Shown: piece by piece, positions 1 through 64,000 of the stretch | Position numbering within the stretch: the stretch's first letter is position 1 | Layout of the letters: each line of letters opens with the position of its first letter | NCBI RefSeq assembly: GCF_001552255.1 | Contig: NZ_BCQV01000002.1 | Span: 62,001-126,000, forward strand | DNA length: 64,000 nucleotides | Reading direction: 5' to 3' | From: Alicyclobacillus shizuokensis NBRC 103103 | Lineage (GTDB): Bacteria; Bacillota; Bacilli; Alicyclobacillales; Alicyclobacillaceae | The notes under the pieces: model-generated | The model's input: only the letters and a program-made list of their open reading frames with translations | Databases searched by the model: none | What the model was told of the DNA's origin: nothing | Position numbers and translations under genes: made by a program

Positions 1-1553
1 CTCACTTCGAGGGGGTCTGCGCCGGTCAGCCGGGCCAAGGCGGTGTCCGGGAAACCGCGGCGCTTGGCCTCGACAATCAGGTCGGGATCCGCTTCAGCCA
101 GTTTCCGGAACGATCCGTACCGCCTCCCGGCCGCTTTCAGCTCCGATTCCAGCCGCACCAGCCCCTGCAGCTTGTGCAGGAACCAACGGTCAATGCGCGT
201 CCACTGGAACACCTTTTCCAGCGGCACCTGGCGCCGGAACGCCTCCGCGAGCACGAACAGCCGCTCGTCGTCGGCCTGCTTCAAGCGCCGCTCAATCTCC
301 TCCATGCTCCACTCCGACGCTTCCTTTTGCCACAGGGAATCCACACCCACCTCGAGCGAACGGACGGCCTTCATCAGAGACTCTTCAAAGCAGCGGCCAA
401 TCGCCATCACTTCGCCGGTTGCCTTCATCTGCGTGCCCAAGCGCCGATTGGCGCTGCCGAACTTGTCAAAGGGCCAGCGCGGGATCTTCGTCACCACGTA
501 ATCAAGCGCCGGCTCAAAGCTGGCATACGTCTCGCCGGTCACCGGGTTTTTCAATTCGTCGAGGCTGTAGCCGACCGCAATCTTGGCCGCCATTTTGGCA
601 ATCGGATAGCCGGTCGCCTTCGAAGCCAGGGCGCTGGAACGACTGACCCGCGGGTTCACCTCAATCACGTAATACTGACGGCTGTCCGGATGAAGGGCGA
701 ATTGGATATTGCAGCCGCCCTCAATGCGCAGTGCGCGGATGACCGCCAGACTGGCCGAACGCAGCATCTGGTGATCCTGATCCGACAGGGTCTGGCTCGG
801 GGCCACGACAATGCTGTCACCCGTATGAATGCCGACCGGATCGATGTTTTCCATGTTGCAGACGACGATGCAGTTGTCCTGGCTGTCCCGCATCACCTCG
901 TACTCCAATTCCTTGAAACCGGCAATGCTGCGTTCCACCAAAACCTGGTGAATAGGAGACAGGGTCAGGCCCAGTTCGACAATCTCCTCGTACTCGTCCC
1001 ACGTGGAGGCGATGCCACCGCCCGTGCCGCCGAGCGTATAGGCCGGTCGAATGATGATGGGGAAGCCGATCTCGCGCGCGAACGCCCGCGCTTCCTCCAT
1101 ATTGGTGACAATCGAACTCTCCGGCACCGGCTGCCCCAGCCGGTTCATCAGAGCGCGGAACTGTTCGCGGTCTTCCGCCTCGCGGATGGCCTCCAGCGAC
1201 GTGCCGAGCAGCTTGACTCCTTCCTGTTCCAGCACTCCCATCTCCGCCAGCTGGACGGCCAGGTTCAGCCCGGTTTGACCGCCGAGGGTGGGCAACAGGC
1301 CGTCAGGCTGCTCGGCGCGAATGATCTGCGCCAGGAACTCCGGCGTCAGCGGCTCCAGGTACACCTTGTCGGCGATCTGCGGGTCGGTCATGATGGTGGC
1401 CGGATTGGAGTTGACCAGCACCACCTCATACCCCTCTTCCTTCAGCGCCGCACACGCCTGGGTGCCCGCGTAATCAAACTCGGCCGCCTGGCCGATGGTG
1501 ATGGGCCCACTGCCAATCACAAAGATCTTCTTGATGTCAGTGCGCTTCGGCAC
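1..1553 (-). CDS. carB: Carbamoyl-phosphate synthase large subunit, N-terminal half (partial)
   Basis: CarB (PyrAB) makes carbamoyl phosphate from bicarbonate, ATP and glutamine-derived ammonia for pyrimidine synthesis. The reading frame starts at GTG 1553 ([18 protein letters not shown]...), 17 bases inside the end of carA, behind a purine-rich AAGGAAGGGAG site. About 517 residues are present; the family is about 1,070 long, so the second half lies beyond the left edge. Visible landmarks are the N-terminal nucleotide fold ([16 protein letters not shown]), the ATP-grasp segment with [14 protein letters not shown] and the [18 protein letters not shown] motif. It is the last visible gene of the pyr operon. 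Identity is secure; only the truncation by the window limits it. Confidence 0.96.
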
Positions 1554-2667
1554 GGGGCACCCAGCTCCCTTCCTTGACCTGGTCTATCATGTCCATGAAC
1601 TCGTCAAACAGGTAATCCGAATCGTCCGGTCCGGGACGCGCCTCGGGATGATACTGGACACAGAACACCGGGTGTTTGCGGTGCGCCAATCCCTCCACCG
1701 TACCGTCGTTGCGGTTGATGTGCGTCAGCACCAAATCGGTTCCCGGCAGGGTATCCGGGTCAACCATGTAGCCGTGGTTCTGGGAAGTGATGGTGATGCG
1801 GCCGGTGCGCAGGTCCTGCACCGGATGATTGAGACCCCGGTGGCCAAAACGCATCTTTGTGGTTCCCGCGCCGCTCGCCAGGGCAATCAGCTGGTGCCCG
1901 AGGCAAACACCGAAGATGGGCACGCGGCCTATCAACTGACGAACGGTCTCCACCGCGTAGGGAGCGTGCAGCGGATTGCCGGGGCCGTTGCTCAACATCA
2001 CGCCGTCCGGCTGCCACTGGAGGATTTCGGCGGCACTCGTGCGCGCCGGAACCACGATGACATCGCAGCGGCGGGCGAGCAGTGAGCGGACAATGCCCGC
2101 TTTCATGCCGAAATCGATGGCGACGATGCGGCGCCCTTCGCCCGGGCAGCGATACACCACGGGCGTGGTCACCCGGTCAATCCCATCCGTTGCCAGCGGT
2201 TCCTGCAAACGCGCCACCAGCTCGTCGGCCGGCGTGTCGCGTGTCGTCAGCACCGCCTTCATCGTGCCTTGGCTGCGGATGGCCTTGGTCAGCCGGCGCG
2301 TGTCGACGCCCGAGATGCCGATAATGCCGTGATCCGCCAGATAGCGGTCCACGGACCCGATGCTCTGAAAATGGCTCGGGGCCTGGCTCCATTCACGCAC
2401 CACAAACCCTTTCACGTACGGTCGACGCGACTCCACGTCATCGACATTGACCCCATAGTTGCCGATGAGCGGATACGTCATCGTCACAATCTGCCCGTAA
2501 TAGGACGGATCGGTCAAGACTTCTTGGTAGCCGGTCATTCCGGTGTTGAACACCACTTCACCCACGGTCTCGCCGTCGGCGCCGAACGCCCAGCCCGCGA
2601 ACGTAAGACCGTTTTCCAGGACCAGGCGAGCGCGCCGCGGTTGCTTGCCTCGTGCTGCCAATTCCAT
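1537..2667 (-). CDS. carA: Carbamoyl-phosphate synthase small subunit (glutaminase)
   Basis: CarA (PyrAA) hydrolyses glutamine and channels ammonia to CarB. The 376-residue product has the normal length. The N-terminal domain carries the family stretch [20 protein letters not shown]; the class I glutamine amidotransferase domain shows the nucleophile elbow [12 protein letters not shown] (catalytic Cys) and the QYHPE catalytic His-Glu. The gene lies 43 bases after pyrC and overlaps carB by 17 bases, which suggests translational coupling of the two subunits. As part of the PyrR-attenuated operon it is probably the pyrimidine-regulated copy; no arginine-type regulation is visible. Confidence 0.97.
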
Positions 2668-2710
2668 GCCTCCTCGCGTAGTCGTCCAGCCGGTCAGCTG
2701 CTTTCTGCTC

Positions 2711-4015
2711 TTATCCCATCGTGTGAATCCGCACCCATTCCTCGTCGGCGTGGACGACGCGTCCGTCGACCAAGGTCAGGCTCGGCCAGCCGCGCACCAG
2801 CCAGCCTGCGAAGGGGGTGTTGCGGCCCTTCGAATAAAACCGTCCCGGCTCTATGGGACGCTCCCGCTCCAGATTGACCGCCACCAAATCGGCCGCCGCC
2901 CCCACGCGGAGGACACCACCCTGCAAACCAAAAGCCTGCGCTGGCGCAGTGGACATGCGGCGGACCAACTCCGCCAGCGGCATCTGCCCGGTCAGGACCA
3001 GGTGCGTGTAAAGCAGCGGGAAGACCGTCTCAATTCCCACCATGCCAAAGGGGGCGTCGGCAATCGGCTGCGCCTTTTCCAGAGCGGTATGGGGGGCGTG
3101 GTCCGTCGCCACCATGTCCAGGGTGCCATCGAGGAACCCATCCAGGCAGGCCTGCCGGTCCCGTTCGCTCTGCAGCGGCGGGTTCACTTTGTAGACCGCA
3201 TCGTCACGGTCAATCACCGCGTCACTGAGCAACAGGTGGTGCGGGGTGACCTCGGCCGTGACGCGCACTCCACGCTGTTTGGCAAACCGTATCAAGGCCA
3301 CCGCCGACTCGACGCTGACGTGGCAAACGTGCAGGTGGGCCCCTGTCTCCTCCGCCAGCAGAATGTCCCGGGCTATCATGGCCGCCTCCGCGGCCGCCGG
3401 GATGCCCCCCAGGCCGAGGCGATGCGCTGCTCCCAGCGCCAGCACTCCACCCGCCGACAGACTCTCGTCCTCTGCGTGGATGGCCACCGGCAGCCCCAAC
3501 CGCGCCGCGTGGAACAGAGCCTCGCGCATCCGGCCGCCATGCTGCACGCCGTGTCCGTCGTCCGACAGGGCCACTGCCCCCGCCGCCTGCAGCGCGGCGA
3601 AATCGGTCAACTCGCCCCCCGCCTGTCCTTTGGTGATGCACCCCATCGGCAGCACCTTCGCGGCCCCGGCGGCCTCAGCCTGGTGGCGGACAAAGGTGAT
3701 CCGCTCGGGAGTATCCAGCGGCGGCTTGGTGTTGGGCATGCACAGAATTTGGCTGAATCCCCCGGCCGCAGCCGCCCGCGCCCCGCTAGAAATCGTTTCC
3801 TTATCCTCAAACCCGGGCTCCCGCAGGTGTACGTGGACATCGATGAAACCGGGCAACAACACCTCACCCTGCAGCGACACCACCCGGTCGGCGGACGGCA
3901 AGTCGTCGCCAATCGCCGCGATGCGCCCCGACTCGTCATCGACCAGGACACTGGCCGCAGTTAGCGATCCGTCCACCAAATCCAACAACCGGCCGCCGTC
4001 AATACGAATTTTCAT
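2711..4015 (-). CDS. pyrC: Dihydroorotase
   Basis: Dihydroorotase cyclises N-carbamoyl-aspartate to dihydroorotate, step three of pyrimidine synthesis. The protein has 434 residues, typical for the class I enzyme. Metal-site motifs are visible: DVHVHLREPG near residue 60 (the His-x-His zinc ligands), the MPNTKPP segment, and ATDHAPH near residue 305 with the catalytic Asp. The start ATG overlaps the pyrB stop by four bases, so translation of pyrB and pyrC is probably coupled. Confidence 0.97.
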   Translation of the reverse strand: MKIRIDGGRLLDLVDGSLTAASVLVDDESGRIAAIGDDLPSADRVVSLQGEVLLPGFIDVHVHLREPGFEDKETISSGARAAAAGGFSQILCMPNTKPPLDTPERITFVRHQAEAAGAAKVLPMGCITKGQAGGELTDFAALQAAGAVALSDDGHGVQHGGRMREALFHAARLGLPVAIHAEDESLSAGGVLALGAAHRLGLGGIPAAAEAAMIARDILLAEETGAHLHVCHVSVESAVALIRFAKQRGVRVTAEVTPHHLLLSDAVIDRDDAVYKVNPPLQSERDRQACLDGFLDGTLDMVATDHAPHTALEKAQPIADAPFGMVGIETVFPLLYTHLVLTGQMPLAELVRRMSTAPAQAFGLQGGVLRVGAAADLVAVNLERERPIEPGRFYSKGRNTPFAGWLVRGWPSLTLVDGRVVHADEEWVRIHTMG

Positions 4016-4995
4016 GCGTGCACCTCCGAAAGTCCGCGAACATATTGGCTGTCCATCGGTTCAGAAGGTGGACCGCCGCTGCCGAAGCTGGGCAAATATT
4101 CATCGAGCAGAGCCATGCGCAGGTACAGACCATTTTCCACCTGGCGAAAGTAGGCGGCTCGTGCGTCCGGGTCCAGCTCCGGGCTTAGCTCGTCCAGGCG
4201 CGGCAGGGGATGGAGAATGCGGGCGTGTTCCGCCAGCAGCGGCAGGTGCTCGGGACCCAACCGGCAGCGCGCGGCCTCCGCCGCCTCGTCTGCGTCCGCC
4301 AACCGCTCGCGCTGTACACGCGTCTGGTAGATGACGTCCGCTCCGAAGAGCGCCTCCGCGATGTCGTCCACCCGCTCCATCGCCAATCCTTCCGCCCGCA
4401 GTTGGGCTTCCAGTTCGCCCGGCAGAGCGAGCGAATCAGGGTGGCACAGCCGCACTTGGACGTCCTGGAACCGGGCCAGTAGCGGAAGCAGGGAATGGAC
4501 CGTGCGGCCGTATTTCAAATCCCCTAGCAGGGTCACCCGCAACCCGTCCACACGGCCGCACTCCCGCCACATGGTGTACACATCCAACAACGCCTGGGTC
4601 GGGTGCTCGCCGGAACCGGACCCAGCGTTGATGATGGGCACCGGGCTGTACGGCGCCGCTTGCGCAATCGCCTGTTCTTCATCGTGGCGAATCACAATCA
4701 GATCCACATAGGTACCCACGACGCGGAAGACATCCGATAGCCGCTCGCCCTTTTTCGCCGAGGAGTTCTCGCGCGCGTTCTCCGCCCCCACCACACGTGC
4801 GCCCAAGCGCGCCGCCGCTGCCTCAAACGACAGCCGCGTGCGTGTGCTCGGCTCGTAGAACAAGGTGGCCAACACCGCCCCGTCATGGCGCGCCATGACC
4901 TGCTGCCGCGGCAACCCGCGCAACATTTCCGCAGCCTGAAACCAGCGCTCCACGTCCTGGCGCTCAAGCGATGCGGCAGAGAGCAAGTGTCTCAT
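4012..4995 (-). CDS. pyrB: Aspartate carbamoyltransferase catalytic subunit
   Basis: PyrB condenses carbamoyl phosphate with aspartate. The 327-residue protein shows the carbamoyl-phosphate loop EPSTRTRLSFE (about residues 50-60), the HPTQALLD motif and the PLPR segment near the C-terminus that holds the aspartate site. It overlaps pyrR by four bases and pyrC by four. In Bacillus subtilis a uracil permease (pyrP) sits between pyrR and pyrB; here that gene is absent and pyrR runs straight into pyrB. Confidence 0.97.
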   Translation of the reverse strand: MRHLLSAASLERQDVERWFQAAEMLRGLPRQQVMARHDGAVLATLFYEPSTRTRLSFEAAAARLGARVVGAENARENSSAKKGERLSDVFRVVGTYVDLIVIRHDEEQAIAQAAPYSPVPIINAGSGSGEHPTQALLDVYTMWRECGRVDGLRVTLLGDLKYGRTVHSLLPLLARFQDVQVRLCHPDSLALPGELEAQLRAEGLAMERVDDIAEALFGADVIYQTRVQRERLADADEAAEAARCRLGPEHLPLLAEHARILHPLPRLDELSPELDPDARAAYFRQVENGLYLRMALLDEYLPSFGSGGPPSEPMDSQYVRGLSEVHA

Positions 4996-5567
4996 GCGCG
5001 CCCGCCTCCTGTTCGCGACGACGGCTCAAGCGCGCAAATCCAGACGTTGTCCTCTCCGTCCACCTCGGCCAGATGGACGACAACCTCCTCGTCGCGCGCC
5101 GTGGGCACATTTTTGCCGACAAAGTCGGGGCGAATTGGCAGCTCCCGATGCCCACGGTCCACCAGGGCGGCCAATTGCACCATACGCGCCCGGCCCACCA
5201 ACATCAGGGCGTCCAGCGCTGCGCGAACCGTCCGTCCGGTGTACAGGACATCGTCCACCAGGACCACCACCTTGCCATGCACCCCGTCCTCCGGCAGCTC
5301 CGGCTTCCCCGGCCGCTGCAGAATGTCCGCGTCATCGCGAAACGGGCGCGGATTGAGCGCGTAGACCGGCGGACGCACGCCCTCGATGTCCAACAACCTA
5401 TCCGCGATCCGCTTGGCCAGCGGCACCCCACGCGTGGTGACGCCGACCAGGACCACGTTGTCCAGCCCGTGATTGCGTTCCAGCAGCTCGTGCGCCATGC
5501 GCGTGATGGACCGACGCATCGCCGCTGCGTCCATGATTTGCGCCTTCTTGTGCATCGCATGTTCCAC
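4992..5567 (-). CDS. pyrR: Bifunctional pyr attenuator / uracil phosphoribosyltransferase PyrR
   Basis: PyrR binds the pyr leader RNA when UMP is high and causes early termination; many homologues also have uracil phosphoribosyltransferase activity. The 191-residue product carries the PRPP-binding loop VVLVDDVLYTGRTVRAALDA (about residues 100-120) and the N-terminal ITRMAHELLERN helix seen in the family. It is the first gene of the operon, about 170 bases downstream of the promoter, and its RNA target (positions 5693-5706) is in its own leader. Confidence 0.96.
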   Translation of the reverse strand: MEHAMHKKAQIMDAAAMRRSITRMAHELLERNHGLDNVVLVGVTTRGVPLAKRIADRLLDIEGVRPPVYALNPRPFRDDADILQRPGKPELPEDGVHGKVVVLVDDVLYTGRTVRAALDALMLVGRARMVQLAALVDRGHRELPIRPDFVGKNVPTARDEEVVVHLAEVDGEDNVWICALEPSSRTGGGRA

Positions 5568-5587
5568 CTTTCATACCCGGGAGCACA

Positions 5588-5625
5588 CAAAAACGACTGC
5601 TCCCTACATTTGGAAAGCAGTCGTC
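5588..5625 (-). terminator. pyr leader attenuator (intrinsic terminator)
   Basis: Read on the minus strand, CGACTGCT (5594-5601 side) pairs with AGCAGTCG (5616-5623), and the stem is followed by a GTTTTTG run. It lies between the PyrR-binding loop and the pyrR start, where a PyrR-controlled terminator is expected. Confidence 0.85.
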
Positions 5626-5634
5626 TACGACAAA

Positions 5635-5665
5635 CATCCTCAAGCCAACCGCGCGATTGAGGATG
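5635..5665 (-). promoter_or_regulatory. Hairpin in the pyr leader (candidate antiterminator region)
   Basis: A perfect 9-base-pair stem, CATCCTCAA (5635-5643) with TTGAGGATG (5657-5665), lies between the PyrR loop and the terminator. Its position fits part of the alternative fold that competes with the terminator. The exact switching partner was not worked out. Confidence 0.5.
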
Positions 5666-5692
5666 ATGTATACCGTTGTGCGACCCCTTTCC

Positions 5693-5706
5693 AACCTCAC
5701 GGGATT
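5693..5706 (-). promoter_or_regulatory. PyrR-binding loop
   Basis: The minus-strand sequence AATCCCGTGAGGTT matches the published PyrR consensus ARUCCNGNGAGGYU at every position. It is flanked by complementary CCTTT and AAAGG arms that present it as a hairpin. Only one copy is seen, whereas B. subtilis has three in its operon. Confidence 0.93.
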
Positions 5707-5733
5707 GGATTAAAGGCAGTTCCAGTTGCCACA

Positions 5734-5762
5734 ACTTTAGCAAGGCCAGGTGGGAAAGTCAA
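5734..5762 (-). promoter_or_regulatory. Sigma-A promoter of the pyr operon
   Basis: On the minus strand, TTGACT (5757-5762) and TAAAGT (5734-5739) are separated by exactly 17 bases, with an extended -10 TGC just before TAAAGT. Transcription would start about 25 bases before the PyrR-binding loop. Confidence 0.75.
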
Positions 5763-5788
5763 GGCCAAGACGAGCCAAGCAGCCCGGC

Positions 5789-6730
5789 TCACCACAGCCC
5801 TGCTGCCAATCCATCCACCAGACGCTGCATGTCCGCCGGCAAGTCCGATGCAAAGCGCAGGGTTTCGCCCGTCCGCGGATGCACAAAACCCAGTTCGCGG
5901 GCGTGCAGCGCCTGCCCCGTAATCGGCAGCGTATGGCGCGGACCATAGAGAGGATCACCAGCCAACGGATGGCCAATGTAGGCCATATGCACGCGGATCT
6001 GGTGCGTGCGTCCCGTCCAAAGGCGCAGTTGGACATACGTGTAGCCGGAAAACCGTTGACGGACGCGAAAGTCCGTGACCGCCGGCTTGCCCCCGCCGGT
6101 CACCGCCATCCGCTGCCGGTTTCTGGGATCTCGGCCGATAGGCGCGTCGATGCGGCCCTCGTCGTGGGCTAGGTCCCCGTGTACAATCGCCTCATACACC
6201 CGGTGTGTCGTGTGTTCGCGCAGTTGCTGGGTCAGGCTGTGATAGGCCAAGTCGCTTTTGGCAAACATCACCAAACCGGACGTGTCCTTGTCGATCCGGT
6301 GCACGACACCGGGGCGCAGCCCCCCACCCAAGCTGGACAGCGGCGTTCCTCGCGCGATGAGCGCGTTGACCAGCGTATGGCGCAGGTGGCCCGGCGCCGG
6401 ATGCACGACCACACCGCGATCCTTGTTGACGACCACTACGTCCTCGTCCTCGTATACCACCGCGATGTCCATCTCATCGCCAATCAGCTCTATCGGCTCT
6501 GGCGCCGGCACCGCCACTTCGTAGGTCTGTCCCGCTCCCACCGCATCGCTGGGCCGCGGCAGAATGGAATCGCGACGCACATGGCCGGCACGTATCCAGG
6601 CCTGCACCTGGCTGCGGGAGACCGCGTACTCCAGTTCCTGCAGCCTGTCGGTCAACCACCGGTCCAACCGCGCCCCCGCATCCGCCGCCTCCACCTGCAG
6701 GCGTTCACGAATGGCGTCCAGTGTCCTCAC
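5789..6730 (-). CDS. RluD/YlyB-family 23S rRNA pseudouridine synthase
   Basis: This enzyme isomerises uridines in large-subunit rRNA. An S4 RNA-binding domain (ARLDRWLTDRLQ... about residues 17-65) precedes the catalytic domain with the signature GVVHRIDKDTSGLVMFAK, where the Asp is the nucleophile. The frame is open to 6793, but the extra 21 residues look non-native; GTG 6730 (VRTLDAIRERLQVE) aligns best with the family start and overlaps lspA by 26 bases. A GTG near 6690 is also possible. It follows lspA directly, as ylyB follows lspA in B. subtilis. Confidence 0.92.
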   Translation of the reverse strand: MRTLDAIRERLQVEAADAGARLDRWLTDRLQELEYAVSRSQVQAWIRAGHVRRDSILPRPSDAVGAGQTYEVAVPAPEPIELIGDEMDIAVVYEDEDVVVVNKDRGVVVHPAPGHLRHTLVNALIARGTPLSSLGGGLRPGVVHRIDKDTSGLVMFAKSDLAYHSLTQQLREHTTHRVYEAIVHGDLAHDEGRIDAPIGRDPRNRQRMAVTGGGKPAVTDFRVRQRFSGYTYVQLRLWTGRTHQIRVHMAYIGHPLAGDPLYGPRHTLPITGQALHARELGFVHPRTGETLRFASDLPADMQRLVDGLAAGLW

Positions 6731-7202
6731 CCTCCGCCGATAGGGTCCGTTTTTCCCCGTCCGCCCGCAACAGGCTCCACAGAATGATGGCAATGCCCGC
6801 GTCGATGCATACGTCGGCCAGGTTGAAGACCGGAAAATGAATCACCTTCAAGTACACGTAATCCACTACCGTCCCGCTCGACACCCGGTCGACTAGGTTA
6901 CCGACGGCCCCGCCCATCAACAGCCCGAGCCCTACCGACAGCAGGCGCCGCGGCCGGTAGCGAAACTGGACATAGATCACGACGGCGACCACCAGCACGG
7001 CGACAACCCAAAACAGCCATCGAGCATGCGGAAAGATGCTGAACGCTCCGCCCGGATTGCGTATGTATTGGATGTACACCCAATCCCCGACGATGGGAAA
7101 GCCGGCTCCCAATGTCAGGTGCGTACGTATGTCCCACTTCAAGAATTGGTCCAGCGCCAACACCAGCACCGCTATGACATAAGTCCACACGATGTCGCCC
7201 AC
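6705..7202 (-). CDS. lspA: Lipoprotein signal peptidase (signal peptidase II)
   Basis: LspA cleaves signal peptides of diacylglyceryl prolipoproteins in the cytoplasmic membrane. The 165-residue protein has four hydrophobic segments. The two catalytic aspartates are visible in GNLVDRV and FNLADV, and the RNPGGAFSI motif lies in the first periplasmic-side loop. The gerAC-type lipoprotein in this window is one possible substrate. The last 25 or so residues are hydrophilic and overlap the next gene. Confidence 0.96.
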   Translation of the reverse strand: MGDIVWTYVIAVLVLALDQFLKWDIRTHLTLGAGFPIVGDWVYIQYIRNPGGAFSIFPHARWLFWVVAVLVVAVVIYVQFRYRPRRLLSVGLGLLMGGAVGNLVDRVSSGTVVDYVYLKVIHFPVFNLADVCIDAGIAIILWSLLRADGEKRTLSAEGEDTGRHS

Positions 7203-7291
7203 CTCGCTCCTATGAGCCCCAGTCTACCACAAACCAGGGCCCATCCCCACCCATGCCGGCGTTTTGTGAAGAAAAGGACCGGCAGTGGAGT

Positions 7292-7903
7292 CTACGGCAG
7301 TTGCTCGCGGTACTGTCGATCCGAAACAGCGTCCGCCGGATCGACAATCCCCTCGTTGTCGTCGAGCCCCTGCAATTCGTAGTCGTGCTCGTACTCTGGA
7401 CGCTGATTGTAGCGAGCCACCGCCTGCCACGAGTCTTCACCGTCGAACTCGACCACCTCGGTGCCGTCGAAATTCGAACGTTGGTAAGCCGGCGCTGTCA
7501 CTGTCTCCTCCACTGGCCGCTGCTGGCTGGGGTGTTCCCGTTCTTCGCGGCGCTTGCAATCCACACACAAGAGCGCTGTCGGATACACCTCTAGCCGTTC
7601 CAGCGGAATCGGACGAGAGCAGCGGCTACAAATTCCGTAGGTACCATTTTCCATGGCGGAGAGAGCCCTGTCGATGTCCTGCAGGCGCAGACGCTCCCGG
7701 TCCCGCAGCGCCAGATCCTTTCCGCGTTCAAACACCTCACTGCCGATGTCTGCCGGGTGGTTGTCGTACGCGGACAGCTCCCCCAACGTCGTGCCCATGG
7801 CCTCATCCATGCCGTACTCGCCGCTGTGCCGCAAACGCTGCTCGATGGTTTCGCGCTCCCGCAGTAGCTGCTCACGAATGCTTGCCCAATCCACCTTATC
7901 CAC
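7292..7903 (-). CDS. ylyA: YlyA-like DksA/TraR zinc-finger protein
   Basis: The product is a coiled-coil plus C4 zinc finger (CSRC...CVDC) protein of the DksA/TraR family, whose members bind RNA polymerase. In B. subtilis, ylyA sits next to lspA and modulates sigma-G dependent transcription; gene order here supports the same assignment. The start is uncertain. GTG 7903 (VDKVDWASIREQLL) gives about 203 residues; GTG 7894 is equally acceptable, and the frame stays open to 7954. The long acidic C-terminal tail after the zinc finger is typical for the Bacillus YteA/YlyA group. Confidence 0.82.
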   Translation of the reverse strand: MDKVDWASIREQLLRERETIEQRLRHSGEYGMDEAMGTTLGELSAYDNHPADIGSEVFERGKDLALRDRERLRLQDIDRALSAMENGTYGICSRCSRPIPLERLEVYPTALLCVDCKRREEREHPSQQRPVEETVTAPAYQRSNFDGTEVVEFDGEDSWQAVARYNQRPEYEHDYELQGLDDNEGIVDPADAVSDRQYREQLP

Positions 7904-8111
7904 CCCGCTTATGATGAATGTGCTCCCACCGGCCGCTGTGCGGCCACCGGACATGAAACCGCTTCAGAACCGGTCGGTTTCGAGTCTCCCTGCGAGGCTT
8001 AGTCTGGGGTTGACGAGGTGGACCCATACACCGCGAGACTGGCAATTTTGTTCAAAAGAATGTCAATCTATCGACCGAAAAGCCGGTGTAAGATGATAGG
8101 AAACGCGAGGA

Positions 8112-8303
8112 ATGGGGAGAGACTGTTTGCGCAAACATCGACTGCACGCGATTGCACTCATTCTCATGTGGGTTGGCGGTCTTGAGGTGTTGGCTGGTTT
8201 CCTCGCGAAAGTCTGGTTTGAACTGACGGTCCAATGGACACCCCTGTTTTTCCTCGCCCTGCTGGTGGGGATTATTCTGTACGTCATCGCGCGCTTCTTG
8301 TAA
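8112..8303 (+). CDS. Small two-helix membrane protein (unknown)
   Basis: This 63-residue product has two hydrophobic stretches (about residues 12-30 and 42-62) and a short basic N-terminus. I do not recognise the family. A TTG at 8127 with GGGGAGAG just upstream may be the true start (58 residues). It is the only plus-strand gene in the first 36 kb. It occupies the gap between divIVA and ylyA where ileS stands in B. subtilis and many relatives. A strong hairpin terminator follows at 8352-8384, which supports a real transcript. Confidence 0.7.
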   Translation: MGRDCLRKHRLHAIALILMWVGGLEVLAGFLAKVWFELTVQWTPLFFLALLVGIILYVIARFL

Positions 8304-8351
8304 AGCCCGCGACCCAAAGGCTACGGCAGCAGGGCGGGGCGAGCGGGGTGC

Positions 8352-8384
8352 AAGGCCACAAACAAGCGCTCTGTGGCCTTTTTG
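8352..8384 (+). terminator. Intrinsic terminator of the small membrane gene
   Basis: AAGGCCACA (8352-8360) pairs with TGTGGCCTT (8372-8380), followed by TTTTGC. The T-run favours the plus strand. It also lies after divIVA, but on that strand the run after the stem is poor. Confidence 0.85.
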
Positions 8385-8409
8385 CTTTTATCACTAATTA
8401 CTAATTATT

Positions 8410-8916
8410 TTATATCGATTCCGCCTTGGCCTCGGAAAAGTCGTGAGTGTTCAGTTCGGCATCAAACTTGTCCCAGTCGCCCGACTCCAACATCTCGAGC
8501 TGAGCCTGAATGAGCGACCGAAAACGAGCGCGGAATATGGCGGCGTGCTTTTGAACCTCTTCTACCTCCATGGCAATCTTGCGCGACTTGTTCAATGCCT
8601 CGCTGACAATGCGGTCCGCGTTCTTTTCGGCTTCCTTGATGATGAGCTGCGCTTCCTTGCGCGCGTTCGCCTTAACCTCCTCGGCCGTTTCCTGCGCCAC
8701 CAGAATGGACTTGCTGAGGCTCTCCTCAATGTTGGTGAAGTGCTGTAGGCGGTCGTTCAGGTCGGCGATACGCTCCTCCAGCTCCTTGTTTTGCCGGATC
8801 AACAGCTCATAGTCCTGCATCACACGCTCGAGAAAATCGTCCACCTCGTCCTCGTCATAGCCGCGAAACGAGCGGCTGAATTCTTTATTGTGAATGTCCA
8901 AAGGCGAAAGCGGCAT
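8410..8916 (-). CDS. divIVA: Cell-division initiation / polar scaffold protein DivIVA
   Basis: DivIVA marks negatively curved membrane at septa and poles and recruits Min and sporulation partners. The 168-residue protein begins MPLSPLDIHNKEF at ATG 8916, behind a GGAGG site. The N-terminal lipid-binding domain with the exposed SRSFRGYDEDEVDDFL loop is followed by a continuous coiled coil (about residues 35-150). The frame upstream of 8916 is open but not conserved in character. The gene closes the ylm block upstream; ileS does not follow it. Confidence 0.95.
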   Translation of the reverse strand: MPLSPLDIHNKEFSRSFRGYDEDEVDDFLERVMQDYELLIRQNKELEERIADLNDRLQHFTNIEESLSKSILVAQETAEEVKANARKEAQLIIKEAEKNADRIVSEALNKSRKIAMEVEEVQKHAAIFRARFRSLIQAQLEMLESGDWDKFDAELNTHDFSEAKAESI

Positions 8917-9011
8917 CGGAAACCCTCCATTCGACATGTGTTGGCAATCGGACCTTGATTTCGAGCGCTTGCGTCCCTTAATTTCGACGTTCGCGCAGCA
9001 ACTCCTGCCGC

Positions 9012-9785
9012 CTACGAACGCAGAATGCCGAGCCGCCAGCGCTCTCGTCCGCGTTGGGTCTGTCCATCCGGCTCGCCCACGGCAATGCGGCCGAACCCGC
9101 GCACCGAAATCACATCCCCCTCTGCCACTTCCTCGTCGGGTTTGTCTAGCTCGGCAAAATTCAGTGTAACCTGCCCGCGCTCCACCCACTCCTTGGCCTT
9201 GGCGCGCGGCCAGTGGCACGCCGCTGCCACCATCGCGTCGACGCGCGGGGAGGCCACATGCACCCATGCCCAGCGATAGGCAGGCGCCGCCCAGACCAGA
9301 TCTTCCGGAGGCATGCTGACCAGCGTTACCGGATGCTTGCCCACACGCCGCCAATGGGTCAATAGATAGCCGACCATGTCCATGTCGACAATCACCTGGA
9401 TACCATCATCGCTGACACTTAAATCGCCCACCTTGCGCCGCTCAATTCCCGTTCCCAAGAGGGCACCCAGAACCTGTCCATGGCGCACACCCGTCAGGGG
9501 ACTCATAACCAGGGCTCGCGTCCGAAAATCTGACGCTTCCGCTTCCCACCAATCAGATGCCAGCAGGGCGCGCTTGCGCTCGGCCTGTGGATAGCCGCCG
9601 TAGAACGTGACCGCGACGCCCAGGCTCCCGGCCACCGACTGGGCCAGGTGCTGCTCGCGCGGCGTCAAAAAATCAGTCAGCACCGCCTGCGACGTGCGTT
9701 CAGCCCGCCGCGCCAGATCCTCCAGGCGACGCACCGTCGCGCGCTCCCCGGGTCGCACCCAGCCGGACCGTTCTTCCTCGCTCAT
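9012..9785 (-). CDS. ylmH: S4-domain RNA-binding protein YlmH
   Basis: YlmH is a ribosome-associated S4-domain protein in the ylm cluster, with a reported role in ribosome quality control. The product from ATG 9785 has 257 residues. The C-terminal S4 domain is visible from about residue 180 (ASPRVDAMVAAACHWPRAKAKEWVERG) and ends with VAEGDVISVRGFGRI. The start overlaps the yggT stop by four bases, in the ATGA arrangement. Confidence 0.9.
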   Translation of the reverse strand: MSEEERSGWVRPGERATVRRLEDLARRAERTSQAVLTDFLTPREQHLAQSVAGSLGVAVTFYGGYPQAERKRALLASDWWEAEASDFRTRALVMSPLTGVRHGQVLGALLGTGIERRKVGDLSVSDDGIQVIVDMDMVGYLLTHWRRVGKHPVTLVSMPPEDLVWAAPAYRWAWVHVASPRVDAMVAAACHWPRAKAKEWVERGQVTLNFAELDKPDEEVAEGDVISVRGFGRIAVGEPDGQTQRGRERWRLGILRS

Positions 9786-10066
9786 GCCAAAGGCAACCTC
9801 CACAGTATGCTCATGACTACGTTTTCCAGCAAAAAGTACACGACAATCGCCACCAGGAACGATAGGTCCAAACGAATTCCCCCGAATGAAAGAGGGGGAA
9901 TGAAGCGCCGGAAAATGCCGAGATAAGGTTCCGTCAATCGCGTCAGCACTTGACCTATAGGCGTATCGCCCAGGTTTGGAATCCAAGTCATTAACGCCGC
10001 TGCAATCAACAAATATCCATAGATTTCCAGAAAAATATAGATCAAGTTCAGTATGTACGTCCACAT
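9782..10066 (-). CDS. ylmG: YggT/YlmG family membrane protein
   Basis: This 94-residue protein has two transmembrane segments (about 5-27 and 65-90) flanking the family motif LTEPYLGIFRRFIPP. YlmG homologues are linked to cell division and to nucleoid or thylakoid distribution, but the mechanism is unclear. It lies only ten bases after yggS; in B. subtilis sepF sits in that slot. It overlaps ylmH by four bases. Confidence 0.93.
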   Translation of the reverse strand: MWTYILNLIYIFLEIYGYLLIAAALMTWIPNLGDTPIGQVLTRLTEPYLGIFRRFIPPLSFGGIRLDLSFLVAIVVYFLLENVVMSILWRLPLA

Positions 10067-10076
10067 GCCTCAGACT

Positions 10077-10775
10077 TCACTCCTGCTTGTCAGCTGCCCC
10101 CACGAGCCGCCGCCCGACGCGCACCATGGTGGCACCTTCCTCTACGGCAACCACGAAATCATTCGACATCCCCATGGAAAGCTCCTGCAGGTCCAGTTCT
10201 CGATAGCGGGTCTGCGCCTCCTCCAGCAATTGCCGCAGGCGCCGAAACACAGGGCGGGACGTTTCGGGATCCTCCGTATTCGGAGCCATCGTCATCAACC
10301 CCCGCACCTGAAGGTGGGAGCACTGGGCCAATCCCTCCAACAGTGGCCACAACTCGTCCGCCGCGACTCCCGACTTGCTGGTCTCTCCTGAGATGTTGAC
10401 TTGCACCAAAACCTGCATCTTTTTGCCCGCCAGCTGCGCACGCTTGTCCAATTCCGCGGCCAGCGACAGGGAGTCCAACGAATGTACCCAGGTAAAGCGC
10501 GGGACCACATATTTCGCCTTGTTCTGCTGCAAACGGCCAATAAAATGCCAGGTCACCGGTTCACCGAAATCCGTATTCACCTTGTCCCTCGCTTGCTGCC
10601 AGCGGTTCTCTCCGAAATCGCGCAGACCGCTGTCAACCAGACGCTGCACAACATCCAGGGCGACCGTCTTGGTCACGGCAATCAAGCGCACACTGGCCGA
10701 TGACCGGCCCGAACGCACACAGGCGGACTCAATCTCCGCCCGCACCGCGGCTAACCTCTCAGGCAAACTGGTCAC
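10077..10775 (-). CDS. ylmE: YggS-family PLP-binding protein (PLP homeostasis)
   Basis: YggS/YlmE proteins bind pyridoxal phosphate and buffer its level; no enzymatic reaction is established. The 232-residue protein shows the PLP lysine region LIAVTKTVALDVVQ near residue 30, GENRWQQA, HFIGRLQQNKAKYV and the C-terminal LSMGMSNDFVVAVEEGATMVRVG. GTG at 10775 overlaps the pgeF stop by four bases. Confidence 0.94.
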   Translation of the reverse strand: MTSLPERLAAVRAEIESACVRSGRSSASVRLIAVTKTVALDVVQRLVDSGLRDFGENRWQQARDKVNTDFGEPVTWHFIGRLQQNKAKYVVPRFTWVHSLDSLSLAAELDKRAQLAGKKMQVLVQVNISGETSKSGVAADELWPLLEGLAQCSHLQVRGLMTMAPNTEDPETSRPVFRRLRQLLEEAQTRYRELDLQELSMGMSNDFVVAVEEGATMVRVGRRLVGAADKQE

Positions 10776-11614
10776 AGGGCAAGTCTCCTCCCCTCCGCTT
10801 TTGCACTCAAGCCCACCACCGCCAGCTGCCGGCCGGTCCGTCCGCCGTCAGCGCGATAGGAAAACAACACGTCATTCCGGCACGCCGTACAAACGCCTGT
10901 GTCCTCTAGATGATGAGGGCTGACACCGGCCTGCAGCAAATCCTTGCGGATGCAGGATGGGAGGTCGAGCAGGAATTTGCCGGGACGGCCCGGCCGTTTC
11001 GTGACATGAGCCCGTCCGAACCGAGCCACAAATGCGTCCGCCACCGTATCGTCGACTTCATAACAGCAGCGGCGAATGGCGGGCCCCAGTACCGCCAGCA
11101 CATTCTGCACCCGGCACCCGTACACCTCGACCATGGCCTCCACCACGCGGCTGGAGATACCTTCCACCGTGCCGCGCCAACCCGAGTGGGCCGCGGCCAC
11201 CACCCTCTGCACCGGATCGAAAAACAGCACCGGCACACAGTCGGCCGTCAAGATGCCCAATGCGATGCCCGGCACATGAGTCAACAACGCGTCACTGGCT
11301 GCAAAAGGAACCCGCTGCTGCGGCGCCAGCAGAGGCCAGTCTTCGCCGACCAGCGCGACGCGACTGCCGTGGACCTGCTCAGCCATGGCGATATCGTGCA
11401 CGGGTACGGATAGATGGGCCGCTATCTTGGCTCGGTTGGCCGCCACGGCCGCCGCGTCATCCCCCACATGTCCACCCGCGTTGAGCGACGCAAACGGACC
11501 CTGACTGAAGCCCCCAAGACGAAACGAAAACACAGCCTTGGCCCCAGCCGCACGCCATCCGCTAGGCTCCAGCCAGATCGGCGTACCCTGGCCGCCAATC
11601 CAGTTTCCCAACAC
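10772..11614 (-). CDS. pgeF: Polyphenol oxidase-fold purine nucleosidase YlmD/PgeF
   Basis: Members of this family (DUF152, YfiH, formerly called laccases) are reported to act on purine nucleosides; the name PgeF refers to a peptidoglycan editing role in E. coli. The 280-residue protein has the zinc-site motifs: QVHGSRV (His), TADCVPVLFF (Cys) and AAAHSGWRGT (His). A GGGAGGG site precedes GTG 11614. It is the first gene of the tightly packed yggS-yggT-ylmH chain. Confidence 0.9.
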   Translation of the reverse strand: MLGNWIGGQGTPIWLEPSGWRAAGAKAVFSFRLGGFSQGPFASLNAGGHVGDDAAAVAANRAKIAAHLSVPVHDIAMAEQVHGSRVALVGEDWPLLAPQQRVPFAASDALLTHVPGIALGILTADCVPVLFFDPVQRVVAAAHSGWRGTVEGISSRVVEAMVEVYGCRVQNVLAVLGPAIRRCCYEVDDTVADAFVARFGRAHVTKRPGRPGKFLLDLPSCIRKDLLQAGVSPHHLEDTGVCTACRNDVLFSYRADGGRTGRQLAVVGLSAKAEGRRLAL

Positions 11615-11681
11615 ACAGCATCCCTCCCAGCTAGGGCCATTGTATCACGTGGCCAGCCTCCTGTTTGGCTGGAGAACGTAA

Positions 11682-11975
11682 TCAGTAGCCACCGGTGCCG
11701 AGTTTTCCGGACTGGGGCGGCAAATAATACGTGTTTTCGCCGGAGGGGCGCAGGTCAACAAGAATCACGTCGGAGCCAATCTTGACGATTTGATTCCACG
11801 CCACGACGTAGTCGTGGCCACCTCCCACCATACCAAAAAAGCGAGCTTCCCCCGGGATGATGATGGCCCGAATCAACCCGCTTTCGATATCGATGTCGAG
11901 ATCGCCGATGGTTCCCAAGCGTTTGCCGTCGCCGATGTTGACGACATCCTTGGCCTGCAGGTCGGAAATTCGCAT
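11682..11975 (-). CDS. ylmC: PRC-barrel protein YlmC/YmxH
   Basis: This small beta-barrel protein (97 residues from ATG 11975, MRISDLQAKDVVN) belongs to the YlmC/YmxH sporulation-associated family. The PRC-barrel core is seen in KRLGTIGDLDIDIESGLIRAI. ATG 11981 is six bases upstream but sits too close to the AAAGGCGGGG ribosome site, so 11975 is preferred. It lies between sigG and pgeF, as in related genomes. Confidence 0.88.
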   Translation of the reverse strand: MRISDLQAKDVVNIGDGKRLGTIGDLDIDIESGLIRAIIIPGEARFFGMVGGGHDYVVAWNQIVKIGSDVILVDLRPSGENTYYLPPQSGKLGTGGY

Positions 11976-12119
11976 CCCCATGACCCCGCCTTTCCGTTCA
12001 TTGGCCAACCTACAGAACATCCGGAGGGTATTCAGAGATATGTATATGCGAGAGAGGGGACGGGAAATACGCGAGGAGGGACAGGGCAGCCGCCCGCGTT
12101 GGACGGTCAGCGGGCGCTC

Positions 12120-12899
12120 TCATGCCTGGACGTGTTTATGCATACGCTGGATGGCAGCCTTCTCGAGACGCGATACCTGAGCCTGGGAAATGCCGATTTC
12201 CTCGGCGACCTCCATCTGGGTTTTGCCTTCAAAAAAGCGCATGGACAGGATCTTTTTCTCGCGGTCGCTCAGCTTGCGCATCGCCTCTCGAATGGCAATT
12301 CCCTCCACCCAATTGGAGTCTAGGTTCTTTTCGTCATGAATTTGGTCCATGACGTAGATTGGATCGCCCCCATCGTTGTAAATCGGTTCAAACATAGAGA
12401 CCGGATCCTGGATGGCGTCCAGGGCAAAGACCACATCCTCCTTGGGGACATTCATGGCCTCGGCAATTTCGACAATGGTGGGCTCCCGCAGCTTTTGGTT
12501 GGTTAACTGATCCCGCACTTGCAACGCCTTGTAGGCGACATCCCGCAGCGAGCGGCTGACGCGTATGGGATTGTTGTCGCGCAGGTAGCGGCGGATCTCG
12601 CCGATGATCATGGGTACTGCATAGGTGGAGAAACGAACATTTTGGGACAAATCAAAGTTATCGATGGCCTTCATGAGACCGATGCAACCCACCTGGAACA
12701 GATCGTCCACATATTCGCCGCGGTTGTTGAACCGCTGAATCACGGAGAGAACCAGACGCAGGTTGCCGTTGACCAGTTTCTCCCGAGCCGACCACTCTCC
12801 ACTTTGCAACCGCACAAACAGCTCACGCATCTCCGTGTTTTTCAGAACAGGAAGCTCCGATGTGTTCACTCCGCAGATCTCGACCTTAGTGCGCTTCAT
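12120..12899 (-). CDS. sigG: RNA polymerase sporulation sigma factor G
   Basis: Sigma-G drives late forespore transcription. From ATG 12899 (MKRTKVEICGVNTSELPVLK) the product has 259 residues, the family length. Region 2 is nearly invariant (FNNRGEYVDDLFQVGCIGLM), region 3 includes NNPIRVSRSLRDVAYKAL, and region 4 holds the helix-turn-helix TQMEVAEEIGISQAQVSRLE. The open frame upstream of 12899 is not conserved. A sigma-F-like promoter lies between sigE and this gene (12941-12969). Confidence 0.98.
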   Translation of the reverse strand: MKRTKVEICGVNTSELPVLKNTEMRELFVRLQSGEWSAREKLVNGNLRLVLSVIQRFNNRGEYVDDLFQVGCIGLMKAIDNFDLSQNVRFSTYAVPMIIGEIRRYLRDNNPIRVSRSLRDVAYKALQVRDQLTNQKLREPTIVEIAEAMNVPKEDVVFALDAIQDPVSMFEPIYNDGGDPIYVMDQIHDEKNLDSNWVEGIAIREAMRKLSDREKKILSMRFFEGKTQMEVAEEIGISQAQVSRLEKAAIQRMHKHVQA

Positions 12900-12940
12900 G
12901 CTGTTCTGTCCCCCCACATCCGTGACGACCACTGCGTCAA

Positions 12941-12969
12941 CAGTATTTCCGGGGGTCTCCAAGTTATGC
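12941..12969 (-). promoter_or_regulatory. Candidate sigma-F/sigma-G promoter of sigG
   Basis: On the minus strand GCATA (12965-12969) is followed after 14 bases by GGAAATACT (12942-12950). Both elements match the sigma-F consensus (GYWTA, GGNNANAMT), but the usual spacing is 15. sigG is sigma-F transcribed in B. subtilis, so the location fits. Confidence 0.5.
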
Positions 12970-13038
12970 AAAGCCGACTCGCTGGGTCGGCCGTCGGTCG
13001 CGCTCGGCGCAGCACCTTCAAGTCGATGGGGTGGGAAC

Positions 13039-13788
13039 CTACATCATGCGGTCAAACTCCTGTTGCAGTCGTTTGATGATGCGCTTTTCTAAGCGAGAGA
13101 TGTATGACTGCGAAATGCCCAGCAGGTCGGCCACATCCTTCTGTGTCATCTCGCGCCCTCCTTGCAGCCCAAAGCGCAGTTCCATGATCTTGCGCTCCCG
13201 ATCTGACAGCCTTGACAGGGCGTCGTACAGCAGTTCCCTGTCCACCTCTTCCTCCAGGTTGCGGTAGATGGTGTCCGCGTCGGTGCCGAGCACATCGGAC
13301 AACAGGAGTTCGTTGCCGTCCCAGTCGACGTTCAGGGGCTCGTCAAAGGACACTTCGGTGCGAACCTTGCTGTTGCGCCGCAAAAACATCAAAATTTCAT
13401 TTTCTATGCAGCGCGACGCGTACGTAGCCAACTTGATCTTTTTCTCGGGGTCAAACGTGTTCACTGCCTTAATCAGTCCAATGGTCCCAATCGACACGAG
13501 GTCCTCGATGTTGACGCCCGTGTTCTCAAACTTGCGGGCGATATATACCACTAGGCGCAGATTGCGTTCTATGAGAATCGAACGCACCGCCTGGTCCCCT
13601 TCCGGCAGGCGGCCCAGCAGGTACTCTTCCTCGTCGCGGGTCAGCGGCGGAGGCAAGGCTTCACTCCCGCCGACGTAATAAATCTCTTCATAGCCGCCGG
13701 CCAATAGAGCCCGGATGCGAATCCACAACAGACGCATCCGCATGCGCCATCGCAGTCGAATCTGTGCTGGCAACTGGGAATTCATCAA
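13039..13788 (-). CDS. sigE: Pro-sigma-E, mother-cell sporulation sigma factor
   Basis: Sigma-E is made as an inactive precursor and cleaved by SpoIIGA. The 249-residue product has a basic, amphipathic pro-region (about residues 1-38, ending at [16 protein letters not shown], where processing occurs in B. subtilis), then core-binding region 2 ([20 protein letters not shown]) and the region 4 helix-turn-helix ([20 protein letters not shown]). TTG 13788 or ATG 13785 follows GGAGG; an internal ATG at 13743 would give a pro-region closer in length to B. subtilis. The gene begins about 100 bases inside spoIIGA. Confidence 0.97.
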
Positions 13789-14701
13789 AGCCGTCAGCCT
13801 CCGTTATCACAGCTGCGTGTAAGATCATCTGGAAGTCGCGGTCGGACGACAACTCGCCCGCGTGCAGGGCAATCAGACAGGCGCCGCCTGCACGCCACGT
13901 TTGGCCATGCCGCAACTCGACAGCGTCGGGACGGAAGGCGAGGGCCAGTTGTGCACCGCCGGCCCCCTGCAACGGTACCAGGGTAAAGCGATGGCGGCCC
14001 TGCCCATCCTCGACTTGCTCCAGCGCACTCAGCAGGTCTCCCCTTTGCACCAGCGCCGTCCACAAAGGCTGGGGCAGCAGGCCGGCACAAGCCGAGGCAT
14101 CAGCCAAGCAGACGGGCTTACGGGAGACCGGATCGCGCAGCCGATTGCCTGTATCCACCAGGCCCATCAGCGTGACGGATTCGCCGTTGAACACCACGCG
14201 CACCGGCAGCACCGCGCCGGCGTGCTGGGTTTGCACCCGCCATCGATAGGCCGCGTAGCGCAACAGGAAGCCGGCCAATAAAATGGCGATCAACAACCCC
14301 AAACTCTCGAAACTCGTGGCAAAGGCAATCCGGGAGCCCTGCACCTGGGCCGTCGCCAGGGAGGTACCGGGAACCGCGTAATGAAGGGCCATCGCCGCTC
14401 CGGCAAAGACAAAGGAGACGAAATAGAACATGACCGATACGCGCAACCATTCCAACCAGCGGCGGCACGGAATGGCCACGGCCACCATGGCAAGGGACAC
14501 GACGACCTTGCCAGGCCACGATGTCAGCCACGCTAGTGACGGAAAAAACAGCAGCACTGCGTACATTGCGCCGAGCAAGGCAGCTGCCAGAATGCGCTTC
14601 GGCCGTAATGGACGCCGGCAAATCCAGGCGCTTGTGGCCAACAGCAGGCCGTCCATCACGAAGTTGATCAGCCAAACCACATCGAGATACACGACGGGCA
14701 T
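13688..14701 (-). CDS. spoIIGA: Sporulation sigma-E processing protease SpoIIGA
   Basis: SpoIIGA is a membrane aspartic protease that cleaves pro-sigma-E after signalling from the forespore. Five hydrophobic segments occupy residues 1-160. The soluble domain has the retroviral-type active site [11 protein letters not shown] near residue 182, and the C-terminal AVI segment is near residue 294. At 337 residues it is about 28 longer than the B. subtilis protein; the extra tail is encoded within the overlap with sigE. Confidence 0.93.
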
Positions 14702-14729
14702 GGCATCACCCCTGCCGAAGTTTGCCCAC

Positions 14730-14796
14730 AGTATAGTACATATCTATTACAAACCCTGTCGGAACTTGACTGCGAATTGCGGTAAGTTTTGTAGAA
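14730..14796 (-). promoter_or_regulatory. Candidate Spo0A-controlled promoter of the spoIIG operon
   Basis: A -10 like TATACT lies at 14730-14735 on the minus strand, 29 bases before the spoIIGA start. Upstream are two sequences one mismatch from the 0A box TGTCGAA: TGTCGGA (14757-14763, plus strand) and TGTAGAA (14790-14796, plus strand). In B. subtilis spoIIG also has 0A boxes upstream of a poorly spaced promoter. Binding is inferred only. Confidence 0.5.
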
Positions 14797-14890
14797 TGGA
14801 AAGGACGAGAAGGGGTTTACGAGGAAGGCGGGCAGGCACCAGACTGTGGATGGCACCGGGCTCGCCCCCGATGCCATCACGCTACCTGGG

Positions 14891-16009
14891 TCAACGCTCG
14901 CGGTCGCGGCGAAAACGCTCCTCGCGGCGGCGAATGAACGCGGGAACATCCCATGAGTTAGACGGCACGTTCGCCTGGTTGAATCCGTCCGCCACCGAGG
15001 TACGCACACGCGTGGCCGCGACACCGGCCGCCGCCGTCGCCTCGGGCGCAGTGGCCTTCGCCTCGAAGCCGGTGGCGATGACAGTCACCACAATGTCATC
15101 CTGCAGGTCAGGGTTGATGTTGGCCCCGAAAATCATGTTGACCTCAGGGTCCACGGCCGCCGACACAATGTCTGCCGCTTCGTTGACCTCCCACAGGCTC
15201 AAGTTCTCGCTTCCCGACACATGCATCAGGACGCCGCGCGCACCCTCGATGGACGTTTCGAGCAATGGACTGCAAATCGCCATCTTGGCCGCTTCGGTAG
15301 CCCGGTTCTCGCCGGATGCGGTGCCGATGCCCATCAGGGCGGAACCCCGTTCAGTCATGATAGCCTTGACGTCCGCAAAATCCACATTGATGAGGCCGGG
15401 TACCGCAATCAAGTCGGAGATCCCGGAGACGCCTTGCCGGAGCACATTGTCCGCCTCTTTAAACGCTTCCGTCACCGGTGTGTTGCGATCCACAATCTCC
15501 AATAACCGGTCGTTGGGAATCACGATCAAGGTGTCGACCTTTTCCTTCAGGTTGGCGATGCCGACCTCCGCTTGGCTCATCCGGCGCTTTTGTTCAAATC
15601 GAAACGGTTTGGTCACCACGCCGACCGTCAGCGCCCCCAGCTCCTTGGAAATCTCGGCGATGATAGGCGCGGCCCCCGTACCGGTCCCGCCTCCCATGCC
15701 GGCGGTGACGAACACCATGTCCGCGCCCTGCAGAGCGTTGGTCAAAGCCTCCCGGCTCTCTTCGGCGGCCTTCTTGCCGATTTCGGGATTAGCACCCGCC
15801 CCTAACCCGCGAGTGACCTTCTCACCAATCTGAATCCGCGTCTCCGCCTTGGACAGGCGCAACGCCTGGGCATCGGTGTTGACCACGATAAACTCGACGC
15901 CGGCAATGCCTGAGTCAATCATCCGGTTGACCGCGTTGCAGCCCCCGCCCCCCACGCCGACGACCTTGATGCGTGCGAGCGAATCGACTTCCAAATCAAA
16001 CTCCAACAT
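14891..16009 (-). CDS. ftsZ: Cell division GTPase FtsZ
   Basis: FtsZ polymerises into the division ring. The 372-residue protein has the tubulin signature [10 protein letters not shown] near residue 105, the T7 synergy loop [11 protein letters not shown] near residue 208, a spacer rich in Ala and Thr, and a conserved C-terminal peptide ([12 protein letters not shown]) that binds FtsA, SepF and other partners. It follows ftsA by 32 bases in one unit. Confidence 0.98.
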
Positions 16010-16041
16010 GGTTGTTCCTCCTTGCCTGACATGACCATGGT

Positions 16042-17274
16042 TTATACGAAATCACGGAACCAATCACGGACACGGGCAAAAAAACCACCGCTCCTCGCGG
16101 CCCGCACATGCGTTGCCGGTTCCATGCTCATGTTGCGGGCGTGCGTCCGCAGTGCGTAAGCAATCATCCCCACCCCGTTGATGAACGAAGGGTCCCGCAC
16201 ACCGAGAAATTCCGGCACCGCCACACGGACAGGCGCACCCAGCTCCTCGCTGGCTAATTCCGCCGCGCCGGGAATCGCCGCCACCCCGCCGTGCAGGACA
16301 TACCCGCTGGTCAAGCCTCGTGCGTAGCCCAGTTTCTCTACTTCTTTTCGAACCAGCGAAAAGATCTCCTGCAACCGGGGTTCAATGATGGTCATCAAAT
16401 CGTATTGGTTGTATTCCGTCTCCTGGTTGCTGCCAATCCGCGGCACCTTGAACCACTCGCCGTCGCCGCCGCCAATCGCGGCCTCAGTGGCCCGGCCGTA
16501 CTGCACTTTCACCTGCTCGGCCGCCGTCGTGTGGGTCCGCAGACCGATGGCGATGTCGTGCGTGACATAGTCTCCGCCCATCGGGATGATGCTGGTGGCC
16601 ACCAGACCTCCATTCTCAAAGATGGAGACAGAGGTGGCGCCGGCGCCCATGTCCACCAGGGCGACCCCCAGATTGCGTTCATCGGCGGATAGTGCCACGT
16701 GCCCGGCCGCCATCGGCAACAGGACCAAATTGGCGACCTCTATTCCCGCCTTTTCCACACACCGGACCACGTTATGAATCGCGGTGCGACTGCCGGTGAT
16801 AAGATACGCGTCCGCTTCCAGGCGCACCCCGAGCATGCCCCGTGGATCGGCAATGCCACTGAGCCCATCCACCACAAACTCCTTCGCCACCACGTCGATG
16901 ATCTCCCGCTCCGGGGGCAGCGCGACGACTCGCGACTGAGCCAGCACCCGCTCAATGTCTTCCTCGCCAATTTCACGATCCGGTGAAGACACGGCGACCA
17001 CTCCGTGGCTGGTCTGCAGTTGGATATGATTGCCGGAAACGCCCACGTAGGCCGATGTGATATGTATCCCCACCATCCGCTCAGCGTGATCAACCGCTTC
17101 CCGAATCGATTCCACGGTCAAATCTATGTCCACGATGGATCCGTGGCGAATGCCCTCTCCAGGCGCGGATCCAACGCCGATCACGTTGATGCTGCTGCCC
17201 GCTTGTTCACCGATGATGGCACGGACTTTAGAAGTGCCAATATCGAGACTGACGATGTAATCCCCTTTTGCCAA
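16042..17274 (-). CDS. ftsA: Cell division protein FtsA
   Basis: FtsA is an actin-like protein that tethers FtsZ to the membrane. The N-terminal phosphate loop [15 protein letters not shown], the 1C insertion and the [13 protein letters not shown] phosphate-2/adenosine region are present. The last residues ([15 protein letters not shown]) form the amphipathic membrane-targeting helix. TTG 17274 after GGGAGG gives 410 residues starting [13 protein letters not shown], which fits the family better than the 15-residue longer open frame. Confidence 0.96.
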
Positions 17275-17335
17275 TGCGCGTGGCACCTCCCGAACACACA
17301 ACTCCGCCGTGATACGCAAAATGTCCTTGTGACTA

Positions 17336-17362
17336 ATTCCACAGGAACGTCAACAATCCTCT
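17336..17362 (-). promoter_or_regulatory. Sigma-H promoter of ftsAZ
   Basis: On the minus strand AGAGGATTG (17354-17362) and GTGGAAT (17336-17342) are separated by 11 bases. The sigma-H consensus is RNAGGAWWW-N11/12-RNNGAAT, so 15 of 16 defined positions agree. In B. subtilis the ftsAZ P2 promoter is also sigma-H dependent and is used for polar septation. Confidence 0.75.
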
Positions 17363-17363
17363 C

Positions 17364-17390
17364 TTCGACACAAGTTTTTCTCTATCGACA
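17364..17390 (-). promoter_or_regulatory. Two candidate Spo0A (0A) boxes upstream of ftsAZ
   Basis: On the minus strand TGTCGAA (17364-17370) is a perfect core 0A box and TGTCGAT (17384-17390) has one mismatch. They lie 20 bases apart, just upstream of the sigma-H element, in the same orientation as ftsA. Confidence 0.5.
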
Positions 17391-17466
17391 CACTCCTCGG
17401 CCCCCAGCCGCTCTTCGCCGGCGAACCAAGATTCACCACATGGGAGTCTTTGCACTGGGGAAAGAC

Positions 17467-17844
17467 TCAGCCGTGCGACTTGTCCACCGCGCCCCTGTGG
17501 CGCCGCTCCCCCATTTTGTTAAAGGCCAGACGGCGGATGAGCGCGATGTTTTGGAACAGCCGTACGCCGAAGGCAACGACAGCGGCCAGGTACAGGTCGA
17601 CCCCCAGCTGATTCCCGATGTACGCGAGCAGGGCGGCGACCAACGTGTTAAAGAAAAACCCTGTCAGGAACACAAAACTATCAAACGTCTTTTCCAGACT
17701 CGCCCGCACGCCGCCGACCACGGTGTCGAGCGCAGCTAGGATGGCAATAGATAGATAACTCGTAAACGAGACAGGAATCGTGAAATTGGTAACATATCCA
17801 ATGGCCACGCCGATAATCAGGCCAATGACCGGTAGCCAAAACAT
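17467..17844 (-). CDS. sbp: Small basic protein Sbp (DUF1290)
   Basis: This 125-residue membrane protein has three hydrophobic segments and the family stretch ILAALDTVVGGVRASLEKTF. Sbp genes lie next to ftsA in many Bacillota, but the function is not known. The start shares one base with the preceding DUF881 stop (TAATG). The C-terminus (after about residue 105) is polar and variable. Confidence 0.93.
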   Translation of the reverse strand: MFWLPVIGLIIGVAIGYVTNFTIPVSFTSYLSIAILAALDTVVGGVRASLEKTFDSFVFLTGFFFNTLVAALLAYIGNQLGVDLYLAAVVAFGVRLFQNIALIRRLAFNKMGERRHRGAVDKSHG

Positions 17845-18569
17845 TATTGGGTCACCTCCTTTGCGTACCGTCCCGGCAGCACATCGTGATAACCCGGAAC
17901 GGTGAGACTCGACATCGTTTGCACCGTGAAATCCTCGCCGATCTCGTTGAAGTTCTTGGCAAACCCGTTCGCCGTCAGCACCGCGTTCATCGCCCTGACG
18001 TCCCCAATCGCCTTGATGACGTACGGCGGCGCGATGGAGTGACCGTTCACCTGCAGCACCGGGTTCTTCTCATCTCCGACGTCCCGCAATGACGACGTGC
18101 CGACGAACCGATACCCATTGATGCTGATGGCCTTCGCCCCCTGGGCGAACAGGTAGTTGATGACCGGCGTCAGATTGAGCTGTGGGTCGAAGACGGTGTT
18201 CGCGTCGTAGCCGGGCAGGGTGGGATCCGCTTGAATGGTAATCTCGAGGCCCGCCCCGGTGACCGGTGTGATGCCTGCTGCCGCCTTCAGCTGCGCAGCA
18301 TCCTTCTCCAAGGCCTTTTTCCGATCCTCATAGCTGCTGCCGGAGGTCTCGAACGTCAGCAGCTGCTTTTCGGCCTTTTCAATCTGCTGCAAGAGCAGCT
18401 TGTGTTCCTGGTTCTGCTCCATCAGTTCCTCCTGCAGGTCCAGGGAACTCTGGTTCCCGCCGCCGTCATCCTGGGAACTCGCCGAACGGGCCGAGATCTG
18501 CAACGACAACATCAACCCTATCAGCGTCGACACCACCGTCAACGATGCGATAAAACCGCGCCGATTCAC
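17844..18569 (-). CDS. DUF881 family protein (second copy in transcription order)
   Basis: A DUF881 protein with one N-terminal transmembrane helix (about residues 5-28), a coiled coil (about 50-95) and an extracytoplasmic domain carrying the motif INYLFAQGAKAISINGYR. GTG 18569 follows GGGGGAAAGG and gives 241 residues; the open frame upstream adds 19 basic residues of low credibility. The stop shares a base with sbp. The function of the family is unknown; location between divIB and ftsA suggests a division or envelope role. Confidence 0.88.
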   Translation of the reverse strand: MNRRGFIASLTVVSTLIGLMLSLQISARSASSQDDGGGNQSSLDLQEELMEQNQEHKLLLQQIEKAEKQLLTFETSGSSYEDRKKALEKDAAQLKAAAGITPVTGAGLEITIQADPTLPGYDANTVFDPQLNLTPVINYLFAQGAKAISINGYRFVGTSSLRDVGDEKNPVLQVNGHSIAPPYVIKAIGDVRAMNAVLTANGFAKNFNEIGEDFTVQTMSSLTVPGYHDVLPGRYAKEVTQ

Positions 18570-18582
18570 GCGCCTTTCCCCC

Positions 18583-19347
18583 TCATCCCTGTTTGCCCTC
18601 GCTGCTCTTTGTGGACTGCGCCGCACCTTCTGAAGGCGGTGCGGTGACAGCGGCCGTGAATGCGGGCATTTGGATGTTCTGCTCCACCTTCACCGCGGAC
18701 ACCTTGATGTCCTCGACGTTGCGCAGGAGGTCCAGGATGCCTCCTTGCATCTCCAGGGCTCCCTTGAGCACGGCCGGATCGCCAATCGCTTGGATCTGGA
18801 ACGGTGCGACGAGACGGTGATTGTTGACGGTGATGACCGGCCCGATGCAGAAGATTCCGGAGTTCGCCACCACCCGATAGTTGTTGATGGACACAGCCTC
18901 AGCGCCGGCGGTGAACAATTCGTTGATCACGTAGTTGACTTCCCAGTCGTGTGTCGTATAGTCGGACACACTCCCCACCCCGTTGTACTGGCCGTCCATC
19001 AGCGTCACGCTGATGCCCGGGCCCTCCACCGGTGTGGTGCCGGCCAGTATGCGGTAACGGGACAGATTCTGCTGAATGCTGGTCAACTGTGCGTCCGCCC
19101 CCGCCGACTCCTTCTCGTATGCCGCGATTTCACCGTTGAGGTTCTGCAGGCGCTTCAACGCGTCCTTATTCACCCGCTCCAGCTGAGCCACCTTGTCGGC
19201 CAACTCCTTTTGACGCCCGTCTGTATAACTGGCTGTCACGTCACTGACGCGCGCCAGCAACGTCTGTCTGTACTGGAGGGTCACCATAAATCCCAGGACC
19301 ATCGCGACAACCGTCAGGGAGAGCGAAAGTTTGGCCCGCGTTCGCAT
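18583..19347 (-). CDS. DUF881 family protein (first copy in transcription order)
   Basis: This 254-residue paralogue shares its architecture with the next gene: an N-terminal membrane helix (LSLTVVAMVLGFMVTLQY), a coiled coil (about 45-95) and a soluble domain with VINELFTAGAEAVSINNYR. ATG 19347 overlaps the divIB stop (TGATG). The tandem pair probably arose by duplication and is found in this form in other spore formers. Confidence 0.9.
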   Translation of the reverse strand: MRTRAKLSLSLTVVAMVLGFMVTLQYRQTLLARVSDVTASYTDGRQKELADKVAQLERVNKDALKRLQNLNGEIAAYEKESAGADAQLTSIQQNLSRYRILAGTTPVEGPGISVTLMDGQYNGVGSVSDYTTHDWEVNYVINELFTAGAEAVSINNYRVVANSGIFCIGPVITVNNHRLVAPFQIQAIGDPAVLKGALEMQGGILDLLRNVEDIKVSAVKVEQNIQMPAFTAAVTAPPSEGAAQSTKSSEGKQG

Positions 19348-20126
19348 CAACGATTCCCCTTTTTCGCGGAATTGGCATACGGAATGTAGCGGTACGGGGG
19401 TAAACCAGCCATATCCATGATCCCCGGCGCATAGCCGTGCTTGCGAAAGTACGACGCCGCCGTCACGACATCAGGCATCCGCTTGGCCAGCTCGCCCGTA
19501 GGTACGTCCGCCTGAAATCCGTCGTCCAAATAAATCGACGCCGTACCGTACTGATCAATCACAATCTGCGATACGGTTGCCAACTGCTCATCCTTAAGCT
19601 TTGCAATTTGTTCACATGCTTGTACGACGAAGGAGTTCCCAATCCGTTGCCCCAGTTCCACCCGGGCGTGTTTCGTGGTAGAGAGAATAGGATGAGGAAA
19701 ACCGTCGCTGTCCGCGATCCGTCTGAACACCGTGCCGTCTGCGAGCAGGGAGTAAAATCGATGGCCGGCTTGGTAAATGCCTACCACGCGCTTCTGACGC
19801 AACACCAGTGTCACCTGGCCGTGCATATAATCGGTCGTCACCTGGACTGAGTCGACCGTCGATTCACGGCGCTTCAGTGATGCGGCGATTGCAGAGGCAT
19901 TCACTTGCCACAGACTCATCCCCGGCTGTACAGCAGCATCGGCGCGGATGCGGCTTGCGGGCACGTCGGTGTTGCCCATGATTTCGACCCGCCGCACGCG
20001 CATCAGCGGCGACTCCAAAAACACCACGACCCCAACGAGGGCGAAGAAACAAGCGACCAGGATCCGGTTGCGCACGCGGCGGCGCTGCCGCACATCCGCC
20101 GGTCGTTCCGAGATTGCAGACTTCAA
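19347..20126 (-). CDS. divIB: Cell division protein DivIB/FtsQ
   Basis: DivIB joins FtsL and DivIC in the septal complex. The 259-residue bitopic protein has a basic cytoplasmic N-terminus, one transmembrane helix (about 22-40) and a POTRA domain (MRVRRVEIMGNTDVPASRI) followed by the beta domain. Start is TTG 20126 after GGAGGG with a six-base gap. It is the first gene after the murA terminator and appears to have its own promoter. Confidence 0.93.
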   Translation of the reverse strand: MKSAISERPADVRQRRRVRNRILVACFFALVGVVVFLESPLMRVRRVEIMGNTDVPASRIRADAAVQPGMSLWQVNASAIAASLKRRESTVDSVQVTTDYMHGQVTLVLRQKRVVGIYQAGHRFYSLLADGTVFRRIADSDGFPHPILSTTKHARVELGQRIGNSFVVQACEQIAKLKDEQLATVSQIVIDQYGTASIYLDDGFQADVPTGELAKRMPDVVTAASYFRKHGYAPGIMDMAGLPPYRYIPYANSAKKGNR

Positions 20127-20158
20127 GCTTGTCCCTCCGCGCGTTGGATTCTATTGAC

Positions 20159-20167
20159 ATTATACCA
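20159..20167 (-). promoter_or_regulatory. Extended -10 promoter before divIB
   Basis: The minus strand has TGGTATAAT (20159-20167): a perfect TATAAT with an extended TGN. No good -35 is present. It lies between the murA terminator and the divIB start, 33 bases from the TTG. Confidence 0.6.
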
Positions 20168-20189
20168 TCTTGGAGAGGACGGCCGGGGA

Positions 20190-20236
20190 GAAAAAACCGC
20201 ACCGGAAGCTTACCACTTTTCCCCTCCGATGCGGTT
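20190..20236 (-). terminator. Intrinsic terminator after murA
   Basis: AACCGCATCGGA pairs with TCCGGTGCGGTT over 12 base pairs (arms 20225-20236 and 20195-20206), followed by TTTTTTC on the minus strand. It separates the mraZ-to-murA unit from divIB. Confidence 0.9.
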
Positions 20237-20243
20237 GGTTTGC

Positions 20244-21500
20244 TCACGACAGGACAACGCGTTCCACGGCTGCTCCCAAATCGCGCAGATACAACTCAAG
20301 CTGCTGGTACCCCCGGTCGATGTGGTGGCTCCCCTCCACGCGGGTGATGCCCTCCGCCATCAATCCGGCGATCACCAGCGCCGCACCCCCGCGCAAATCG
20401 CTGGCCTCCACAACCGCACCCGACAGCCTCGACACACCGCGCAAAACCGCAGTGCGCAGGTCGACCGTGATATCGGCGCCCATGCGCGCCAGTTCATCCG
20501 CGTGTTTGAACCGGGCCTCAAAAATTTCCTCTTTGACGACGCTGATGCCCTCCACCGTGGTCAGAAAAGCCATCAGCGGCGCCTGTAAATCGGTAGGAAA
20601 CCCTGGGTAAGGGGCGGTGCGCACGGTGACTCCGTGATAGGACCGCCCGGGCAGCACCACGATCCTATCCGGGTCCGCCCGCACCTCTACGCCGGTCTCT
20701 CGCAGCTTGCCAATGACCGCCCCCAGGTGGTGCGCGTTGACGTCGAGCAACTCCACCTCCCCGCCGGTCGCGGCGGCCGCAATCAGCATCGTCCCAGCCA
20801 CAATCCGATCCGGTATCACCCGGTACTGGCAACCCCGCAGGTGATGCACCCCGTCGACGACAATCGTGCCCCCGCCCGCACCTTCGATGCGTGCCCCGCA
20901 ACGATTCAGGAAATTGGCCAGGTCCACCACCTCCGGTTCGCGGGCGACATTTTCCAGCACCGTCTGGCCGTCGCTAAGCACCGCCGCCATGATCAAGTTC
21001 TCAGTCGCGCCCACGCTGGGAAAATCGAGCGTGATCGACGTCCCCATCAAGCGGTTGCAGGTGCAGCGAATGAAACCGTGTTGTTCTTCCAGCGCTACCC
21101 CCAGCATGCGCATCCCGCGCAGGTGGTAGTCAATCGGACGCTGGCCAATCACACAGCCGCCGGGCTTGGAAATCGTCACTTCCCCAAAGCGGGCCAACAG
21201 CGGACCCATGAGGAAGATGGAACTGCGCATCCGGCGCATCAGGTGCAGCGGCACTTCGGTGGAGTGAATGTCGCGGGAGTCCACCACCAGCGTGTCGGCC
21301 CGTCTCTCCACGCGAGCCCCCAGGTGAGCCAGAATGTGCGACATGACGTGAATGTCCTGCAGATCGGGCACACCCTGAATTTCACAGGTGCCTTCCACCA
21401 TCACGGTCGCGGCCAGAATCGGCAGTGCCGCGTTTTTCGCGCCGTAAATCCTTGTTTGTCCAGAGAGAGGACGGCCGCCGTGGATCTCCAGAGCTTCCAC
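20244..21500 (-). CDS. murA: UDP-N-acetylglucosamine 1-carboxyvinyltransferase
   Basis: MurA commits UDP-GlcNAc to peptidoglycan by adding enolpyruvate from PEP. The catalytic Cys lies in KPGGCVIGQRPID (the fosfomycin target), and GAKNAALPIL is the N-terminal signature. GTG 21500 (MEALEIHGGRPLSG) fits the family start and has GGGAGG eight bases upstream; in-frame ATG and GTG codons at 21506 and 21509 overlap that site. The length is 418 residues. Confidence 0.96.
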   Translation of the reverse strand: MEALEIHGGRPLSGQTRIYGAKNAALPILAATVMVEGTCEIQGVPDLQDIHVMSHILAHLGARVERRADTLVVDSRDIHSTEVPLHLMRRMRSSIFLMGPLLARFGEVTISKPGGCVIGQRPIDYHLRGMRMLGVALEEQHGFIRCTCNRLMGTSITLDFPSVGATENLIMAAVLSDGQTVLENVAREPEVVDLANFLNRCGARIEGAGGGTIVVDGVHHLRGCQYRVIPDRIVAGTMLIAAAATGGEVELLDVNAHHLGAVIGKLRETGVEVRADPDRIVVLPGRSYHGVTVRTAPYPGFPTDLQAPLMAFLTTVEGISVVKEEIFEARFKHADELARMGADITVDLRTAVLRGVSRLSGAVVEASDLRGGAALVIAGLMAEGITRVEGSHHIDRGYQQLELYLRDLGAAVERVVLS

Positions 21501-21505
21501 ACCCA

Positions 21506-22429
21506 TCACCTCCCTGAGGCGGGGTCGCCGATGACTCTCACCTCAGTTTCGAGCGTGATTCCGTATTTGGCTCGCACGGTATCCTGGGCGTGGTGCATGA
21601 GCTCGAGCACGTCTGCAGCCTTGGCATGGCCGAGGTTGACGATGAAGTTCGCGTGTTTGTCACTGATTTGGGCGTCGCCGCAGCGCAAGCCCTTGAGTCC
21701 CGCCGCTTCAATCAGGCGCGCCGCGTGGGTTCCGGGCGGATTACGAAAGACGGAGCCACAGTTGGGCATAGACAAGGGTTGTGTGCGAGCGCGGCGAAGC
21801 GACCATTCTCGAACTGTGGCGCGCAGTTCCTCCGCGTGGCCGGGACGAAGGCGAAAACAAGCGCCAACCACGACGCCGGGATGGTCCTTGAGAATGCTGT
21901 AACGGTAGCCAAACCGCAGGTCGGCGTTGGAAAGGCGGCGCAACTCCCCATCCGGAGTCATGATGTCCGCCCACTCAAGAACATCGCGGACTTCGCCGCC
22001 GTGTGCGCCCGCATCCATCATCACCGCCCCGCCTACCGTTCCCGGGATGCCCGTGGCGAACTCCAACCCCGACAGATTGTTGCGAATCGCCACGTGCGCC
22101 AGGGATACGAACGAGCGGCCCGCCTGAGCAACCACCCGAGTCCCCACCACATCGAGCTGGGCCATCCGCCCTCCCATCTTCAGCACCAATCCGCGGACGC
22201 CCCCGTCCAGCACCAGCAGGTTGGAGCCGCGCCCGATCACAGTCCAGGGCAGTCCCGTCTGGGTGGCCACGATGAGCGCCCCCCTCACCTCCTCGATGCT
22301 CTCGGGGGTGACCAATATATCGGCCGGACCGCCGATTCTCCACGTGGTGTGATGAGCCAATGGGGCATCGAATTCCACATGTCGAACATGATAGCGTGCA
22401 AACAACGACTCTAGTTGCGTGCGATTCAT
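21506..22429 (-). CDS. murB: UDP-N-acetylenolpyruvoylglucosamine reductase
   Basis: MurB reduces the enolpyruvyl ether to UDP-MurNAc using FAD and NADPH. The 307-residue protein shows HTTWRIGGPADILVTP, the FAD-binding IGRGSNLLVLDGGVRG, GIPGTVGGAVMMDAGAHGGE and SVFRNPPGTHA with the catalytic Ser. Length and the missing Tyr loop fit the type IIb enzyme of Bacillota. It lies between murG and murA. Confidence 0.96.
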   Translation of the reverse strand: MNRTQLESLFARYHVRHVEFDAPLAHHTTWRIGGPADILVTPESIEEVRGALIVATQTGLPWTVIGRGSNLLVLDGGVRGLVLKMGGRMAQLDVVGTRVVAQAGRSFVSLAHVAIRNNLSGLEFATGIPGTVGGAVMMDAGAHGGEVRDVLEWADIMTPDGELRRLSNADLRFGYRYSILKDHPGVVVGACFRLRPGHAEELRATVREWSLRRARTQPLSMPNCGSVFRNPPGTHAARLIEAAGLKGLRCGDAQISDKHANFIVNLGHAKAADVLELMHHAQDTVRAKYGITLETEVRVIGDPASGR

Positions 22430-22505
22430 ATCGTACCCCCAACGAGTGTCGCGCCGGGCTCCTGCCCGTGCCCAGGTCCGTACAGCATCTTATGGCGTCT
22501 GCGAT

Positions 22506-23627
22506 TCATTGGTGCACACGACCCGTTTCCCGCACCTCCATGACCAGCCGGTACAGGTCCTCCACCGCCCTCGGCGTGGCCAGGCGCCGGGCGCGCTCGC
22601 GCACTCGCTCGCCAACTCCGCCTTCCAAGATGTTGACCAGCGCGTCCCACAACCGCTCGGCGGTCAGTTCCGCCTCGCGCAGCATGACCGCCGCCCCCTG
22701 TTCCACCAGGCGCTTGGCGTTTTCCTCCTGGTGATTGGCGGTCACGTACGGGGACGGGATCAGGATAGAGGCCAATCCCAGGGAGCAGATCTCCGCCAAA
22801 GTGGCCCCGCCGGCGCGAGTCACCACCACATCGGCCTGCGGCAGCAAGGCCGCCAGGTCATCCATGAAAGGAAACAGGCGGACGTTAGCCGGCAGATTCC
22901 CGACTCCCGAACTCACCTTATCGTAATGGGCCTGTCCCGTGATGTAAAACAACTGCCAGTGTGGACGCGACGACAGGCGCGGCAACAAAGTCAGCATCAC
23001 GTCGTTGACCGTCTCGGCCCCGCGGCTGCCCGCGTAGACCAGGATCAGCTTGCTGCGTGTGTCGATGCCATACTTCAGTCGCGCCTCCCGCAGCGCCTGC
23101 GACGAAACACCTAACACCTCGCTGGCGCGTGGGTTGCCGGTCAGCACCACCTTGGGCGCCCGCGGAAACCACTGCTCGGTATCCGTGAACGAAACCGCCA
23201 CGGCGTCGGCCTTGCGGGCACACAAGACATTGGTCAACCCGGGACGGGCATTGGCCTCCCAAATGACACTGGGAATGCGCAGTCGGCTGGCCGCAAACAC
23301 GACCGGCAGCGTGACGTAACCGCCGGTTCCCACGACCACATCGGGCCGGAAAGCACGCAGCCGCGCGAGCGCCTGTCGGTACCCACGGTATGTGACAAGA
23401 ACGGTTTTCACTGCGTCGACGCTGATCTGCCGCCGCAGGCCCGCCGCCTCGACGGTGGCAAACGGCAAGCCAGCCCGCGTGACGATGCCCTTCTCCAACC
23501 CACGTTCACTGCCGATGTACAGCAATTCCGCATCGGGATGCTGCGCTTTCACATAACGCCAAAGGGCGAGACCTGGCAGAATGTGCCCACCAGTGCCTCC
23601 CCCTGTAATGACCATTCGCATTCCCAC
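22506..23627 (-). CDS. murG: UDP-GlcNAc:undecaprenyl-PP-MurNAc-pentapeptide transferase
   Basis: MurG makes lipid II on the inner face of the membrane. The 373-residue GT-B enzyme has the N-terminal GGGTGGHILPGLAL loop and the C-terminal donor-site stretch VTRAGGATLAEICSLGLASI. GTG 23627 follows AAGGAG at six bases. It is followed after 76 bases by murB. Confidence 0.96.
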   Translation of the reverse strand: MGMRMVITGGGTGGHILPGLALWRYVKAQHPDAELLYIGSERGLEKGIVTRAGLPFATVEAAGLRRQISVDAVKTVLVTYRGYRQALARLRAFRPDVVVGTGGYVTLPVVFAASRLRIPSVIWEANARPGLTNVLCARKADAVAVSFTDTEQWFPRAPKVVLTGNPRASEVLGVSSQALREARLKYGIDTRSKLILVYAGSRGAETVNDVMLTLLPRLSSRPHWQLFYITGQAHYDKVSSGVGNLPANVRLFPFMDDLAALLPQADVVVTRAGGATLAEICSLGLASILIPSPYVTANHQEENAKRLVEQGAAVMLREAELTAERLWDALVNILEGGVGERVRERARRLATPRAVEDLYRLVMEVRETGRVHQ

Positions 23628-23655
23628 TCGTCACTCCTTGGTCGGCGGCCGCTGG

Positions 23656-24777
23656 TCACCCAGGGGCTGCCGATGACTGGCTGGAAATGTTCAACAAAAT
23701 CCCAATCCCGGCAAGCATCAACGTTAGTGAAGAGCCGCCATAACTGATCAAGGGCAGAGTGATGCCTGTGGCCGGAATCGATCCGGTGACCACGCCGATG
23801 TTGATCAACACCTGCACCGCCATCATACCGGTGATGCCAGCGGCCAGCAACGCCCCAAACTTGTCCGGCGCGTACAGCGCGACGCGGAAACCGCGCCAGA
23901 CCAGCACCGCAAACAGCAGCAGGACGCAGGCGGCGCCAAGATAGCCGAGTTCCTCCCCGATGATGGAAAAGATAAAATCGGTCTGGGGCTCGGGCAGGTA
24001 GAGAAACTTCTGCCGACTGTTGCCAAAGCCGAGCCCCAACATGCCTCCTGAACCAAGCGCGTACAGGGATTGAATGATTTGATAGCCCTTGCCCTGTGGA
24101 TCCTGCCAGGGATCCAGAAAGGCGATGATGCGGTTGATGCGGTAGGGTGCCATCGCCACCAGCCCGGCAAAGCCCGCCAATCCCAGCCACAATAAAACCG
24201 CCAGGTGGGTCAGCCGCGCGCCGGCCGCAAACAGGAGAATGACCGTGGTGCCAACGATGACCACACTCTGCCCAAGGTCAGGCTCCAGCATGATGAGGGC
24301 CACCGCCAACAGGGCCATGCCCAGCGGTGGCACGAACCCGCTCCAGAACGATTGCATGCGCTGTTCCGAATCCGTCAGGTAATGGGCAAGAAACAGGACC
24401 AGGGCCAGCTTGGCAAACTCCGACGGCTGGATGCCAAAGGACCCGATGCCCAGCCAGGCCTGTGATCCGTTGCGGCTCTGGCCTAAGGGCAAAACCACCA
24501 CCAAGAGGACAAAGCTTATCGCCGCGATGGCCGGCGCCAGGCGCCGCCACCGGTGATAGTCATACCCGGACAGGACCAGCATCAGCGCCACGCCAACCAC
24601 CGCCCACAGCAATTGCCGCTTGGTAAAATAGAATGGGTCCCCAAAGCGTTCGACCGACACGACCGAACTGGCACTGTGGACCATCGTAACGCCGAGAGCG
24701 AGCAGGCACAAAGTCGCCGCCACGATGACCACATCCATCTTGGTTCGCGCCTGCAGCAAGGCCGCATCCCCCTTCAT
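23656..24777 (-). CDS. spoVE: SEDS-family glycosyltransferase (SpoVE/FtsW)
   Basis: SEDS proteins polymerise lipid II into glycan with a class B PBP. The 373-residue protein has about ten membrane segments and the motif GFGNSRQKFLYLPEPQTDFIF with the catalytic Asp loop just after. Its location between murD and murG is that of spoVE in B. subtilis, where it serves spore cortex synthesis with SpoVD. Whether it also serves vegetative division cannot be read from sequence. Confidence 0.9.
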   Translation of the reverse strand: MKGDAALLQARTKMDVVIVAATLCLLALGVTMVHSASSVVSVERFGDPFYFTKRQLLWAVVGVALMLVLSGYDYHRWRRLAPAIAAISFVLLVVVLPLGQSRNGSQAWLGIGSFGIQPSEFAKLALVLFLAHYLTDSEQRMQSFWSGFVPPLGMALLAVALIMLEPDLGQSVVIVGTTVILLFAAGARLTHLAVLLWLGLAGFAGLVAMAPYRINRIIAFLDPWQDPQGKGYQIIQSLYALGSGGMLGLGFGNSRQKFLYLPEPQTDFIFSIIGEELGYLGAACVLLLFAVLVWRGFRVALYAPDKFGALLAAGITGMMAVQVLINIGVVTGSIPATGITLPLISYGGSSLTLMLAGIGILLNISSQSSAAPG

Positions 24778-24825
24778 TTGCCCGCAACGGGCCGACGCGC
24801 CCCGTATCGGACAAGCTGTCAGACG

Positions 24826-26181
24826 CTATAGTGTATGCAGAGCTTCCTTGAACATGCGTCCACGCTCCTCAAACGAAGAGAACATGTCCCAGCTGGCGCA
24901 GGCTGGAGACAGCAGCACCACATCCCCGGGCCGCGCCGCGGCGCGGGCCCGGGCAACGGCGTCCGGGATCGAAGAGACCTTGCACACATCGGACACGCCC
25001 GCCTCGCGGCAGACTTGGGCCAGCCGGTCGGCCGCCTGACCCAAGAGCACCACCGCCTTGACCCGCGCTTTGATGTCTTGCGCCAAGACCCGAAAGTCAT
25101 CACCCCTGTCCAGCCCCCCGGCAATCCAAACGATGGGCTGGCTGAAAGAGCGCAGGGCTTCCAGCGCCGCTCGTGGGTTGGTCGATTTAGAATCATTGAA
25201 GTACTGCACCCCGGACGCTTCCAGGACAAACTCCAAGCGGTGCTCGACCCCGCGAAACTCGCGCAGCACCTGGCGAATGGATTCCAAGCGAACGCCGGCC
25301 GTGATGGCCGCCGCTGTCGCCGCCACCGCGTTTTCCACGTTGTGTTCCCCGCGCAGCCCCAATTCAGCCACAGGGACCACAGCCTCGCGAACGCCGTCCG
25401 CCTGCACGACAATCTGGCCGTCAGACACGTAGACCCCCGCTCCGTCGTGCCCGTGCCGCCCGAACCAGAATTTGCGCGGACGCTCGGGAGCGTGGCTGCG
25501 CACCACCTCCTGATCGGCGTTCAGGATGGCCACATCACCTGCGTCCATGTTGCGGAACATGCGCCACTTTGCCGCCCGGTACGCGGCAAACGTGCCATGG
25601 TAGTCGAGATGTGACGGATACAGGTTCAACAGCACCGCAATCCGGGGATGAAACGTCTCCGTGCCCAGAAGCTGAAAGCTCGAAACCTCCAGCACAATCG
25701 GCTGATTCGCCTCCGCCTCCTCCACCACTCCGGACAACACCACGCCGATATTGCCGGCCACGACCGGATTTCTCCCGTCGTGCCTGAGCATTTCCCCGAC
25801 CAGCGTGGTCGTAGTCGTTTTCCCGTTGGAGCCCGTGATGGCATACACAGGGCCTTTGACAAACCAGGACGCCACCTCGATCTCGGTGTACACGGGAATG
25901 CCCCGCTCCAGCGCGGCCGCGAGGAGCGGGACATGGTAGGGAATGCCCGGATTCTTTACGATAAAGTCTGGACGCGTATCGAGCAGGGACAACGGATGGC
26001 CCCCGCACACCGCTTCCACACCTAGCTCCTCCAACGCAACCACCGCAGACTCCACCTGCTCGCGCGGCTTTTGTTCCGTGAGGATGACTGACACCCCGTG
26101 TCGGACGAGCAGACGGGCCACCGCTTCACCGCTCCTGGCCAAGCCCACCACCAGCGCCCGCCGGTTCTGCAACGACATCAT
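24826..26181 (-). CDS. murD: UDP-N-acetylmuramoyl-L-alanine:D-glutamate ligase
   Basis: MurD adds D-glutamate to the peptide stem. ATG 26181 (MMSLQNRRALVVGLARSG) has GGGAGG six bases upstream and gives 451 residues, the family length; the 40 residues encoded upstream are unlikely. The ATP loop ITGSNGKTTTTTLVGE and the C-terminal Mur domain (YFNDSKSTNPRAALEALRSF) are visible. Confidence 0.96.
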   Translation of the reverse strand: MMSLQNRRALVVGLARSGEAVARLLVRHGVSVILTEQKPREQVESAVVALEELGVEAVCGGHPLSLLDTRPDFIVKNPGIPYHVPLLAAALERGIPVYTEIEVASWFVKGPVYAITGSNGKTTTTTLVGEMLRHDGRNPVVAGNIGVVLSGVVEEAEANQPIVLEVSSFQLLGTETFHPRIAVLLNLYPSHLDYHGTFAAYRAAKWRMFRNMDAGDVAILNADQEVVRSHAPERPRKFWFGRHGHDGAGVYVSDGQIVVQADGVREAVVPVAELGLRGEHNVENAVAATAAAITAGVRLESIRQVLREFRGVEHRLEFVLEASGVQYFNDSKSTNPRAALEALRSFSQPIVWIAGGLDRGDDFRVLAQDIKARVKAVVLLGQAADRLAQVCREAGVSDVCKVSSIPDAVARARAAARPGDVVLLSPACASWDMFSSFEERGRMFKEALHTL

Positions 26182-26216
26182 CCAAGTCCTCCCATCTCCA
26201 GATCCAAGACCGATCT

Positions 26217-27188
26217 CTAGTGGCCGACCACTGCCAGGGTTCCAAAGGCGGTCAAAAACGCGAACAACCAGAACGCAAGAACCACATCCCACTCGGACCA
26301 ACCCGCCAATTCGAAGTGGTGGTGCAGGGGGCTCATGCGAAATACACGGCGGCCAAACAGCTGGAAGGAAAACACCTGGATGATGACGGACAGCGCCTCA
26401 ATGACAAACACCAGTCCAAACAGGATGAGCGTCAACTCGCTGTGCGTCAGCACCGCCACCAGGGCCAATCCGCCGCCAATCGCTAGGGACCCGGTGTCTC
26501 CCATGAACACCTTGGCCGGGTGCCGGTTGAAGACGAGAAACGCCACCAGCGCCCCGACCATCGCCGCACAAAATAGGGCCACGTCGTACTCCGTATGCCA
26601 AAACGCGTAGCAGGCGTAGGCCGCGAACACCACGGCGGCACACCCGGACAACAGCCCGTCGAGCCCGTCGGTCAGATTGACGGCGTTGGTCGTCCCGACC
26701 AGAATCAGGAGCAGGAAGAGCACGTAATACCCGCCCATGGTGACCGCCAAATCCGTAAACGGCACGGCCACCTGAAAAGCGACCGCCGTGCCTCGCCAGT
26801 GCGCCCAGAGCATGGCAAACAGCAGCACCGTGGCGAGAATTTGCAGAACGACCTTCTGTCTGGCTGTCAATCCTAGGTTGCGCTTTTTCACCACCTTGAT
26901 GAAGTCATCGGCGAAACCAATCAGGCCGAATGCCACGGTCGCCGCCAGCAGGATGCGCATTTCCGGGCCGTTGAGAGCAAATTTCAAGGTTGTCACGATG
27001 AGCGCGAGCAGGATGATCACCCCGCCCATGGTCGGGGTGCCCGATTTGCTCTGATGATGGGAGGGCCCCTCCTCCCGAATCCGTTGCCCAAATTTGAGCC
27101 GGTGCAGCACGGGAATAAAAATCGGCCCCAGCAAAATCCCAACCGCGCATGCCACGCCGGCGGTCAGGAGCAACGCCTGCAAGTCCAT
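26217..27188 (-). CDS. mraY: Phospho-N-acetylmuramoyl-pentapeptide transferase
   Basis: MraY links the pentapeptide precursor to undecaprenyl phosphate, giving lipid I. The 323-residue integral membrane protein has about ten helices. The family motifs are GIFADDFIKV-like (FADDFIKVVKKRNLGLTARQ), NLTDGLDGL and the histidine loop MSPLHHHFELAGWSE. GGAGG precedes ATG 27188. It lies between murE and murD. Confidence 0.97.
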   Translation of the reverse strand: MDLQALLLTAGVACAVGILLGPIFIPVLHRLKFGQRIREEGPSHHQSKSGTPTMGGVIILLALIVTTLKFALNGPEMRILLAATVAFGLIGFADDFIKVVKKRNLGLTARQKVVLQILATVLLFAMLWAHWRGTAVAFQVAVPFTDLAVTMGGYYVLFLLLILVGTTNAVNLTDGLDGLLSGCAAVVFAAYACYAFWHTEYDVALFCAAMVGALVAFLVFNRHPAKVFMGDTGSLAIGGGLALVAVLTHSELTLILFGLVFVIEALSVIIQVFSFQLFGRRVFRMSPLHHHFELAGWSEWDVVLAFWLFAFLTAFGTLAVVGH

Positions 27189-27206
27189 CCGCGTACCTCC
27201 ATCCCA

Positions 27207-28688
27207 TCACGACCGAGCATTGACAGCCTCACGCGCCACTTCTCGGTCGTCAAATGGGTGCTTCGTGTGTCCGATGATCTGGTAAGTTTCATGCCCTTTG
27301 CCGGCCACAAGCACCACGTCGCCCGGCTGGGCCAACTCGACCGCGCGGAAAATCGCCTCGCGCCGATCCGAGATGCGCTCGTACCGGTCTGGGTAATCAC
27401 GGCGAACGCCGGCCTCCATGTCGTCCAGGATGGACTCCGGGTCCTCCGTGCGCGGGTTGTCGCTGGTCAAAACCGTCCAGTCGGCCAGCCGACAGGCGGT
27501 CGCCGCCATCAACGGCCGCTTGCCCTTGTCCCGGTCGCCGCCGCACCCAATCACGCAAATCACCCGTCGTTCGGCAAATTCCCGAATCGCCTGCAGCGCG
27601 TTTTCCACACTGTCCGGGGTATGCGCGTAATCGACCAGGATGGTGTAGGGCTGCCCGGCCACCACCGCCTCCAGGCGGCCGGGAATCCCTGTCACCGCCG
27701 CCAGCGCCTCGGCCACCTGCTCCGGCGTCAAGCCTTCAATCAAACCAACCGCAAACGCCGCCAACGCGTTGTATACGTTGAACCGCCCGGTCAGGCGCAG
27801 ATTCACCTGGGCGCTGCCAGCAAAGCAATCGACGCGGAAACTCGCCCCTCGCGGATGCAGATGAATCTCGCGCGCCCGCACGTCGGCCGCCTGGTCAATC
27901 CCGTACGTCACTGTCTCGGCCACGGTTTGCTCGCGCATGTAGTGCGCGGCTGGGTCGTCCGCATTGACGACCGCGTAGGCGCACTCAGCGGGCGTATCCC
28001 CGTACGTGTTGCCGAGCCGGGAAAACAGCTTGCCCTTGGCGGCGCGATAGTTTTCCATCGTCCCGTGATAATCCAGATGGTCCTGCGTCAGATTGGTGAA
28101 GACACCGATGTGAAAACGGATGCCGGCCACCCGACCTACGTCCAGCGCGTGCGAAGAAACTTCCATGACCGCAGAGCGGCAACCGGCCGCCACCATCTCG
28201 GCCAACAGGGACTGCAGCTCCACCGCTTCTGGGGTTGTGTTGACCCCAGTGCGGTACTCGCCGCCGATGCGGGAGCCGAGTGTGCCTATCAAGCCCGTCT
28301 TGCGCCCAGCCATCGACAACACCTGTTCAATGAGGTGGGTCACCGTGGTCTTGCCGTTGGTGCCTGTCACTCCGATGACCTGCAGGTGGTGAGACGGGTG
28401 GCCGTAGACCACATCGGCGAGGATGGCGCCAGCCAAACGGGAGTCTGGAACCACCAGCTGCGGCACTGCCACCCCTTGGACGATCCGCTCGCCCACGACG
28501 GCCACCGCCCCCCGCCGCACGGCATCCCCGGCAAACTGATGCCCGTCGACGGTGTACCCGCGTTGGGCGACGAACAGGTCTCCCGGCTGCACGGTTCGGG
28601 AGTCTGAACAGACCCCGCTAACCTCCACATCCCCCGTGCCGATCCACTGCTTGCGTATCAAGACCCGTGACAATTGCGACAAGAGCAC
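27207..28688 (-). CDS. murE: UDP-MurNAc-tripeptide synthetase (meso-DAP adding)
   Basis: MurE adds the third stem residue. The 493-residue protein has VTGTNGKTTVTHLIEQ and the substrate-selecting motif SDNPRTEDP; DNPR is the meso-diaminopimelate signature, so the wall is probably of Bacillus A1-gamma type. The start is GTG 28688 after GGAGGG. murF is not in the cluster, as in B. subtilis. Confidence 0.97.
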   Translation of the reverse strand: MLLSQLSRVLIRKQWIGTGDVEVSGVCSDSRTVQPGDLFVAQRGYTVDGHQFAGDAVRRGAVAVVGERIVQGVAVPQLVVPDSRLAGAILADVVYGHPSHHLQVIGVTGTNGKTTVTHLIEQVLSMAGRKTGLIGTLGSRIGGEYRTGVNTTPEAVELQSLLAEMVAAGCRSAVMEVSSHALDVGRVAGIRFHIGVFTNLTQDHLDYHGTMENYRAAKGKLFSRLGNTYGDTPAECAYAVVNADDPAAHYMREQTVAETVTYGIDQAADVRAREIHLHPRGASFRVDCFAGSAQVNLRLTGRFNVYNALAAFAVGLIEGLTPEQVAEALAAVTGIPGRLEAVVAGQPYTILVDYAHTPDSVENALQAIREFAERRVICVIGCGGDRDKGKRPLMAATACRLADWTVLTSDNPRTEDPESILDDMEAGVRRDYPDRYERISDRREAIFRAVELAQPGDVVLVAGKGHETYQIIGHTKHPFDDREVAREAVNARS

Positions 28689-28748
28689 CCGACACCCTCC
28701 TTACCGGCCGAACTACCATGCCCAATCTAGTGGTTTTGCGAGGCCTTG

Positions 28749-30731
28749 TCAATTGCCCGAACCGCCCGGCGGTGCGTCGCCCAGGAACAGGCGCACCGTC
28801 GAACCCTCCGGCACCTTGCTGCCACCCGCGGGCGCCTGCGAGACGATGTACTTCCCCGTGCCAATCACCTGGGTCTTCAGGTTCAGGCCGCTGGTCATCG
28901 TCTTGCGTTGGGCCTCGCCAATGGAGAGTCCGATGAGATTGGGGACGGTGACCATGGCCGGTTCATTCCACGACCGTTTCTTACTCAGCCCCTGCTGCGA
29001 CGGATGCACCCCCAGATAGGCCAAGCTGTCGGCCAACAGGCGCCCGACTATCGGGGCTGCAATCGTCCCGCCAAACACCGCGCTTTGCCTAGGCCGTGGG
29101 TGGTCAATGGCAACATAGGCCACCAGTTTTGGGTCATTCGCTGGCGCCATGCCGATGAACGAAACGATGTAGTGGCTGCTGCTGTACCGACCGTGTTCCG
29201 CCACCTGCGCCGTACCGGTCTTCCCGGCCACGCGATACCCCTCCGCATACGCGTTCTTGCCTGTGCCCCGCGCGACCACGCTCTCCAGGGTCTGGCGCAC
29301 CTTGGCGGCCGTTTCGGCCGAGACCACGCGGCGGACGACCTCCGGCTGCACTGTCTGCACCACCTGGTGCGTATCGTGATTGAGAAACTCCTTGGCCACA
29401 TGTGGTTTCATGAGCAGGCCTCCGTTGGCAATCGCCGACATCGCCATCACCTGCTGGATGGGCGTCACCGATACCCCCTGCCCAAACGCGGTTGTGGCCA
29501 ACTCCAACGGCCCCACCTTGCTCTCCCGAAAGAGGATGCCGCGGCCTTCGCCCGGCAGGTCAATCCCCGTTTTCTGGCCGAAGCCAAACTTGCGAATGTA
29601 GGAGAACAGCGTCGTCTTGCCCAGGCGCTCGCCCAGCGCGATGAAGCCAGGGTTGCACGAGTTTTCGACCACGTTCAGAAAGGATTGGGAGCCGTGCCCT
29701 CCCGCCTTCCAACACTTGATCCGGTGGCCGGCCACCTCGTAGTAGCCGGGATCATAGAAACGGTCGTTCAGGCTCACCTTACCCTCCTGCAGAGCCGCCG
29801 AAAGGGTCACAATCTTGAACGTGGAGCCCGGCTCAAATGTCTTCCAAATGGCGAGATTGCGGTTGTAGGTAGAAGACGGATAGTCGCGCCAATGGGACGG
29901 ATCAAAACTCGGATAGTTCGCCATCGCCAGGATGGCCCCGGTTTTCGGGTTGGCCACAATGACGGTCGCCTCATCCGGGTTGTACTCGGCCACCGCCTGT
30001 TCCATCTCGCGTTCCGCAAAGCGCTGAATCTGCTCGTCGATGGTCAGCACCAAGTCCTCGCCGTCGGTCGGCGGGACGTACACTTGTCCAGATCCGGGCA
30101 TCTTCTCACCGCTGGCCTTGGCGAAAAAACTGATATAGCCCTTGTCACCGGCCAATTCTCGGTCATATTCCTTTTCCACACCGGTCAGGCCTTGATTGTC
30201 AGCCCCGGTGATGCCGAGCACCTGCGCGGCCAACGCGCCTTCGGGATAGGCGCGCTTGCCTTCTTCGGTCAGATAGATGCCCGGCAATTGTAGATCGCGA
30301 ATCTGATTCGCCTGCCGCTCGCTAATGCGCCGCCCGCCGGGCGAAATGTAGACGGTCGCGTCCCGCTTTTGGAGCAGGGTGAGCACACGCTTCTCTGACA
30401 TGTCCAGGATTTTGGCCAGCTTCATGGCCGTCCCTCGCTTGTCCTCAACCTGCGCCGGCACCGCGATCACGCTCGGAGCGCTGGCTGTGTAGGCCAACTC
30501 GTGCATGTTCGCGTCGTAGATGGTGCCGCGAATGCCCGCGACCGGGATGTTGCGCCGCCACAGGGCATCCGCCTGGGCGCCCAGCCAGGGCGACTGCACC
30601 ATCTGAATGTAGAACAAGCGCCCCAACAGGCCCCCGACCGCAGCCAACAGACACAGCAACAGCAGCAGCAAACGCCGCCTGACCAAGCCGCGTGTCACAC
30701 GCACCGACGTCGCCCCCCAGCCTGTTCTCAC
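28749..30731 (-). CDS. spoVD: Sporulation-specific penicillin-binding protein SpoVD
   Basis: SpoVD is a class B transpeptidase for spore cortex. The 660-residue protein has an N-terminal membrane anchor (about 18-40), a dimerisation domain, and the transpeptidase motifs EPGSTFKIVTL (SxxK), ENSCNPGF (SxN) and VAGKTGTAQ (KTG). One PASTA domain at the C-terminus (VTVPNLIGLSIGEAQRK) separates it from the two-PASTA PBP encoded just upstream. GTG 30731 or GTG 30704 may start translation; the latter has a GGGGGG site. Confidence 0.93.
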   Translation of the reverse strand: MRTGWGATSVRVTRGLVRRRLLLLLLCLLAAVGGLLGRLFYIQMVQSPWLGAQADALWRRNIPVAGIRGTIYDANMHELAYTASAPSVIAVPAQVEDKRGTAMKLAKILDMSEKRVLTLLQKRDATVYISPGGRRISERQANQIRDLQLPGIYLTEEGKRAYPEGALAAQVLGITGADNQGLTGVEKEYDRELAGDKGYISFFAKASGEKMPGSGQVYVPPTDGEDLVLTIDEQIQRFAEREMEQAVAEYNPDEATVIVANPKTGAILAMANYPSFDPSHWRDYPSSTYNRNLAIWKTFEPGSTFKIVTLSAALQEGKVSLNDRFYDPGYYEVAGHRIKCWKAGGHGSQSFLNVVENSCNPGFIALGERLGKTTLFSYIRKFGFGQKTGIDLPGEGRGILFRESKVGPLELATTAFGQGVSVTPIQQVMAMSAIANGGLLMKPHVAKEFLNHDTHQVVQTVQPEVVRRVVSAETAAKVRQTLESVVARGTGKNAYAEGYRVAGKTGTAQVAEHGRYSSSHYIVSFIGMAPANDPKLVAYVAIDHPRPRQSAVFGGTIAAPIVGRLLADSLAYLGVHPSQQGLSKKRSWNEPAMVTVPNLIGLSIGEAQRKTMTSGLNLKTQVIGTGKYIVSQAPAGGSKVPEGSTVRLFLGDAPPGGSGN

Positions 30732-30803
30732 CCATCATCGTATGCGGACAATCTGTCTGCTAGAATCCAGAGGGATACAAAGGCTCGAGGGCCGGGCCGC
30801 AGG

Positions 30804-33002
30804 TTAGGACTCACCGCTTTGACACGTGACGTGGACGGTCTGGCCGCGGCGGACGGGCTTGCCGGGAGCCACCGACTGCGCGGACACAAAACCTTGGCCG
30901 TCCGCCTCCAGGTTGAGGCCCATGGCGGCCAGGATGTTGCCGGCTTCCCGCAAAGAGGCGCCGGTCAGATCTGGCATATGCAGCGTGTCACCGCTGCCAG
31001 GCGTGTACAGGTAGACCTTGGTTCCTTTTGCCAAAGACAGCCCGGCCTGTGGCCACTGACGGGCCACCGTGCCGTTGCCGCCCACCACCTCGACATGCAG
31101 GCCTAGTTGTTCCAAGGCTGCTTTGGCCGCGGTCAAACTCTGACCCGCGACATCGGGCATCTGCACGTACTGGGTGGCATGCTGCCCAGATCCGGGCGAA
31201 CTCTTGTGGTCCGATTGCCCATCCGTTCGCGGGGAGATCCGATAATACTGCATGCATTCCTTCAAAATATCCCGCGCCGCCGGCGTGGCCACCGTGCTGC
31301 CCCACTGGTTGCTGGCCGCCGTCTTCGGCCAATACAGCGTGACATAGACCTCCACCTTAGGATCCCAACCAGGCGCATAGCCGATAAAGGAAACGATGAA
31401 CCGGTCCGAATAGTACTTCCCGGTCTTGGGGTCGACCGCCTGCGCCGTGCCGGTCTTGCCTGCGACATCGTACCCAGGCAGATAGCCGGCCTTGTCGATG
31501 CCCTTCGACACATCGAGCACCATAACGTGGGACACCGTCTGCGCCACACTCTCGGGAATAACGTGCGGATCGAGCACCGTTGGATGAAAAGTTTTCACGG
31601 CCTTGCCGGTGTCTGGATCGATCACTTTCTGCACGACATACGGCTTCATCAACTTCCCGCCGTTGGCCACCGCCCCGACGGCGGCCATCTGTTGTATCGG
31701 CGTCACCGCGATGCCTTGACCGAAGCCGGAGGTGGCCAATTGCAGCTTGCCGCGATCGGAATCGGAAAAGATGATGGAGTTCGCTTCCCCCGGCAAGTCA
31801 ATCCCGGTCTGGTGAAGCAAGCCAAACCGGTTCATGAAGTTGAGGAGGTTGGTCCAGCCCAGCTTCAGCGCGATGGTCGCAAAGCCCACGTTGCTCGATT
31901 CCTCCATCGCCTGCTCGAAGGTGATGCGCCCCCAACCGACGCGGTTCCAGTCATAGATGGTGCGCCCGGAGACCTCCAGGTGGCCGGATTCAAAGGTGTC
32001 GTTCAGGTTGACAGCCCCGACCGTCAGCGCCGCGGCCAATACAATCACCTTGAACGTCGACCCCGGTTCAAAAGCGCTGTTGACCGCCCAATTGGACAGG
32101 GCATTGGCGCTGGCGTTCCAGTACTGGTTGGGGTCGTAGGTCGGACGACTGGCCATTCCCAGCACGGCCCCTGTGTTGGGGTTGGTGACGATGATGGCGG
32201 CGTGCTCCGGATGGTACTGTTTGACCAGTTGGTCCATCTTCTCCTCGACAAACCCCTGGATGGTTGGATCAATCGTCAACTGCAGGTTGTCCCCCGGCTT
32301 GGCCGGCTTCTCCACCTGCATGGTCCACTGCAGAGGAAAGCCGTCGCCATCCTTCGTATACCGTACCAACCCGTCGGTTCCCTTCAGCAGCCGATTGTAC
32401 TGGAGTTCCAGCCCGCCTTGTCCCTGGCCATGTTGATCCACGTAACCTATCACATTGGCGGCAAACGTCCCGTTAGGATAAAAGCGCTGCTCCGTCGGGG
32501 TGAATGTGACACTCTGTGTCAGGTCCTTGCTTGACGTCCGTCCAGACTGACCCTTGGCAGAAGCGCGACCCTTTTGCGACAGGGCCTTCAGAGACGACAG
32601 CACTGCCTGGCGCTGGGTCTCCGAGACCGGGTGCGGCCAGCGCACCCAAGTGTATTTGTGGTTGTCGACAATCGCCAGCGCGTCCTTGCTCTTGACGCCC
32701 AGAGCGCGACTTAACAGCTGCGCCAGCTGCTCCCGATCACTGAAATCCTGGACGCGAATGTCCATCATGTACGCGGATACGTCGTAGGCCAGGCGGTTTC
32801 CCTGCGCATCCAAGATTTGGCCGCGGGGAGCCAACAGCTGCGTCGTCACCGTCTGCGCCTTGTCCGCCTGGGCCAGCAACCGGCCGCCAAACACGTGTTG
32901 AACAATCTGCATGCGAACGGCCACCGCACCCAGCGCCAGCAGGCACCCTGCCTGCAGCAACCAAACGCGGCGCCGGTGCCGGCTTGGACGATTCTCATTC
33001 AT
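30804..33002 (-). CDS. pbpB: Class B penicillin-binding protein PBP2B (division transpeptidase)
   Basis: PbpB cross-links septal peptidoglycan. From ATG 33002 the product has 732 residues: membrane anchor (about 10-30), pedestal domain, transpeptidase motifs EPGSTFKVIVL, MEESSNVGF and VAGKTGTAQAVD, then two C-terminal PASTA repeats (YVQMPDVAGQSLTAAKAAL and LHMPDLTGASLREAG). The order ftsL-pbpB-spoVD-murE is that of B. subtilis. AGGCGG lies eight bases before the ATG. Confidence 0.95.
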   Translation of the reverse strand: MNENRPSRHRRRVWLLQAGCLLALGAVAVRMQIVQHVFGGRLLAQADKAQTVTTQLLAPRGQILDAQGNRLAYDVSAYMMDIRVQDFSDREQLAQLLSRALGVKSKDALAIVDNHKYTWVRWPHPVSETQRQAVLSSLKALSQKGRASAKGQSGRTSSKDLTQSVTFTPTEQRFYPNGTFAANVIGYVDQHGQGQGGLELQYNRLLKGTDGLVRYTKDGDGFPLQWTMQVEKPAKPGDNLQLTIDPTIQGFVEEKMDQLVKQYHPEHAAIIVTNPNTGAVLGMASRPTYDPNQYWNASANALSNWAVNSAFEPGSTFKVIVLAAALTVGAVNLNDTFESGHLEVSGRTIYDWNRVGWGRITFEQAMEESSNVGFATIALKLGWTNLLNFMNRFGLLHQTGIDLPGEANSIIFSDSDRGKLQLATSGFGQGIAVTPIQQMAAVGAVANGGKLMKPYVVQKVIDPDTGKAVKTFHPTVLDPHVIPESVAQTVSHVMVLDVSKGIDKAGYLPGYDVAGKTGTAQAVDPKTGKYYSDRFIVSFIGYAPGWDPKVEVYVTLYWPKTAASNQWGSTVATPAARDILKECMQYYRISPRTDGQSDHKSSPGSGQHATQYVQMPDVAGQSLTAAKAALEQLGLHVEVVGGNGTVARQWPQAGLSLAKGTKVYLYTPGSGDTLHMPDLTGASLREAGNILAAMGLNLEADGQGFVSAQSVAPGKPVRRGQTVHVTCQSGES

Positions 33003-33019
33003 GGGCGGCACCGCCTATG

Positions 33020-33403
33020 TCACTGGCCGCCCGTGTTGCCCGAAATCTGGACGGGATCGGCGTACTTCATGTGCAGCTGATTGAGGGCAATCGACAGAAT
33101 CCTGGCTGGCCGCTTCAACTCGTCCACATCCTTGGTGAGCGCCGCATTCTCCGCCTCCACCTGCCGTGCCTGCTGCTGCAGCGAACTGATGCGGTAATTG
33201 ATGCGGTCAATTTGCGCGCTTTGCATCGCGATAAACCAGAGGATGCCGGCGGAGATGACGATGCACGCAAAGATGGAAATTCGGTCATAGCGGGTGAACC
33301 GGTCTCTGCGTGGTCTCGGCGTTGAAACCGCAACCTGTCGCTGCTCCCTGTGAACCTCCCGCTGCGGCGCTGCCCATGCGGCATTCGATGAACTCGCTGG
33401 CAT
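33020..33403 (-). CDS. ftsL: Cell division protein FtsL
   Basis: FtsL is a bitopic partner of DivIB and DivIC. ATG 33403 after AGGAGGAGAGG gives 127 residues: a basic cytoplasmic tail, one transmembrane helix (about 43-62) and a leucine-zipper-like coiled coil (INYRISSLQQQARQVEAENA). The family is poorly conserved, so assignment rests on architecture plus position between rsmH and pbpB. The frame upstream of 33403 is open but unlikely to be used. Confidence 0.88.
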   Translation of the reverse strand: MPASSSNAAWAAPQREVHREQRQVAVSTPRPRRDRFTRYDRISIFACIVISAGILWFIAMQSAQIDRINYRISSLQQQARQVEAENAALTKDVDELKRPARILSIALNQLHMKYADPVQISGNTGGQ

Positions 33404-33523
33404 ATTTCCTCTCCTCCTCATCGACTTTGCACTCGTATATCGCACCGGAACCACCGCCTGCGCTGGCCGCAAGGGCTACGCGCGCGACCGGTACCACCGG
33501 CTCAAAACATCCACACATTGAAT

Positions 33524-34483
33524 TCAGACCCTTTCGGCCACTCTCAACTTCGCCGAGCGCGACCTGGGGTTCTGCTTCTTTTCCCGCTCGCCGGGTTGGA
33601 CGGGCTTGCGGGTAATCACCCTGGCCTTCGCTGTACGTCCGCAGCGACAAACGGGAAAATCCGGCGGGCAGATGCACCCCTCCGCCCAGCTCGCAAAGGT
33701 CCGTTTGACAATCCGGTCCTCGAGGGAATGAAAGCTGATGACCGCAATCCGCCCGCCGCTCGTCAACAATCCCAAACTCTGCTCCAAGGCGTCCCGAAGC
33801 GCCCCGAGCTCATCATTGACCGCCACACGCAGCGCCTGAAACACGCGACGCGCCGGGTGGGGCCCCGACCGCCTGGCAGCGGCCGGGATCGCCCCTTTCA
33901 CAATTTCCGCCAGTTGACCCGTGCTGCGAATCGGTGCACGCTCCCGCGTGCGGACAATCGCCTGGGCAATGCGACGGGCAAACCGCTCTTCCCCGTACTC
34001 GGAGAAGATACGGGCCAGTTCCGCGGCGTCCGCCTGATTCACCAGTTCGGCGGCCGTGGGGCCGCACGCATCCGCGTCCATGCGCATGTCCAGTTCCGCA
34101 TCGTGCCGGTAACTGAAGCCACGGTGCGGATCGTCAAATTGGGGAGAGGAGACGCCGAGGTCAAACAGGATGCCGTCCACGGCACCAAACCCATGTCGTC
34201 TGGCCACCTCTGCAACATGGCGAAAATTGGTGTGAACCGTGGTCATCCGTCCCGGTGCCACACCCGCTGCCCACGTCTGGGCGTGGGCCAACGCCGTACG
34301 GTCTTGGTCCAGTGCCAACAGCCGACCATCGGGAGCCGTGCGCTCGAGCAAACATCGGCTATGTCCACCGCCACCGAGCGTACAGTCGATGAACATCCCC
34401 CCCGGTTGCGGACGCAAAAGCTCCACTGTCTCTTGCAACAGCACCGTGACGTGATGAAACGGCTCAGTCGTCATCGCAGCCAT
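33524..34483 (-). CDS. rsmH: 16S rRNA (cytosine-1402 N4) methyltransferase
   Basis: RsmH (MraW) methylates C1402 in the ribosomal decoding centre. The 319-residue protein has the SAM-binding DCTLGGGGHSRCLLER, the DLGVSSPQFDDPHRGFSY insertion and VISFHSLEDRIVKR. It follows mraZ by six bases and is the second gene of the dcw cluster. Confidence 0.97.
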   Translation of the reverse strand: MAAMTTEPFHHVTVLLQETVELLRPQPGGMFIDCTLGGGGHSRCLLERTAPDGRLLALDQDRTALAHAQTWAAGVAPGRMTTVHTNFRHVAEVARRHGFGAVDGILFDLGVSSPQFDDPHRGFSYRHDAELDMRMDADACGPTAAELVNQADAAELARIFSEYGEERFARRIAQAIVRTRERAPIRSTGQLAEIVKGAIPAAARRSGPHPARRVFQALRVAVNDELGALRDALEQSLGLLTSGGRIAVISFHSLEDRIVKRTFASWAEGCICPPDFPVCRCGRTAKARVITRKPVQPGEREKKQNPRSRSAKLRVAERV

Positions 34484-34489
34484 CGACCC

Positions 34490-34921
34490 CTAAAACGAAA
34501 GATCCACAAGGTTCTCGGCAATCTCCGCAAAGGATTCCGCCGCGTTGGCGGAATACGATTGCCAAGTGGCCTGGGCCCAGATTTCGACCCGGTTCGACAC
34601 GCCGAGGACAACACAATCCCGTTCCAAGCCGGCATAATCCCGCAGGGAGCCTGGAATCAGCATGCGGCCCTGCTTGTCGAGGCTGCACTCACTGGCTCCA
34701 GAAAAAAAGAACCGAACAAAGGAACGCGCATCCGCGCGGGTGAGGGGAAGGGCCTTCAACTTGCCCTCCAGAGTTTCCCACTCAGCCATGGGGTATACAA
34801 ACAGGCACTTATCGAGACCACGTGTGATCACGAACGAGTTGCCCAGTTCCTCGCGAAAGCGGACGGGCACAATCATACGCCCTTTGTCATCGAGGGTATG
34901 CTGAAACTCGCCCATGAACAC
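34490..34921 (-). CDS. mraZ: Transcriptional regulator MraZ
   Basis: MraZ is an AbrB-fold DNA-binding ring protein that controls the dcw cluster. The 143-residue protein has two copies of the MraZ motif ([16 protein letters not shown] near residue 13 and [16 protein letters not shown] near residue 86). GTG 34921 encodes MFMGEFQHT, matching the usual start; ATG 34915 is in frame. Its likely operator is the array of decamers directly upstream. Confidence 0.96.
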
Positions 34922-34930
34922 ACCGGTCCA

Positions 34931-34977
34931 CCACCTTTACCCCACTCTGCCCCACTTCACTCCACTTCACACCACTT
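34931..34977 (-). promoter_or_regulatory. MraZ operator: five decameric AAGTGG repeats
   Basis: On the minus strand AAGTGG or a one-base variant recurs every 10 bases, at 34972-34977, 34962-34967, 34952-34957 and 34942-34947, with a fifth at 34931-34936 shifted by one base. MraZ boxes described in other bacteria are short G-rich TGGG/GTGG repeats with 10-base period. The array ends 10 bases before the mraZ start. Confidence 0.85.
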
Positions 34978-35056
34978 AGCACATAGCTTTCGCGGTAAAC
35001 GCTGATTCTCCTGCTTGGCTACGCGAGAAATTTCACTTGTCCATAAAAACGTCCAT

Positions 35057-35090
35057 TAAAAAAGCTGAAACGGCTGGCAACCGTTTCAGC
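35057..35090 (-). terminator. Intrinsic terminator of bshC
   Basis: GCTGAAACGG (35081-35090 on the minus strand) pairs perfectly with CCGTTTCAGC (35064-35073) and is followed by TTTTTTAA. It ends the bshC transcript and separates it from the dcw cluster. Confidence 0.92.
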
Positions 35091-35159
35091 AGACAAGAAA
35101 ACAGATGTATTCTGTCCAGGAGATTCGGCTCGGTTCGCAACGGCGAATCGGCAGTCCGC

Positions 35160-36809
35160 TCAGACGTCCAGGTCCACTTCGTACACCGTCCCCGGCTGAT
35201 CGAAATCCTCCCATACAGGTAACTCGCGCAGCGCGCTCTCCCCGTGCCGACACCAGACATTGAGAACGCACAACCGCCGCTCCTGCAGGTGGCCGTCTGT
35301 CCACAGCCAGCGCTCAATGTGGCGCAGCTGCCGGACCTGTGCGTCGTGGCGCAGTTCCAGCCAGCGGCGCGCCTTAGCGCGAAACCGCTGCAGTTCCTGG
35401 GCTTCGCGCGCGGCTTGCGCCTGCGCCATCGCAGCCACCTGCTGTCCCCAATCGGAGAATTGCTCCGCCCAGGCCTGCCAGCGCTCTCGCGTTTCCGCCT
35501 CCAGGTCATGAAATGAGGCTTCCAGGCGATCCATCCCAAGACCTGCCAGGGCCTCCTGCACCAGATTCGCCGGCTCATACAGCCGCTCCCGAGGAATGCT
35601 CCACTGGCGCATGTGCCGCAGCACACTGGCCGGATACAAGGTCACCCGCTGGCGCAGAAGCAGTGGCGGCAGCACCCGTCCATGTGCCCGAAACGTTCCC
35701 CGTGCCAAAGCATGATAGGCAATCTCAGCAGCGCCCCCGATGTAGACCAACGTAGGGAGCACGGTATCCTGAACGACCGGACGCAGCAGCACATTGCTGC
35801 TGAAGCGTGTAGGCTGTTCTTGGGCCAACGCCACCCAATCGGATACGCTTCTCTGTATGCCGAGGCCGCGCACTCGCAAAACCCCGTCCTCGTCCGTCTG
35901 CTCAAGAACATAGCGCTCTCCGTTTTCCACATAGAACAACGTGGTGTTGGTCGCGTCGCGGACCACGGCAGGCGCCATGCCCAAGGCCCGTACATCGCGG
36001 TAAGCCGCGTCCAGCTCCGCCTGCACGTCTTTGTACCCGACGAGGGCCCGTTCCCAGACCGGCTTCGCCAGTTCCCGCAAGGGGGGCAGACAAGGATCAA
36101 ACAACACGACTCCATGCCGGGCCGTGAATCTCGCCAACAGCCGAGCGAACCAGGTGGCCAACGACATCCCAGGTTCGAACAGGCTGCGCAGGGTGTTCAG
36201 AGCCTCGACAGTATTCGGTTCGCCAGCGAGGAATCGGTGGGCTGTAGCCAGCACCTCATCCACCGCCTCCCGCGTGAGGGGTTGGTGATACACCATTTGA
36301 TGAGGGGAAACCTTTTGCCGCAACTGCAGCTTCTGGAGTTCGTCCGCACCGTCCAGGATGTAGGCGTGATTCACTTCCGCCCAATCGTGGTCCTCCGAGG
36401 CAACCCAAAACACCGGCACCACGGGACATCGCAATTCCCGTTCCAGACGGCGGGCGATGCCCACGGCGCTGAGCGCCTTGTACAAAGCAAACAGGGGACC
36501 GCCAAACAACCCCGCCTGTTGTCCTGTCACCACCGCGACGGCCTCCGGGTGCGCGAGTCTTTCCACCTGCTGCAGCGACGCCTCGGGCGCACCCAGAGCC
36601 CTATGATAAGCCCGCAGCGCGTCCACCAGTGCCCGTCGTTTTGCGGGTGAATAGTCGGCACGCACATGCCGAGCCCGTTCCCGGTATGTATGAACCGAAG
36701 TCGGATCCTGCCCATCATACAGGTGCGATACTGTCGCAAACGACGACATGTGCAGGTCCGTCAGCGGGTTGCCGCTGGCAGCCGTGCGCCGAATCCATTC
36801 CATATCCAC
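35160..36809 (-). CDS. bshC: Putative cysteine ligase BshC (bacillithiol biosynthesis)
   Basis: BshC adds cysteine to glucosaminyl-malate, the last step of bacillithiol synthesis. The 549-residue protein shows the family motifs VVTGQQAGLFGGPLFALYK and PVFWVASEDHDWAEVNH, a long coiled coil near residues 440-500 and the C-terminal LFDPC...-type core. GTG 36809 follows AAGGAG at six bases. The gene also stands next to the dcw cluster in Bacillus. Its presence means bacillithiol is probably the main low-molecular-weight thiol. Confidence 0.95.
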   Translation of the reverse strand: MDMEWIRRTAASGNPLTDLHMSSFATVSHLYDGQDPTSVHTYRERARHVRADYSPAKRRALVDALRAYHRALGAPEASLQQVERLAHPEAVAVVTGQQAGLFGGPLFALYKALSAVGIARRLERELRCPVVPVFWVASEDHDWAEVNHAYILDGADELQKLQLRQKVSPHQMVYHQPLTREAVDEVLATAHRFLAGEPNTVEALNTLRSLFEPGMSLATWFARLLARFTARHGVVLFDPCLPPLRELAKPVWERALVGYKDVQAELDAAYRDVRALGMAPAVVRDATNTTLFYVENGERYVLEQTDEDGVLRVRGLGIQRSVSDWVALAQEQPTRFSSNVLLRPVVQDTVLPTLVYIGGAAEIAYHALARGTFRAHGRVLPPLLLRQRVTLYPASVLRHMRQWSIPRERLYEPANLVQEALAGLGMDRLEASFHDLEAETRERWQAWAEQFSDWGQQVAAMAQAQAAREAQELQRFRAKARRWLELRHDAQVRQLRHIERWLWTDGHLQERRLCVLNVWCRHGESALRELPVWEDFDQPGTVYEVDLDV

Positions 36810-37024
36810 GTATCGCTCCTTTGGCCGCGCTCAATGAATGCTTGTTGCCGTTCGCCACACTATCATATCGACTGTACTTTCTGAAGTAAAGTCAACCAAG
36901 CCTCGTAAGCAGCCGGGGTTGCTGTAGGCGCCTGCTAGGATCCGACGGACCAGTCCGCATCCGCAATCGCGCCAGCAAATTGCGCTATACTGGGAGCAGA
37001 ATGACGCGAAGTGGAGGCCCAACG

Positions 37025-37846
37025 ATGAGTCGCTTTCGGGTGAAGCCAAACTTTACCCAACCCACACCGGAGAGGAAATCGATTCGCGAATGGGAAATAG
37101 AGTTTGGTGTGTACGTGCTGGACGTCAGTCCCGACCTGTTGAACGCGAACCTGAGCGAGACCGAGTTCCGCCGCCTGTTGGCGACCCATCCCGTCTTGCA
37201 GAGGCCGCAATCGGGCGCCCGCCCAGGATTGTTCACCGGTGCGGACGCGGTGCGCACCGAAGATGCGTCCAGCCGTGCGGACGCTCCTCTGCCGCACGCA
37301 CGTGAGCCCCGACCGGCCCCGGACCCTCGGATACAGAGCGTTTCGGAGGCGCCGTCAAATCCGTCCGGCAACCGCCGGCGTGCAGGCCGCCATTGGCTTT
37401 GGGCATTCATTATCGCCACCGGTCCCGCCCTGGCCGTCTGGCTGTTATCTAGGTTGTACCGTGCCTTGTTGCGCAGATTCTCCATCGCTTGGTATTGGTG
37501 GGCCTGCGTGCTGATTATGGACCTGCTCATCTTGTGGTTGTCACCGGTCTCCGCGCTGATCTCCGGCCCGTTCTTTCTCTGGTACCTGATTGCCGATGCT
37601 CTGGGGCGCGGAGTCAATCAGGCGGCGCAAGGCGTCTTGGACAGGCTGGTTCCGCTCCTTCATCGCAGCGACGTACACCCGTCCCTGCCGCCGTCGTTTG
37701 TGGAAACCATCCAACTGGCCGGAAACCCGCTCCCTGTCTACTTTTCGATTGGACAATGGATCACCAGCAGCTTGGTCCTGGCGACGGCCGTCGTGGCTGG
37801 CCGGGCGGTATGGGAACGCTTACGCTTGCCCATTCGCGAGCGCTGA
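37025..37846 (+). CDS. Membrane protein of unknown function
   Basis: I do not recognise this 273-residue protein. Residues 1-60 form a soluble part (SIREWEIEFGVYVLDVSPDLL); residues 60-115 are Pro- and Ala-rich and probably disordered; four hydrophobic segments follow (about 122-140, 149-167, 172-190 and 243-262). ATG 37025 has GGAGG seven bases upstream. It diverges from bshC. A reductase gene begins 104 bases downstream on the same strand. A TATACT element at 36986-36991 may be its -10. Confidence 0.75.
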   Translation: MSRFRVKPNFTQPTPERKSIREWEIEFGVYVLDVSPDLLNANLSETEFRRLLATHPVLQRPQSGARPGLFTGADAVRTEDASSRADAPLPHAREPRPAPDPRIQSVSEAPSNPSGNRRRAGRHWLWAFIIATGPALAVWLLSRLYRALLRRFSIAWYWWACVLIMDLLILWLSPVSALISGPFFLWYLIADALGRGVNQAAQGVLDRLVPLLHRSDVHPSLPPSFVETIQLAGNPLPVYFSIGQWITSSLVLATAVVAGRAVWERLRLPIRER

Positions 37847-37950
37847 CCCCGCTGCGCTCCCACGGCTCGCGTGGCTTGACGAAGGTCTCGCCCATCCACG
37901 GCAACGCAAACCCCAGGGTCCAGCAGGTCGAGTGCGAGGTGGTGCTCCCA

Positions 37951-38718
37951 GTGGGACAAGAGTATCCGGGAGAAGGAAAACCGTTATCCGGACAGGTTGC
38001 CATTGTCACCGGTGCCAGCCGCGGCATTGGCCGCGCCATAGCCCTCAGTCTGGCCGCGGCCGGAGCGCGCGTCATCGTCAATTACCACCGGGCGCAGGCA
38101 GAAGCCGAGCACGTGGCCAGCCAGTGCCGAGCTCTGGCAGACGCGGCGCTGGCGGTTCAGGCGGATGTCGCGCACCCCAACGAGGTGTCCCGGCTGATGA
38201 GCGCAGCCACGGCGTTGGGGGCTCCCTCTATCCTCGTCAACAACGCGGGGATCGCCTGGAGTGGATTGTTTCAAGAGACTCCATGGCAAGTTTGGCAACA
38301 ACTCATCGGAGTCAACCTGACAGGGGTGTACCTATGCACCCAGGCTGTCCTCCCTTATATGCTGCGTGCAGAATACGGACGCATCATCAACATCGCATCG
38401 GTGTGGGGGTTGTCGGGGGGCGCTTGTGAAGCAGCCTACTCCGCCAGCAAGGGAGGGGTTATCGCTTTGACGCGCGCCCTAGCCAAAGAACTCGGTCGCA
38501 CCGGAATTACGGTGAACGCAGTCGCCCCAGGAGCTGTCGCTACAGACATGACCGCCACCCTGGATGCGCAAGACGCCACGCAGCTGCTAAACGAAATCCC
38601 TGTGGGACGCATCGGCACCCCGGAGGAAGTTGCCCACTGTGTGCGTTTTCTGGCGCTGCCGGCCTCGTCCTACCTAACCGGCCAAGTCCTCAGCCCCAAC
38701 GGGGGCCTTGTAACCTAG
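37951..38718 (+). CDS. FabG-like short-chain dehydrogenase/reductase
   Basis: The product is a classical SDR, most like 3-oxoacyl-ACP reductases. The cofactor loop TGASRGIG, the NNAG motif and the catalytic Ser-Tyr-Lys (S in IINIASVWG, then AAYSASKGG) are intact, as is the NAVAPGAVATDMT segment. GTG 37951, with GAGGTGG eight bases before it, gives 255 residues; the reading frame is open further upstream but runs through the previous gene. It is not in a fatty-acid cluster, so the natural substrate is unknown. Confidence 0.9.
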   Translation: MGQEYPGEGKPLSGQVAIVTGASRGIGRAIALSLAAAGARVIVNYHRAQAEAEHVASQCRALADAALAVQADVAHPNEVSRLMSAATALGAPSILVNNAGIAWSGLFQETPWQVWQQLIGVNLTGVYLCTQAVLPYMLRAEYGRIINIASVWGLSGGACEAAYSASKGGVIALTRALAKELGRTGITVNAVAPGAVATDMTATLDAQDATQLLNEIPVGRIGTPEEVAHCVRFLALPASSYLTGQVLSPNGGLVT

Positions 38719-38869
38719 TGCTTCCGGGCAACCGATCCCCAGGCCCGCTCGGCACACTCGCCCTGCCTCACGCGGCCACCCTTGCATTGTTTATCGGAGA
38801 ATCGTTTCGTGACCGAGCCGAACGCCTGCCACAAGTTCGACACAGGTGCCGCGGAAGGAGGGGGCGGCA

Positions 38870-39394
38870 GTGAGAAACAACCACGGTCCTACACGGGGTC
38901 GAAAGTCCCCAGCCAAACAAACAACTCGGACAAAGCGGAGGGCGCGGCCGCTGCCGGCCGACATCCGCCAGCGGTTGCACAGAGAAGCCTCCCTGCTGGG
39001 CATGAATACCGAGGAATACCTGAATTTGCTGCTGACCCTCTCCGAAACCCTGCGCAGCGCCCTGGCCGAAGAGGACGGCATCAACGCCAAACCGTTACTG
39101 GAGCTGATGCAAAATCCGTGGTTCCGGACGATGCTGCAGTGGGCGTGTAAGTCGGCCGTGTCCATCGCCAACGGCGACGGAGAATCGAGCGAGGCGGATG
39201 AGGGTCAACGCCCGCTGCAGGCGCCGGACACATCACCACACCGCCAACCGATAAGGCCTGCCATGCCTCCGTATGCGCAGCGGCCCCGGATAGCGGACAG
39301 GCAAAGCCATGGAACTGAGCCCACTTTCCCAGGCCCGCTGCAGCCCCACTGGGAACCCCGCCCCCAGCTTCCGGGGTGGCCGCCGATGGGTTGA
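38870..39394 (+). CDS. Hypothetical protein with basic N-terminus and Pro-rich tail
   Basis: The family is not recognised. GTG 38870 with AAGGAGG eight bases upstream gives 174 residues. The first 30 are strongly basic (RGRKSPAKQTTRTKRRARPL). A predicted helical core follows (DIRQRLHREASLLGMNTEEY, about 32-70), somewhat like ribbon-helix-helix proteins. The last 60 residues are rich in Pro, Gln and Arg. It converges with the germination lipoprotein gene, seven bases away. Confidence 0.68.
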   Translation: MRNNHGPTRGRKSPAKQTTRTKRRARPLPADIRQRLHREASLLGMNTEEYLNLLLTLSETLRSALAEEDGINAKPLLELMQNPWFRTMLQWACKSAVSIANGDGESSEADEGQRPLQAPDTSPHRQPIRPAMPPYAQRPRIADRQSHGTEPTFPGPLQPHWEPRPQLPGWPPMG

Positions 39395-39401
39395 GCCCAT
39401 C

Positions 39402-40697
39402 TCATTTCGCCTGTCTTGGCATCGCCTGGATGCCGAATCGGCGGATGTTCAGGTCCACCTGCACGTCGATTTGGGCGGATCGCATCTGCTGACGCCAGGG
39501 ATACTGAACCACCTCTTGGTGGGTGAGAAAGTGCGTGCGGAGGCGGCGTGACAGCAGAATCGGATCAACTTGGTATTGATGGTACAACTTGTTCAGCAGC
39601 GCCTTCATCTCTTTGGCCATCGATTGGTCGAGATCCCGCTCAATCTGCAGGCTAAGTAGCGAGCGTTGTGCGGACGGCTCGACCGCACTGGTCAAATCGG
39701 CGTCCAGAGGCACAAGAAAACGTACGCGGGGCGGGTTCGTCAGCGTCAGCTGTTCGCTGGGCGACCGTTCTTTGCGCAAAAACAGACCAATCATCTGATT
39801 GGGGTGAAGCGGATCGCGGAAGTCCATTTTCGCACTGTGCAGCGATCCGTCCAATATCCGCAGATACAGCATCTCCCGCCCGTTCAAGTAGGCCATCAGT
39901 TTGTCCCCCTTGAACAGGGCGCCGCCAATCCACTCCACCGGGTTGCCGCCGGAGCGCGCCACCTGACCAGGATTGAAATCGACTTTCGTCTCCTCGATAG
40001 GCCCCCCTGCCTTGTTGCCCCCTTGACCCGTACCGCCGTCCTGGCCGCTCGACGCTTCGCTTCCGGAGGTTTGGGCCACCTGGCTGTTGACCGCGAAGAC
40101 GGGTAGCAGAGGGTCCTCGTGCGGATTTTCTATGGCGACCAGAATATCCTGCAGTTGTTTGGACGGAAATAACCCATCGCGATTCGCCATGACGAACAGA
40201 TTGTCGGCCAAGCGCGCCGTGGACCGCTCCAACATCAGGTTGTCATTGTTAAAAATGTCCAGAGCTCGTCCCTTGGCCACGGCGACGAACAGGGTCCGCC
40301 GAAACTCGCGAAAGCGCACCATCGGTTCCAAGGTGTCTTTCAGCCCCTCCTTGGCCAAGCTTTCGCCAAACACCACAATGCTCAAGTGGGACAGCGTAAC
40401 CGTCCGTTCGATGCTCGTGTTGGCCAGGGAGAGAGCCTCGGGAATACTGTGCACGCGAAATGTCACCGGCTGCGTCCCCTTGCCCTGCTCCTTGCCGCTG
40501 CCGCCGCTACTGCTCTCGTTGCCTTGCGGCGCTGCGATTTGCAATGTCACGTCGAGCAGGCCGTTGGGGGCTCTGTCGAGCCCCACACCTGTGACAAAAG
40601 CGAGTTGCTCCAACTCCTGACGGTCAAAACACCCGGTCGAAAGGCACAGGCAACAGACTGCCAATATCCATACCCCGCACTTGCGCAGGCGGTGCAT
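39402..40697 (-). CDS. Ger(x)C-family spore germination lipoprotein (GerAC-like)
   Basis: GerAC proteins are the lipoprotein subunit of nutrient germinant receptors in the spore inner membrane. The precursor has a signal peptide with lipobox LSTGC (Cys23) followed by FDRQELEQLAFVTGVGLDR, the family start. Two low-complexity Gly/Ser inserts are unusual. ATG 40697 is preferred over GTG 40709. No gerAA or gerAB gene is nearby, so the partners must lie elsewhere, or the protein acts alone. Confidence 0.9.
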   Translation of the reverse strand: MHRLRKCGVWILAVCCLCLSTGCFDRQELEQLAFVTGVGLDRAPNGLLDVTLQIAAPQGNESSSGGSGKEQGKGTQPVTFRVHSIPEALSLANTSIERTVTLSHLSIVVFGESLAKEGLKDTLEPMVRFREFRRTLFVAVAKGRALDIFNNDNLMLERSTARLADNLFVMANRDGLFPSKQLQDILVAIENPHEDPLLPVFAVNSQVAQTSGSEASSGQDGGTGQGGNKAGGPIEETKVDFNPGQVARSGGNPVEWIGGALFKGDKLMAYLNGREMLYLRILDGSLHSAKMDFRDPLHPNQMIGLFLRKERSPSEQLTLTNPPRVRFLVPLDADLTSAVEPSAQRSLLSLQIERDLDQSMAKEMKALLNKLYHQYQVDPILLSRRLRTHFLTHQEVVQYPWRQQMRSAQIDVQVDLNIRRFGIQAMPRQAK

Positions 40698-40725
40698 CGC
40701 TTCGGCCACCTTCCTCCACGGCCGT

Positions 40726-40754
40726 TAGCTTGCCTCCCAAACCCGCGTTTATAC
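40726..40754 (-). promoter_or_regulatory. Candidate sigma-G promoter of the gerAC-like gene
   Basis: On the minus strand GTATA (40750-40754) and CAAGCTA (40726-40732) are 17 bases apart. The sigma-G consensus is roughly GNATR and CATNNTA, so one mismatch is present. Forespore expression is expected for such genes. Confidence 0.35.
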
Positions 40755-40778
40755 CTGGTCAAGCCGGCACGGCGGCCT

Positions 40779-41420
40779 TCATTCGGCCGATTCCAGACGA
40801 TCCTCGTGCACACGTTCCAGATTGCCGTACTCGTCAATCCGGTACATGAACCCGTGGTCAATCGACTCGTTGTCAAACAACGTGGCCTTGCGGGCTCGTT
40901 CCACAATCTGAACGAGAGAGCGGTAATCCTCGACAATCACATCGTAGTCTCGACTCAAGCGCTGGTATTGTTCCGACAGCTTCTCGTGTTCGCGGGCCAA
41001 GCCTTCAAATTTGCTCTTCCATTCAGCCGCCTGGCGTTCGGCCGCGCGCCAGCGCGAAGCCCATTGTTGGGCAGTGTTTTTCTCCTGCCGCAAAAAGCGC
41101 AGCACCTGAGCCCAACTCATCAGCGTCGCCGTGGGGTGATCATAATCTCCTCCCTCCAGCTGCGCCTGAATCTGCTGCGACTTTCTTTCCTTGCGTTCCT
41201 CTTTGGCCCCTTCGATGGAGGGACGGTACTGCTTGCGCACCACCGCGTTCCAGCGAAACCCGCAGGCCGCAGCCGTTCGCCCCAAGCGTCGGCTGGCTTC
41301 GTTGAATCCCGCCAACTGGGTGCTGCCGTCCCGAATATGGCGAAGCACGATTTCCGCCAAAATGGCGTCGTCTTCCTGCGTCCAAGCATCCTGTCGCATC
41401 GTCCGTACACTCTGTCGCAT
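40779..41420 (-). CDS. RsfA/YlbO-family prespore transcription regulator
   Basis: RsfA-type proteins tune sigma-F dependent transcription. ATG 41420 after AGGAGG gives 213 residues. An N-terminal Myb-like DNA-binding region is clear ([20 protein letters not shown], then [20 protein letters not shown]). A coiled coil occupies about residues 105-175. A sigma-F-like promoter lies at 41468-41497, consistent with forespore expression. Confidence 0.9.
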
Positions 41421-41467
41421 ATCCGATAGCCTCCTGAAAGCGTGCACAACTCCCTTGTCTCTTTATC

Positions 41468-41497
41468 CGTTATTCCCAAATAACGATAGATTTAAAC
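41468..41497 (-). promoter_or_regulatory. Sigma-F-like promoter of the RsfA-type gene
   Basis: On the minus strand GTTTA (41493-41497) and GGGAATAAC (41469-41477) are separated by exactly 15 bases, matching GYWTA-N15-GGNNANAM with one mismatch at the final T. The -10 region overlaps an inverted repeat, CGTTATT/AATAACG (41468-41485), which could be an operator. Confidence 0.65.
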
Positions 41498-41529
41498 AAT
41501 CAAAGAGGGTCGGCACGCATCCGACCCTC
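41492..41529 (-). terminator. Intrinsic terminator of the iscS-thiI unit
   Basis: A perfect 9-base-pair stem, GAGGGTCGG with CCGACCCTC (41505-41513 and 41521-41529), is followed on the minus strand by TTTGATTGTTT. It follows the small membrane gene after thiI. Confidence 0.75.
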
Positions 41530-41550
41530 GTACACACAAGACCTTTTCCT

Positions 41551-41784
41551 TTAGGGAATCATTTTGCGCAAGCCGCGCCGGCGGTAAATCGCGGGCTCGC
41601 GATCGTCGACCAGGCGAAATGCGGCCACGCGGCGGGAACTGGCCCACGGACGCCACCGGAGTATCCGCCACAATATGGCCGCCGCCAACACCGCCCGGCT
41701 GCGCCTGAGTGTCTCAAGCAGCGTGTAGCCAAGCGCAAGCCAGAGAAACAGTCGATAGACCGTTTTCCATGTCTGCATCTCCAT
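41551..41784 (-). CDS. Small basic membrane-associated protein (unknown)
   Basis: A 77-residue product (MEMQTWKTVYRLFLWLALGY) has one hydrophobic N-terminal helix and a very basic C-terminal half. GGGGGAGG lies just before ATG 41784; ATG 41778 is nine bases from it and may be the true start. It follows thiI by 41 bases and ends before a terminator, so it is probably co-transcribed. I do not recognise a family. Confidence 0.55.
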   Translation of the reverse strand: MEMQTWKTVYRLFLWLALGYTLLETLRRSRAVLAAAILWRILRWRPWASSRRVAAFRLVDDREPAIYRRRGLRKMIP

Positions 41785-41825
41785 CGGCCTCCCCCATTCC
41801 TCTAGGGTGACCGACTCGTCCAGGC

Positions 41826-43016
41826 TCAATCCATCCCTCGCGCCACGAAGGTTTTCGTCTCCAGGGTGTCCACGCACGCCCCCACCAACCGATCAATATC
41901 CAGGCCTGACTCGGCCCGCTCCGCCTCTTCTGGCCGCGGCTTGGTGCGCGGTCGCTTGGGCACAAAGATGGTGCAGCAATCCTCGTACGGGAGTATGGAG
42001 ATGTCATACGTGCCGATTTGGCGCGCCCGGCGAATGATATCCACCTTGTCCTCGGTCACCAGCGGCCTGAGAATGGGCACCTTCGTCACCATGTTGATGG
42101 TCCGCAGACTTTCCAACGTTTGGCTGGCCACCTGACCCAAGCTCTCTCCGGTGCACAACGCCAATAGTCGCCTCTTGCGGGCAATCGCGTCGGCTATGCG
42201 CAGCATCATGCGGCGCATCACCGTGATACCCAGCTCTTCCGGGCAGGCCTTGCGAATGGCGGCCTGGACGTCAGTGAAGTGGACCACGTGCAGCTTCACC
42301 TCGCCACCCCAATCCGCCAGTATCTGCGCCAGGTCCTCGACCTTTTGCAGAGCGCGCTCGCTGGTAAATGGGAAACTGTGGAAATGTATGGCCTCAAGCC
42401 GCACCCCCCGCTTCATCGCCAACCACCCGGCCACAGGGCTGTCGATGCCCCCGGAGAGGAGCAGACCCACCCGCCCGCTCATGCCGACGGGAAGTCCCCC
42501 TACAGCCGGGATTTTCCGACCGTATATCAGCGCCTCTTGATCCCGAATCTCCACGTAAGCGGTGAGAGCCGGATTATGTACGTCCACTTTCCAACCGGCA
42601 GCCCGCGGCAGCACCAGCGCGCCCAGTCGTTGTGCGAGTTCCGGAGAGGTCAATGGATAGCGTTTGTTGGCCCGCTGCACTTCCAATTTAAAAGTCTTGG
42701 CCGTCTCCTGCCCCTGTTCATGCGATTGCAACAGTTCCAGCACCTGGTCCCGAATCTCTTCCAGGTCTAGGCCACACACCTGGACGGGACTCAACGAGAC
42801 CAGGCCAAACACGCGCCGCAACCGCTCTATCACCGCCTCCACAGGCGCCCCGTTGAGGTCCACCGACAGCCTGGAGCCAGCGTGCCGAATCTCCACCTGC
42901 GGCCACGGCGTCAAGGCCCGCTTCATGTTATGCACCAACAGCCGTTCAAACTGGGAACGGTTCTTTCCCTTGAGCGCAATCTCGCCATAACGCGCGATAA
43001 CGTGATCGACCATCAT
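41826..43016 (-). CDS. thiI: tRNA 4-thiouridine synthase / thiamine sulfurtransferase ThiI
   Basis: ThiI makes s4U8 in tRNA. From ATG 43016 (MMVDHVIARYGEIALKG) the protein has 396 residues: ferredoxin-like domain and THUMP (about 1-165), then the PP-loop domain with LLLSGGIDSPVAGWL. The C-terminal rhodanese domain of the E. coli protein is missing, as is normal in Bacillota; the ILPYEDCCTIFVP Cys pair lies in the core. The desulfurase gene directly upstream is the likely sulfur donor. Confidence 0.95.
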   Translation of the reverse strand: MMVDHVIARYGEIALKGKNRSQFERLLVHNMKRALTPWPQVEIRHAGSRLSVDLNGAPVEAVIERLRRVFGLVSLSPVQVCGLDLEEIRDQVLELLQSHEQGQETAKTFKLEVQRANKRYPLTSPELAQRLGALVLPRAAGWKVDVHNPALTAYVEIRDQEALIYGRKIPAVGGLPVGMSGRVGLLLSGGIDSPVAGWLAMKRGVRLEAIHFHSFPFTSERALQKVEDLAQILADWGGEVKLHVVHFTDVQAAIRKACPEELGITVMRRMMLRIADAIARKRRLLALCTGESLGQVASQTLESLRTINMVTKVPILRPLVTEDKVDIIRRARQIGTYDISILPYEDCCTIFVPKRPRTKPRPEEAERAESGLDIDRLVGACVDTLETKTFVARGMD

Positions 43017-43083
43017 CAGGCCCAACCTTTCCTTGATGCATCCCGCACTCAGGTACCGTGCGAACCCCCGCACCCTGGGTTGC

Positions 43084-44226
43084 TCAGAGAATGCTGCGGA
43101 GCCAGCGTGTTTGTTCCCGGATTACGTCCAGAGCCCGGGCGACCTCCTCGGACGTCGCCCACCGGGTCAGAGAGAGGCGAATCGCTCCCTGCACCGCCTG
43201 CTCACTCATGCCCATCGCCACCAGCACATGACTCTTGATGGCATGCCCTCCTTTGCTGGAGCAAGCCGATCCGGTCGAGACAAACAAGCCTTTGGACTCC
43301 AACGCGTGCACCAGAACCTCGCCTTTCAAGCCTGGAAACGAGACGTTCACAATGTAAGGAGAGCGCTCCTGCGGAAGGTGAAGTTCACATCCAGGGATCT
43401 CCCGGAGCCCGGCAACGAGCTGCTGGTTCAACGCGGACACGTGCTCCCAAGCCGCCTGTATTCCGTCGCTCATGACTGCAACGGCGGCCGAGAAGGCCGC
43501 AATCCCCAACACGTTCTCGGTCCCGGAGCGCAGCCCAAACTCCTGGCCACCGCCGTAGACCACGGGTTCCACACGCACGCCCTCGCGCAGGTACAAGGCG
43601 CCGATTCCCTTGGGAGCGCCCAGTTTGTGGCCCGACACGGTGTATAAATCGGCCCGCGCTTCCCGCACCGGATGCGGTATTTTGCCAAACGCCTGGATCC
43701 CGTCCACATGAAAACGCACCTTCGGGTGATCCGCCAGCGCTCTGCCAATCTGTTCCACGGGCATCCGGGCGCCCGTTTCATTGTTCACGTGCATCACCGA
43801 GACCAGGACCGTGTCGTCGCGCACTGCAGCCAACACGTCTTCAGCGGCCACGCAGCCATCCGGCTGCGGCCGCACGTATGTGACTTCATATCCTTGCCTT
43901 TCCAGAGCCCGCAGGGGTTCAAGAACCGATGGATGCTCCACCGCCGTGGTGACGACATGGCGGCCGCGACCAGACAACATACGCGCGGTACCGAGCAGGG
44001 CCAGATTATTTGCCTCCGTGCCGCTGCCCGTGAAGACGACCGTCCCTCCGGCCGCCCCCATCATGCGCAATACTTGGCGGCGCGCATGAGACACAACCTC
44101 CTCCGCCTCAACACCTTTTCGGTGCAGGGAGGAGGGGTTTCCGAAGGTCGCCATGCGCTCTTTGATCACGTCCTGCACATGCGGCAAAAGCGGCGTTGTC
44201 GCCGCGTTGTCGAAGTAAAGTTCCAT
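43084..44226 (-). CDS. Cysteine desulfurase (NifS/IscS-like, ThiI partner)
   Basis: This PLP enzyme mobilises sulfur from cysteine. The 380-residue protein has the cofactor lysine in VSGHKLGAPKG and the active Cys in STGSACSSKGGHA. Other landmarks are FDNAATTPL at the start and HVNNETGARMPVEQIG. It lies 67 bases upstream of thiI; the same pairing (nifZ-thiI) serves tRNA thiolation in B. subtilis, so this copy is probably dedicated to ThiI. Confidence 0.93.
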   Translation of the reverse strand: MELYFDNAATTPLLPHVQDVIKERMATFGNPSSLHRKGVEAEEVVSHARRQVLRMMGAAGGTVVFTGSGTEANNLALLGTARMLSGRGRHVVTTAVEHPSVLEPLRALERQGYEVTYVRPQPDGCVAAEDVLAAVRDDTVLVSVMHVNNETGARMPVEQIGRALADHPKVRFHVDGIQAFGKIPHPVREARADLYTVSGHKLGAPKGIGALYLREGVRVEPVVYGGGQEFGLRSGTENVLGIAAFSAAVAVMSDGIQAAWEHVSALNQQLVAGLREIPGCELHLPQERSPYIVNVSFPGLKGEVLVHALESKGLFVSTGSACSSKGGHAIKSHVLVAMGMSEQAVQGAIRLSLTRWATSEEVARALDVIREQTRWLRSIL

Positions 44227-44268
44227 CCACTCCAGCCCCTTTTGCGATACACCATTCTAACACAAACA

Positions 44269-44322
44269 CAAAAACCGGACGAGCCGCATGGGCGAGGTCA
44301 GCCCATGAACGACAGGTCCGGT
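44269..44322 (-). terminator. Intrinsic terminator of the gap gene
   Basis: On the minus strand ACCGGAC (44316-44322) pairs with GTCCGGT (44274-44280), with a second nested stem CATGGGC/GCCCATG, followed by TTTTTGTGTTTG. Confidence 0.8.
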
Positions 44323-44371
44323 GAGGTTTCCGCTGGGAAGGGGCGGGACGGAGACAGTACGGAGAAAGACC

Positions 44372-45436
44372 CTACCAGGCGGTTCCGGCAACGGTCCGTG
44401 GAGACCCAGCCGAGGCCCCCTCGCCAGCGGGCACGGCCACGCGTTGGGCCAGGTCCACCATCCGGCAGGCGTAACCCCATTCGTTGTCGTACCAGGCCAA
44501 TAGCTTGACCTGGTGCCCACCCAGGACCATTGTCGCCGTGGCGTCGACGATGGCGGACCTCGCATCCCCATTGAAGTCTATGGAGACGAGCGGATCGTCC
44601 ACAACACCCAGGACGCCCGCCAGATCATGGTCGGCGGCGTCACGCAGCGCCATGTTGACCGTCTGCGCAGAGACATCGGTGGTCAGCTGCAGCACGCAGT
44701 CCAACAGGGATACATTGGGGGTGGGCACGCGTACTGCCATGCCGTCCAAGCGCCCCTGCAGTTCAGGCAGCACGAGGCCAATGGCGCGTGCCGCCCCGGT
44801 GCTGGTGGGGATGATGGATTGTCCGCAGGCACGCGCTCGGCGCCAGTCCGAGTGCGGGTTGTCCAGATTGCGTTGGTCGTTCGTATAGGCGTGAATGGCG
44901 GTCACCAAACCGCCTTCAATCCCGAAAGCGCGGTGCAGCACCTTGGCCACTGGCGCCAGGCAGTTGGTGGTACACGACGCACCGGAGATGATGTGGTGAC
45001 TCCGCGCATCGTACATATCCTCATTGACCCCAACCACAATCGTCACATCCGCGTCGTCCGGGGATTTCATCGGCGCCGTCACCACCACCTTGCGCGCCCC
45101 TTGCTCCAGGTGCAGAGCGGCTCCGTCGCGGGTCCGAAAGCGGCCAGTAGCTTCCACCACCACATCCACCTGCAGTTCCGCCCACGGCAGTTCGTATGGA
45201 TTGCGAGTGCTGAAAACGTGGGTTTCGCACCCGTTCAGTGTCCACCCCGCCGCTGTTCGCTCCAGAGGCTGCGTAAAGCGGCCGTGGACTGAGTCATAAC
45301 GCAGGAGATGCAGCAGCGTGTCCGCATCCGCGGTTCCGTTTACAGCCACTACCAGAATATCATCCAACTCCGCGGCCCGCCGGTAGACCATACGCCCTAT
45401 CCGTCCAAAGCCATTGATGGCCATTCGGATCGCCAT
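44372..45436 (-). CDS. gapB: Glyceraldehyde-3-phosphate dehydrogenase, GapB type
   Basis: The 354-residue enzyme carries the catalytic SGASCTTNCLAP (Cys) and INGFGRIGRMVYRR cofactor loop. The position that is Asp in NAD-specific GapA (VND) reads VNG here, as in NADP-accepting GapB, so a gluconeogenic role is likely. The gene stands alone, not in a glycolytic operon. The C-terminus has about 15 extra residues. A TATAAT (45538-45543, minus) in the AT-rich upstream region could be a -10. Confidence 0.88.
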   Translation of the reverse strand: MAIRMAINGFGRIGRMVYRRAAELDDILVVAVNGTADADTLLHLLRYDSVHGRFTQPLERTAAGWTLNGCETHVFSTRNPYELPWAELQVDVVVEATGRFRTRDGAALHLEQGARKVVVTAPMKSPDDADVTIVVGVNEDMYDARSHHIISGASCTTNCLAPVAKVLHRAFGIEGGLVTAIHAYTNDQRNLDNPHSDWRRARACGQSIIPTSTGAARAIGLVLPELQGRLDGMAVRVPTPNVSLLDCVLQLTTDVSAQTVNMALRDAADHDLAGVLGVVDDPLVSIDFNGDARSAIVDATATMVLGGHQVKLLAWYDNEWGYACRMVDLAQRVAVPAGEGASAGSPRTVAGTAW

Positions 45437-45587
45437 GTTTGTGTCACAGCTCCTTCACATCAGGCTGATAAGTCCCACCTCCTTAATGTTACGCAATCTC
45501 TCTCTTTTGATCCATACTATATTTGATATATGGGTTAATTATAATGTCACATTTATGGCGGGAGTTTACGCATATGGAGTTTTGACG

Positions 45588-45618
45588 AAAAAAAAGGCGC
45601 CTGCTCAGACAAGCGCCC
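45588..45618 (-). terminator. Intrinsic terminator after the methyltransferase unit
   Basis: GGCGC (45613-45617) pairs with GCGCC (45596-45600) on the minus strand and is followed by eight T residues. It lies just after the 28-residue membrane peptide gene. Confidence 0.75.
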
Positions 45619-45642
45619 ATCTCTTCGGTGGAATCTACGTCC

Positions 45643-45729
45643 TCAGCGCATGGAAAAAACATAGTGCAGCCCCAGCACCAGGAACAGCACACCCGAAACT
45701 AAACAAACGACCGCCAATCCACGCAGCAC
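45643..45729 (-). CDS. Candidate 28-residue single-helix membrane peptide
   Basis: A short frame from GTG 45729 to TGA 45643 encodes VLRGLAVVCLVSGVLFLVLG plus eight more residues: one strongly hydrophobic helix with Arg at each end. GGGGGAG lies about nine bases upstream. It starts six bases after the methyltransferase stop and is followed by a terminator. It is too short for standard gene callers; no family is known to me. Confidence 0.5.
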   Translation of the reverse strand: MLRGLAVVCLVSGVLFLVLGLHYVFSMR

Positions 45730-45735
45730 ATGCCT

Positions 45736-46788
45736 TCACTCCCCCGCCCTGAGCTCCAAGACGGAAAACCGCTCACCCATGAACGTGGGCAACGTCAAGC
45801 GTTTGACTTGGGCTGCCACGTTCGGCCACGCAGCCGTGGCGGCCAGCGTCTCGGCCGCTTGTAAAATGCCCTCGTTAAGCAAAAATTGTCCCTGCGAACG
45901 GAGCGGTAGAGCGGTAAACCCGGACTCTGCGGCGGTCGCCAGTACCTGCGTCCAATTGACGTCGGCGGTTACATCCATACCGCCCGGACAGGCCAGGATG
46001 GCGTCCAGGTCACGCACCCGGTGGCCCCGATACCCGCGCAACGTTCCGTGTGGCCGCACTCCGGCCTGCCACTCCTCCCGGGTGATGCCGTAGTCGAAGA
46101 AGACGGCGGACAGGAGAGCGGCCATCCTGCGCAGGCGATCAAAAAATTCCGTCAACGATACCGCCACCTCCGCTTGACAATCCACGGGACAGTCGACGTA
46201 ACGATAAGCCAGATCCGCCACCGGGCCATCTGTTGGCCGCCAACTCAGCGCCAAGCCGTTGCGGTCTTCATCCCAAACCACCCAGGCCTGGTCCCAGCCG
46301 TCGCGTCTGCGGCGGACTCGTTCCACCGGCAAGGCATCCAACACCTCATTGCCCACCACCAGCGTGGGCCAATCCGGCAAGATGTCGTCCCACACCGTCT
46401 CCGGGCAAGAGCGCAGGCGTTCATACTGCAGCCGCTGCAAACCAGGCGCCCGCTCGAGGAGAACATACCGCAGCTCGCAGGCGTCGCTCATTCTCGCCCG
46501 CCACGCGGAGAGAAAGGTTTGCGCAAACTCGCCCTGACCAGGGCCGATTTCGACCACCTGCAGGTATCGCGGCCGTCTCCACCGCCGCCAATTCCGTTCC
46601 GCCCATAAGGCCAACGTGTGGGCAAACAGAGGCATCCCGGACGCCGTATAAAAATCGCCGCCCTCTTCGCCGATGCGGACACACCGGTTGTAGTACCCGT
46701 CTTCCCCGTACAGGGCGAGACTCATGAAGCGGGCGAACGTAAGCCCGCCCGCTCGACGTACCTCGTCTACTAGACCCGCAGCCACCAT
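45736..46788 (-). CDS. MidA/NDUFAF7-like SAM-dependent methyltransferase
   Basis: The 350-residue protein belongs to the DUF185 family, whose mitochondrial member NDUFAF7 methylates an arginine of complex I. The SAM loop VVEIGPGQGEFAQTF, the NEVLDALPVERV motif, FFDYGITREEW and the CYRDHRV-type segment (here TLRGYRGHRVRDLDAIL) are present. The bacterial substrate is unknown. It begins three bases after clpP. Confidence 0.87.
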   Translation of the reverse strand: MVAAGLVDEVRRAGGLTFARFMSLALYGEDGYYNRCVRIGEEGGDFYTASGMPLFAHTLALWAERNWRRWRRPRYLQVVEIGPGQGEFAQTFLSAWRARMSDACELRYVLLERAPGLQRLQYERLRSCPETVWDDILPDWPTLVVGNEVLDALPVERVRRRRDGWDQAWVVWDEDRNGLALSWRPTDGPVADLAYRYVDCPVDCQAEVAVSLTEFFDRLRRMAALLSAVFFDYGITREEWQAGVRPHGTLRGYRGHRVRDLDAILACPGGMDVTADVNWTQVLATAAESGFTALPLRSQGQFLLNEGILQAAETLAATAAWPNVAAQVKRLTLPTFMGERFSVLELRAGE

Positions 46789-46791
46789 ACC

Positions 46792-47376
46792 TCAATCGTT
46801 CAGTTGAATCACGTCGTCGATGAGCCCGTACGCCTTCGCCTCATCTGCCGACATGAAATGATCCCGGTCCGTATCCTCCTCTACGCGCTCAAGCGGCTGA
46901 CCGGTGCGTTCGCTGAGGATCTGATTCAGACGTTGTCTCGTACGGATGATATGTTCCGCGTGGATTTTGATGTCGGAAGCCTGACCGCGGGCTCCGCCCA
47001 GGGGTTGGTGAATCATCACTTCCGAGTTCGGCAGGGCAAACCGCTTGCCCTTCGTGCCGGCCGCGAGCAGCACCGCACCCATGCTGGCCGCCATGCCGAC
47101 GCAAATCGTTGAAACATCCGGTTTGATGTGTCGCATAGTATCGTGGATGGCCAAGCCTGCGCTGACCGATCCGCCCGGGCTGTTGATGTACATCTGAATA
47201 TCCCTATCCGGGTCGTCCGCGGCCAGAAACAGCAACTGGGCGACCACAGCGTTGGCCACCTCGTCATCAATGGCGGTGCCCAAAAAGATGATGCGGTCCT
47301 TCAACAACCGCGAATAAATGTCGTAGCTGCGTTCTCCTCGGCTGGTCTGCTCAATGACAATTGGCACCAAGCTCAT
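46792..47376 (-). CDS. clpP: ATP-dependent Clp protease proteolytic subunit
   Basis: ClpP is the serine-protease chamber of ClpCP and ClpXP. The 194-residue product has the catalytic Ser in [13 protein letters not shown], His in [12 protein letters not shown] and the Asp in the DTDRDHFM segment. ATG 47376 follows GGAGGG. The promoter carries a CtsR-like operator (47446-47462), as expected for class III heat-shock control. Confidence 0.97.
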
Positions 47377-47422
47377 CGGGTAGTTCCCTCCTCACTCATT
47401 AGCACCTATCTTGGACACATCC

Positions 47423-47451
47423 AGTATGCCGTAGTCACCGCAATTAGTCAA
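47423..47451 (-). promoter_or_regulatory. Sigma-A promoter of clpP
   Basis: On the minus strand TTGACT (47446-47451) and CATACT (47423-47428) are separated by exactly 17 bases. The -35 overlaps the CtsR-like repeat. Confidence 0.7.
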
Positions 47452-47462
47452 GGTAAGTCAAA
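47446..47462 (+). promoter_or_regulatory. CtsR-like operator upstream of clpP
   Basis: AGTCAAG (47446-47452) and AGTCAAA (47456-47462) form a direct repeat with a three-base gap, close to the CtsR heptad consensus RGTCAAA-NAN-RGTCAAA. A third GTCAAA follows at 47463-47468. Confidence 0.65.
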
Positions 47463-47565
47463 GTCAAATCAAGATCGCATCGGATGGGCTCACTCTCCAA
47501 ATACTAGGGCCGTGGCCGATAACCAGGCCATGCTGTGAACGGATGGGTGAAAGGAGGGGAAGTCC

Positions 47566-47952
47566 GTGAAAAACAACATCAGCGCGCCTGACCGCTACTT
47601 GCGATTGATGACCGGTCTGATGGCCTACGGCAGCGCCAGCGCCATGCGCAAAGGCGGCGTGGGCAAGAGCCTCCTGATGGTATTCGGCGCCATGAAAGTG
47701 GCGGAAGGCGTCACCGGCTGGTGCCCTGTCACGGAGCTGGTGGAACGACTGAATCGCACGGAGAGCCGCGATTTCCAGCATTCGAATCCTGCGGCCCAGC
47801 CGTCTGCGCGCCGGCGAAGCGATGGGGACAGGCGCGAACCGGAGGACGGCCGGAACCTGAAGACCCAAAAGCGGAGTGATTACGACCGGCAATCCCGTTC
47901 GGCCGATGCGGACTCGATCCCTGAACACACTCACACCGACGAAGATGTGTGA
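47566..47952 (+). CDS. YgaP-like (DUF2892) membrane protein with polar tail
   Basis: Residues 1-65 match the DUF2892 pattern: DRYLRLMTGLMAYG, then a helix-turn with KSLLMVFGAMKVAEGVTGWCP. Such domains form small membrane modules, often with rhodanese domains. The remaining 60 residues are polar and unlike the usual short family members. GTG 47566 follows AAAGGAGGGG. The gene diverges from clpP and converges with the 57-residue protein gene. Confidence 0.8.
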   Translation: MKNNISAPDRYLRLMTGLMAYGSASAMRKGGVGKSLLMVFGAMKVAEGVTGWCPVTELVERLNRTESRDFQHSNPAAQPSARRRSDGDRREPEDGRNLKTQKRSDYDRQSRSADADSIPEHTHTDEDV

Positions 47953-48005
47953 GTTCAGCAAGAGCAAGCCGGCGGGGTTCGCCACGGACGGGAACCCCGC
48001 CCCGC

Positions 48006-48179
48006 TCAGGCAAATTGGCGAAAGCGCACCCCGTATTTCCCGTGTCGCGTCTGATACACCTGTACCTCGTCAGCGTGGACGGGACCACGGATGCGCTCGT
48101 CCGCTTCAATCCACATGACCGCGCAGTACGCTTCAAACTTGGAATCGTACAGCCCAGCAAAGTATACCCATCGGCTCAT
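48006..48179 (-). CDS. Small aromatic-rich protein (57 residues, unknown)
   Basis: ATG 48179 opens a 57-residue frame beginning MSRWVYFAGLYDSKFEAYCA and ending KYGVRFRQFA. It is rich in Tyr, Trp and Phe and has balanced charge, so it looks like a folded protein rather than a chance frame. GGGGGGGGCG lies nine or so bases upstream. It follows the isochorismatase-fold gene by 86 bases on the same strand. I do not recognise the family. Confidence 0.65.
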   Translation of the reverse strand: MSRWVYFAGLYDSKFEAYCAVMWIEADERIRGPVHADEVQVYQTRHGKYGVRFRQFA

Positions 48180-48265
48180 CGGCTTCGCCCCCCCGGGTTT
48201 ATAGTATGTGCCCCGGAGCAGCCGCCTCCCCGCTCCAATCGTTACCTTCTTCCCCTTGGCGACGG

Positions 48266-48736
48266 TTACAGGTACACGCGGTCCCCACCCAGCGGAATCA
48301 CATTTTCACGTCCGATGGCATGCCGCGCTATCATCATCGCCTCCCAGTTTCGACCGTGGTACGAAGCGCACAAGCGCTCCAAGACCTTCACTTGGAAGCC
48401 CGCATCCCAAAGCGAGAACATGGTCGCCAGAACCGACAGTTCACTGTCTACACCGCCGATATGCACTTCTTGCACGCCGTGCTCCAGAAGTACCCGCCGA
48501 ACTTCGTGCGTGTAGCCGGAATACGTGGACTTTTCCATCACATAGGCCCGTGGGTGCGACAGCAGCAGGGTGTTCTCCCCTCCCAGGTCGTCGTATACCC
48601 AACGTGTCAACACCACCGCCGCGTAGTCCTCCGCATGCTCATCGAGGAACTTCTGGCACAGGCGGGCAATGTAGTCGAGGGAACTGCGCAAGAACTCCTC
48701 CTGCACATCCAACAGGATCAACCCTTTTTTGGCCAT
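48266..48736 (-). CDS. Isochorismatase-fold protein lacking the catalytic Cys
   Basis: The 156-residue product has the isochorismatase/nicotinamidase fold. The catalytic Asp (LILLDVQEEF, D10) and Lys (VMEKSTYSGY, K69) are kept, but the position of the nucleophile Cys (usual pattern G-x-x-T-D-x-C-V) reads GVDSELSVLAT, with Ser101 in place of Cys. It may be a non-hydrolytic binder or have altered chemistry. ATG 48736 has GGGAGG six bases upstream. Confidence 0.85.
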   Translation of the reverse strand: MAKKGLILLDVQEEFLRSSLDYIARLCQKFLDEHAEDYAAVVLTRWVYDDLGGENTLLLSHPRAYVMEKSTYSGYTHEVRRVLLEHGVQEVHIGGVDSELSVLATMFSLWDAGFQVKVLERLCASYHGRNWEAMMIARHAIGRENVIPLGGDRVYL

Positions 48737-49091
48737 ATTCAACCTCCCATACGGCTTTGCCCCAATTTCGCCTCCGTGTCCGGCCCGGTTTCATGCCAAT
48801 CGTGTCACGTATTATGGTACCATGAGGAATATTCAAAAGGAACCAAACGAATAGCTTGTCTTTGCAGTTATGCATGTGGATTGGACTACAAGAGCAACGG
48901 CGGCGCCACCAGCCTGCAGTTTCCTCTTTCTCCCCCTTGACTTCTATCTCACGACCAATTTTGCTACAATAAATATACCTCGGGATGTCCCATAGCGCCC
49001 GCGCTGGGGACGGTCAGCCTGCATACGGTGGAACAGGACCGGCATACACCGTCAGGATGTTTGCCAAGCCAGTCGATGGGAGGGGAGCATC
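48737..49091 (+). other. 355-base divergent intergenic region
   Basis: No gene is seen. On the plus strand an extended -10, TGCTACAAT (48962-48970), precedes the IDEAL-domain gene, with a structured leader of about 115 bases (a GTCCC/GGGAC-type hairpin near 48986-49012). On the minus strand TTGAAT (48829-48834) and TAATAC (48807-48812), 16 bases apart, could drive the isochorismatase-fold gene. Confidence 0.5.
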
Positions 49092-49562
49092 GTGATCGCC
49101 AAGGAAGATATCCTGCACTTGAAGACGAAGATACTCCCGGCCGGCGCAGAAATGATTCTGGACTTCTTGTCCTCGTATCTGCAGCAGGTGGAACTAACCA
49201 GCATAGTCCTGGAGAACGTGCCGCTGTTGATCATCGGCCGCCATGGGATGATTGCCCGCATTCCAAACGGCGGTGGCATCCAGAAGGCAAGCCAGCCGAA
49301 AGACATCATGGCGCTGCTCCAGTCCTATATGCCGAAAAACGAGAAACTCTACCTGTTCGTCAATCTGCCCGACTTGCCTTTGCCGGCAGAAGTGGCGGAC
49401 GTCATCCGTGAAGTTGAAACCCGCGCCGCCCGCAAATATGAATTGAAGCAGATCATCGACGAAGCGCTGGATCAGCGGGATAAGCAACGGTTCTTCGAAG
49501 CTGTACGCGAGTGGCAAGAATTGATGGAGTCGGAGGATCCGCCGACCATGCGGCGGTTTTAG
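49092..49562 (+). CDS. IDEAL-domain protein
   Basis: The 156-residue product ends in an IDEAL domain (ELKQIIDEALDQRDKQRFFE, about residues 117-143), a short helical module in several Bacillota regulators. The first 115 residues (KILPAGAEMILDFLSSYLQQ...) are not recognised. GTG 49092 follows GGGAGGGG. It is followed 24 bases later by a DUF3055-like gene. Confidence 0.72.
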   Translation: MIAKEDILHLKTKILPAGAEMILDFLSSYLQQVELTSIVLENVPLLIIGRHGMIARIPNGGGIQKASQPKDIMALLQSYMPKNEKLYLFVNLPDLPLPAEVADVIREVETRAARKYELKQIIDEALDQRDKQRFFEAVREWQELMESEDPPTMRRF

Positions 49563-49586
49563 CCGAACAAATGGGAGGTCCGCCCC

Positions 49587-49859
49587 TTGTTGGACAGCGG
49601 CATGGTTCTGTATGATGAAACAGAAGCCACGACCACAAGGTATGTAGGTATCGTGGGTCAATACGAGCGATACGACTTGGCCATCACCACCACCGGCCAC
49701 TTTTACGGGAAGTCGTTGGTGACTTCCATTCCGTCGGGACGCACAGCCATCCTGGGGGCGGATGATGTGATGAACATCCCGTACCTCATGCAGGTCTTCG
49801 CCTTGACGGATGAAAGAGCAGCTCAGGAACTTTCGGAACTGCTCCAGGAGAACATCTGA
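49587..49859 (+). CDS. DUF3055-like protein
   Basis: This 90-residue protein has the pattern I recall for DUF3055 (SAV0927 family): LYDETEATTTRYVGIVG, RYDLAITTTGHFYGKSL, then GRTAILGADDV. The function is unknown. The start is TTG 49587 with GGGAGG eight bases upstream; ATG 49602 is an alternative. A terminator follows directly. Confidence 0.72.
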   Translation: MLDSGMVLYDETEATTTRYVGIVGQYERYDLAITTTGHFYGKSLVTSIPSGRTAILGADDVMNIPYLMQVFALTDERAAQELSELLQENI

Positions 49860-49893
49860 GACCGGTGTCGCCCGCGGGCGGCGCCGGTTTTTT
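49860..49893 (+). terminator. Intrinsic terminator of the IDEAL/DUF3055 unit
   Basis: ACCGG(TGTCGCCCGCGGGCGGCG)CCGGT, with internal CGCC/GGCG pairing, is followed by TTTTTTG. It starts at the stop codon. Confidence 0.88.
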
Positions 49894-49942
49894 GCGTACG
49901 CCAATGCGTACGAATCCGGCGCTGCTGCCCCACCAGGGAGTT

Positions 49943-50443
49943 TCAAGCTTCCCCCAGTTTCAGCTGGTGCCCGTAGCGTTCCACAAACAAGGCAGCCGCT
50001 TGCTCTTGTTCAAAGCCCATCAAGCTGGTCAATTCTGGCCTGGACCCTGTGTTGTCGATTCGAAACAAAAATACCTCCAAGGCAGCGGTACCCGGGGCAT
50101 AATAGGCGCCATACTCGGCTTCGCCGGTGCGGAAGTAGGCGCCAAGCGCCAATTGTTCCGTCTGCCCGCCGGGCTCCTCGACCTCGGCGAAGAATATCGG
50201 TTCAATCTCATCCAGCACGCGGTCGGTGAATAACCGCCCCGGAAACGATAAGTGCAACCCCTGCTGGCTCTGCTGGCCGATGACAAACAATAGCCTCTCG
50301 TTGTCCCGGCGAAACCGCACCAACGCGAGATGGGCGTCTTCGTACCAAAAGGCATACACGTCCGCGTCCGTGAAGGTCAACCAAGTAGGACTCTCTATGT
50401 GGTTTGTCTCGTGATTCCCTGCGCCCATCCCGTCGGCAAGCAC
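49943..50443 (-). CDS. Hypothetical cytoplasmic protein
   Basis: GTG 50443, after CGGAG, gives 166 residues. The protein is acidic, with alternating beta-like segments (DADVYAFWYEDAHLALVRFR and TAALEVFLFRID) and a helical C-terminus. I do not recognise it. It starts four bases after the 40-residue membrane protein, so the two are probably co-expressed from the promoter at 50600-50628. Confidence 0.72.
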   Translation of the reverse strand: MLADGMGAGNHETNHIESPTWLTFTDADVYAFWYEDAHLALVRFRRDNERLLFVIGQQSQQGLHLSFPGRLFTDRVLDEIEPIFFAEVEEPGGQTEQLALGAYFRTGEAEYGAYYAPGTAALEVFLFRIDNTGSRPELTSLMGFEQEQAAALFVERYGHQLKLGEA

Positions 50444-50447
50444 GTCA

Positions 50448-50570
50448 TCACTCCGCATCCTCATGTTCTTTCGCCAAGGCTCGGTCAAAGTTCTCCTTCG
50501 TCTCCGAGGCACAGATATACAGCATGAAGAGGGTGGCAAGCGCCGCCACCGCCATACCGAGCAGTCCCAT
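50448..50570 (-). CDS. Candidate 40-residue single-pass membrane protein
   Basis: ATG 50570 to TGA 50448 encodes MGLLGMAVAALATLFMLYIC followed by a 20-residue charged tail (ASETKENFDRALAKEHEDAE). The hydrophobic helix plus amphipathic acidic tail looks like a real bitopic peptide. It lies between a good promoter and the next gene, with a four-base gap. A GGGGG site is upstream. Confidence 0.62.
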   Translation of the reverse strand: MGLLGMAVAALATLFMLYICASETKENFDRALAKEHEDAE

Positions 50571-50599
50571 AAGCAGCCCCCGCTCACCGTTTTACGTAT

Positions 50600-50628
50600 A
50601 GAATACTGATGATTCTGTTCGAGGTCAA
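50600..50628 (-). promoter_or_regulatory. Sigma-A promoter of the small membrane protein unit
   Basis: On the minus strand TTGACC (50623-50628) and TATTCT (50600-50605) are exactly 17 bases apart, 30 bases from the ATG at 50570. Confidence 0.7.
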
Positions 50629-50693
50629 TCTACGGTCTCGAGGCAAACCCCTTCGGCGAGGAAAATGTCTGAAATGAATAACTGTCACTCCTT

Positions 50694-50728
50694 TACTCTA
50701 TGTATTATCGTTCTACTCTATGTATTAT
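50694..50728 (+). repeat. Perfect 15-base direct repeat upstream of the ABC transporter
   Basis: TACTCTATGTATTAT occurs at 50694-50708 and again at 50714-50728, a 20-base offset, or two DNA turns. This is typical of a regulator operator. A -10-like TATACT (50726-50731) overlaps the second copy. Confidence 0.75.
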
Positions 50729-50789
50729 ACTTCTGTTTGTACCTTTTGAATTTCCAGTTACAAAACGCGTACGAAAAGAGGGGGCATGC

Positions 50790-51737
50790 ATGCTGAAGGT
50801 ACAAGATCTGGTCAAAACGTACCAGAGTAAGGATGGGCGCAAGGTTCCAGCGGTGCGGAGGATTTCATTTCAACTCCAGCCGGGCTCCATACTCGCTTTT
50901 CTCGGGCCCAATGGGGCCGGCAAAACCAGCACCATCAAGATGATTGCCGGCTTGGTGCGTCCGGACAGCGGCGACGTCACAGTTGCCGGACACAGCATCA
51001 CAAAGCGCCCCAGGCAAGCATTATCCCATGTCGGCGCCGTGCTGGAAGGCAGCAGAAACCTGTATTGGCGCCTTACCCCACTCGAAAACTTCGAATACTG
51101 GGGCGGCATCCGCGGTCTCAATAGAAAAGAATCGAGAGACCGGGGTCGCGAGTTGATGAAGGCCTTCGGCTTGGAAGGAAAGCTGGGCGCTACTGTGCAA
51201 CAGCTCAGCCGAGGCATGCAGCAGCAGGTGGCAATCTGTGCAGCGCTGATTCACCGCCCGCGCCTCCTGTTGTTGGACGAACCCACACTGGGGCTGGATT
51301 TGCAAGCGTCGGACAGGATCTTGTCATACGTACTCGGCCTGGCACACGACCAGGGCGTCGCAGTCCTCTTGACCACGCACCAGATGGAAGTGGCGCAGGC
51401 TTTGGCCGACCAGGTGGCCATCATTCAGCATGGGCAATTAATCCTGAAGGGGAAAAAATCAGAAGTCCTCGATATGTACGCAGACGACTGGTACGTTTTG
51501 GAGTTGGTCTCACCGCCAGACCGCGCAACGCGGGACAAATTGAACTCCGTCGCGGCTGAATGGATTTCCGACACTACCTGTCGTTTCATCCTCGAGAATC
51601 CGAGTCAACTTCATGCTTTGGTTGCGGACCTCAAGCCCATCCCCATTGTCCGCATTGTCCGCGACTTTCCAGACCTGGGCACAGTGTTTCGCAGTCATGT
51701 GCAAGAGCTCCCTGACCGCCAGGAGGTCGAGGCATAA
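50790..51737 (+). CDS. ABC transporter ATP-binding protein
   Basis: This ATPase powers the permease encoded next. ATG 50790 gives 315 residues. Walker A (LGPNGAGKTSTIK), the Q loop, the signature (QLSRGMQQQVAI) and Walker B (LLLLDEPTLGLD) are intact, followed by the H-loop (LLTTHQMEVAQAL). The C-terminal 90 residues resemble those of antibiotic or peptide exporters. The stop shares a base with the permease start. Confidence 0.93.
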   Translation: MLKVQDLVKTYQSKDGRKVPAVRRISFQLQPGSILAFLGPNGAGKTSTIKMIAGLVRPDSGDVTVAGHSITKRPRQALSHVGAVLEGSRNLYWRLTPLENFEYWGGIRGLNRKESRDRGRELMKAFGLEGKLGATVQQLSRGMQQQVAICAALIHRPRLLLLDEPTLGLDLQASDRILSYVLGLAHDQGVAVLLTTHQMEVAQALADQVAIIQHGQLILKGKKSEVLDMYADDWYVLELVSPPDRATRDKLNSVAAEWISDTTCRFILENPSQLHALVADLKPIPIVRIVRDFPDLGTVFRSHVQELPDRQEVEA

Positions 51738-52513
51738 TGTGGTCTCTCCTCGGCGCAGAGATGCGCCGCGAGTGGATTCAACTTCGGCGTTACCCGACCG
51801 AATTGGCCAGCCAGCTAGTGGTCATTGTCGCCATTTTTTACAGTCTCTTTTTGGGCGCCTCCTACATGGCCGGCACAACGACGTTTGGTAACCGTTTGAG
51901 CGATATCATCGTTGGCTATACACTCTGGACGCTGGCCATCGCGTCAGTTGACGTGATGGGCTGGACCATCGCCACTGAGGCACTGAACGGCACCCTGGAA
52001 CAAATTTTTCTAAGCCCCTACGGAGCGCGCTGCATTCTCCTCGCTCGCAACGCAGTCAATGTCATCTTCAACCTCATCTTCAGCGCGTTTACCCTACTCA
52101 TCATCATGGCCCTCACGGGGCGGTGGCTGACCATCTCACCGTGGGACCTGCTGCCTGGTTTTCTGATGACGGTTGCCGCCATGGGTTTGGGATTCTTGGT
52201 CGCCAGCGCGACGATCCTTGTGAAACGCTCCAACCAATTGCTCAATTTGCTTCAGTTCGTTTTGTTATTTCTCGTCATGTCTCCGTTCGGCAGCCTGCCC
52301 GGTGCCTGGCATCTGGTCTCTCTTGTCGTGCCGTTCGCCCCGATGGTGACGCTGCTGCGCCACATGATGACACACGGCGTTCCACTGTGGAGCGACAGTC
52401 AGTGGCTGTACTTTTCCATCACAAATGCCGCTGTGTGGTTTCTCATCGGACTTGCCGTGTTTTCTGTGGCTGAGCGGCGTGCGCGCAAACAAGGCGTCCT
52501 GGGCCATTATTGA
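51737..52513 (+). CDS. ABC-2 type transporter permease
   Basis: The 258-residue membrane protein has six hydrophobic segments and a typical ABC-2 layout, with the IATEALNGTLEQIFLSPYG motif after helix two. With the preceding ATPase it forms a two-gene exporter. The substrate cannot be read from sequence; drug, lipid or peptide export are all possible. Confidence 0.92.
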   Translation: MWSLLGAEMRREWIQLRRYPTELASQLVVIVAIFYSLFLGASYMAGTTTFGNRLSDIIVGYTLWTLAIASVDVMGWTIATEALNGTLEQIFLSPYGARCILLARNAVNVIFNLIFSAFTLLIIMALTGRWLTISPWDLLPGFLMTVAAMGLGFLVASATILVKRSNQLLNLLQFVLLFLVMSPFGSLPGAWHLVSLVVPFAPMVTLLRHMMTHGVPLWSDSQWLYFSITNAAVWFLIGLAVFSVAERRARKQGVLGHY

Positions 52514-52571
52514 TGGTTGGATGACAGCCCGGACACCGGAGAACTTGCCGCCTGCCATCCAAGTGTCCTTT

Positions 52572-52600
52572 TTGACCGACCCTTTGCTTGGCTTTATAAT
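52572..52600 (+). promoter_or_regulatory. Strong sigma-A promoter
   Basis: TTGACC (52572-52577) and a perfect TATAAT (52595-52600) are separated by 17 bases. It would drive the 71-residue membrane protein gene and probably the ymcA-like gene. Confidence 0.82.
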
Positions 52601-52696
52601 GAATGTCAAGAGTCAAACTGGATACGGATTTCTGTGGCTGCATCGCTTTTGTTTTGTGACCGCACGGTGCAAACCTTCGCGGAAGGAGTGACCGGC

Positions 52697-52912
52697 ATGT
52701 TCAGGTGGACCAAGAGCCAATGGGTGCGCTACAGCCTGTACGCCTTGTTGTTCCTGTTTGTCATCCTGGGAGTCAGTCTGCATTCCTATCCGCTGCTCAT
52801 TGCCTTGATTGTTGTTGGCATTGCGTTGGCTGTGCTGGCGGACAAAATGGAAAACGCCCCCAGCGATCCGTACAAGCGTTTTAATGACCAGCACCATCGC
52901 CTGCATCACTGA
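52697..52912 (+). CDS. Small two-helix membrane protein (unknown)
   Basis: ATG 52697 after GGAAGGAG gives 71 residues with two membrane helices (about 11-28 and 31-48) and a polar, His-rich C-terminus (PYKRFNDQHHRLHH). I do not recognise the family. It is 20 bases upstream of the ymcA-like gene and shares its promoter. Confidence 0.75.
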   Translation: MFRWTKSQWVRYSLYALLFLFVILGVSLHSYPLLIALIVVGIALAVLADKMENAPSDPYKRFNDQHHRLHH

Positions 52913-52932
52913 CCGCCACGGGAGGCTTATGA

Positions 52933-53301
52933 ATGGACCGCAATGAACTGTGGGTACAAGCCGAAGAGCTGGCGGACATGATTCTGCAAACCCCGGAAAT
53001 TCAGCGCTACCAACAAGCAGAAGCCAGGCTACAGGAGCATCCACAGGCTCAGTCCCTGATGCGCCGCTTGCGCTCACTCCACGAACAAATTAAGGAATTT
53101 ACCGTCCGCAAGGTTCCAGAAGCGTACTACCGCCACCTGACACAGGAATCCGAGGCGGTTCTTCAAGAGTTGGAACAAATTCCTGTGGTGCGTGAATTCC
53201 AACAGGCTCAATCCGCAGTCAATGACCTACTGCAAGCGGTCACCGAACGTCTGGGTCAGGCTGTACAGGAGCGAATGACCGATACCTCTGACAGTCCATG
53301 A
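52933..53301 (+). CDS. YlbF/YmcA-family protein (RicA-like)
   Basis: In B. subtilis YmcA, YlbF and YaaT form the RicAFT complex that controls RNase Y cleavage and the Spo0A phosphorelay. The 122-residue helical protein resembles YmcA best: LEQIPVVREFQQAQSAVNDL near residue 78. The C-terminal cysteine used by RicA for the iron-sulfur cluster is not present, so the protein may form a reduced complex or be a paralogue. It is not next to miaB or mutS as ymcA is in B. subtilis. Confidence 0.8.
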   Translation: MDRNELWVQAEELADMILQTPEIQRYQQAEARLQEHPQAQSLMRRLRSLHEQIKEFTVRKVPEAYYRHLTQESEAVLQELEQIPVVREFQQAQSAVNDLLQAVTERLGQAVQERMTDTSDSP

Positions 53302-53333
53302 CGAGCGCCTAGCCGGCCCATGAGCGGGCAGGT

Positions 53334-53362
53334 TTGTGTTTCCAGGCGGAGCATGATAGTAT
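53334..53362 (+). promoter_or_regulatory. Sigma-A promoter of the DUF1292 gene
   Basis: TTGTGT (53334-53339) and TAGTAT (53357-53362) are 17 bases apart, 44 bases from the ATG. Confidence 0.65.
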
Positions 53363-53406
53363 GAGGGCATTCTCCTCAAACGGAACGAGAAAGAAGGAAT
53401 GGGCCG

Positions 53407-53721
53407 ATGACGGAACATGAACATGAGCACCACGACCATGATCACGAACACGAGACCGAAGAAGTCATTGTGCTTCAAGATGAAGATGGAAACGAGCACA
53501 ATTTTATCTTGAGTGACTTCATCTCGGTCGAAGATAAGGATTACGCGGTTCTGCTGCCGGCTGACGAAGACGATGACGAGGGCGTCATCATGAGACTCGA
53601 CGGCGAAGATGGAGACGAGGTCGTCTTGGCCATAATCGAGGACGAAGAAGAATGGCAAAAAGTTGTCGATGCCTACAACGAGTCTCTGTTGTCGGATGAC
53701 GACGACGAAGACCTCGAATAA
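53407..53721 (+). CDS. DUF1292 family acidic protein with His-rich N-terminus
   Basis: The 104-residue product has the DUF1292 (YrzB) core: EEVIVLQDEDGNEHNFI, DKDYAVLLP, then VVLAIIEDEEEW. The function is unknown. The N-terminus is unusual: seven His alternate with Glu and Asp in the first 16 residues (EHEHEHHDHDHEHE), a possible metal-binding tail. The manganese-responsive terC gene is next, at 54223. AGAAAGAAGG precedes the ATG. Confidence 0.87.
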   Translation: MTEHEHEHHDHDHEHETEEVIVLQDEDGNEHNFILSDFISVEDKDYAVLLPADEDDDEGVIMRLDGEDGDEVVLAIIEDEEEWQKVVDAYNESLLSDDDDEDLE

Positions 53722-53744
53722 AGAACCCTATACTGCTGTGAAGC

Positions 53745-53783
53745 GGCGCGCTGGAGACACGTTCTGCAGCAGCGCCCTATTTT
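53745..53783 (+). terminator. Possible terminator of the DUF1292 gene
   Basis: GGCGCGCTG (53745-53753) can pair with CAGCAGCGCC (53767-53776) with one bulge, followed by TATTTTCTT. Confidence 0.45.
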
Positions 53784-53904
53784 CTTGTTCCGCCCACTTT
53801 ACACGTCTCCCCACCCACCATGTGCTTGTCCCGGTTGACAGTTGGCTGGATGGCCTCTATTGTTTATAGGAGGACAGGCAGCGATGTTGCTAACCGGGCG
53901 AGTT

Positions 53905-54080
53905 GCAAACAAACAGATCCTGTAGGGGAGTAGCTGCCGCGAAGGCTGGATTCGCGGACGAAGTGTGCCGTCAATACGGTGCGGTGTACGGCATTTGGAG
54001 CCTGCTGGTTCCAAAGGTCCCGCACCCGGCGCCTTACATAGCATCGGGACAGCCTGTGAAGTTGTTCGCAGTCCCGGTCC
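53905..54080 (+). ncRNA. yybP-ykoY manganese riboswitch aptamer
   Basis: The leader of the TerC-family gene contains the core pieces of this class in order: GTAGGGGAGTAGC (53922-53934), GTCAATACG (53971-53979), TTTGGAGCC (53995-54003) and a 3-prime TTCCAAAGGTCC strand. yybP-ykoY RNAs sense Mn2+ and commonly precede TerC/YkoY export genes. The end points are approximate. A long terminator follows at 54086-54180. Confidence 0.82.
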
Positions 54081-54085
54081 TGTGA

Positions 54086-54180
54086 GCGAGACTTACAGTC
54101 TGATGGAATATGGTGGTCGGTACGTGCCCATTGCGCAAAACGGGCAGACTGACCTTCATCAGACTGTGGTCTCGCTTTTT
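54086..54180 (+). terminator. Riboswitch-controlled terminator before the TerC gene
   Basis: GCGAGACTTACAGTCTGATG (54086-54105) pairs with CATCAGACTGTGGTCTCGC (54157-54175) with one bulged position, and is followed by TTTTT. The two arms are about 50 bases apart. Mn2+ binding would be expected to prevent this fold. Confidence 0.82.
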
Positions 54181-54222
54181 GGTGTCATCGTACACCCGGC
54201 GTACTCCGGGAGGAGGATTCCT

Positions 54223-54954
54223 ATGAATTGGTACTTGCTCGTATTGAATGTCGTTCTGGTCAATATCATCCTGTCCGGAGACAACGCGCTCGCCATCTCT
54301 CTTGCCGCCGACAGGCTGCCGCCAACGATGCGCAAACGAGCCATTGTACTGGGCAGCATCTTGGCCATCGTGCTGTTGATAGGATTCACCGCCCTCGGCA
54401 CGTTCATCATCCAAATTCCGGTCCTGAAAAGCGCCGCCGGTGCGCTCTTGATGTGGATTGCGCTGCGCTTGGCGACGGAACGGCTTCACAAGCCCAGGGA
54501 CGATTCGCGGGAAACACGGAGCGCTGTGCCTAATCGGCTTTGGAAAGCCATCGGTACCATAGCGGTGGCTGATCTATGCATGGAACTGGACAACGCGATG
54601 GCTATGCTGGGAGCCGCGCATGGACGATTGAGTGTGTTGCTGGCCGGCTTTCTCTGCACGATTCCGTTTCTGATCTTGGGCAGCCAAGTGATTGCCAAGG
54701 TGTTTGACAAGCTGCCGTGGATTGTCTTCCCAGCCGCCGGTTACATCGCATGGATTGCCGGGAACATGATAGCGGACGACGCGGTCTACGCGCATCTATC
54801 CTGGAACCCCATGCTCCAGCGGTGGCTACCTCTGTTCTGCATGTTGGTGTTCGCCTGCATCATCGCCATCTCCGCTTGGCGAGGTAGGCGGTCCAAACGC
54901 AGGTTTCAAGCAGCGTTGCAGAAATCCCATCCCCTCGACAGGTTGGCCAAGTAA
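54223..54954 (+). CDS. TerC/YkoY-family membrane protein (probable Mn2+ exporter)
   Basis: TerC-family proteins in Bacillus protect against excess manganese and load exoenzymes with metal. ATG 54223 after GGGAGGAGG gives 243 residues with seven or so helices. The two metal-site motifs are present: NIILSGDNALAISLA near residue 14 and ADLCMELDNAMAMLGAA near residue 118, each with the key Asp-Asn. The Mn2+ riboswitch upstream supports this role. Confidence 0.9.
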   Translation: MNWYLLVLNVVLVNIILSGDNALAISLAADRLPPTMRKRAIVLGSILAIVLLIGFTALGTFIIQIPVLKSAAGALLMWIALRLATERLHKPRDDSRETRSAVPNRLWKAIGTIAVADLCMELDNAMAMLGAAHGRLSVLLAGFLCTIPFLILGSQVIAKVFDKLPWIVFPAAGYIAWIAGNMIADDAVYAHLSWNPMLQRWLPLFCMLVFACIIAISAWRGRRSKRRFQAALQKSHPLDRLAK

Positions 54955-55039
54955 GCGACAGGTGCCAAAGCGAGATGTCCCGTTATCCCCTGACCCTACA
55001 TTCTGCAAAAACTGGGCGTCCAGGACAGAACTCAGGTGG

Positions 55040-55150
55040 TGTCTGTCGCCGCGCGCGCTCAGCTCCTGATACGCGGCCTCGACGTCCTCGCAGGTGAAGT
55101 GCGCCATCGTGATTGGACACCGGAATACTGACAAAACGAACGCGAATCAT
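55040..55150 (-). pseudogene. Remnant of a VOC (glyoxalase-fold) gene
   Basis: ATG 55150 encodes MIRVRFVSIPVSNHDGA, the standard start of one VOC subfamily, but the frame is then lost. In the next frame comes AHFTCEDVEAAYQELSARG, which belongs some 70 residues further on in such proteins. The middle of the gene is therefore deleted and the rest degraded. The ATG overlaps the stop of the glycosidase-like gene. Confidence 0.7.
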
Positions 55151-56184
55151 GGATTATCCCCTTTCCCGTAGTGACGTGCGACCGCGTAAAATGCTTGCTT
55201 ACGTTCCCATCGCGGATGCCGCGAGGTCGTATCGTTTCCGCTGGGCCAGGTACGTACCAAGCTGTAGCTGGCGGTGTCCAAGTCGTAACGCGGATCGATA
55301 TTCGAAGGATAACTGGGACTGACAAATGTGTAGACGAAGGCACCGTCGACTCCCTCTTTGTCGAATAGCTCCAGCAGCTCGGTCAGGTACTGTGCCTGCA
55401 CGCTCTCGTCACGTATAAGCGGCTTGCCGAGGCGCCAAGGTGTGGATTGCCGATTGACCACCATCCACCCCATGCCACCGAGGTCGTCTGCGCCGGCATA
55501 CGTGCAGCATCCGAATTCGGTCACGACAACGGGCTTGCCGCACCGCTTGTACTTGCGAATGAGGCCGGGGAACTCCTTCTTATTGGTCCCGTCGCGGTAA
55601 GCGTCGATGCCGACGATGTCGAAGTTATGCCAATCGATATCTTCCCACAGCCCCGATGCGTAGGCCAATGGACCGGCGAAGCGGCGACGCACCTCCTTCG
55701 CGGTGCGGGCCAAGAAGGTGTTTAAACGCTCTTCGGGCGATCCGTTTGCGAGCATGTCAGCGGTCCAACGCGAAGGATCAGACAACAATGCCAGGCGGTC
55801 AAGCAGGCTATCTCCGGGGATCAGACCGGACATGAAGACGCTCAGCTCGCACCCCAGCACGAGCACCACTTGACTGCCCACCTTGCGCAGGTCCTCACAG
55901 GCCGAGGCAGCCTCAAGCATACACTGGAATGTCTCTTGCTCGTTGGCATTGTGAACCGATGGGGAAAGCCAAACCTCCAATCCGTGTCGACATGCAGCAC
56001 CTGCGGCCAGCTTCAGCCGCTCGATATCCTGACCGGTGATGCGAACGGCATTGCAATGCAATTCCTTCGCAATCACCTGCATCTCCCGCTCCACAAGGTC
56101 CAGCGGCAGCGTCTCGCGTGTGAGCCCACCATTGATGATGGGTGTTCCAACGTCGTAGGTAACACCTCGGATTCGCAGGTTCAT
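55147..56184 (-). CDS. TIM-barrel glycoside hydrolase-like protein
   Basis: This 345-residue cytoplasmic protein (no signal peptide) looks like a clan-A (GH5-like) barrel: MNLRIRGVTYDVGTP at strand one, acid/base candidate Glu113 in VLGCELSVF, FDIVGIDAYRDG at strand six and nucleophile candidate Glu223 in VVVTEFGCCTY. Similar proteins have sometimes been labelled abortive infection proteins, without clear evidence. Two TATAAT boxes (56267-56272 and 56276-56281, minus) lie about 85 bases upstream. Confidence 0.75.
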   Translation of the reverse strand: MNLRIRGVTYDVGTPIINGGLTRETLPLDLVEREMQVIAKELHCNAVRITGQDIERLKLAAGAACRHGLEVWLSPSVHNANEQETFQCMLEAASACEDLRKVGSQVVLVLGCELSVFMSGLIPGDSLLDRLALLSDPSRWTADMLANGSPEERLNTFLARTAKEVRRRFAGPLAYASGLWEDIDWHNFDIVGIDAYRDGTNKKEFPGLIRKYKRCGKPVVVTEFGCCTYAGADDLGGMGWMVVNRQSTPWRLGKPLIRDESVQAQYLTELLELFDKEGVDGAFVYTFVSPSYPSNIDPRYDLDTASYSLVRTWPSGNDTTSRHPRWERKQAFYAVARHYGKGDNP

Positions 56185-56527
56185 AGCCTGACAACACCCT
56201 TTCGCAATTCGATACCTTTGCCATATCGTCAGGATGCAGGGACTTATCGGGGGAGCTGTTGCCCCAATTATACGGATTATATCGTACCATTGTTTTCACT
56301 CTGGGTCTTCGATACATATTCCTCAGAATCGCGCTCGACAGAAGCTCCGGCAAGCGATGTCCCACATACCGGAAATGAGGTGCTACCAGGACGTGGTGTC
56401 CCATCTACGGAGTGAACACGATGTCCGGTCCCTTGTGTTCTCCTTGCGTACAAACTGGCAATCAAGCTGTTGTCGCACTTGTTAACTTCGTTTAGAATAA
56501 ATAAAACTTCATTGTAAGGAGCATTTT
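56185..56527 (+). other. 343-base divergent intergenic region
   Basis: No convincing gene is seen. Minus-strand TATAAT boxes at 56267-56281 serve the glycosidase-like gene. On the plus strand TTGTCG (56470-56475) and TAGAAT (56493-56498), 17 bases apart, fit a promoter for the next membrane protein. Confidence 0.55.
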
Positions 56528-56938
56528 ATGCTCACGCGCTTGACGGTCCTTCAAGGCTTCTACAACGAACTCGATCAGGTGGTGGCCATTCTATTGTGTC
56601 AGGCGCCCCGCGTCTCCTCCAGACCCGATGTGAGCAAGCATTTCCAAGAGTTGTTACCATGCGGTAAGACCAACCACTCTTTGACGTTCATTGGAGTGAG
56701 AGCAATGTTGGCCACCTTATGGTTGTTGACCGGTGCCGTGTTCATCCTCACCCTCCTTGCGGCCTTCGCCATTCCCTCGTGGCCCGTGTTGGTGGTGTTT
56801 CTCCTCTCCCTCCTCGCGACCATCGGCTATCGCCTCACCCGCATACGGGCGGTCCCTGTCATTGCACTGACGGGAGCCTTGTTGATTTGTGCCTACGATG
56901 TCGTGATGCTCATCATAGTGCTGCACACAGCACGCTGA
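56528..56938 (+). CDS. Small three-helix membrane protein (unknown)
   Basis: ATG 56528 has a canonical AAGGAG six bases upstream and gives 136 residues: a soluble N-terminal part of about 58 residues and three membrane helices. A second ATG at 56705, with GGAG eight bases before it, would encode only the membrane part (77 residues). Both could be used. The family is not recognised. A GCCCCAT/ATGGGGC hairpin follows the stop at 56944-56964. Confidence 0.6.
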   Translation: MLTRLTVLQGFYNELDQVVAILLCQAPRVSSRPDVSKHFQELLPCGKTNHSLTFIGVRAMLATLWLLTGAVFILTLLAAFAIPSWPVLVVFLLSLLATIGYRLTRIRAVPVIALTGALLICAYDVVMLIIVLHTAR

Positions 56939-57061
56939 CATGTGCCCCATTGTTTCCATGGGGCGAGGAAAACTTCTTCAGGTAAAGAGGAACGTCTTCA
57001 CAACAGGCGTCTGAGAACGGGATCGGCAACAACCATTCGCTACACCAATGGCCCCAAGCCA

Positions 57062-57091
57062 CAAAAAAAGGCCGCCCACCGCTGGGCGACC
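57062..57091 (-). terminator. Intrinsic terminator of the tRNA cluster
   Basis: GGTCGCCCA pairs with TGGGCGGCC (57083-57091 and 57070-57078, minus), followed by eight T residues. Confidence 0.9.
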
Positions 57092-57124
57092 TCCCCGAAA
57101 ACCTCATCGTTCCGGGCTGTTATG

Positions 57125-57199
57125 TGGAGCCACCTGTCGGATTCGAACCGACGACCTGCTCATTACGAGTGAGCCGCTCTACCCCTGAGCCAAGGTGGC
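57125..57199 (-). tRNA. tRNA-Thr (anticodon CGT)
   Basis: The cloverleaf starts GCCACCT and ends AGGTGGC-T-CCA. The anticodon stem-loop is GCTCA-CTCGTAA-TGAGC, anticodon CGT, reading ACG. CCA is encoded. It is last in the cluster. Confidence 0.95.
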
Positions 57200-57203
57200 A
57201 CAC

Positions 57204-57280
57204 TGGTGGCGGCGGGTGGATTCGAACCACCGACGCCACGGGTATGAACCGTGTGCTCTGACCGACTGAGCTACGCCGCC
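57204..57280 (-). tRNA. tRNA-Met (elongator, anticodon CAT)
   Basis: The 77-base gene has GGCGGCG/CGCCGCC acceptor arms and an encoded CCA. The loop ACGGTTCATACCCGT has anticodon CAT. The sequence resembles the Bacillus elongator tRNA-Met, not the initiator or the CAT isoleucine tRNA. Confidence 0.94.
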
Positions 57281-57283
57281 AAC

Positions 57284-57378
57284 TGGCGGAGAGAGAGGGA
57301 TTCGAACCCTCGAGGCGAGTTTAAGCCCGCCTACACGATTTCCAGTCGTGCTCCTTCGACCAACTCGGACATCTCTCC
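57284..57378 (-). tRNA. tRNA-Ser (anticodon GGA)
   Basis: This class II tRNA has a long variable arm (TAGGCGGGCTTAAACTCGCC), acceptor GGAGAGA/TCTCTCC, anticodon loop ACTGGAAAT (GGA, reading UCC/UCU) and an encoded CCA. It is the first gene of the cluster. Confidence 0.95.
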
Positions 57379-57529
57379 ATAAAATGCGGCGAACAAGCCG
57401 TTTACACCGGCGAAAGTTATCTTAGCACGATCCGCCCGCTTACGCAACCCATATCCCAAGAGGCTCGCGCCAACCGGGCGGCGGTTGCCACCCGCCCGCC
57501 CGGACGCAGACACCTCACCGGCTGTGGCG

Positions 57530-58699
57530 CTACTTTACCCCCGCAGCCAGGACTTGCTTCAGCTCCAGGACATTGTTGAGCACGTAGTTACAGCCGAGCG
57601 ACGCGAACGACCGCCTTGCGTCTGCACCGTCCAAGCCCGTCAGGACGGCCGCAAAGTGACAACCCATGGCGCGCGCAGCCAGGGCATCGGCCACCGAGTC
57701 GCCGACAATCAACACCCGCCGGCCCTCGGGCTCTGGCAGCGGCAGGGGCGTGTCCAACACAGCCTCGAGGTCAGACTCGCCCAGGTAGCTGCGCAGGTAG
57801 GAAAACGGGTGCGGCTTCGACAGAGGCTGGCCCGGCCGCAGGGCCTGCGCCTCCAACACCTCACTAGCCGTGGTGACGCGGTTCCTGTCAAATCGGGACA
57901 ACCAATCAAAGGAGCGCAGCGGCACCTCCGTTTCCAGGCGCGGCCGCCCGGTGGCAATGCCAATCCGCATCCCCCTGCTCAGCACATCGTCCAACAGGTC
58001 GCGAAATTCGTCAGGAGGGACCACCGGCCGCTCCTGTTCCAGGTAGCCCGCCTTGCCTGCAGGTTGTCCGTGCCATGCCGGACCTCCATAGACGTCACCC
58101 AGGTACCACTCCTGAAACACATCTTTCCCCAAATCCCATACCGCCTGCGCCGCGTCTCCGAGTATCGGCTCCAGCACACGCCGGCAGACGGAAAACAAGT
58201 CGTCTTTTCCCCGGCAATGCTCGAACAAGCGGGTGTAATTCCGGAAGACACCCTCTGCCATGGTCGGCGCCGCGGCAACGAATTGCCGCAGGGCTTCCAC
58301 GAGGGCCGTGCGCCGGGCCGACGCGTCGGTCATGGCTGCGCTGCCTGCGCTGGGCACCGGCAACTCCTGAGGCAGCCAGGCCATCCGCGCCTCCGCAGGT
58401 AAGCTGTCGGCCACGGCCGCCAGCACGGCGACGAACTGCAGGTACACCATGTCCCAATTGGCGTTGACGCCACGTCCTTTGATGAAACGCAGGAACTCGT
58501 CCTCATGGAACACGCGGGCGCGAATCTCGCTCACCGTCTCGTCGTCCGGTCGCACGCCAAACCCCGGCATCCCCGTGAAGGTCAGGCGCAGATACTGAGG
58601 ACTGGCCAACAGTTCATAGACGGCCAAAGCCGACGCGTCAAAGTAACGCTCTTCACTGAGCATGACCCCATCGATGTCAAACAAGATCCAGTCGTACAC
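57530..58699 (-). CDS. HAD-superfamily hydrolase with a large cap
   Basis: The 389-residue product has the four HAD motifs: ILFDIDGVML (nucleophile D8), IGIATGRPR, the Lys in LSKPHPFSYL, and VLIVGDSVADALAA. About 230 residues lie between motifs I and II, a far larger cap than in most phosphatases of this class. GTG 58699 follows GGGAGGAG. The substrate is unknown; location next to serC-serA may mean nothing. The frame upstream of 58699 is not part of the gene. Confidence 0.87.
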   Translation of the reverse strand: MYDWILFDIDGVMLSEERYFDASALAVYELLASPQYLRLTFTGMPGFGVRPDDETVSEIRARVFHEDEFLRFIKGRGVNANWDMVYLQFVAVLAAVADSLPAEARMAWLPQELPVPSAGSAAMTDASARRTALVEALRQFVAAAPTMAEGVFRNYTRLFEHCRGKDDLFSVCRRVLEPILGDAAQAVWDLGKDVFQEWYLGDVYGGPAWHGQPAGKAGYLEQERPVVPPDEFRDLLDDVLSRGMRIGIATGRPRLETEVPLRSFDWLSRFDRNRVTTASEVLEAQALRPGQPLSKPHPFSYLRSYLGESDLEAVLDTPLPLPEPEGRRVLIVGDSVADALAARAMGCHFAAVLTGLDGADARRSFASLGCNYVLNNVLELKQVLAAGVK

Positions 58700-58794
58700 G
58701 TGACTCCTCCCGTTCCATCGGCAAAAACAAACACAGCCCACCGCTTGAGCGTAGCCCGGCTCCCACATCCAGTCAAGGGGCGCGCCACTCAGGA

Positions 58795-59919
58795 CTACCC
58801 GTGGCGTTTGGCAAATTCCCGCATGAAATCGCACAAGCGTGCGCAGGCTTCAGGCTCCACCGCGTTGTACAGCGAGACGCGGCAACCACCGACCGAGCGG
58901 TGACCGCCAAGGCCCGACATGCCGGCCTGTTTCGCGGCAGAAATGAATTCGCGAGTCAACTGGTCGTCAGCCAAACGGAAGGTCACGTTCATCTGCGACC
59001 GCGCGGCCGGATCGACCACACCCCGGTAAAACCCATCGCTCTCGTCAATCACGGTGTACAACATATCCGCCTTCTTGCGGTTACGTTCCGCCAGGCCGGC
59101 CACACCCCCTTGCTCCTCCGCCCACTCCAGCACCTTTTCCAGCGCGTAGACGGCGAAGACAGGCGGCGTGTTGTAACGGGAGTCAGCGGCCGCATGCGTT
59201 TGGTAGGCCAGGATTTTTGGCAGGTGCGTCCCCGGGTGCCGATCCAGCCAGTCCTCTTTCACAATGACCACCGTGAGACCGGCGACACCCAAGTTTTTCT
59301 GGGCGCCCGCGTAGATGAGATGGTAGTCTCCAACCGGAATGGGGCGGGACAGAATGTCGCTCGACATGTCCACGACCATCGGTCGGCCAACCACCGGGAT
59401 CGAAGGCCACTGCGATCCCATAATGGTGTTGTTGGACGTGAAGTGCACGTACGCATCCGTGTCCTCCACGTGAATCTCTGCCGGATCCGGCAACCGACGA
59501 TAGCCGTCGTCCTTCGTGCTGGCGGCAATTCGTACCGGCGCCACCCGTCCGGCCTCCTGATACGCCTTTTCGGACCACGATCCGGTCAACACATAGGCAC
59601 CGGTCTCGCCGTCGGAGATAAAGTTTTGCGCAATCATGGCGAATTGCAGGCTCGCGCCGCCCTGCAGATACAGTACCCGATAGCCGTCCGGGATGGCCAG
59701 CAACCGGCGGAGCCGTTGTTCAGCCGCCGCCTGCAGGCGGTTATAGGCGTCGCTGCGGTGGCTGATCTCCAGCACAGACATCCCGGTGCCCTCGTAGTTG
59801 AGGAGTTCCTCTTGCATCTTCAGCAGGACCGACTCCGGCAGCGCGGCAGGCCCCGCGCCAAAGTTGTCGATTCGTCCGACTCTCTGCCTCTCTATCATAG
59901 GTACGGTCACGGTTTTCAT
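58795..59919 (-). CDS. serC: Phosphoserine aminotransferase
   Basis: SerC converts 3-phosphohydroxypyruvate to phosphoserine with PLP. From ATG 59919 the protein has 374 residues. NFGAGPAALPESVL, the EISHRS loop and the PLP lysine in IYAGAQKNLGVAGL are conserved. ATG 59898 is a possible later start. It follows serA by 44 bases; serB is not in the window. Confidence 0.96.
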   Translation of the reverse strand: MKTVTVPMIERQRVGRIDNFGAGPAALPESVLLKMQEELLNYEGTGMSVLEISHRSDAYNRLQAAAEQRLRRLLAIPDGYRVLYLQGGASLQFAMIAQNFISDGETGAYVLTGSWSEKAYQEAGRVAPVRIAASTKDDGYRRLPDPAEIHVEDTDAYVHFTSNNTIMGSQWPSIPVVGRPMVVDMSSDILSRPIPVGDYHLIYAGAQKNLGVAGLTVVIVKEDWLDRHPGTHLPKILAYQTHAAADSRYNTPPVFAVYALEKVLEWAEEQGGVAGLAERNRKKADMLYTVIDESDGFYRGVVDPAARSQMNVTFRLADDQLTREFISAAKQAGMSGLGGHRSVGGCRVSLYNAVEPEACARLCDFMREFAKRHG

Positions 59920-59963
59920 CGCCCCTAATTCAGTATGCGCGCTCCTTGGCCCACGTCGCCCAT

Positions 59964-61547
59964 TCAAAGACGAATGGTGCTGACCTGTTGAATCCCGGCC
60001 ATGCGGCTGATTTCGGCCAGCACGCTGTCCGGCACCACCTTGTCCACAGCCAGCAGCATGACCGCCTCACCCCCGGATTCGCGCCGTCCCACCTGCATCG
60101 ATGCGATGTTGATGTCCGCTTCTCCGAGCAGTGTCCCGATGCGCCCAATCATCCCCGGCCGATCGACGTGGCGGGTGAACAACATCCGGGGCTGCGGCTC
60201 CGCATCCAAAGGATAGCCGTCTATCTCCACCAGCCTCGGCCCAAGGCCGTTGTAAACCGTTCCCGCCACTGTGTGACGTAGCCCGTCCACCGTCACAGCC
60301 ACAGTCAACAGGTTGGTGAAGACCTTCGACTTGGCCTGGCGCACCTCACGCAGGGAGAGGCCGTCCATCTCCGCCAGAAAACGCGCGTTGACGTAGTTGA
60401 CCTCCTCACCGTACCGGCTGCTCAACAGCCCTTTGAGCAGGGTCCTGCAGACAAACTCGCTGGCCACCTCGCCCAACTCGCCGCCGTACGTGATTTCCAA
60501 GTGAGAGAGCGCCCCCGTGTACAGCTGCCCGGCCAAGGTCCCCAATTTCTCGGCCAGTGTCAGGTACGGGCGCAGATGCGCCTCCTGCTCGACGCTGAGC
60601 GCCGGCAGATTGACCGCATTCTTGGCCGGCAGGCCACTCAAGATATCGGCAATTTCAGCCGCTACCGAGATCGCCACATTGACCTGCGCTTCCACCGTCG
60701 AGGCGCCGAGGTGGGGAGTGAGAATTACGTTTTCCAAGCTCCGCAGCGGATGATCATCCGGGAGGGGTTCTTGTTCAAAGACATCCAGAGCGGCTGCCGC
60801 CACTCGCCCTTCACGCAGGGACGCGACCAGCGCCTGTTCATCGATCACGCCGCCACGCGCGCAGTGGACGATACGCACACCCGGCTTCATGTTGGCAAAT
60901 TGTTCGGGGCCGAGAAGGTGCCGCGTGTCGCGCGTCAGGGGAGTGTGGACCGTGACAAAATCCGCCTGCGCCAGTGCATCGTTCAACGACAGGCTCGTGA
61001 TACCCAACTCCTGGGCACGCTCACGGCTGAGGAAGGGATCATAACACACGACGTTCATATTGAAGGCCTGCGCGCGTTTGGCCACCTCCCGGCCGATCCG
61101 CCCGAGACCGATAATGGCCAACGTCTTGCCGGACAATTCCACGCCCACGTATGCCTTGCGTTCCCATCGGCCTTGCCGCATCGACTGATGGGCGTCCGGG
61201 ATGCGGCGCGCCATCGCCATCAACATCGCAAAGGTGTGCTCACAAGCGGAGATGGTGTTACCGTCCGGGGCGTTGATGACCACCACGCCCCTGCGGGTGG
61301 CGGCCTCGACGTCGATGTTGTCGACACCAACCCCAGCTCGGCCGACCACTTTCAGTTGTGCTGCAGCTTCCAGTACCCTTGCTGTGACCTTCGTCTGCGA
61401 ACGAACGATCAAGGCGTCCACATCGGTCACAGCCTGGCACAGGTCGTCCTCCGTCAAACCAGTCTGCACACAGACCTCAATGTTCCCTCGATCCCGCAGT
61501 TGCTGCAGGCCCACCTCCGCCACATCGTCGGCAACCAGGACTTTCAT
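59964..61547 (-). CDS. serA: D-3-phosphoglycerate dehydrogenase
   Basis: SerA starts serine synthesis by oxidising 3-phosphoglycerate. ATG 61547 (MKVLVADDVAEV) after GGGAGGGAGAG gives 527 residues, the long Bacillus-type form. The NAD domain (IIGLGRIGREVAKRAQAFNM), catalytic Arg/Glu/His segment, an intervening ASB domain and a C-terminal ACT domain (MLFTRHVDRPGMIGRIGTLL) for serine feedback are present. Confidence 0.96.
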   Translation of the reverse strand: MKVLVADDVAEVGLQQLRDRGNIEVCVQTGLTEDDLCQAVTDVDALIVRSQTKVTARVLEAAAQLKVVGRAGVGVDNIDVEAATRRGVVVINAPDGNTISACEHTFAMLMAMARRIPDAHQSMRQGRWERKAYVGVELSGKTLAIIGLGRIGREVAKRAQAFNMNVVCYDPFLSRERAQELGITSLSLNDALAQADFVTVHTPLTRDTRHLLGPEQFANMKPGVRIVHCARGGVIDEQALVASLREGRVAAAALDVFEQEPLPDDHPLRSLENVILTPHLGASTVEAQVNVAISVAAEIADILSGLPAKNAVNLPALSVEQEAHLRPYLTLAEKLGTLAGQLYTGALSHLEITYGGELGEVASEFVCRTLLKGLLSSRYGEEVNYVNARFLAEMDGLSLREVRQAKSKVFTNLLTVAVTVDGLRHTVAGTVYNGLGPRLVEIDGYPLDAEPQPRMLFTRHVDRPGMIGRIGTLLGEADINIASMQVGRRESGGEAVMLLAVDKVVPDSVLAEISRMAGIQQVSTIRL

Positions 61548-61630
61548 GCGTCTCTCCCTCCCGGATTCGAAAACAGCCGTCTGAACACTCCTAATCCTTC
61601 CACTAGGGTGCCCAGGCGGCCGGCATATGC

Positions 61631-61680
61631 GTATCGCACTCCTCCGAGGTACTCCTCTACATCCGCCAGTCATGCGATAC
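61631..61680 (-). promoter_or_regulatory. Structured leader of serA
   Basis: A perfect 8-base inverted repeat, GTATCGCA/TGCGATAC (61631-61638 and 61673-61680), encloses a second small hairpin (GAGG/CCTC) and two GGAGGAG tracts. It lies between the promoter and the gene. No T-run follows, so it is not a simple attenuator. Confidence 0.5.
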
Positions 61681-61705
61681 GGTCTCGTCTATTGGGTTTT
61701 CTTTA

Positions 61706-61735
61706 AAAATACAGATGTGCCACAGGCCATGTCAA
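61706..61735 (-). promoter_or_regulatory. Sigma-A promoter of serA-serC
   Basis: On the minus strand a perfect TTGACA (61730-61735) is followed after 18 bases by TATTTT (61706-61711). The leader would be about 150 bases long. Confidence 0.65.
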
Positions 61736-61803
61736 TCCCTCTTCTTGATGTAAGCGATTTCTATCCGATATTCCTCCATGCGAATGGACGATGACTCGGT
61801 CTC

Positions 61804-62598
61804 TTACCGGATGCGCCATGGATGGGTGTAAATGTTGAAGGTTCCGTTACGGACAAAGCCCACCACAGTGATATTCAGCTCCTGTGCGATGTCCAGCGCC
61901 AACGATGTAGGCGCAGACCGGGCTAGCACAATGCCGATCCCCATCTTGGCCACTTTGAGCAGGACCTCGGACGAAACGCGGCCACTGAAAGTGACTACGC
62001 GACCGGTCCGGGAAATGTGGTGACGCAGACAATACCCGTGCAACTTGTCCAGGGCGTTGTGACGCCCGATGTCGGTCCGCGCCATAACATTGCCTTCGAT
62101 GTCCGCCAAGCAGGCCATATGTACGCCACCTGTCTGATGAAACAGGTCCGCCATGGCGTCCATACGGTCCACCAATTGCAACACCGTTGGCGGATCCAGC
62201 GTCACATCATCACCCACCCAACGCGCGGTGTGTGCATCATTGTAAAAATAGAAGGACTGCCGCCCTTTCCCGCAGCACGAACCGATGTACCGCTTGTTGA
62301 AAAACGCTTGGTTGAAATTGACGAGATTGGTGGTGTGAACACGGGCTGTTCCGGTACGCGAATTGACCACCAGATCGTTAACCTGGTCCACGGAGCGAAC
62401 AATGCCTTCGGAGGCGAGAAAACCCAAAACGAGGTCATCCATATGCTCAGGAGAACAAACGACTGTCGCCATTTCCTGATCGTTTACGTATATCGTCAAC
62501 GCGTACTCCGTTGCCACCGACTCTTCAACCGGCTGACAATCCCCCGCCTCGTAGCGGAGCGCCGGCCGCTGCTCGGACAACGGCAGACCGTGGCTCAC
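61804..62598 (-). CDS. fdhD: Formate dehydrogenase accessory sulfurtransferase FdhD
   Basis: FdhD transfers sulfur to the molybdenum cofactor of formate dehydrogenase. GTG 62598 with GAGGGG nine bases upstream gives 264 residues. Family segments are DDLVLGFLASEGIVR, DIGRHNALDKLHGY and SGRVSSEVLLKVAKMG. The E. coli Cys-x-x-Cys loop reads GSCCGKG here, with two adjacent Cys. No formate dehydrogenase or Moco gene is in the window. Confidence 0.92.
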   Translation of the reverse strand: MSHGLPLSEQRPALRYEAGDCQPVEESVATEYALTIYVNDQEMATVVCSPEHMDDLVLGFLASEGIVRSVDQVNDLVVNSRTGTARVHTTNLVNFNQAFFNKRYIGSCCGKGRQSFYFYNDAHTARWVGDDVTLDPPTVLQLVDRMDAMADLFHQTGGVHMACLADIEGNVMARTDIGRHNALDKLHGYCLRHHISRTGRVVTFSGRVSSEVLLKVAKMGIGIVLARSAPTSLALDIAQELNITVVGFVRNGTFNIYTHPWRIR

Positions 62599-62696
62599 CG
62601 TCAACCACCCCTCTCGACCGATTATCCCTGAACTTTCGTATACGTGCAAGTGCTGCCAAAAACGTCGAAACCACCGCGATTCACCGCATGAGAAAC

Positions 62697-62730
62697 GGAA
62701 GCCCACAGGGCCGCAACCAAGCCGGCTTCC
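62697..62730 (-). terminator. Possible terminator after the aspartokinase gene
   Basis: GGAAGCC (62724-62730) pairs with GGCTTCC (62697-62703) on the minus strand, but only GTTTCTC follows. It is weak evidence. Confidence 0.35.
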
Positions 62731-62829
62731 TTTGACACGCGGGTGCAAGCAAACAAGCCGCGCGGAAGCACCTCACCCTCGGTGCCGTCCGGCGGCTTCG
62801 TCGATTCGTCAGGCTGCTGAAAGGAAGAC

Positions 62830-64000
62830 TCACCGGGAAGACTCGGTGCCCACCAACCCCACCCGGTCCTCGACGCTTATTTCTTCGGATTGGATTTGCT
62901 CGAGAAACACCTCATGTAGGCGGCCAGCCGCCAACTCCAACTGCTCCGCCGGAATGATGCACGACACCTTCATCTCCGACGTACTCACCATCTTCAGCGG
63001 AATGTCGGCCTCGGCGAGTGTCCGAAACATCGTGGCAGCGACACCGGGGTTACTGATCATCCCCGCCCCGACAATCGACACCTTGGCCAAGCCGGTTTCA
63101 CAGACAACGTCGTCAAATCCCAAAGTCGACTTGAGGGCGGTCACCATCTCCATGGCGACAGCGGCGTCGTCCTCCTTGACCGTGAACGACACATCCACCT
63201 TGTCGGCAGCAACCACGCTCTGGACGATGACATCGACATTGACGCTGGCCTCGGCCAACGTGGAAAACACTGCAGCGATGCCATGCCGCGAGAGCGGCAC
63301 ACCAATCACAGTTACCCTAGCGACCTGGCGTTCAAACGCGACGCCCGTCACCAACTGCTGCATTTCTAAACCCTGCACCGTCTCCATCACCTGCGTTCCT
63401 TCTTCCTCCGAAAAGCTGGACCTTACAACCAGGGGCACCCCGTACTTCTTAGCGTTCTCCACCGCCCTGGGATGAAGGACCTGGGCGCCGAGCGTCGCCA
63501 ACTCCAACATCTCGTCATAGGATATGGCCGCCAGTTTGCGAGCGTGGGGCACCACTCGTGGATCGGATGTATATACTCCATCCACATCTGTATAAATTTC
63601 ACACAGGTCCGCATGCAAAACAGCCGCCACCGCCACGGCCGTCGTATCGGATCCACCGCGGCCCAACGTCGTAACATCCGTTCCGGCAATTCCCTGGAAC
63701 CCGGTGACGACGGGAATCACTCCCGCATTCAACGCCGCCTGTAGACCTTCGCAGCGGATCTCCGTCATTCTCGCCGATCCATGGTTGGCTTCGGTCTGTA
63801 TCCCCGCCTGCCAGCCGGAAAAGGATTTCGCTTTCACACCGCGCTTCTGCAGAGCCATCGCCAACAGCGCGGCCGAAACCTGCTCACCGGTGGCCAAGAG
63901 CGCATCCAGTTCTCGCGCGTCCGGCCGTTCCGACACGCCATGGGCCAGGGCCAACAGGTCATCTGTGGTATCCCCCATCGCAGAGACCACCACAACACAC
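62830..64000 (-). CDS. Aspartate kinase (partial, N-terminus missing)
   Basis: Aspartokinase phosphorylates aspartate for lysine, threonine, methionine and diaminopimelate. About 388 residues are visible; the start, including the KFGGTSV motif, lies beyond the right edge. LGRGGSDTTAVAVAAVLHAD and YTDVDGVYTSDPRVVP of the kinase domain and two ACT domains (ending VSTSEMKVSCIIPAEQLE) identify it. The layout matches the lysine-responsive LysC type, but feedback specificity cannot be told. Confidence 0.95.
   Translation of the reverse strand, partial: CVVVVSAMGDTTDDLLALAHGVSERPDARELDALLATGEQVSAALLAMALQKRGVKAKSFSGWQAGIQTEANHGSARMTEIRCEGLQAALNAGVIPVVTGFQGIAGTDVTTLGRGGSDTTAVAVAAVLHADLCEIYTDVDGVYTSDPRVVPHARKLAAISYDEMLELATLGAQVLHPRAVENAKKYGVPLVVRSSFSEEEGTQVMETVQGLEMQQLVTGVAFERQVARVTVIGVPLSRHGIAAVFSTLAEASVNVDVIVQSVVAADKVDVSFTVKEDDAAVAMEMVTALKSTLGFDDVVCETGLAKVSIVGAGMISNPGVAATMFRTLAEADIPLKMVSTSEMKVSCIIPAEQLELAAGRLHEVFLEQIQSEEISVEDRVGLVGTESSR

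Follow-up and report, generated by a model that had tools for sequence, protein, structure and literature searches.

The division genes ftsA and ftsZ of this Alicyclobacillus are preceded by a sigma-H promoter which, judged by its conservation, is ancestral, common to most of the Bacilli sampled and nothing special to this species, and sigma-H control of ftsAZ in this organism is, as far as sequence can tell, close to certain. We propose, with a probability of roughly 0.52, that this developmental promoter carries next to its -35 element a Spo0A site that would help the sigma-H polymerase at the onset of sporulation. Direct binding of Spo0A to the proximal of two 0A-like boxes (box 2) is probable; that Spo0A binds at ftsA, that the boxes cooperate, that the outcome is activation over repression, and the timing of all this are what we infer.

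The window, that is the whole 64-kb stretch analysed, lies on contig 2 of a 3.63 Mb genome (G000). Among named relatives its FtsA is closest to that of Alicyclobacillus kakegawensis (99%) and then A. herbarius (93%), an identity that places the source genome in Alicyclobacillus near A. kakegawensis. On the minus strand the gene order is a small gene at the sbp position, ftsA, ftsZ, spoIIGA, sigE and sigG (Table 1), the first of them being presumably sbp, a name taken from synteny. We placed the true ftsA start at the TTG at 17274, behind the ribosome binding site GGGAGGTG, because conservation of the protein among relatives sets in near this point; an open reading frame start at 17319 was rejected, since the relatives conserve position 17274 instead. 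The genome encodes sigma-H (TIGR02859, 367.7 bits, over the cut-off), and the DNA-binding domain of its own Spo0A is well conserved, with 114-115 residues aligning to the solved chains 1FC3 and 1LQ1. No intrinsic terminator was found between the sbp-position gene and ftsA. An inverted repeat, GAGTCTTT...AAAGACTC (17444-17468, minus strand), directly follows the sbp-position gene, and the A. kakegawensis locus L003 has a similar repeat in different letters; as a hairpin it was rejected, its fold being no better than that of shuffled sequences (z -0.44), and the same was true of the fold of the ftsA leader (z -0.35).

Table 1. Features of the ftsA region, in coordinates of the window
Feature	Position	Strand	Remarks
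sigG	12120..12971	-	TIGR02850
sigE	13039..13788	-	TIGR02835
spoIIGA, next gene downstream of ftsZ	13688..14701	-	TIGR02854, 203.7 bits, slightly below the cut-off of 209.55
ftsZ	14891..16009	-	TIGR00065; only FtsZ_C match in the genome
ftsA, TTG start	16042..17274	-	TIGR01174, 382.7 bits against a cut-off of 175.85
Ribosome binding site of ftsA, GGGAGGTG	17284..17291	-	GGAGGTGCCA recurs in relatives
Sigma-H -10 element, GTGGAATTA	17334..17342	-	Kept in relatives (GAA required for anchoring)
TGTTGAC	17349..17355	-	Degenerate counterpart of the TGTCGAA found over the -35 edge in other genera
Sigma-H -35 element, AGAGGATTG	17354..17362	-	AGAGGA in at least 37 of 38 anchored Alicyclobacillaceae per column (GG required for anchoring)
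Box 2, proximal 0A box, perfect TGTCGAA	17364..17370	-	Offset -8 in all three genus members
A/T element, AGAAAAACTT	17372..17381	-	Sits at the family-wide conserved A/T tract; UP-element-like
Box 1, distal 0A-like box, TGTCGAT	17384..17390	-	One mismatch; kept in A. kakegawensis (L003/L032)
Small protein gene (sbp position), upstream of ftsA	17467..17844	-	ORF; no NCBIfam match

The sigma-H consensus is RNAGGAWWW, a spacer of 11-12 nt and RNNGAATWW. The ftsA promoter, AGAGGATTG-N11-GTGGAATTA on the minus strand, starts 88 nt ahead of the ftsA start and fits this consensus at 14 of 15 specified positions with a spacer of 11, and the motifs listed in the initial annotation (the minus-strand promoter and the cores TGTCGAA and TGTCGAT, 20 apart) were all recovered at exactly the positions given there. 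The pattern AGGAWNN{12,14}GNNGAAT was matched once in the 64 kb against 0.52 expected, which is no excess over chance; the decisive case for the promoter lies in its conservation upstream of ftsA. A sigma-A promoter was also considered, as TTGACG spans the sigma-H spacer, yet between 17240 and 18000 no sigma-70-type pair occurs on the ftsA strand, and the sole candidate there is on the plus strand, directed away from ftsA. The ftsAZ transcript would start at roughly 17320-17332.

In order to follow the promoter across the Bacilli, 41 Alicyclobacillaceae genomes were searched, of which 40 gave FtsA and 39 an upstream region (30 loci and 9 more), the FtsA of the fortieth (G031) being a C-terminal part only and so without an upstream region; 80 named loci were taken from genome contigs, and from a search of 200 Bacilli genomes we used 30 loci and 72 further stretches, picked to span families. 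Removal of duplicates by their last 200 nt left 178 distinct sequences, comprising 39 Alicyclobacillaceae, 54 of the named Paenibacillus group and 85 others, the last including five of family f4, which we took as Paenibacillaceae. A sigma-H score of at least 13 within 250 nt of the ftsA start was reached in 36/39, 54/54 and 76/85 of these, respectively, at dinucleotide-shuffle rates of 2.4, 9.2 and 7.1%. Lowering the threshold to 12 gave 38, 54 and 78 sequences (shuffle rates 10, 24 and 19%), leaving one miss in Alicyclobacillaceae, L016, whose upstream region is identical to that of a metagenome-assembled record, and seven among the others, namely L203, L204, L205, L208 and L209 (f3), L206 (f16) and L211 (f41). 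The sigma-H promoter proposed ahead of ftsA-ftsZ is thus borne out by deep conservation. The accompanying statement that sigma-H boosts ftsAZ in B. subtilis agrees with the available parts of PMC12421865 and PMC10990147, which describe a sigma-H promoter upstream of ftsA and a sporulation-linked rise in ftsZ.

A single base separates box 2 from the -35 motif, and box 1 begins 20 bp upstream of box 2, start to start. Taken alone, TGTCGAA is no more frequent in the window than chance allows (13 against 8.0 expected); the box pair was matched once in the window against 0.01 expected and six times in the whole 3.63 Mb genome, where the reversed pattern had no match. Four of the five other pairs lie inside open reading frames of 453-1004 aa, and the fifth (L284) overlaps only one of 122 aa. 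The genome holds four cases of a box with a sigma-H promoter in the next 30 nt (reversed pattern, 0), three of them ahead of ftsA, flgB and yvyF and the fourth (L278) overlapping open reading frames and looking accidental; the 41 family genomes together gave 80 candidate composites of this kind and 7 matches to the reversed pattern, a pattern without control for codon use. The initial annotation had asked for conservation in close relatives, and within the genus this held for box 2, kept in all three members, and only partly for box 1, kept in two of the three, A. herbarius (L004/L033) reading TATCGAG at that position; other genera have a box at a different place or lack one. The promoter spacer is conserved among the three members as well, which makes their sharing of the boxes weak evidence. 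The TGTGGAA of the -10 was rejected as a further 0A box, being nothing other than the sigma-H -10 and departing from the core at C4.

The composite ahead of flgB (L275, G000:C1:107541-107578, minus strand; flgB by TIGR01396) combines TGTCGAA with a sigma-H promoter and has a 0A-like core over its -10, as spo0A does; similar composites occur in both genus relatives, and the arrangement suggests Spo0A/sigma-H control of the flagellar operon. The one ahead of the flagellar-region gene yvyF (L277, G000:C29:8222-8260, minus strand; TIGR03826) consists of TTTTGTCGAA and a sigma-H promoter, and composites like it are likewise present in both genus relatives.

The promoter of spoIIA, an operon activated by Spo0A, served as an internal comparison. 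Its plan in Alicyclobacillaceae is TGTCGAA followed by TTTTGTC directly before the -35: among the 21 loci parsed out of 39, TTTTGTC stands 14 nt from AGGA in all 21, the box step is 30 in 19 and the distal core is a perfect TGTCGAA in 17, one locus (L216) having no recognisable distal core. With a looser pattern the TTTTGTC-type element was found in 32 of the 39, and in the other seven with a third pattern. The source genome and its two genus relatives follow the same plan at a distance of 15, and in f4, where a search of 16 genomes supplied 15 spoIIAA loci above the cut-off, both the 14 nt and the step of 30 recur in 15/15. At ftsA the two genus relatives show a corresponding distance of 13, and L018, a member of another genus, one of 14, while the window reads TTGTGTC there; the proximal element therefore stands 13-14 nt before AGGA at ftsA as compared with 14-15 in spoIIA of Alicyclobacillaceae and f4. 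Box 2 lies within 1-2 bp of the place of the spoIIA proximal box in both Alicyclobacillaceae and Paenibacillaceae, and in both promoters the second box lies whole helical turns upstream. The two differ in the step, 30 bp in spoIIA and 20 in ftsA, and in the proximal box, which is seldom a perfect TGTCGAA in the spoIIA sequences compared.

The family's spo0A promoter Ps resembles ftsA in having perfect 0A cores upstream of a sigma-H promoter, a layout also described for B. subtilis in the available part of PMC12090719. Its boxes are placed differently, with a 10-bp spacing some 38 nt ahead of the -35 and another box over the -10, where ftsA has none. Tandem TGTCGAA-type boxes with a GTCGAA core over the -10 were found in 25 of 31 Alicyclobacillaceae loci, those which a permissive pattern, itself fixing the 10-bp step, was able to parse, and the f4 spo0A promoters carry perfect TGTCGAA/TTCGACA, with TTCGACA abutting the -35 motif in 8/10 (by pattern). 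Box-to-box steps are 10 bp in spo0A, 20 in ftsA and 30 in spoIIA, thus putting the boxes on one face of the helix. In the spo0A promoters L245-L274 and L288 a GAAAA(G/C)TATT-like element recurs between the tandem boxes and the -35, and it resembles the A/T element of ftsA.

That element is at the centre of the main rival explanation, which we regard as rather unlikely: only the sigma-H promoter and an A/T UP-type element bound by the alpha subunit would work, the heptamers being drift in the T-tract/A-tract, and sporulation control would run through sigma-H alone, as for P2 of B. subtilis ftsAZ, said to have been recognised as a sigma-H promoter in the 1992 work of Gonzy-Treboul that PMC12421865 and PMC6657595 cite. 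The UP element consensus is an A-tract/T-tract upstream of the -35, and such a tract is present at the ftsA promoter, as a putative site for the alpha subunit. When 38 Alicyclobacillaceae were aligned on the promoter anchor (GG and GAA cores required), the strongest upstream conservation was an A-tract then a T-tract at -19 to -11, with 1.4-1.65 bits in columns -18, -16, -12 and -11, and the Paenibacillus group has a similar tract, its most conserved upstream part, at -17 to -10. It also fits this rival that the last 20 nt ahead of the -35 have a higher A+T content than the flanks, with 0.68, 0.83 and 0.77 for the three sequence groups.

Family-wide, columns -8 to -4 of box 2 hold only 0.02-0.26 bits, and only 4/38 have a forward TGTCGAA in the 60 nt preceding the -35, one of the perfect boxes being that of L018, at -9; boxes conserved throughout Alicyclobacillaceae were rejected on these figures. 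In 16/38 (15/15 distinct sequences of genus g2 and 1/2 of g3) a perfect TGTCGAA stands at +7, where it overlaps the -35 at its downstream edge, and the remaining Alicyclobacillaceae have no perfect box. The genus-weighted family consensus at +7 to +11 is TGTCG (0.93, 0.93, 0.64, 0.46 and 0.70), where the genus of the window has TGTTGAC; one reading is that this genus let an ancestral site over the -35 decay and that the upstream pair took its place. Box 1 is best taken as a lineage-specific addition. With one genome drawn per genus, 3.5 of 14 genera had a perfect core about 30 nt or less from the -35; random segments from the same loci gave 0.33, and 0.4% of the random draws reached three genera. 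Of the 14 genera, ten are without a perfect core. In the f13 loci L134, L137 and L138, TTCGACA, the reverse 0A core, lies over the ftsA -35 edge at +7, just where some Alicyclobacillaceae have the forward core.

In the Paenibacillus group the heptamer upstream of ftsA reads TGTAGAA or TGTTGAA at -10 in 51 of the 54 named sequences and TGTAGAA at -9 in one; of the two exceptions, one was anchored on a doubtful promoter match. The heptamer is thereby one base upstream of the spoIIA proximal position (-10 as compared with -9). Immediately before the -35 of the same group (L054-L111, offset -17 to -1) a strongly conserved stretch of 17 bases, AAAAATTTGTAGAAAAA, abuts the sigma-H element. Heptamer positions G2 and G5, both contacted by Spo0A according to the available part of PMC3485338, are each G in 53/54 sequences amid an otherwise A/T stretch; the same source gives a roughly 10-fold loss of binding by C. 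difficile Spo0A for C4A. The A variant nevertheless occupies a Spo0A site in Paenibacillaceae, because the distal spoIIA box of f4 is TGTAGTT or TGTAGAT in 15/15, at the place of the TGTCGAA of Alicyclobacillaceae, and the prior for a Spo0A site in the window is therefore raised. This favours taking the Paenibacillaceae ftsA heptamer as a real, possibly low-affinity, predicted Spo0A site. Among the other Bacilli, a set that includes the five f4 sequences, 72/78 anchored promoters lack a TGTNGAA-type heptamer directly ahead of the -35 although the stretch is A/T-rich, again in line with an A/T element acting alone, and the six that have one read TGTAGAA in four cases. The nearly invariant G2 and G5, which an A/T element does not need, argue against that explanation, as do the placement of the box within 1-2 bp of its spoIIA counterpart and the perfect cores near the promoter in members of four genera. 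The direct Spo0A boxes put forward in the initial annotation are accordingly plausible as regards box 2, given its spoIIA-like place and the conserved DNA-binding domain of Spo0A, and weaker as regards box 1, which is imperfect and shared by two of three genus members, an upstream perfect box being confined to 4/38 of the family.

A second alternative, that the boxes are real Spo0A sites which repress or cap ftsAZ late, or once Spo0A~P is high, we hold to be improbable. At B. subtilis spo0A the 0A boxes upstream of the sigma-H promoter were mainly repressive in a fitted model, yet one upstream box alone raised the activity of that promoter (PMC12090719, available part). The perfect box over the -35 edge in 16/38 Alicyclobacillaceae could block polymerase there, but in the window this overlapping site is degenerate and the perfect box is upstream, as at spoIIA. 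Activation is, by analogy with spoIIA, the likelier sign of Spo0A action at ftsA; the suggestion of a "more direct switch" to polar septation presumed it, and in view of the mainly repressive spo0A boxes is not supported in that form. That the sigma-H match is a chance look-alike, with transcription of ftsAZ entering from upstream or depending on a sigma-A promoter, is very improbable, for although the pattern is expected 0.52 times per 64 kb and the intergenic stretch holds no terminator-like site, scores of at least 13 in 36/39 Alicyclobacillaceae and 54/54 of the Paenibacillus group, and a sole sigma-70-type candidate pointing away from ftsA, speak against it.

According to the preferred reading, a Spo0A site assisting the sigma-H promoter, Spo0A~P and sigma-H would rise at the onset of sporulation and Spo0A~P would occupy box 2 beside the -35, together with box 1, which lies on the same side of the helix two turns further upstream. 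Bound Spo0A~P would then help sigma-H RNA polymerase to fire at ftsA, as at spoIIA, and the resulting rise of FtsA and FtsZ would supply the polar septum. Compared, by its published description, with P2 of B. subtilis ftsAZ, the promoter is alike in its sigma-H type and in its place immediately in front of ftsA, with which it is conserved; it differs in the perfect box abutting the -35 in Alicyclobacillus, sigma-H alone being named, and no 0A boxes, in the available part of PMC12421865. Titles and abstract openings, a coverage from which subscription journals are mostly missing, held no report of 0A boxes upstream of ftsA or of the conservation of the ftsA sigma-H promoter across Bacilli.

More widely, and at somewhat less than even odds, direct control of ftsAZ by Spo0A may be old and widespread in Paenibacillaceae and Alicyclobacillaceae, the box being kept, as TGTAGAA in the former and TGTCGAA in the latter, while its position shifted (-10, -9, -8, or +7 over the -35), and may set the dosage of the divisome at polar septation on top of the sigma-H and SpoIIE routes. 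So far, sigma-H-driven ftsAZ and SpoIIE have been the explanations for the Spo0A-dependent switch of division from mid-cell to pole. If true, a Spo0A site on the ftsAZ promoter would link the master regulator to divisome dosage by a short route, and there would be a set of natural promoters that differ in the place of the box, bearing on how the position of Spo0A decides between activation and repression of sigma-H polymerase. If the sites work, the start of spore formation would be tied directly to the division machinery.
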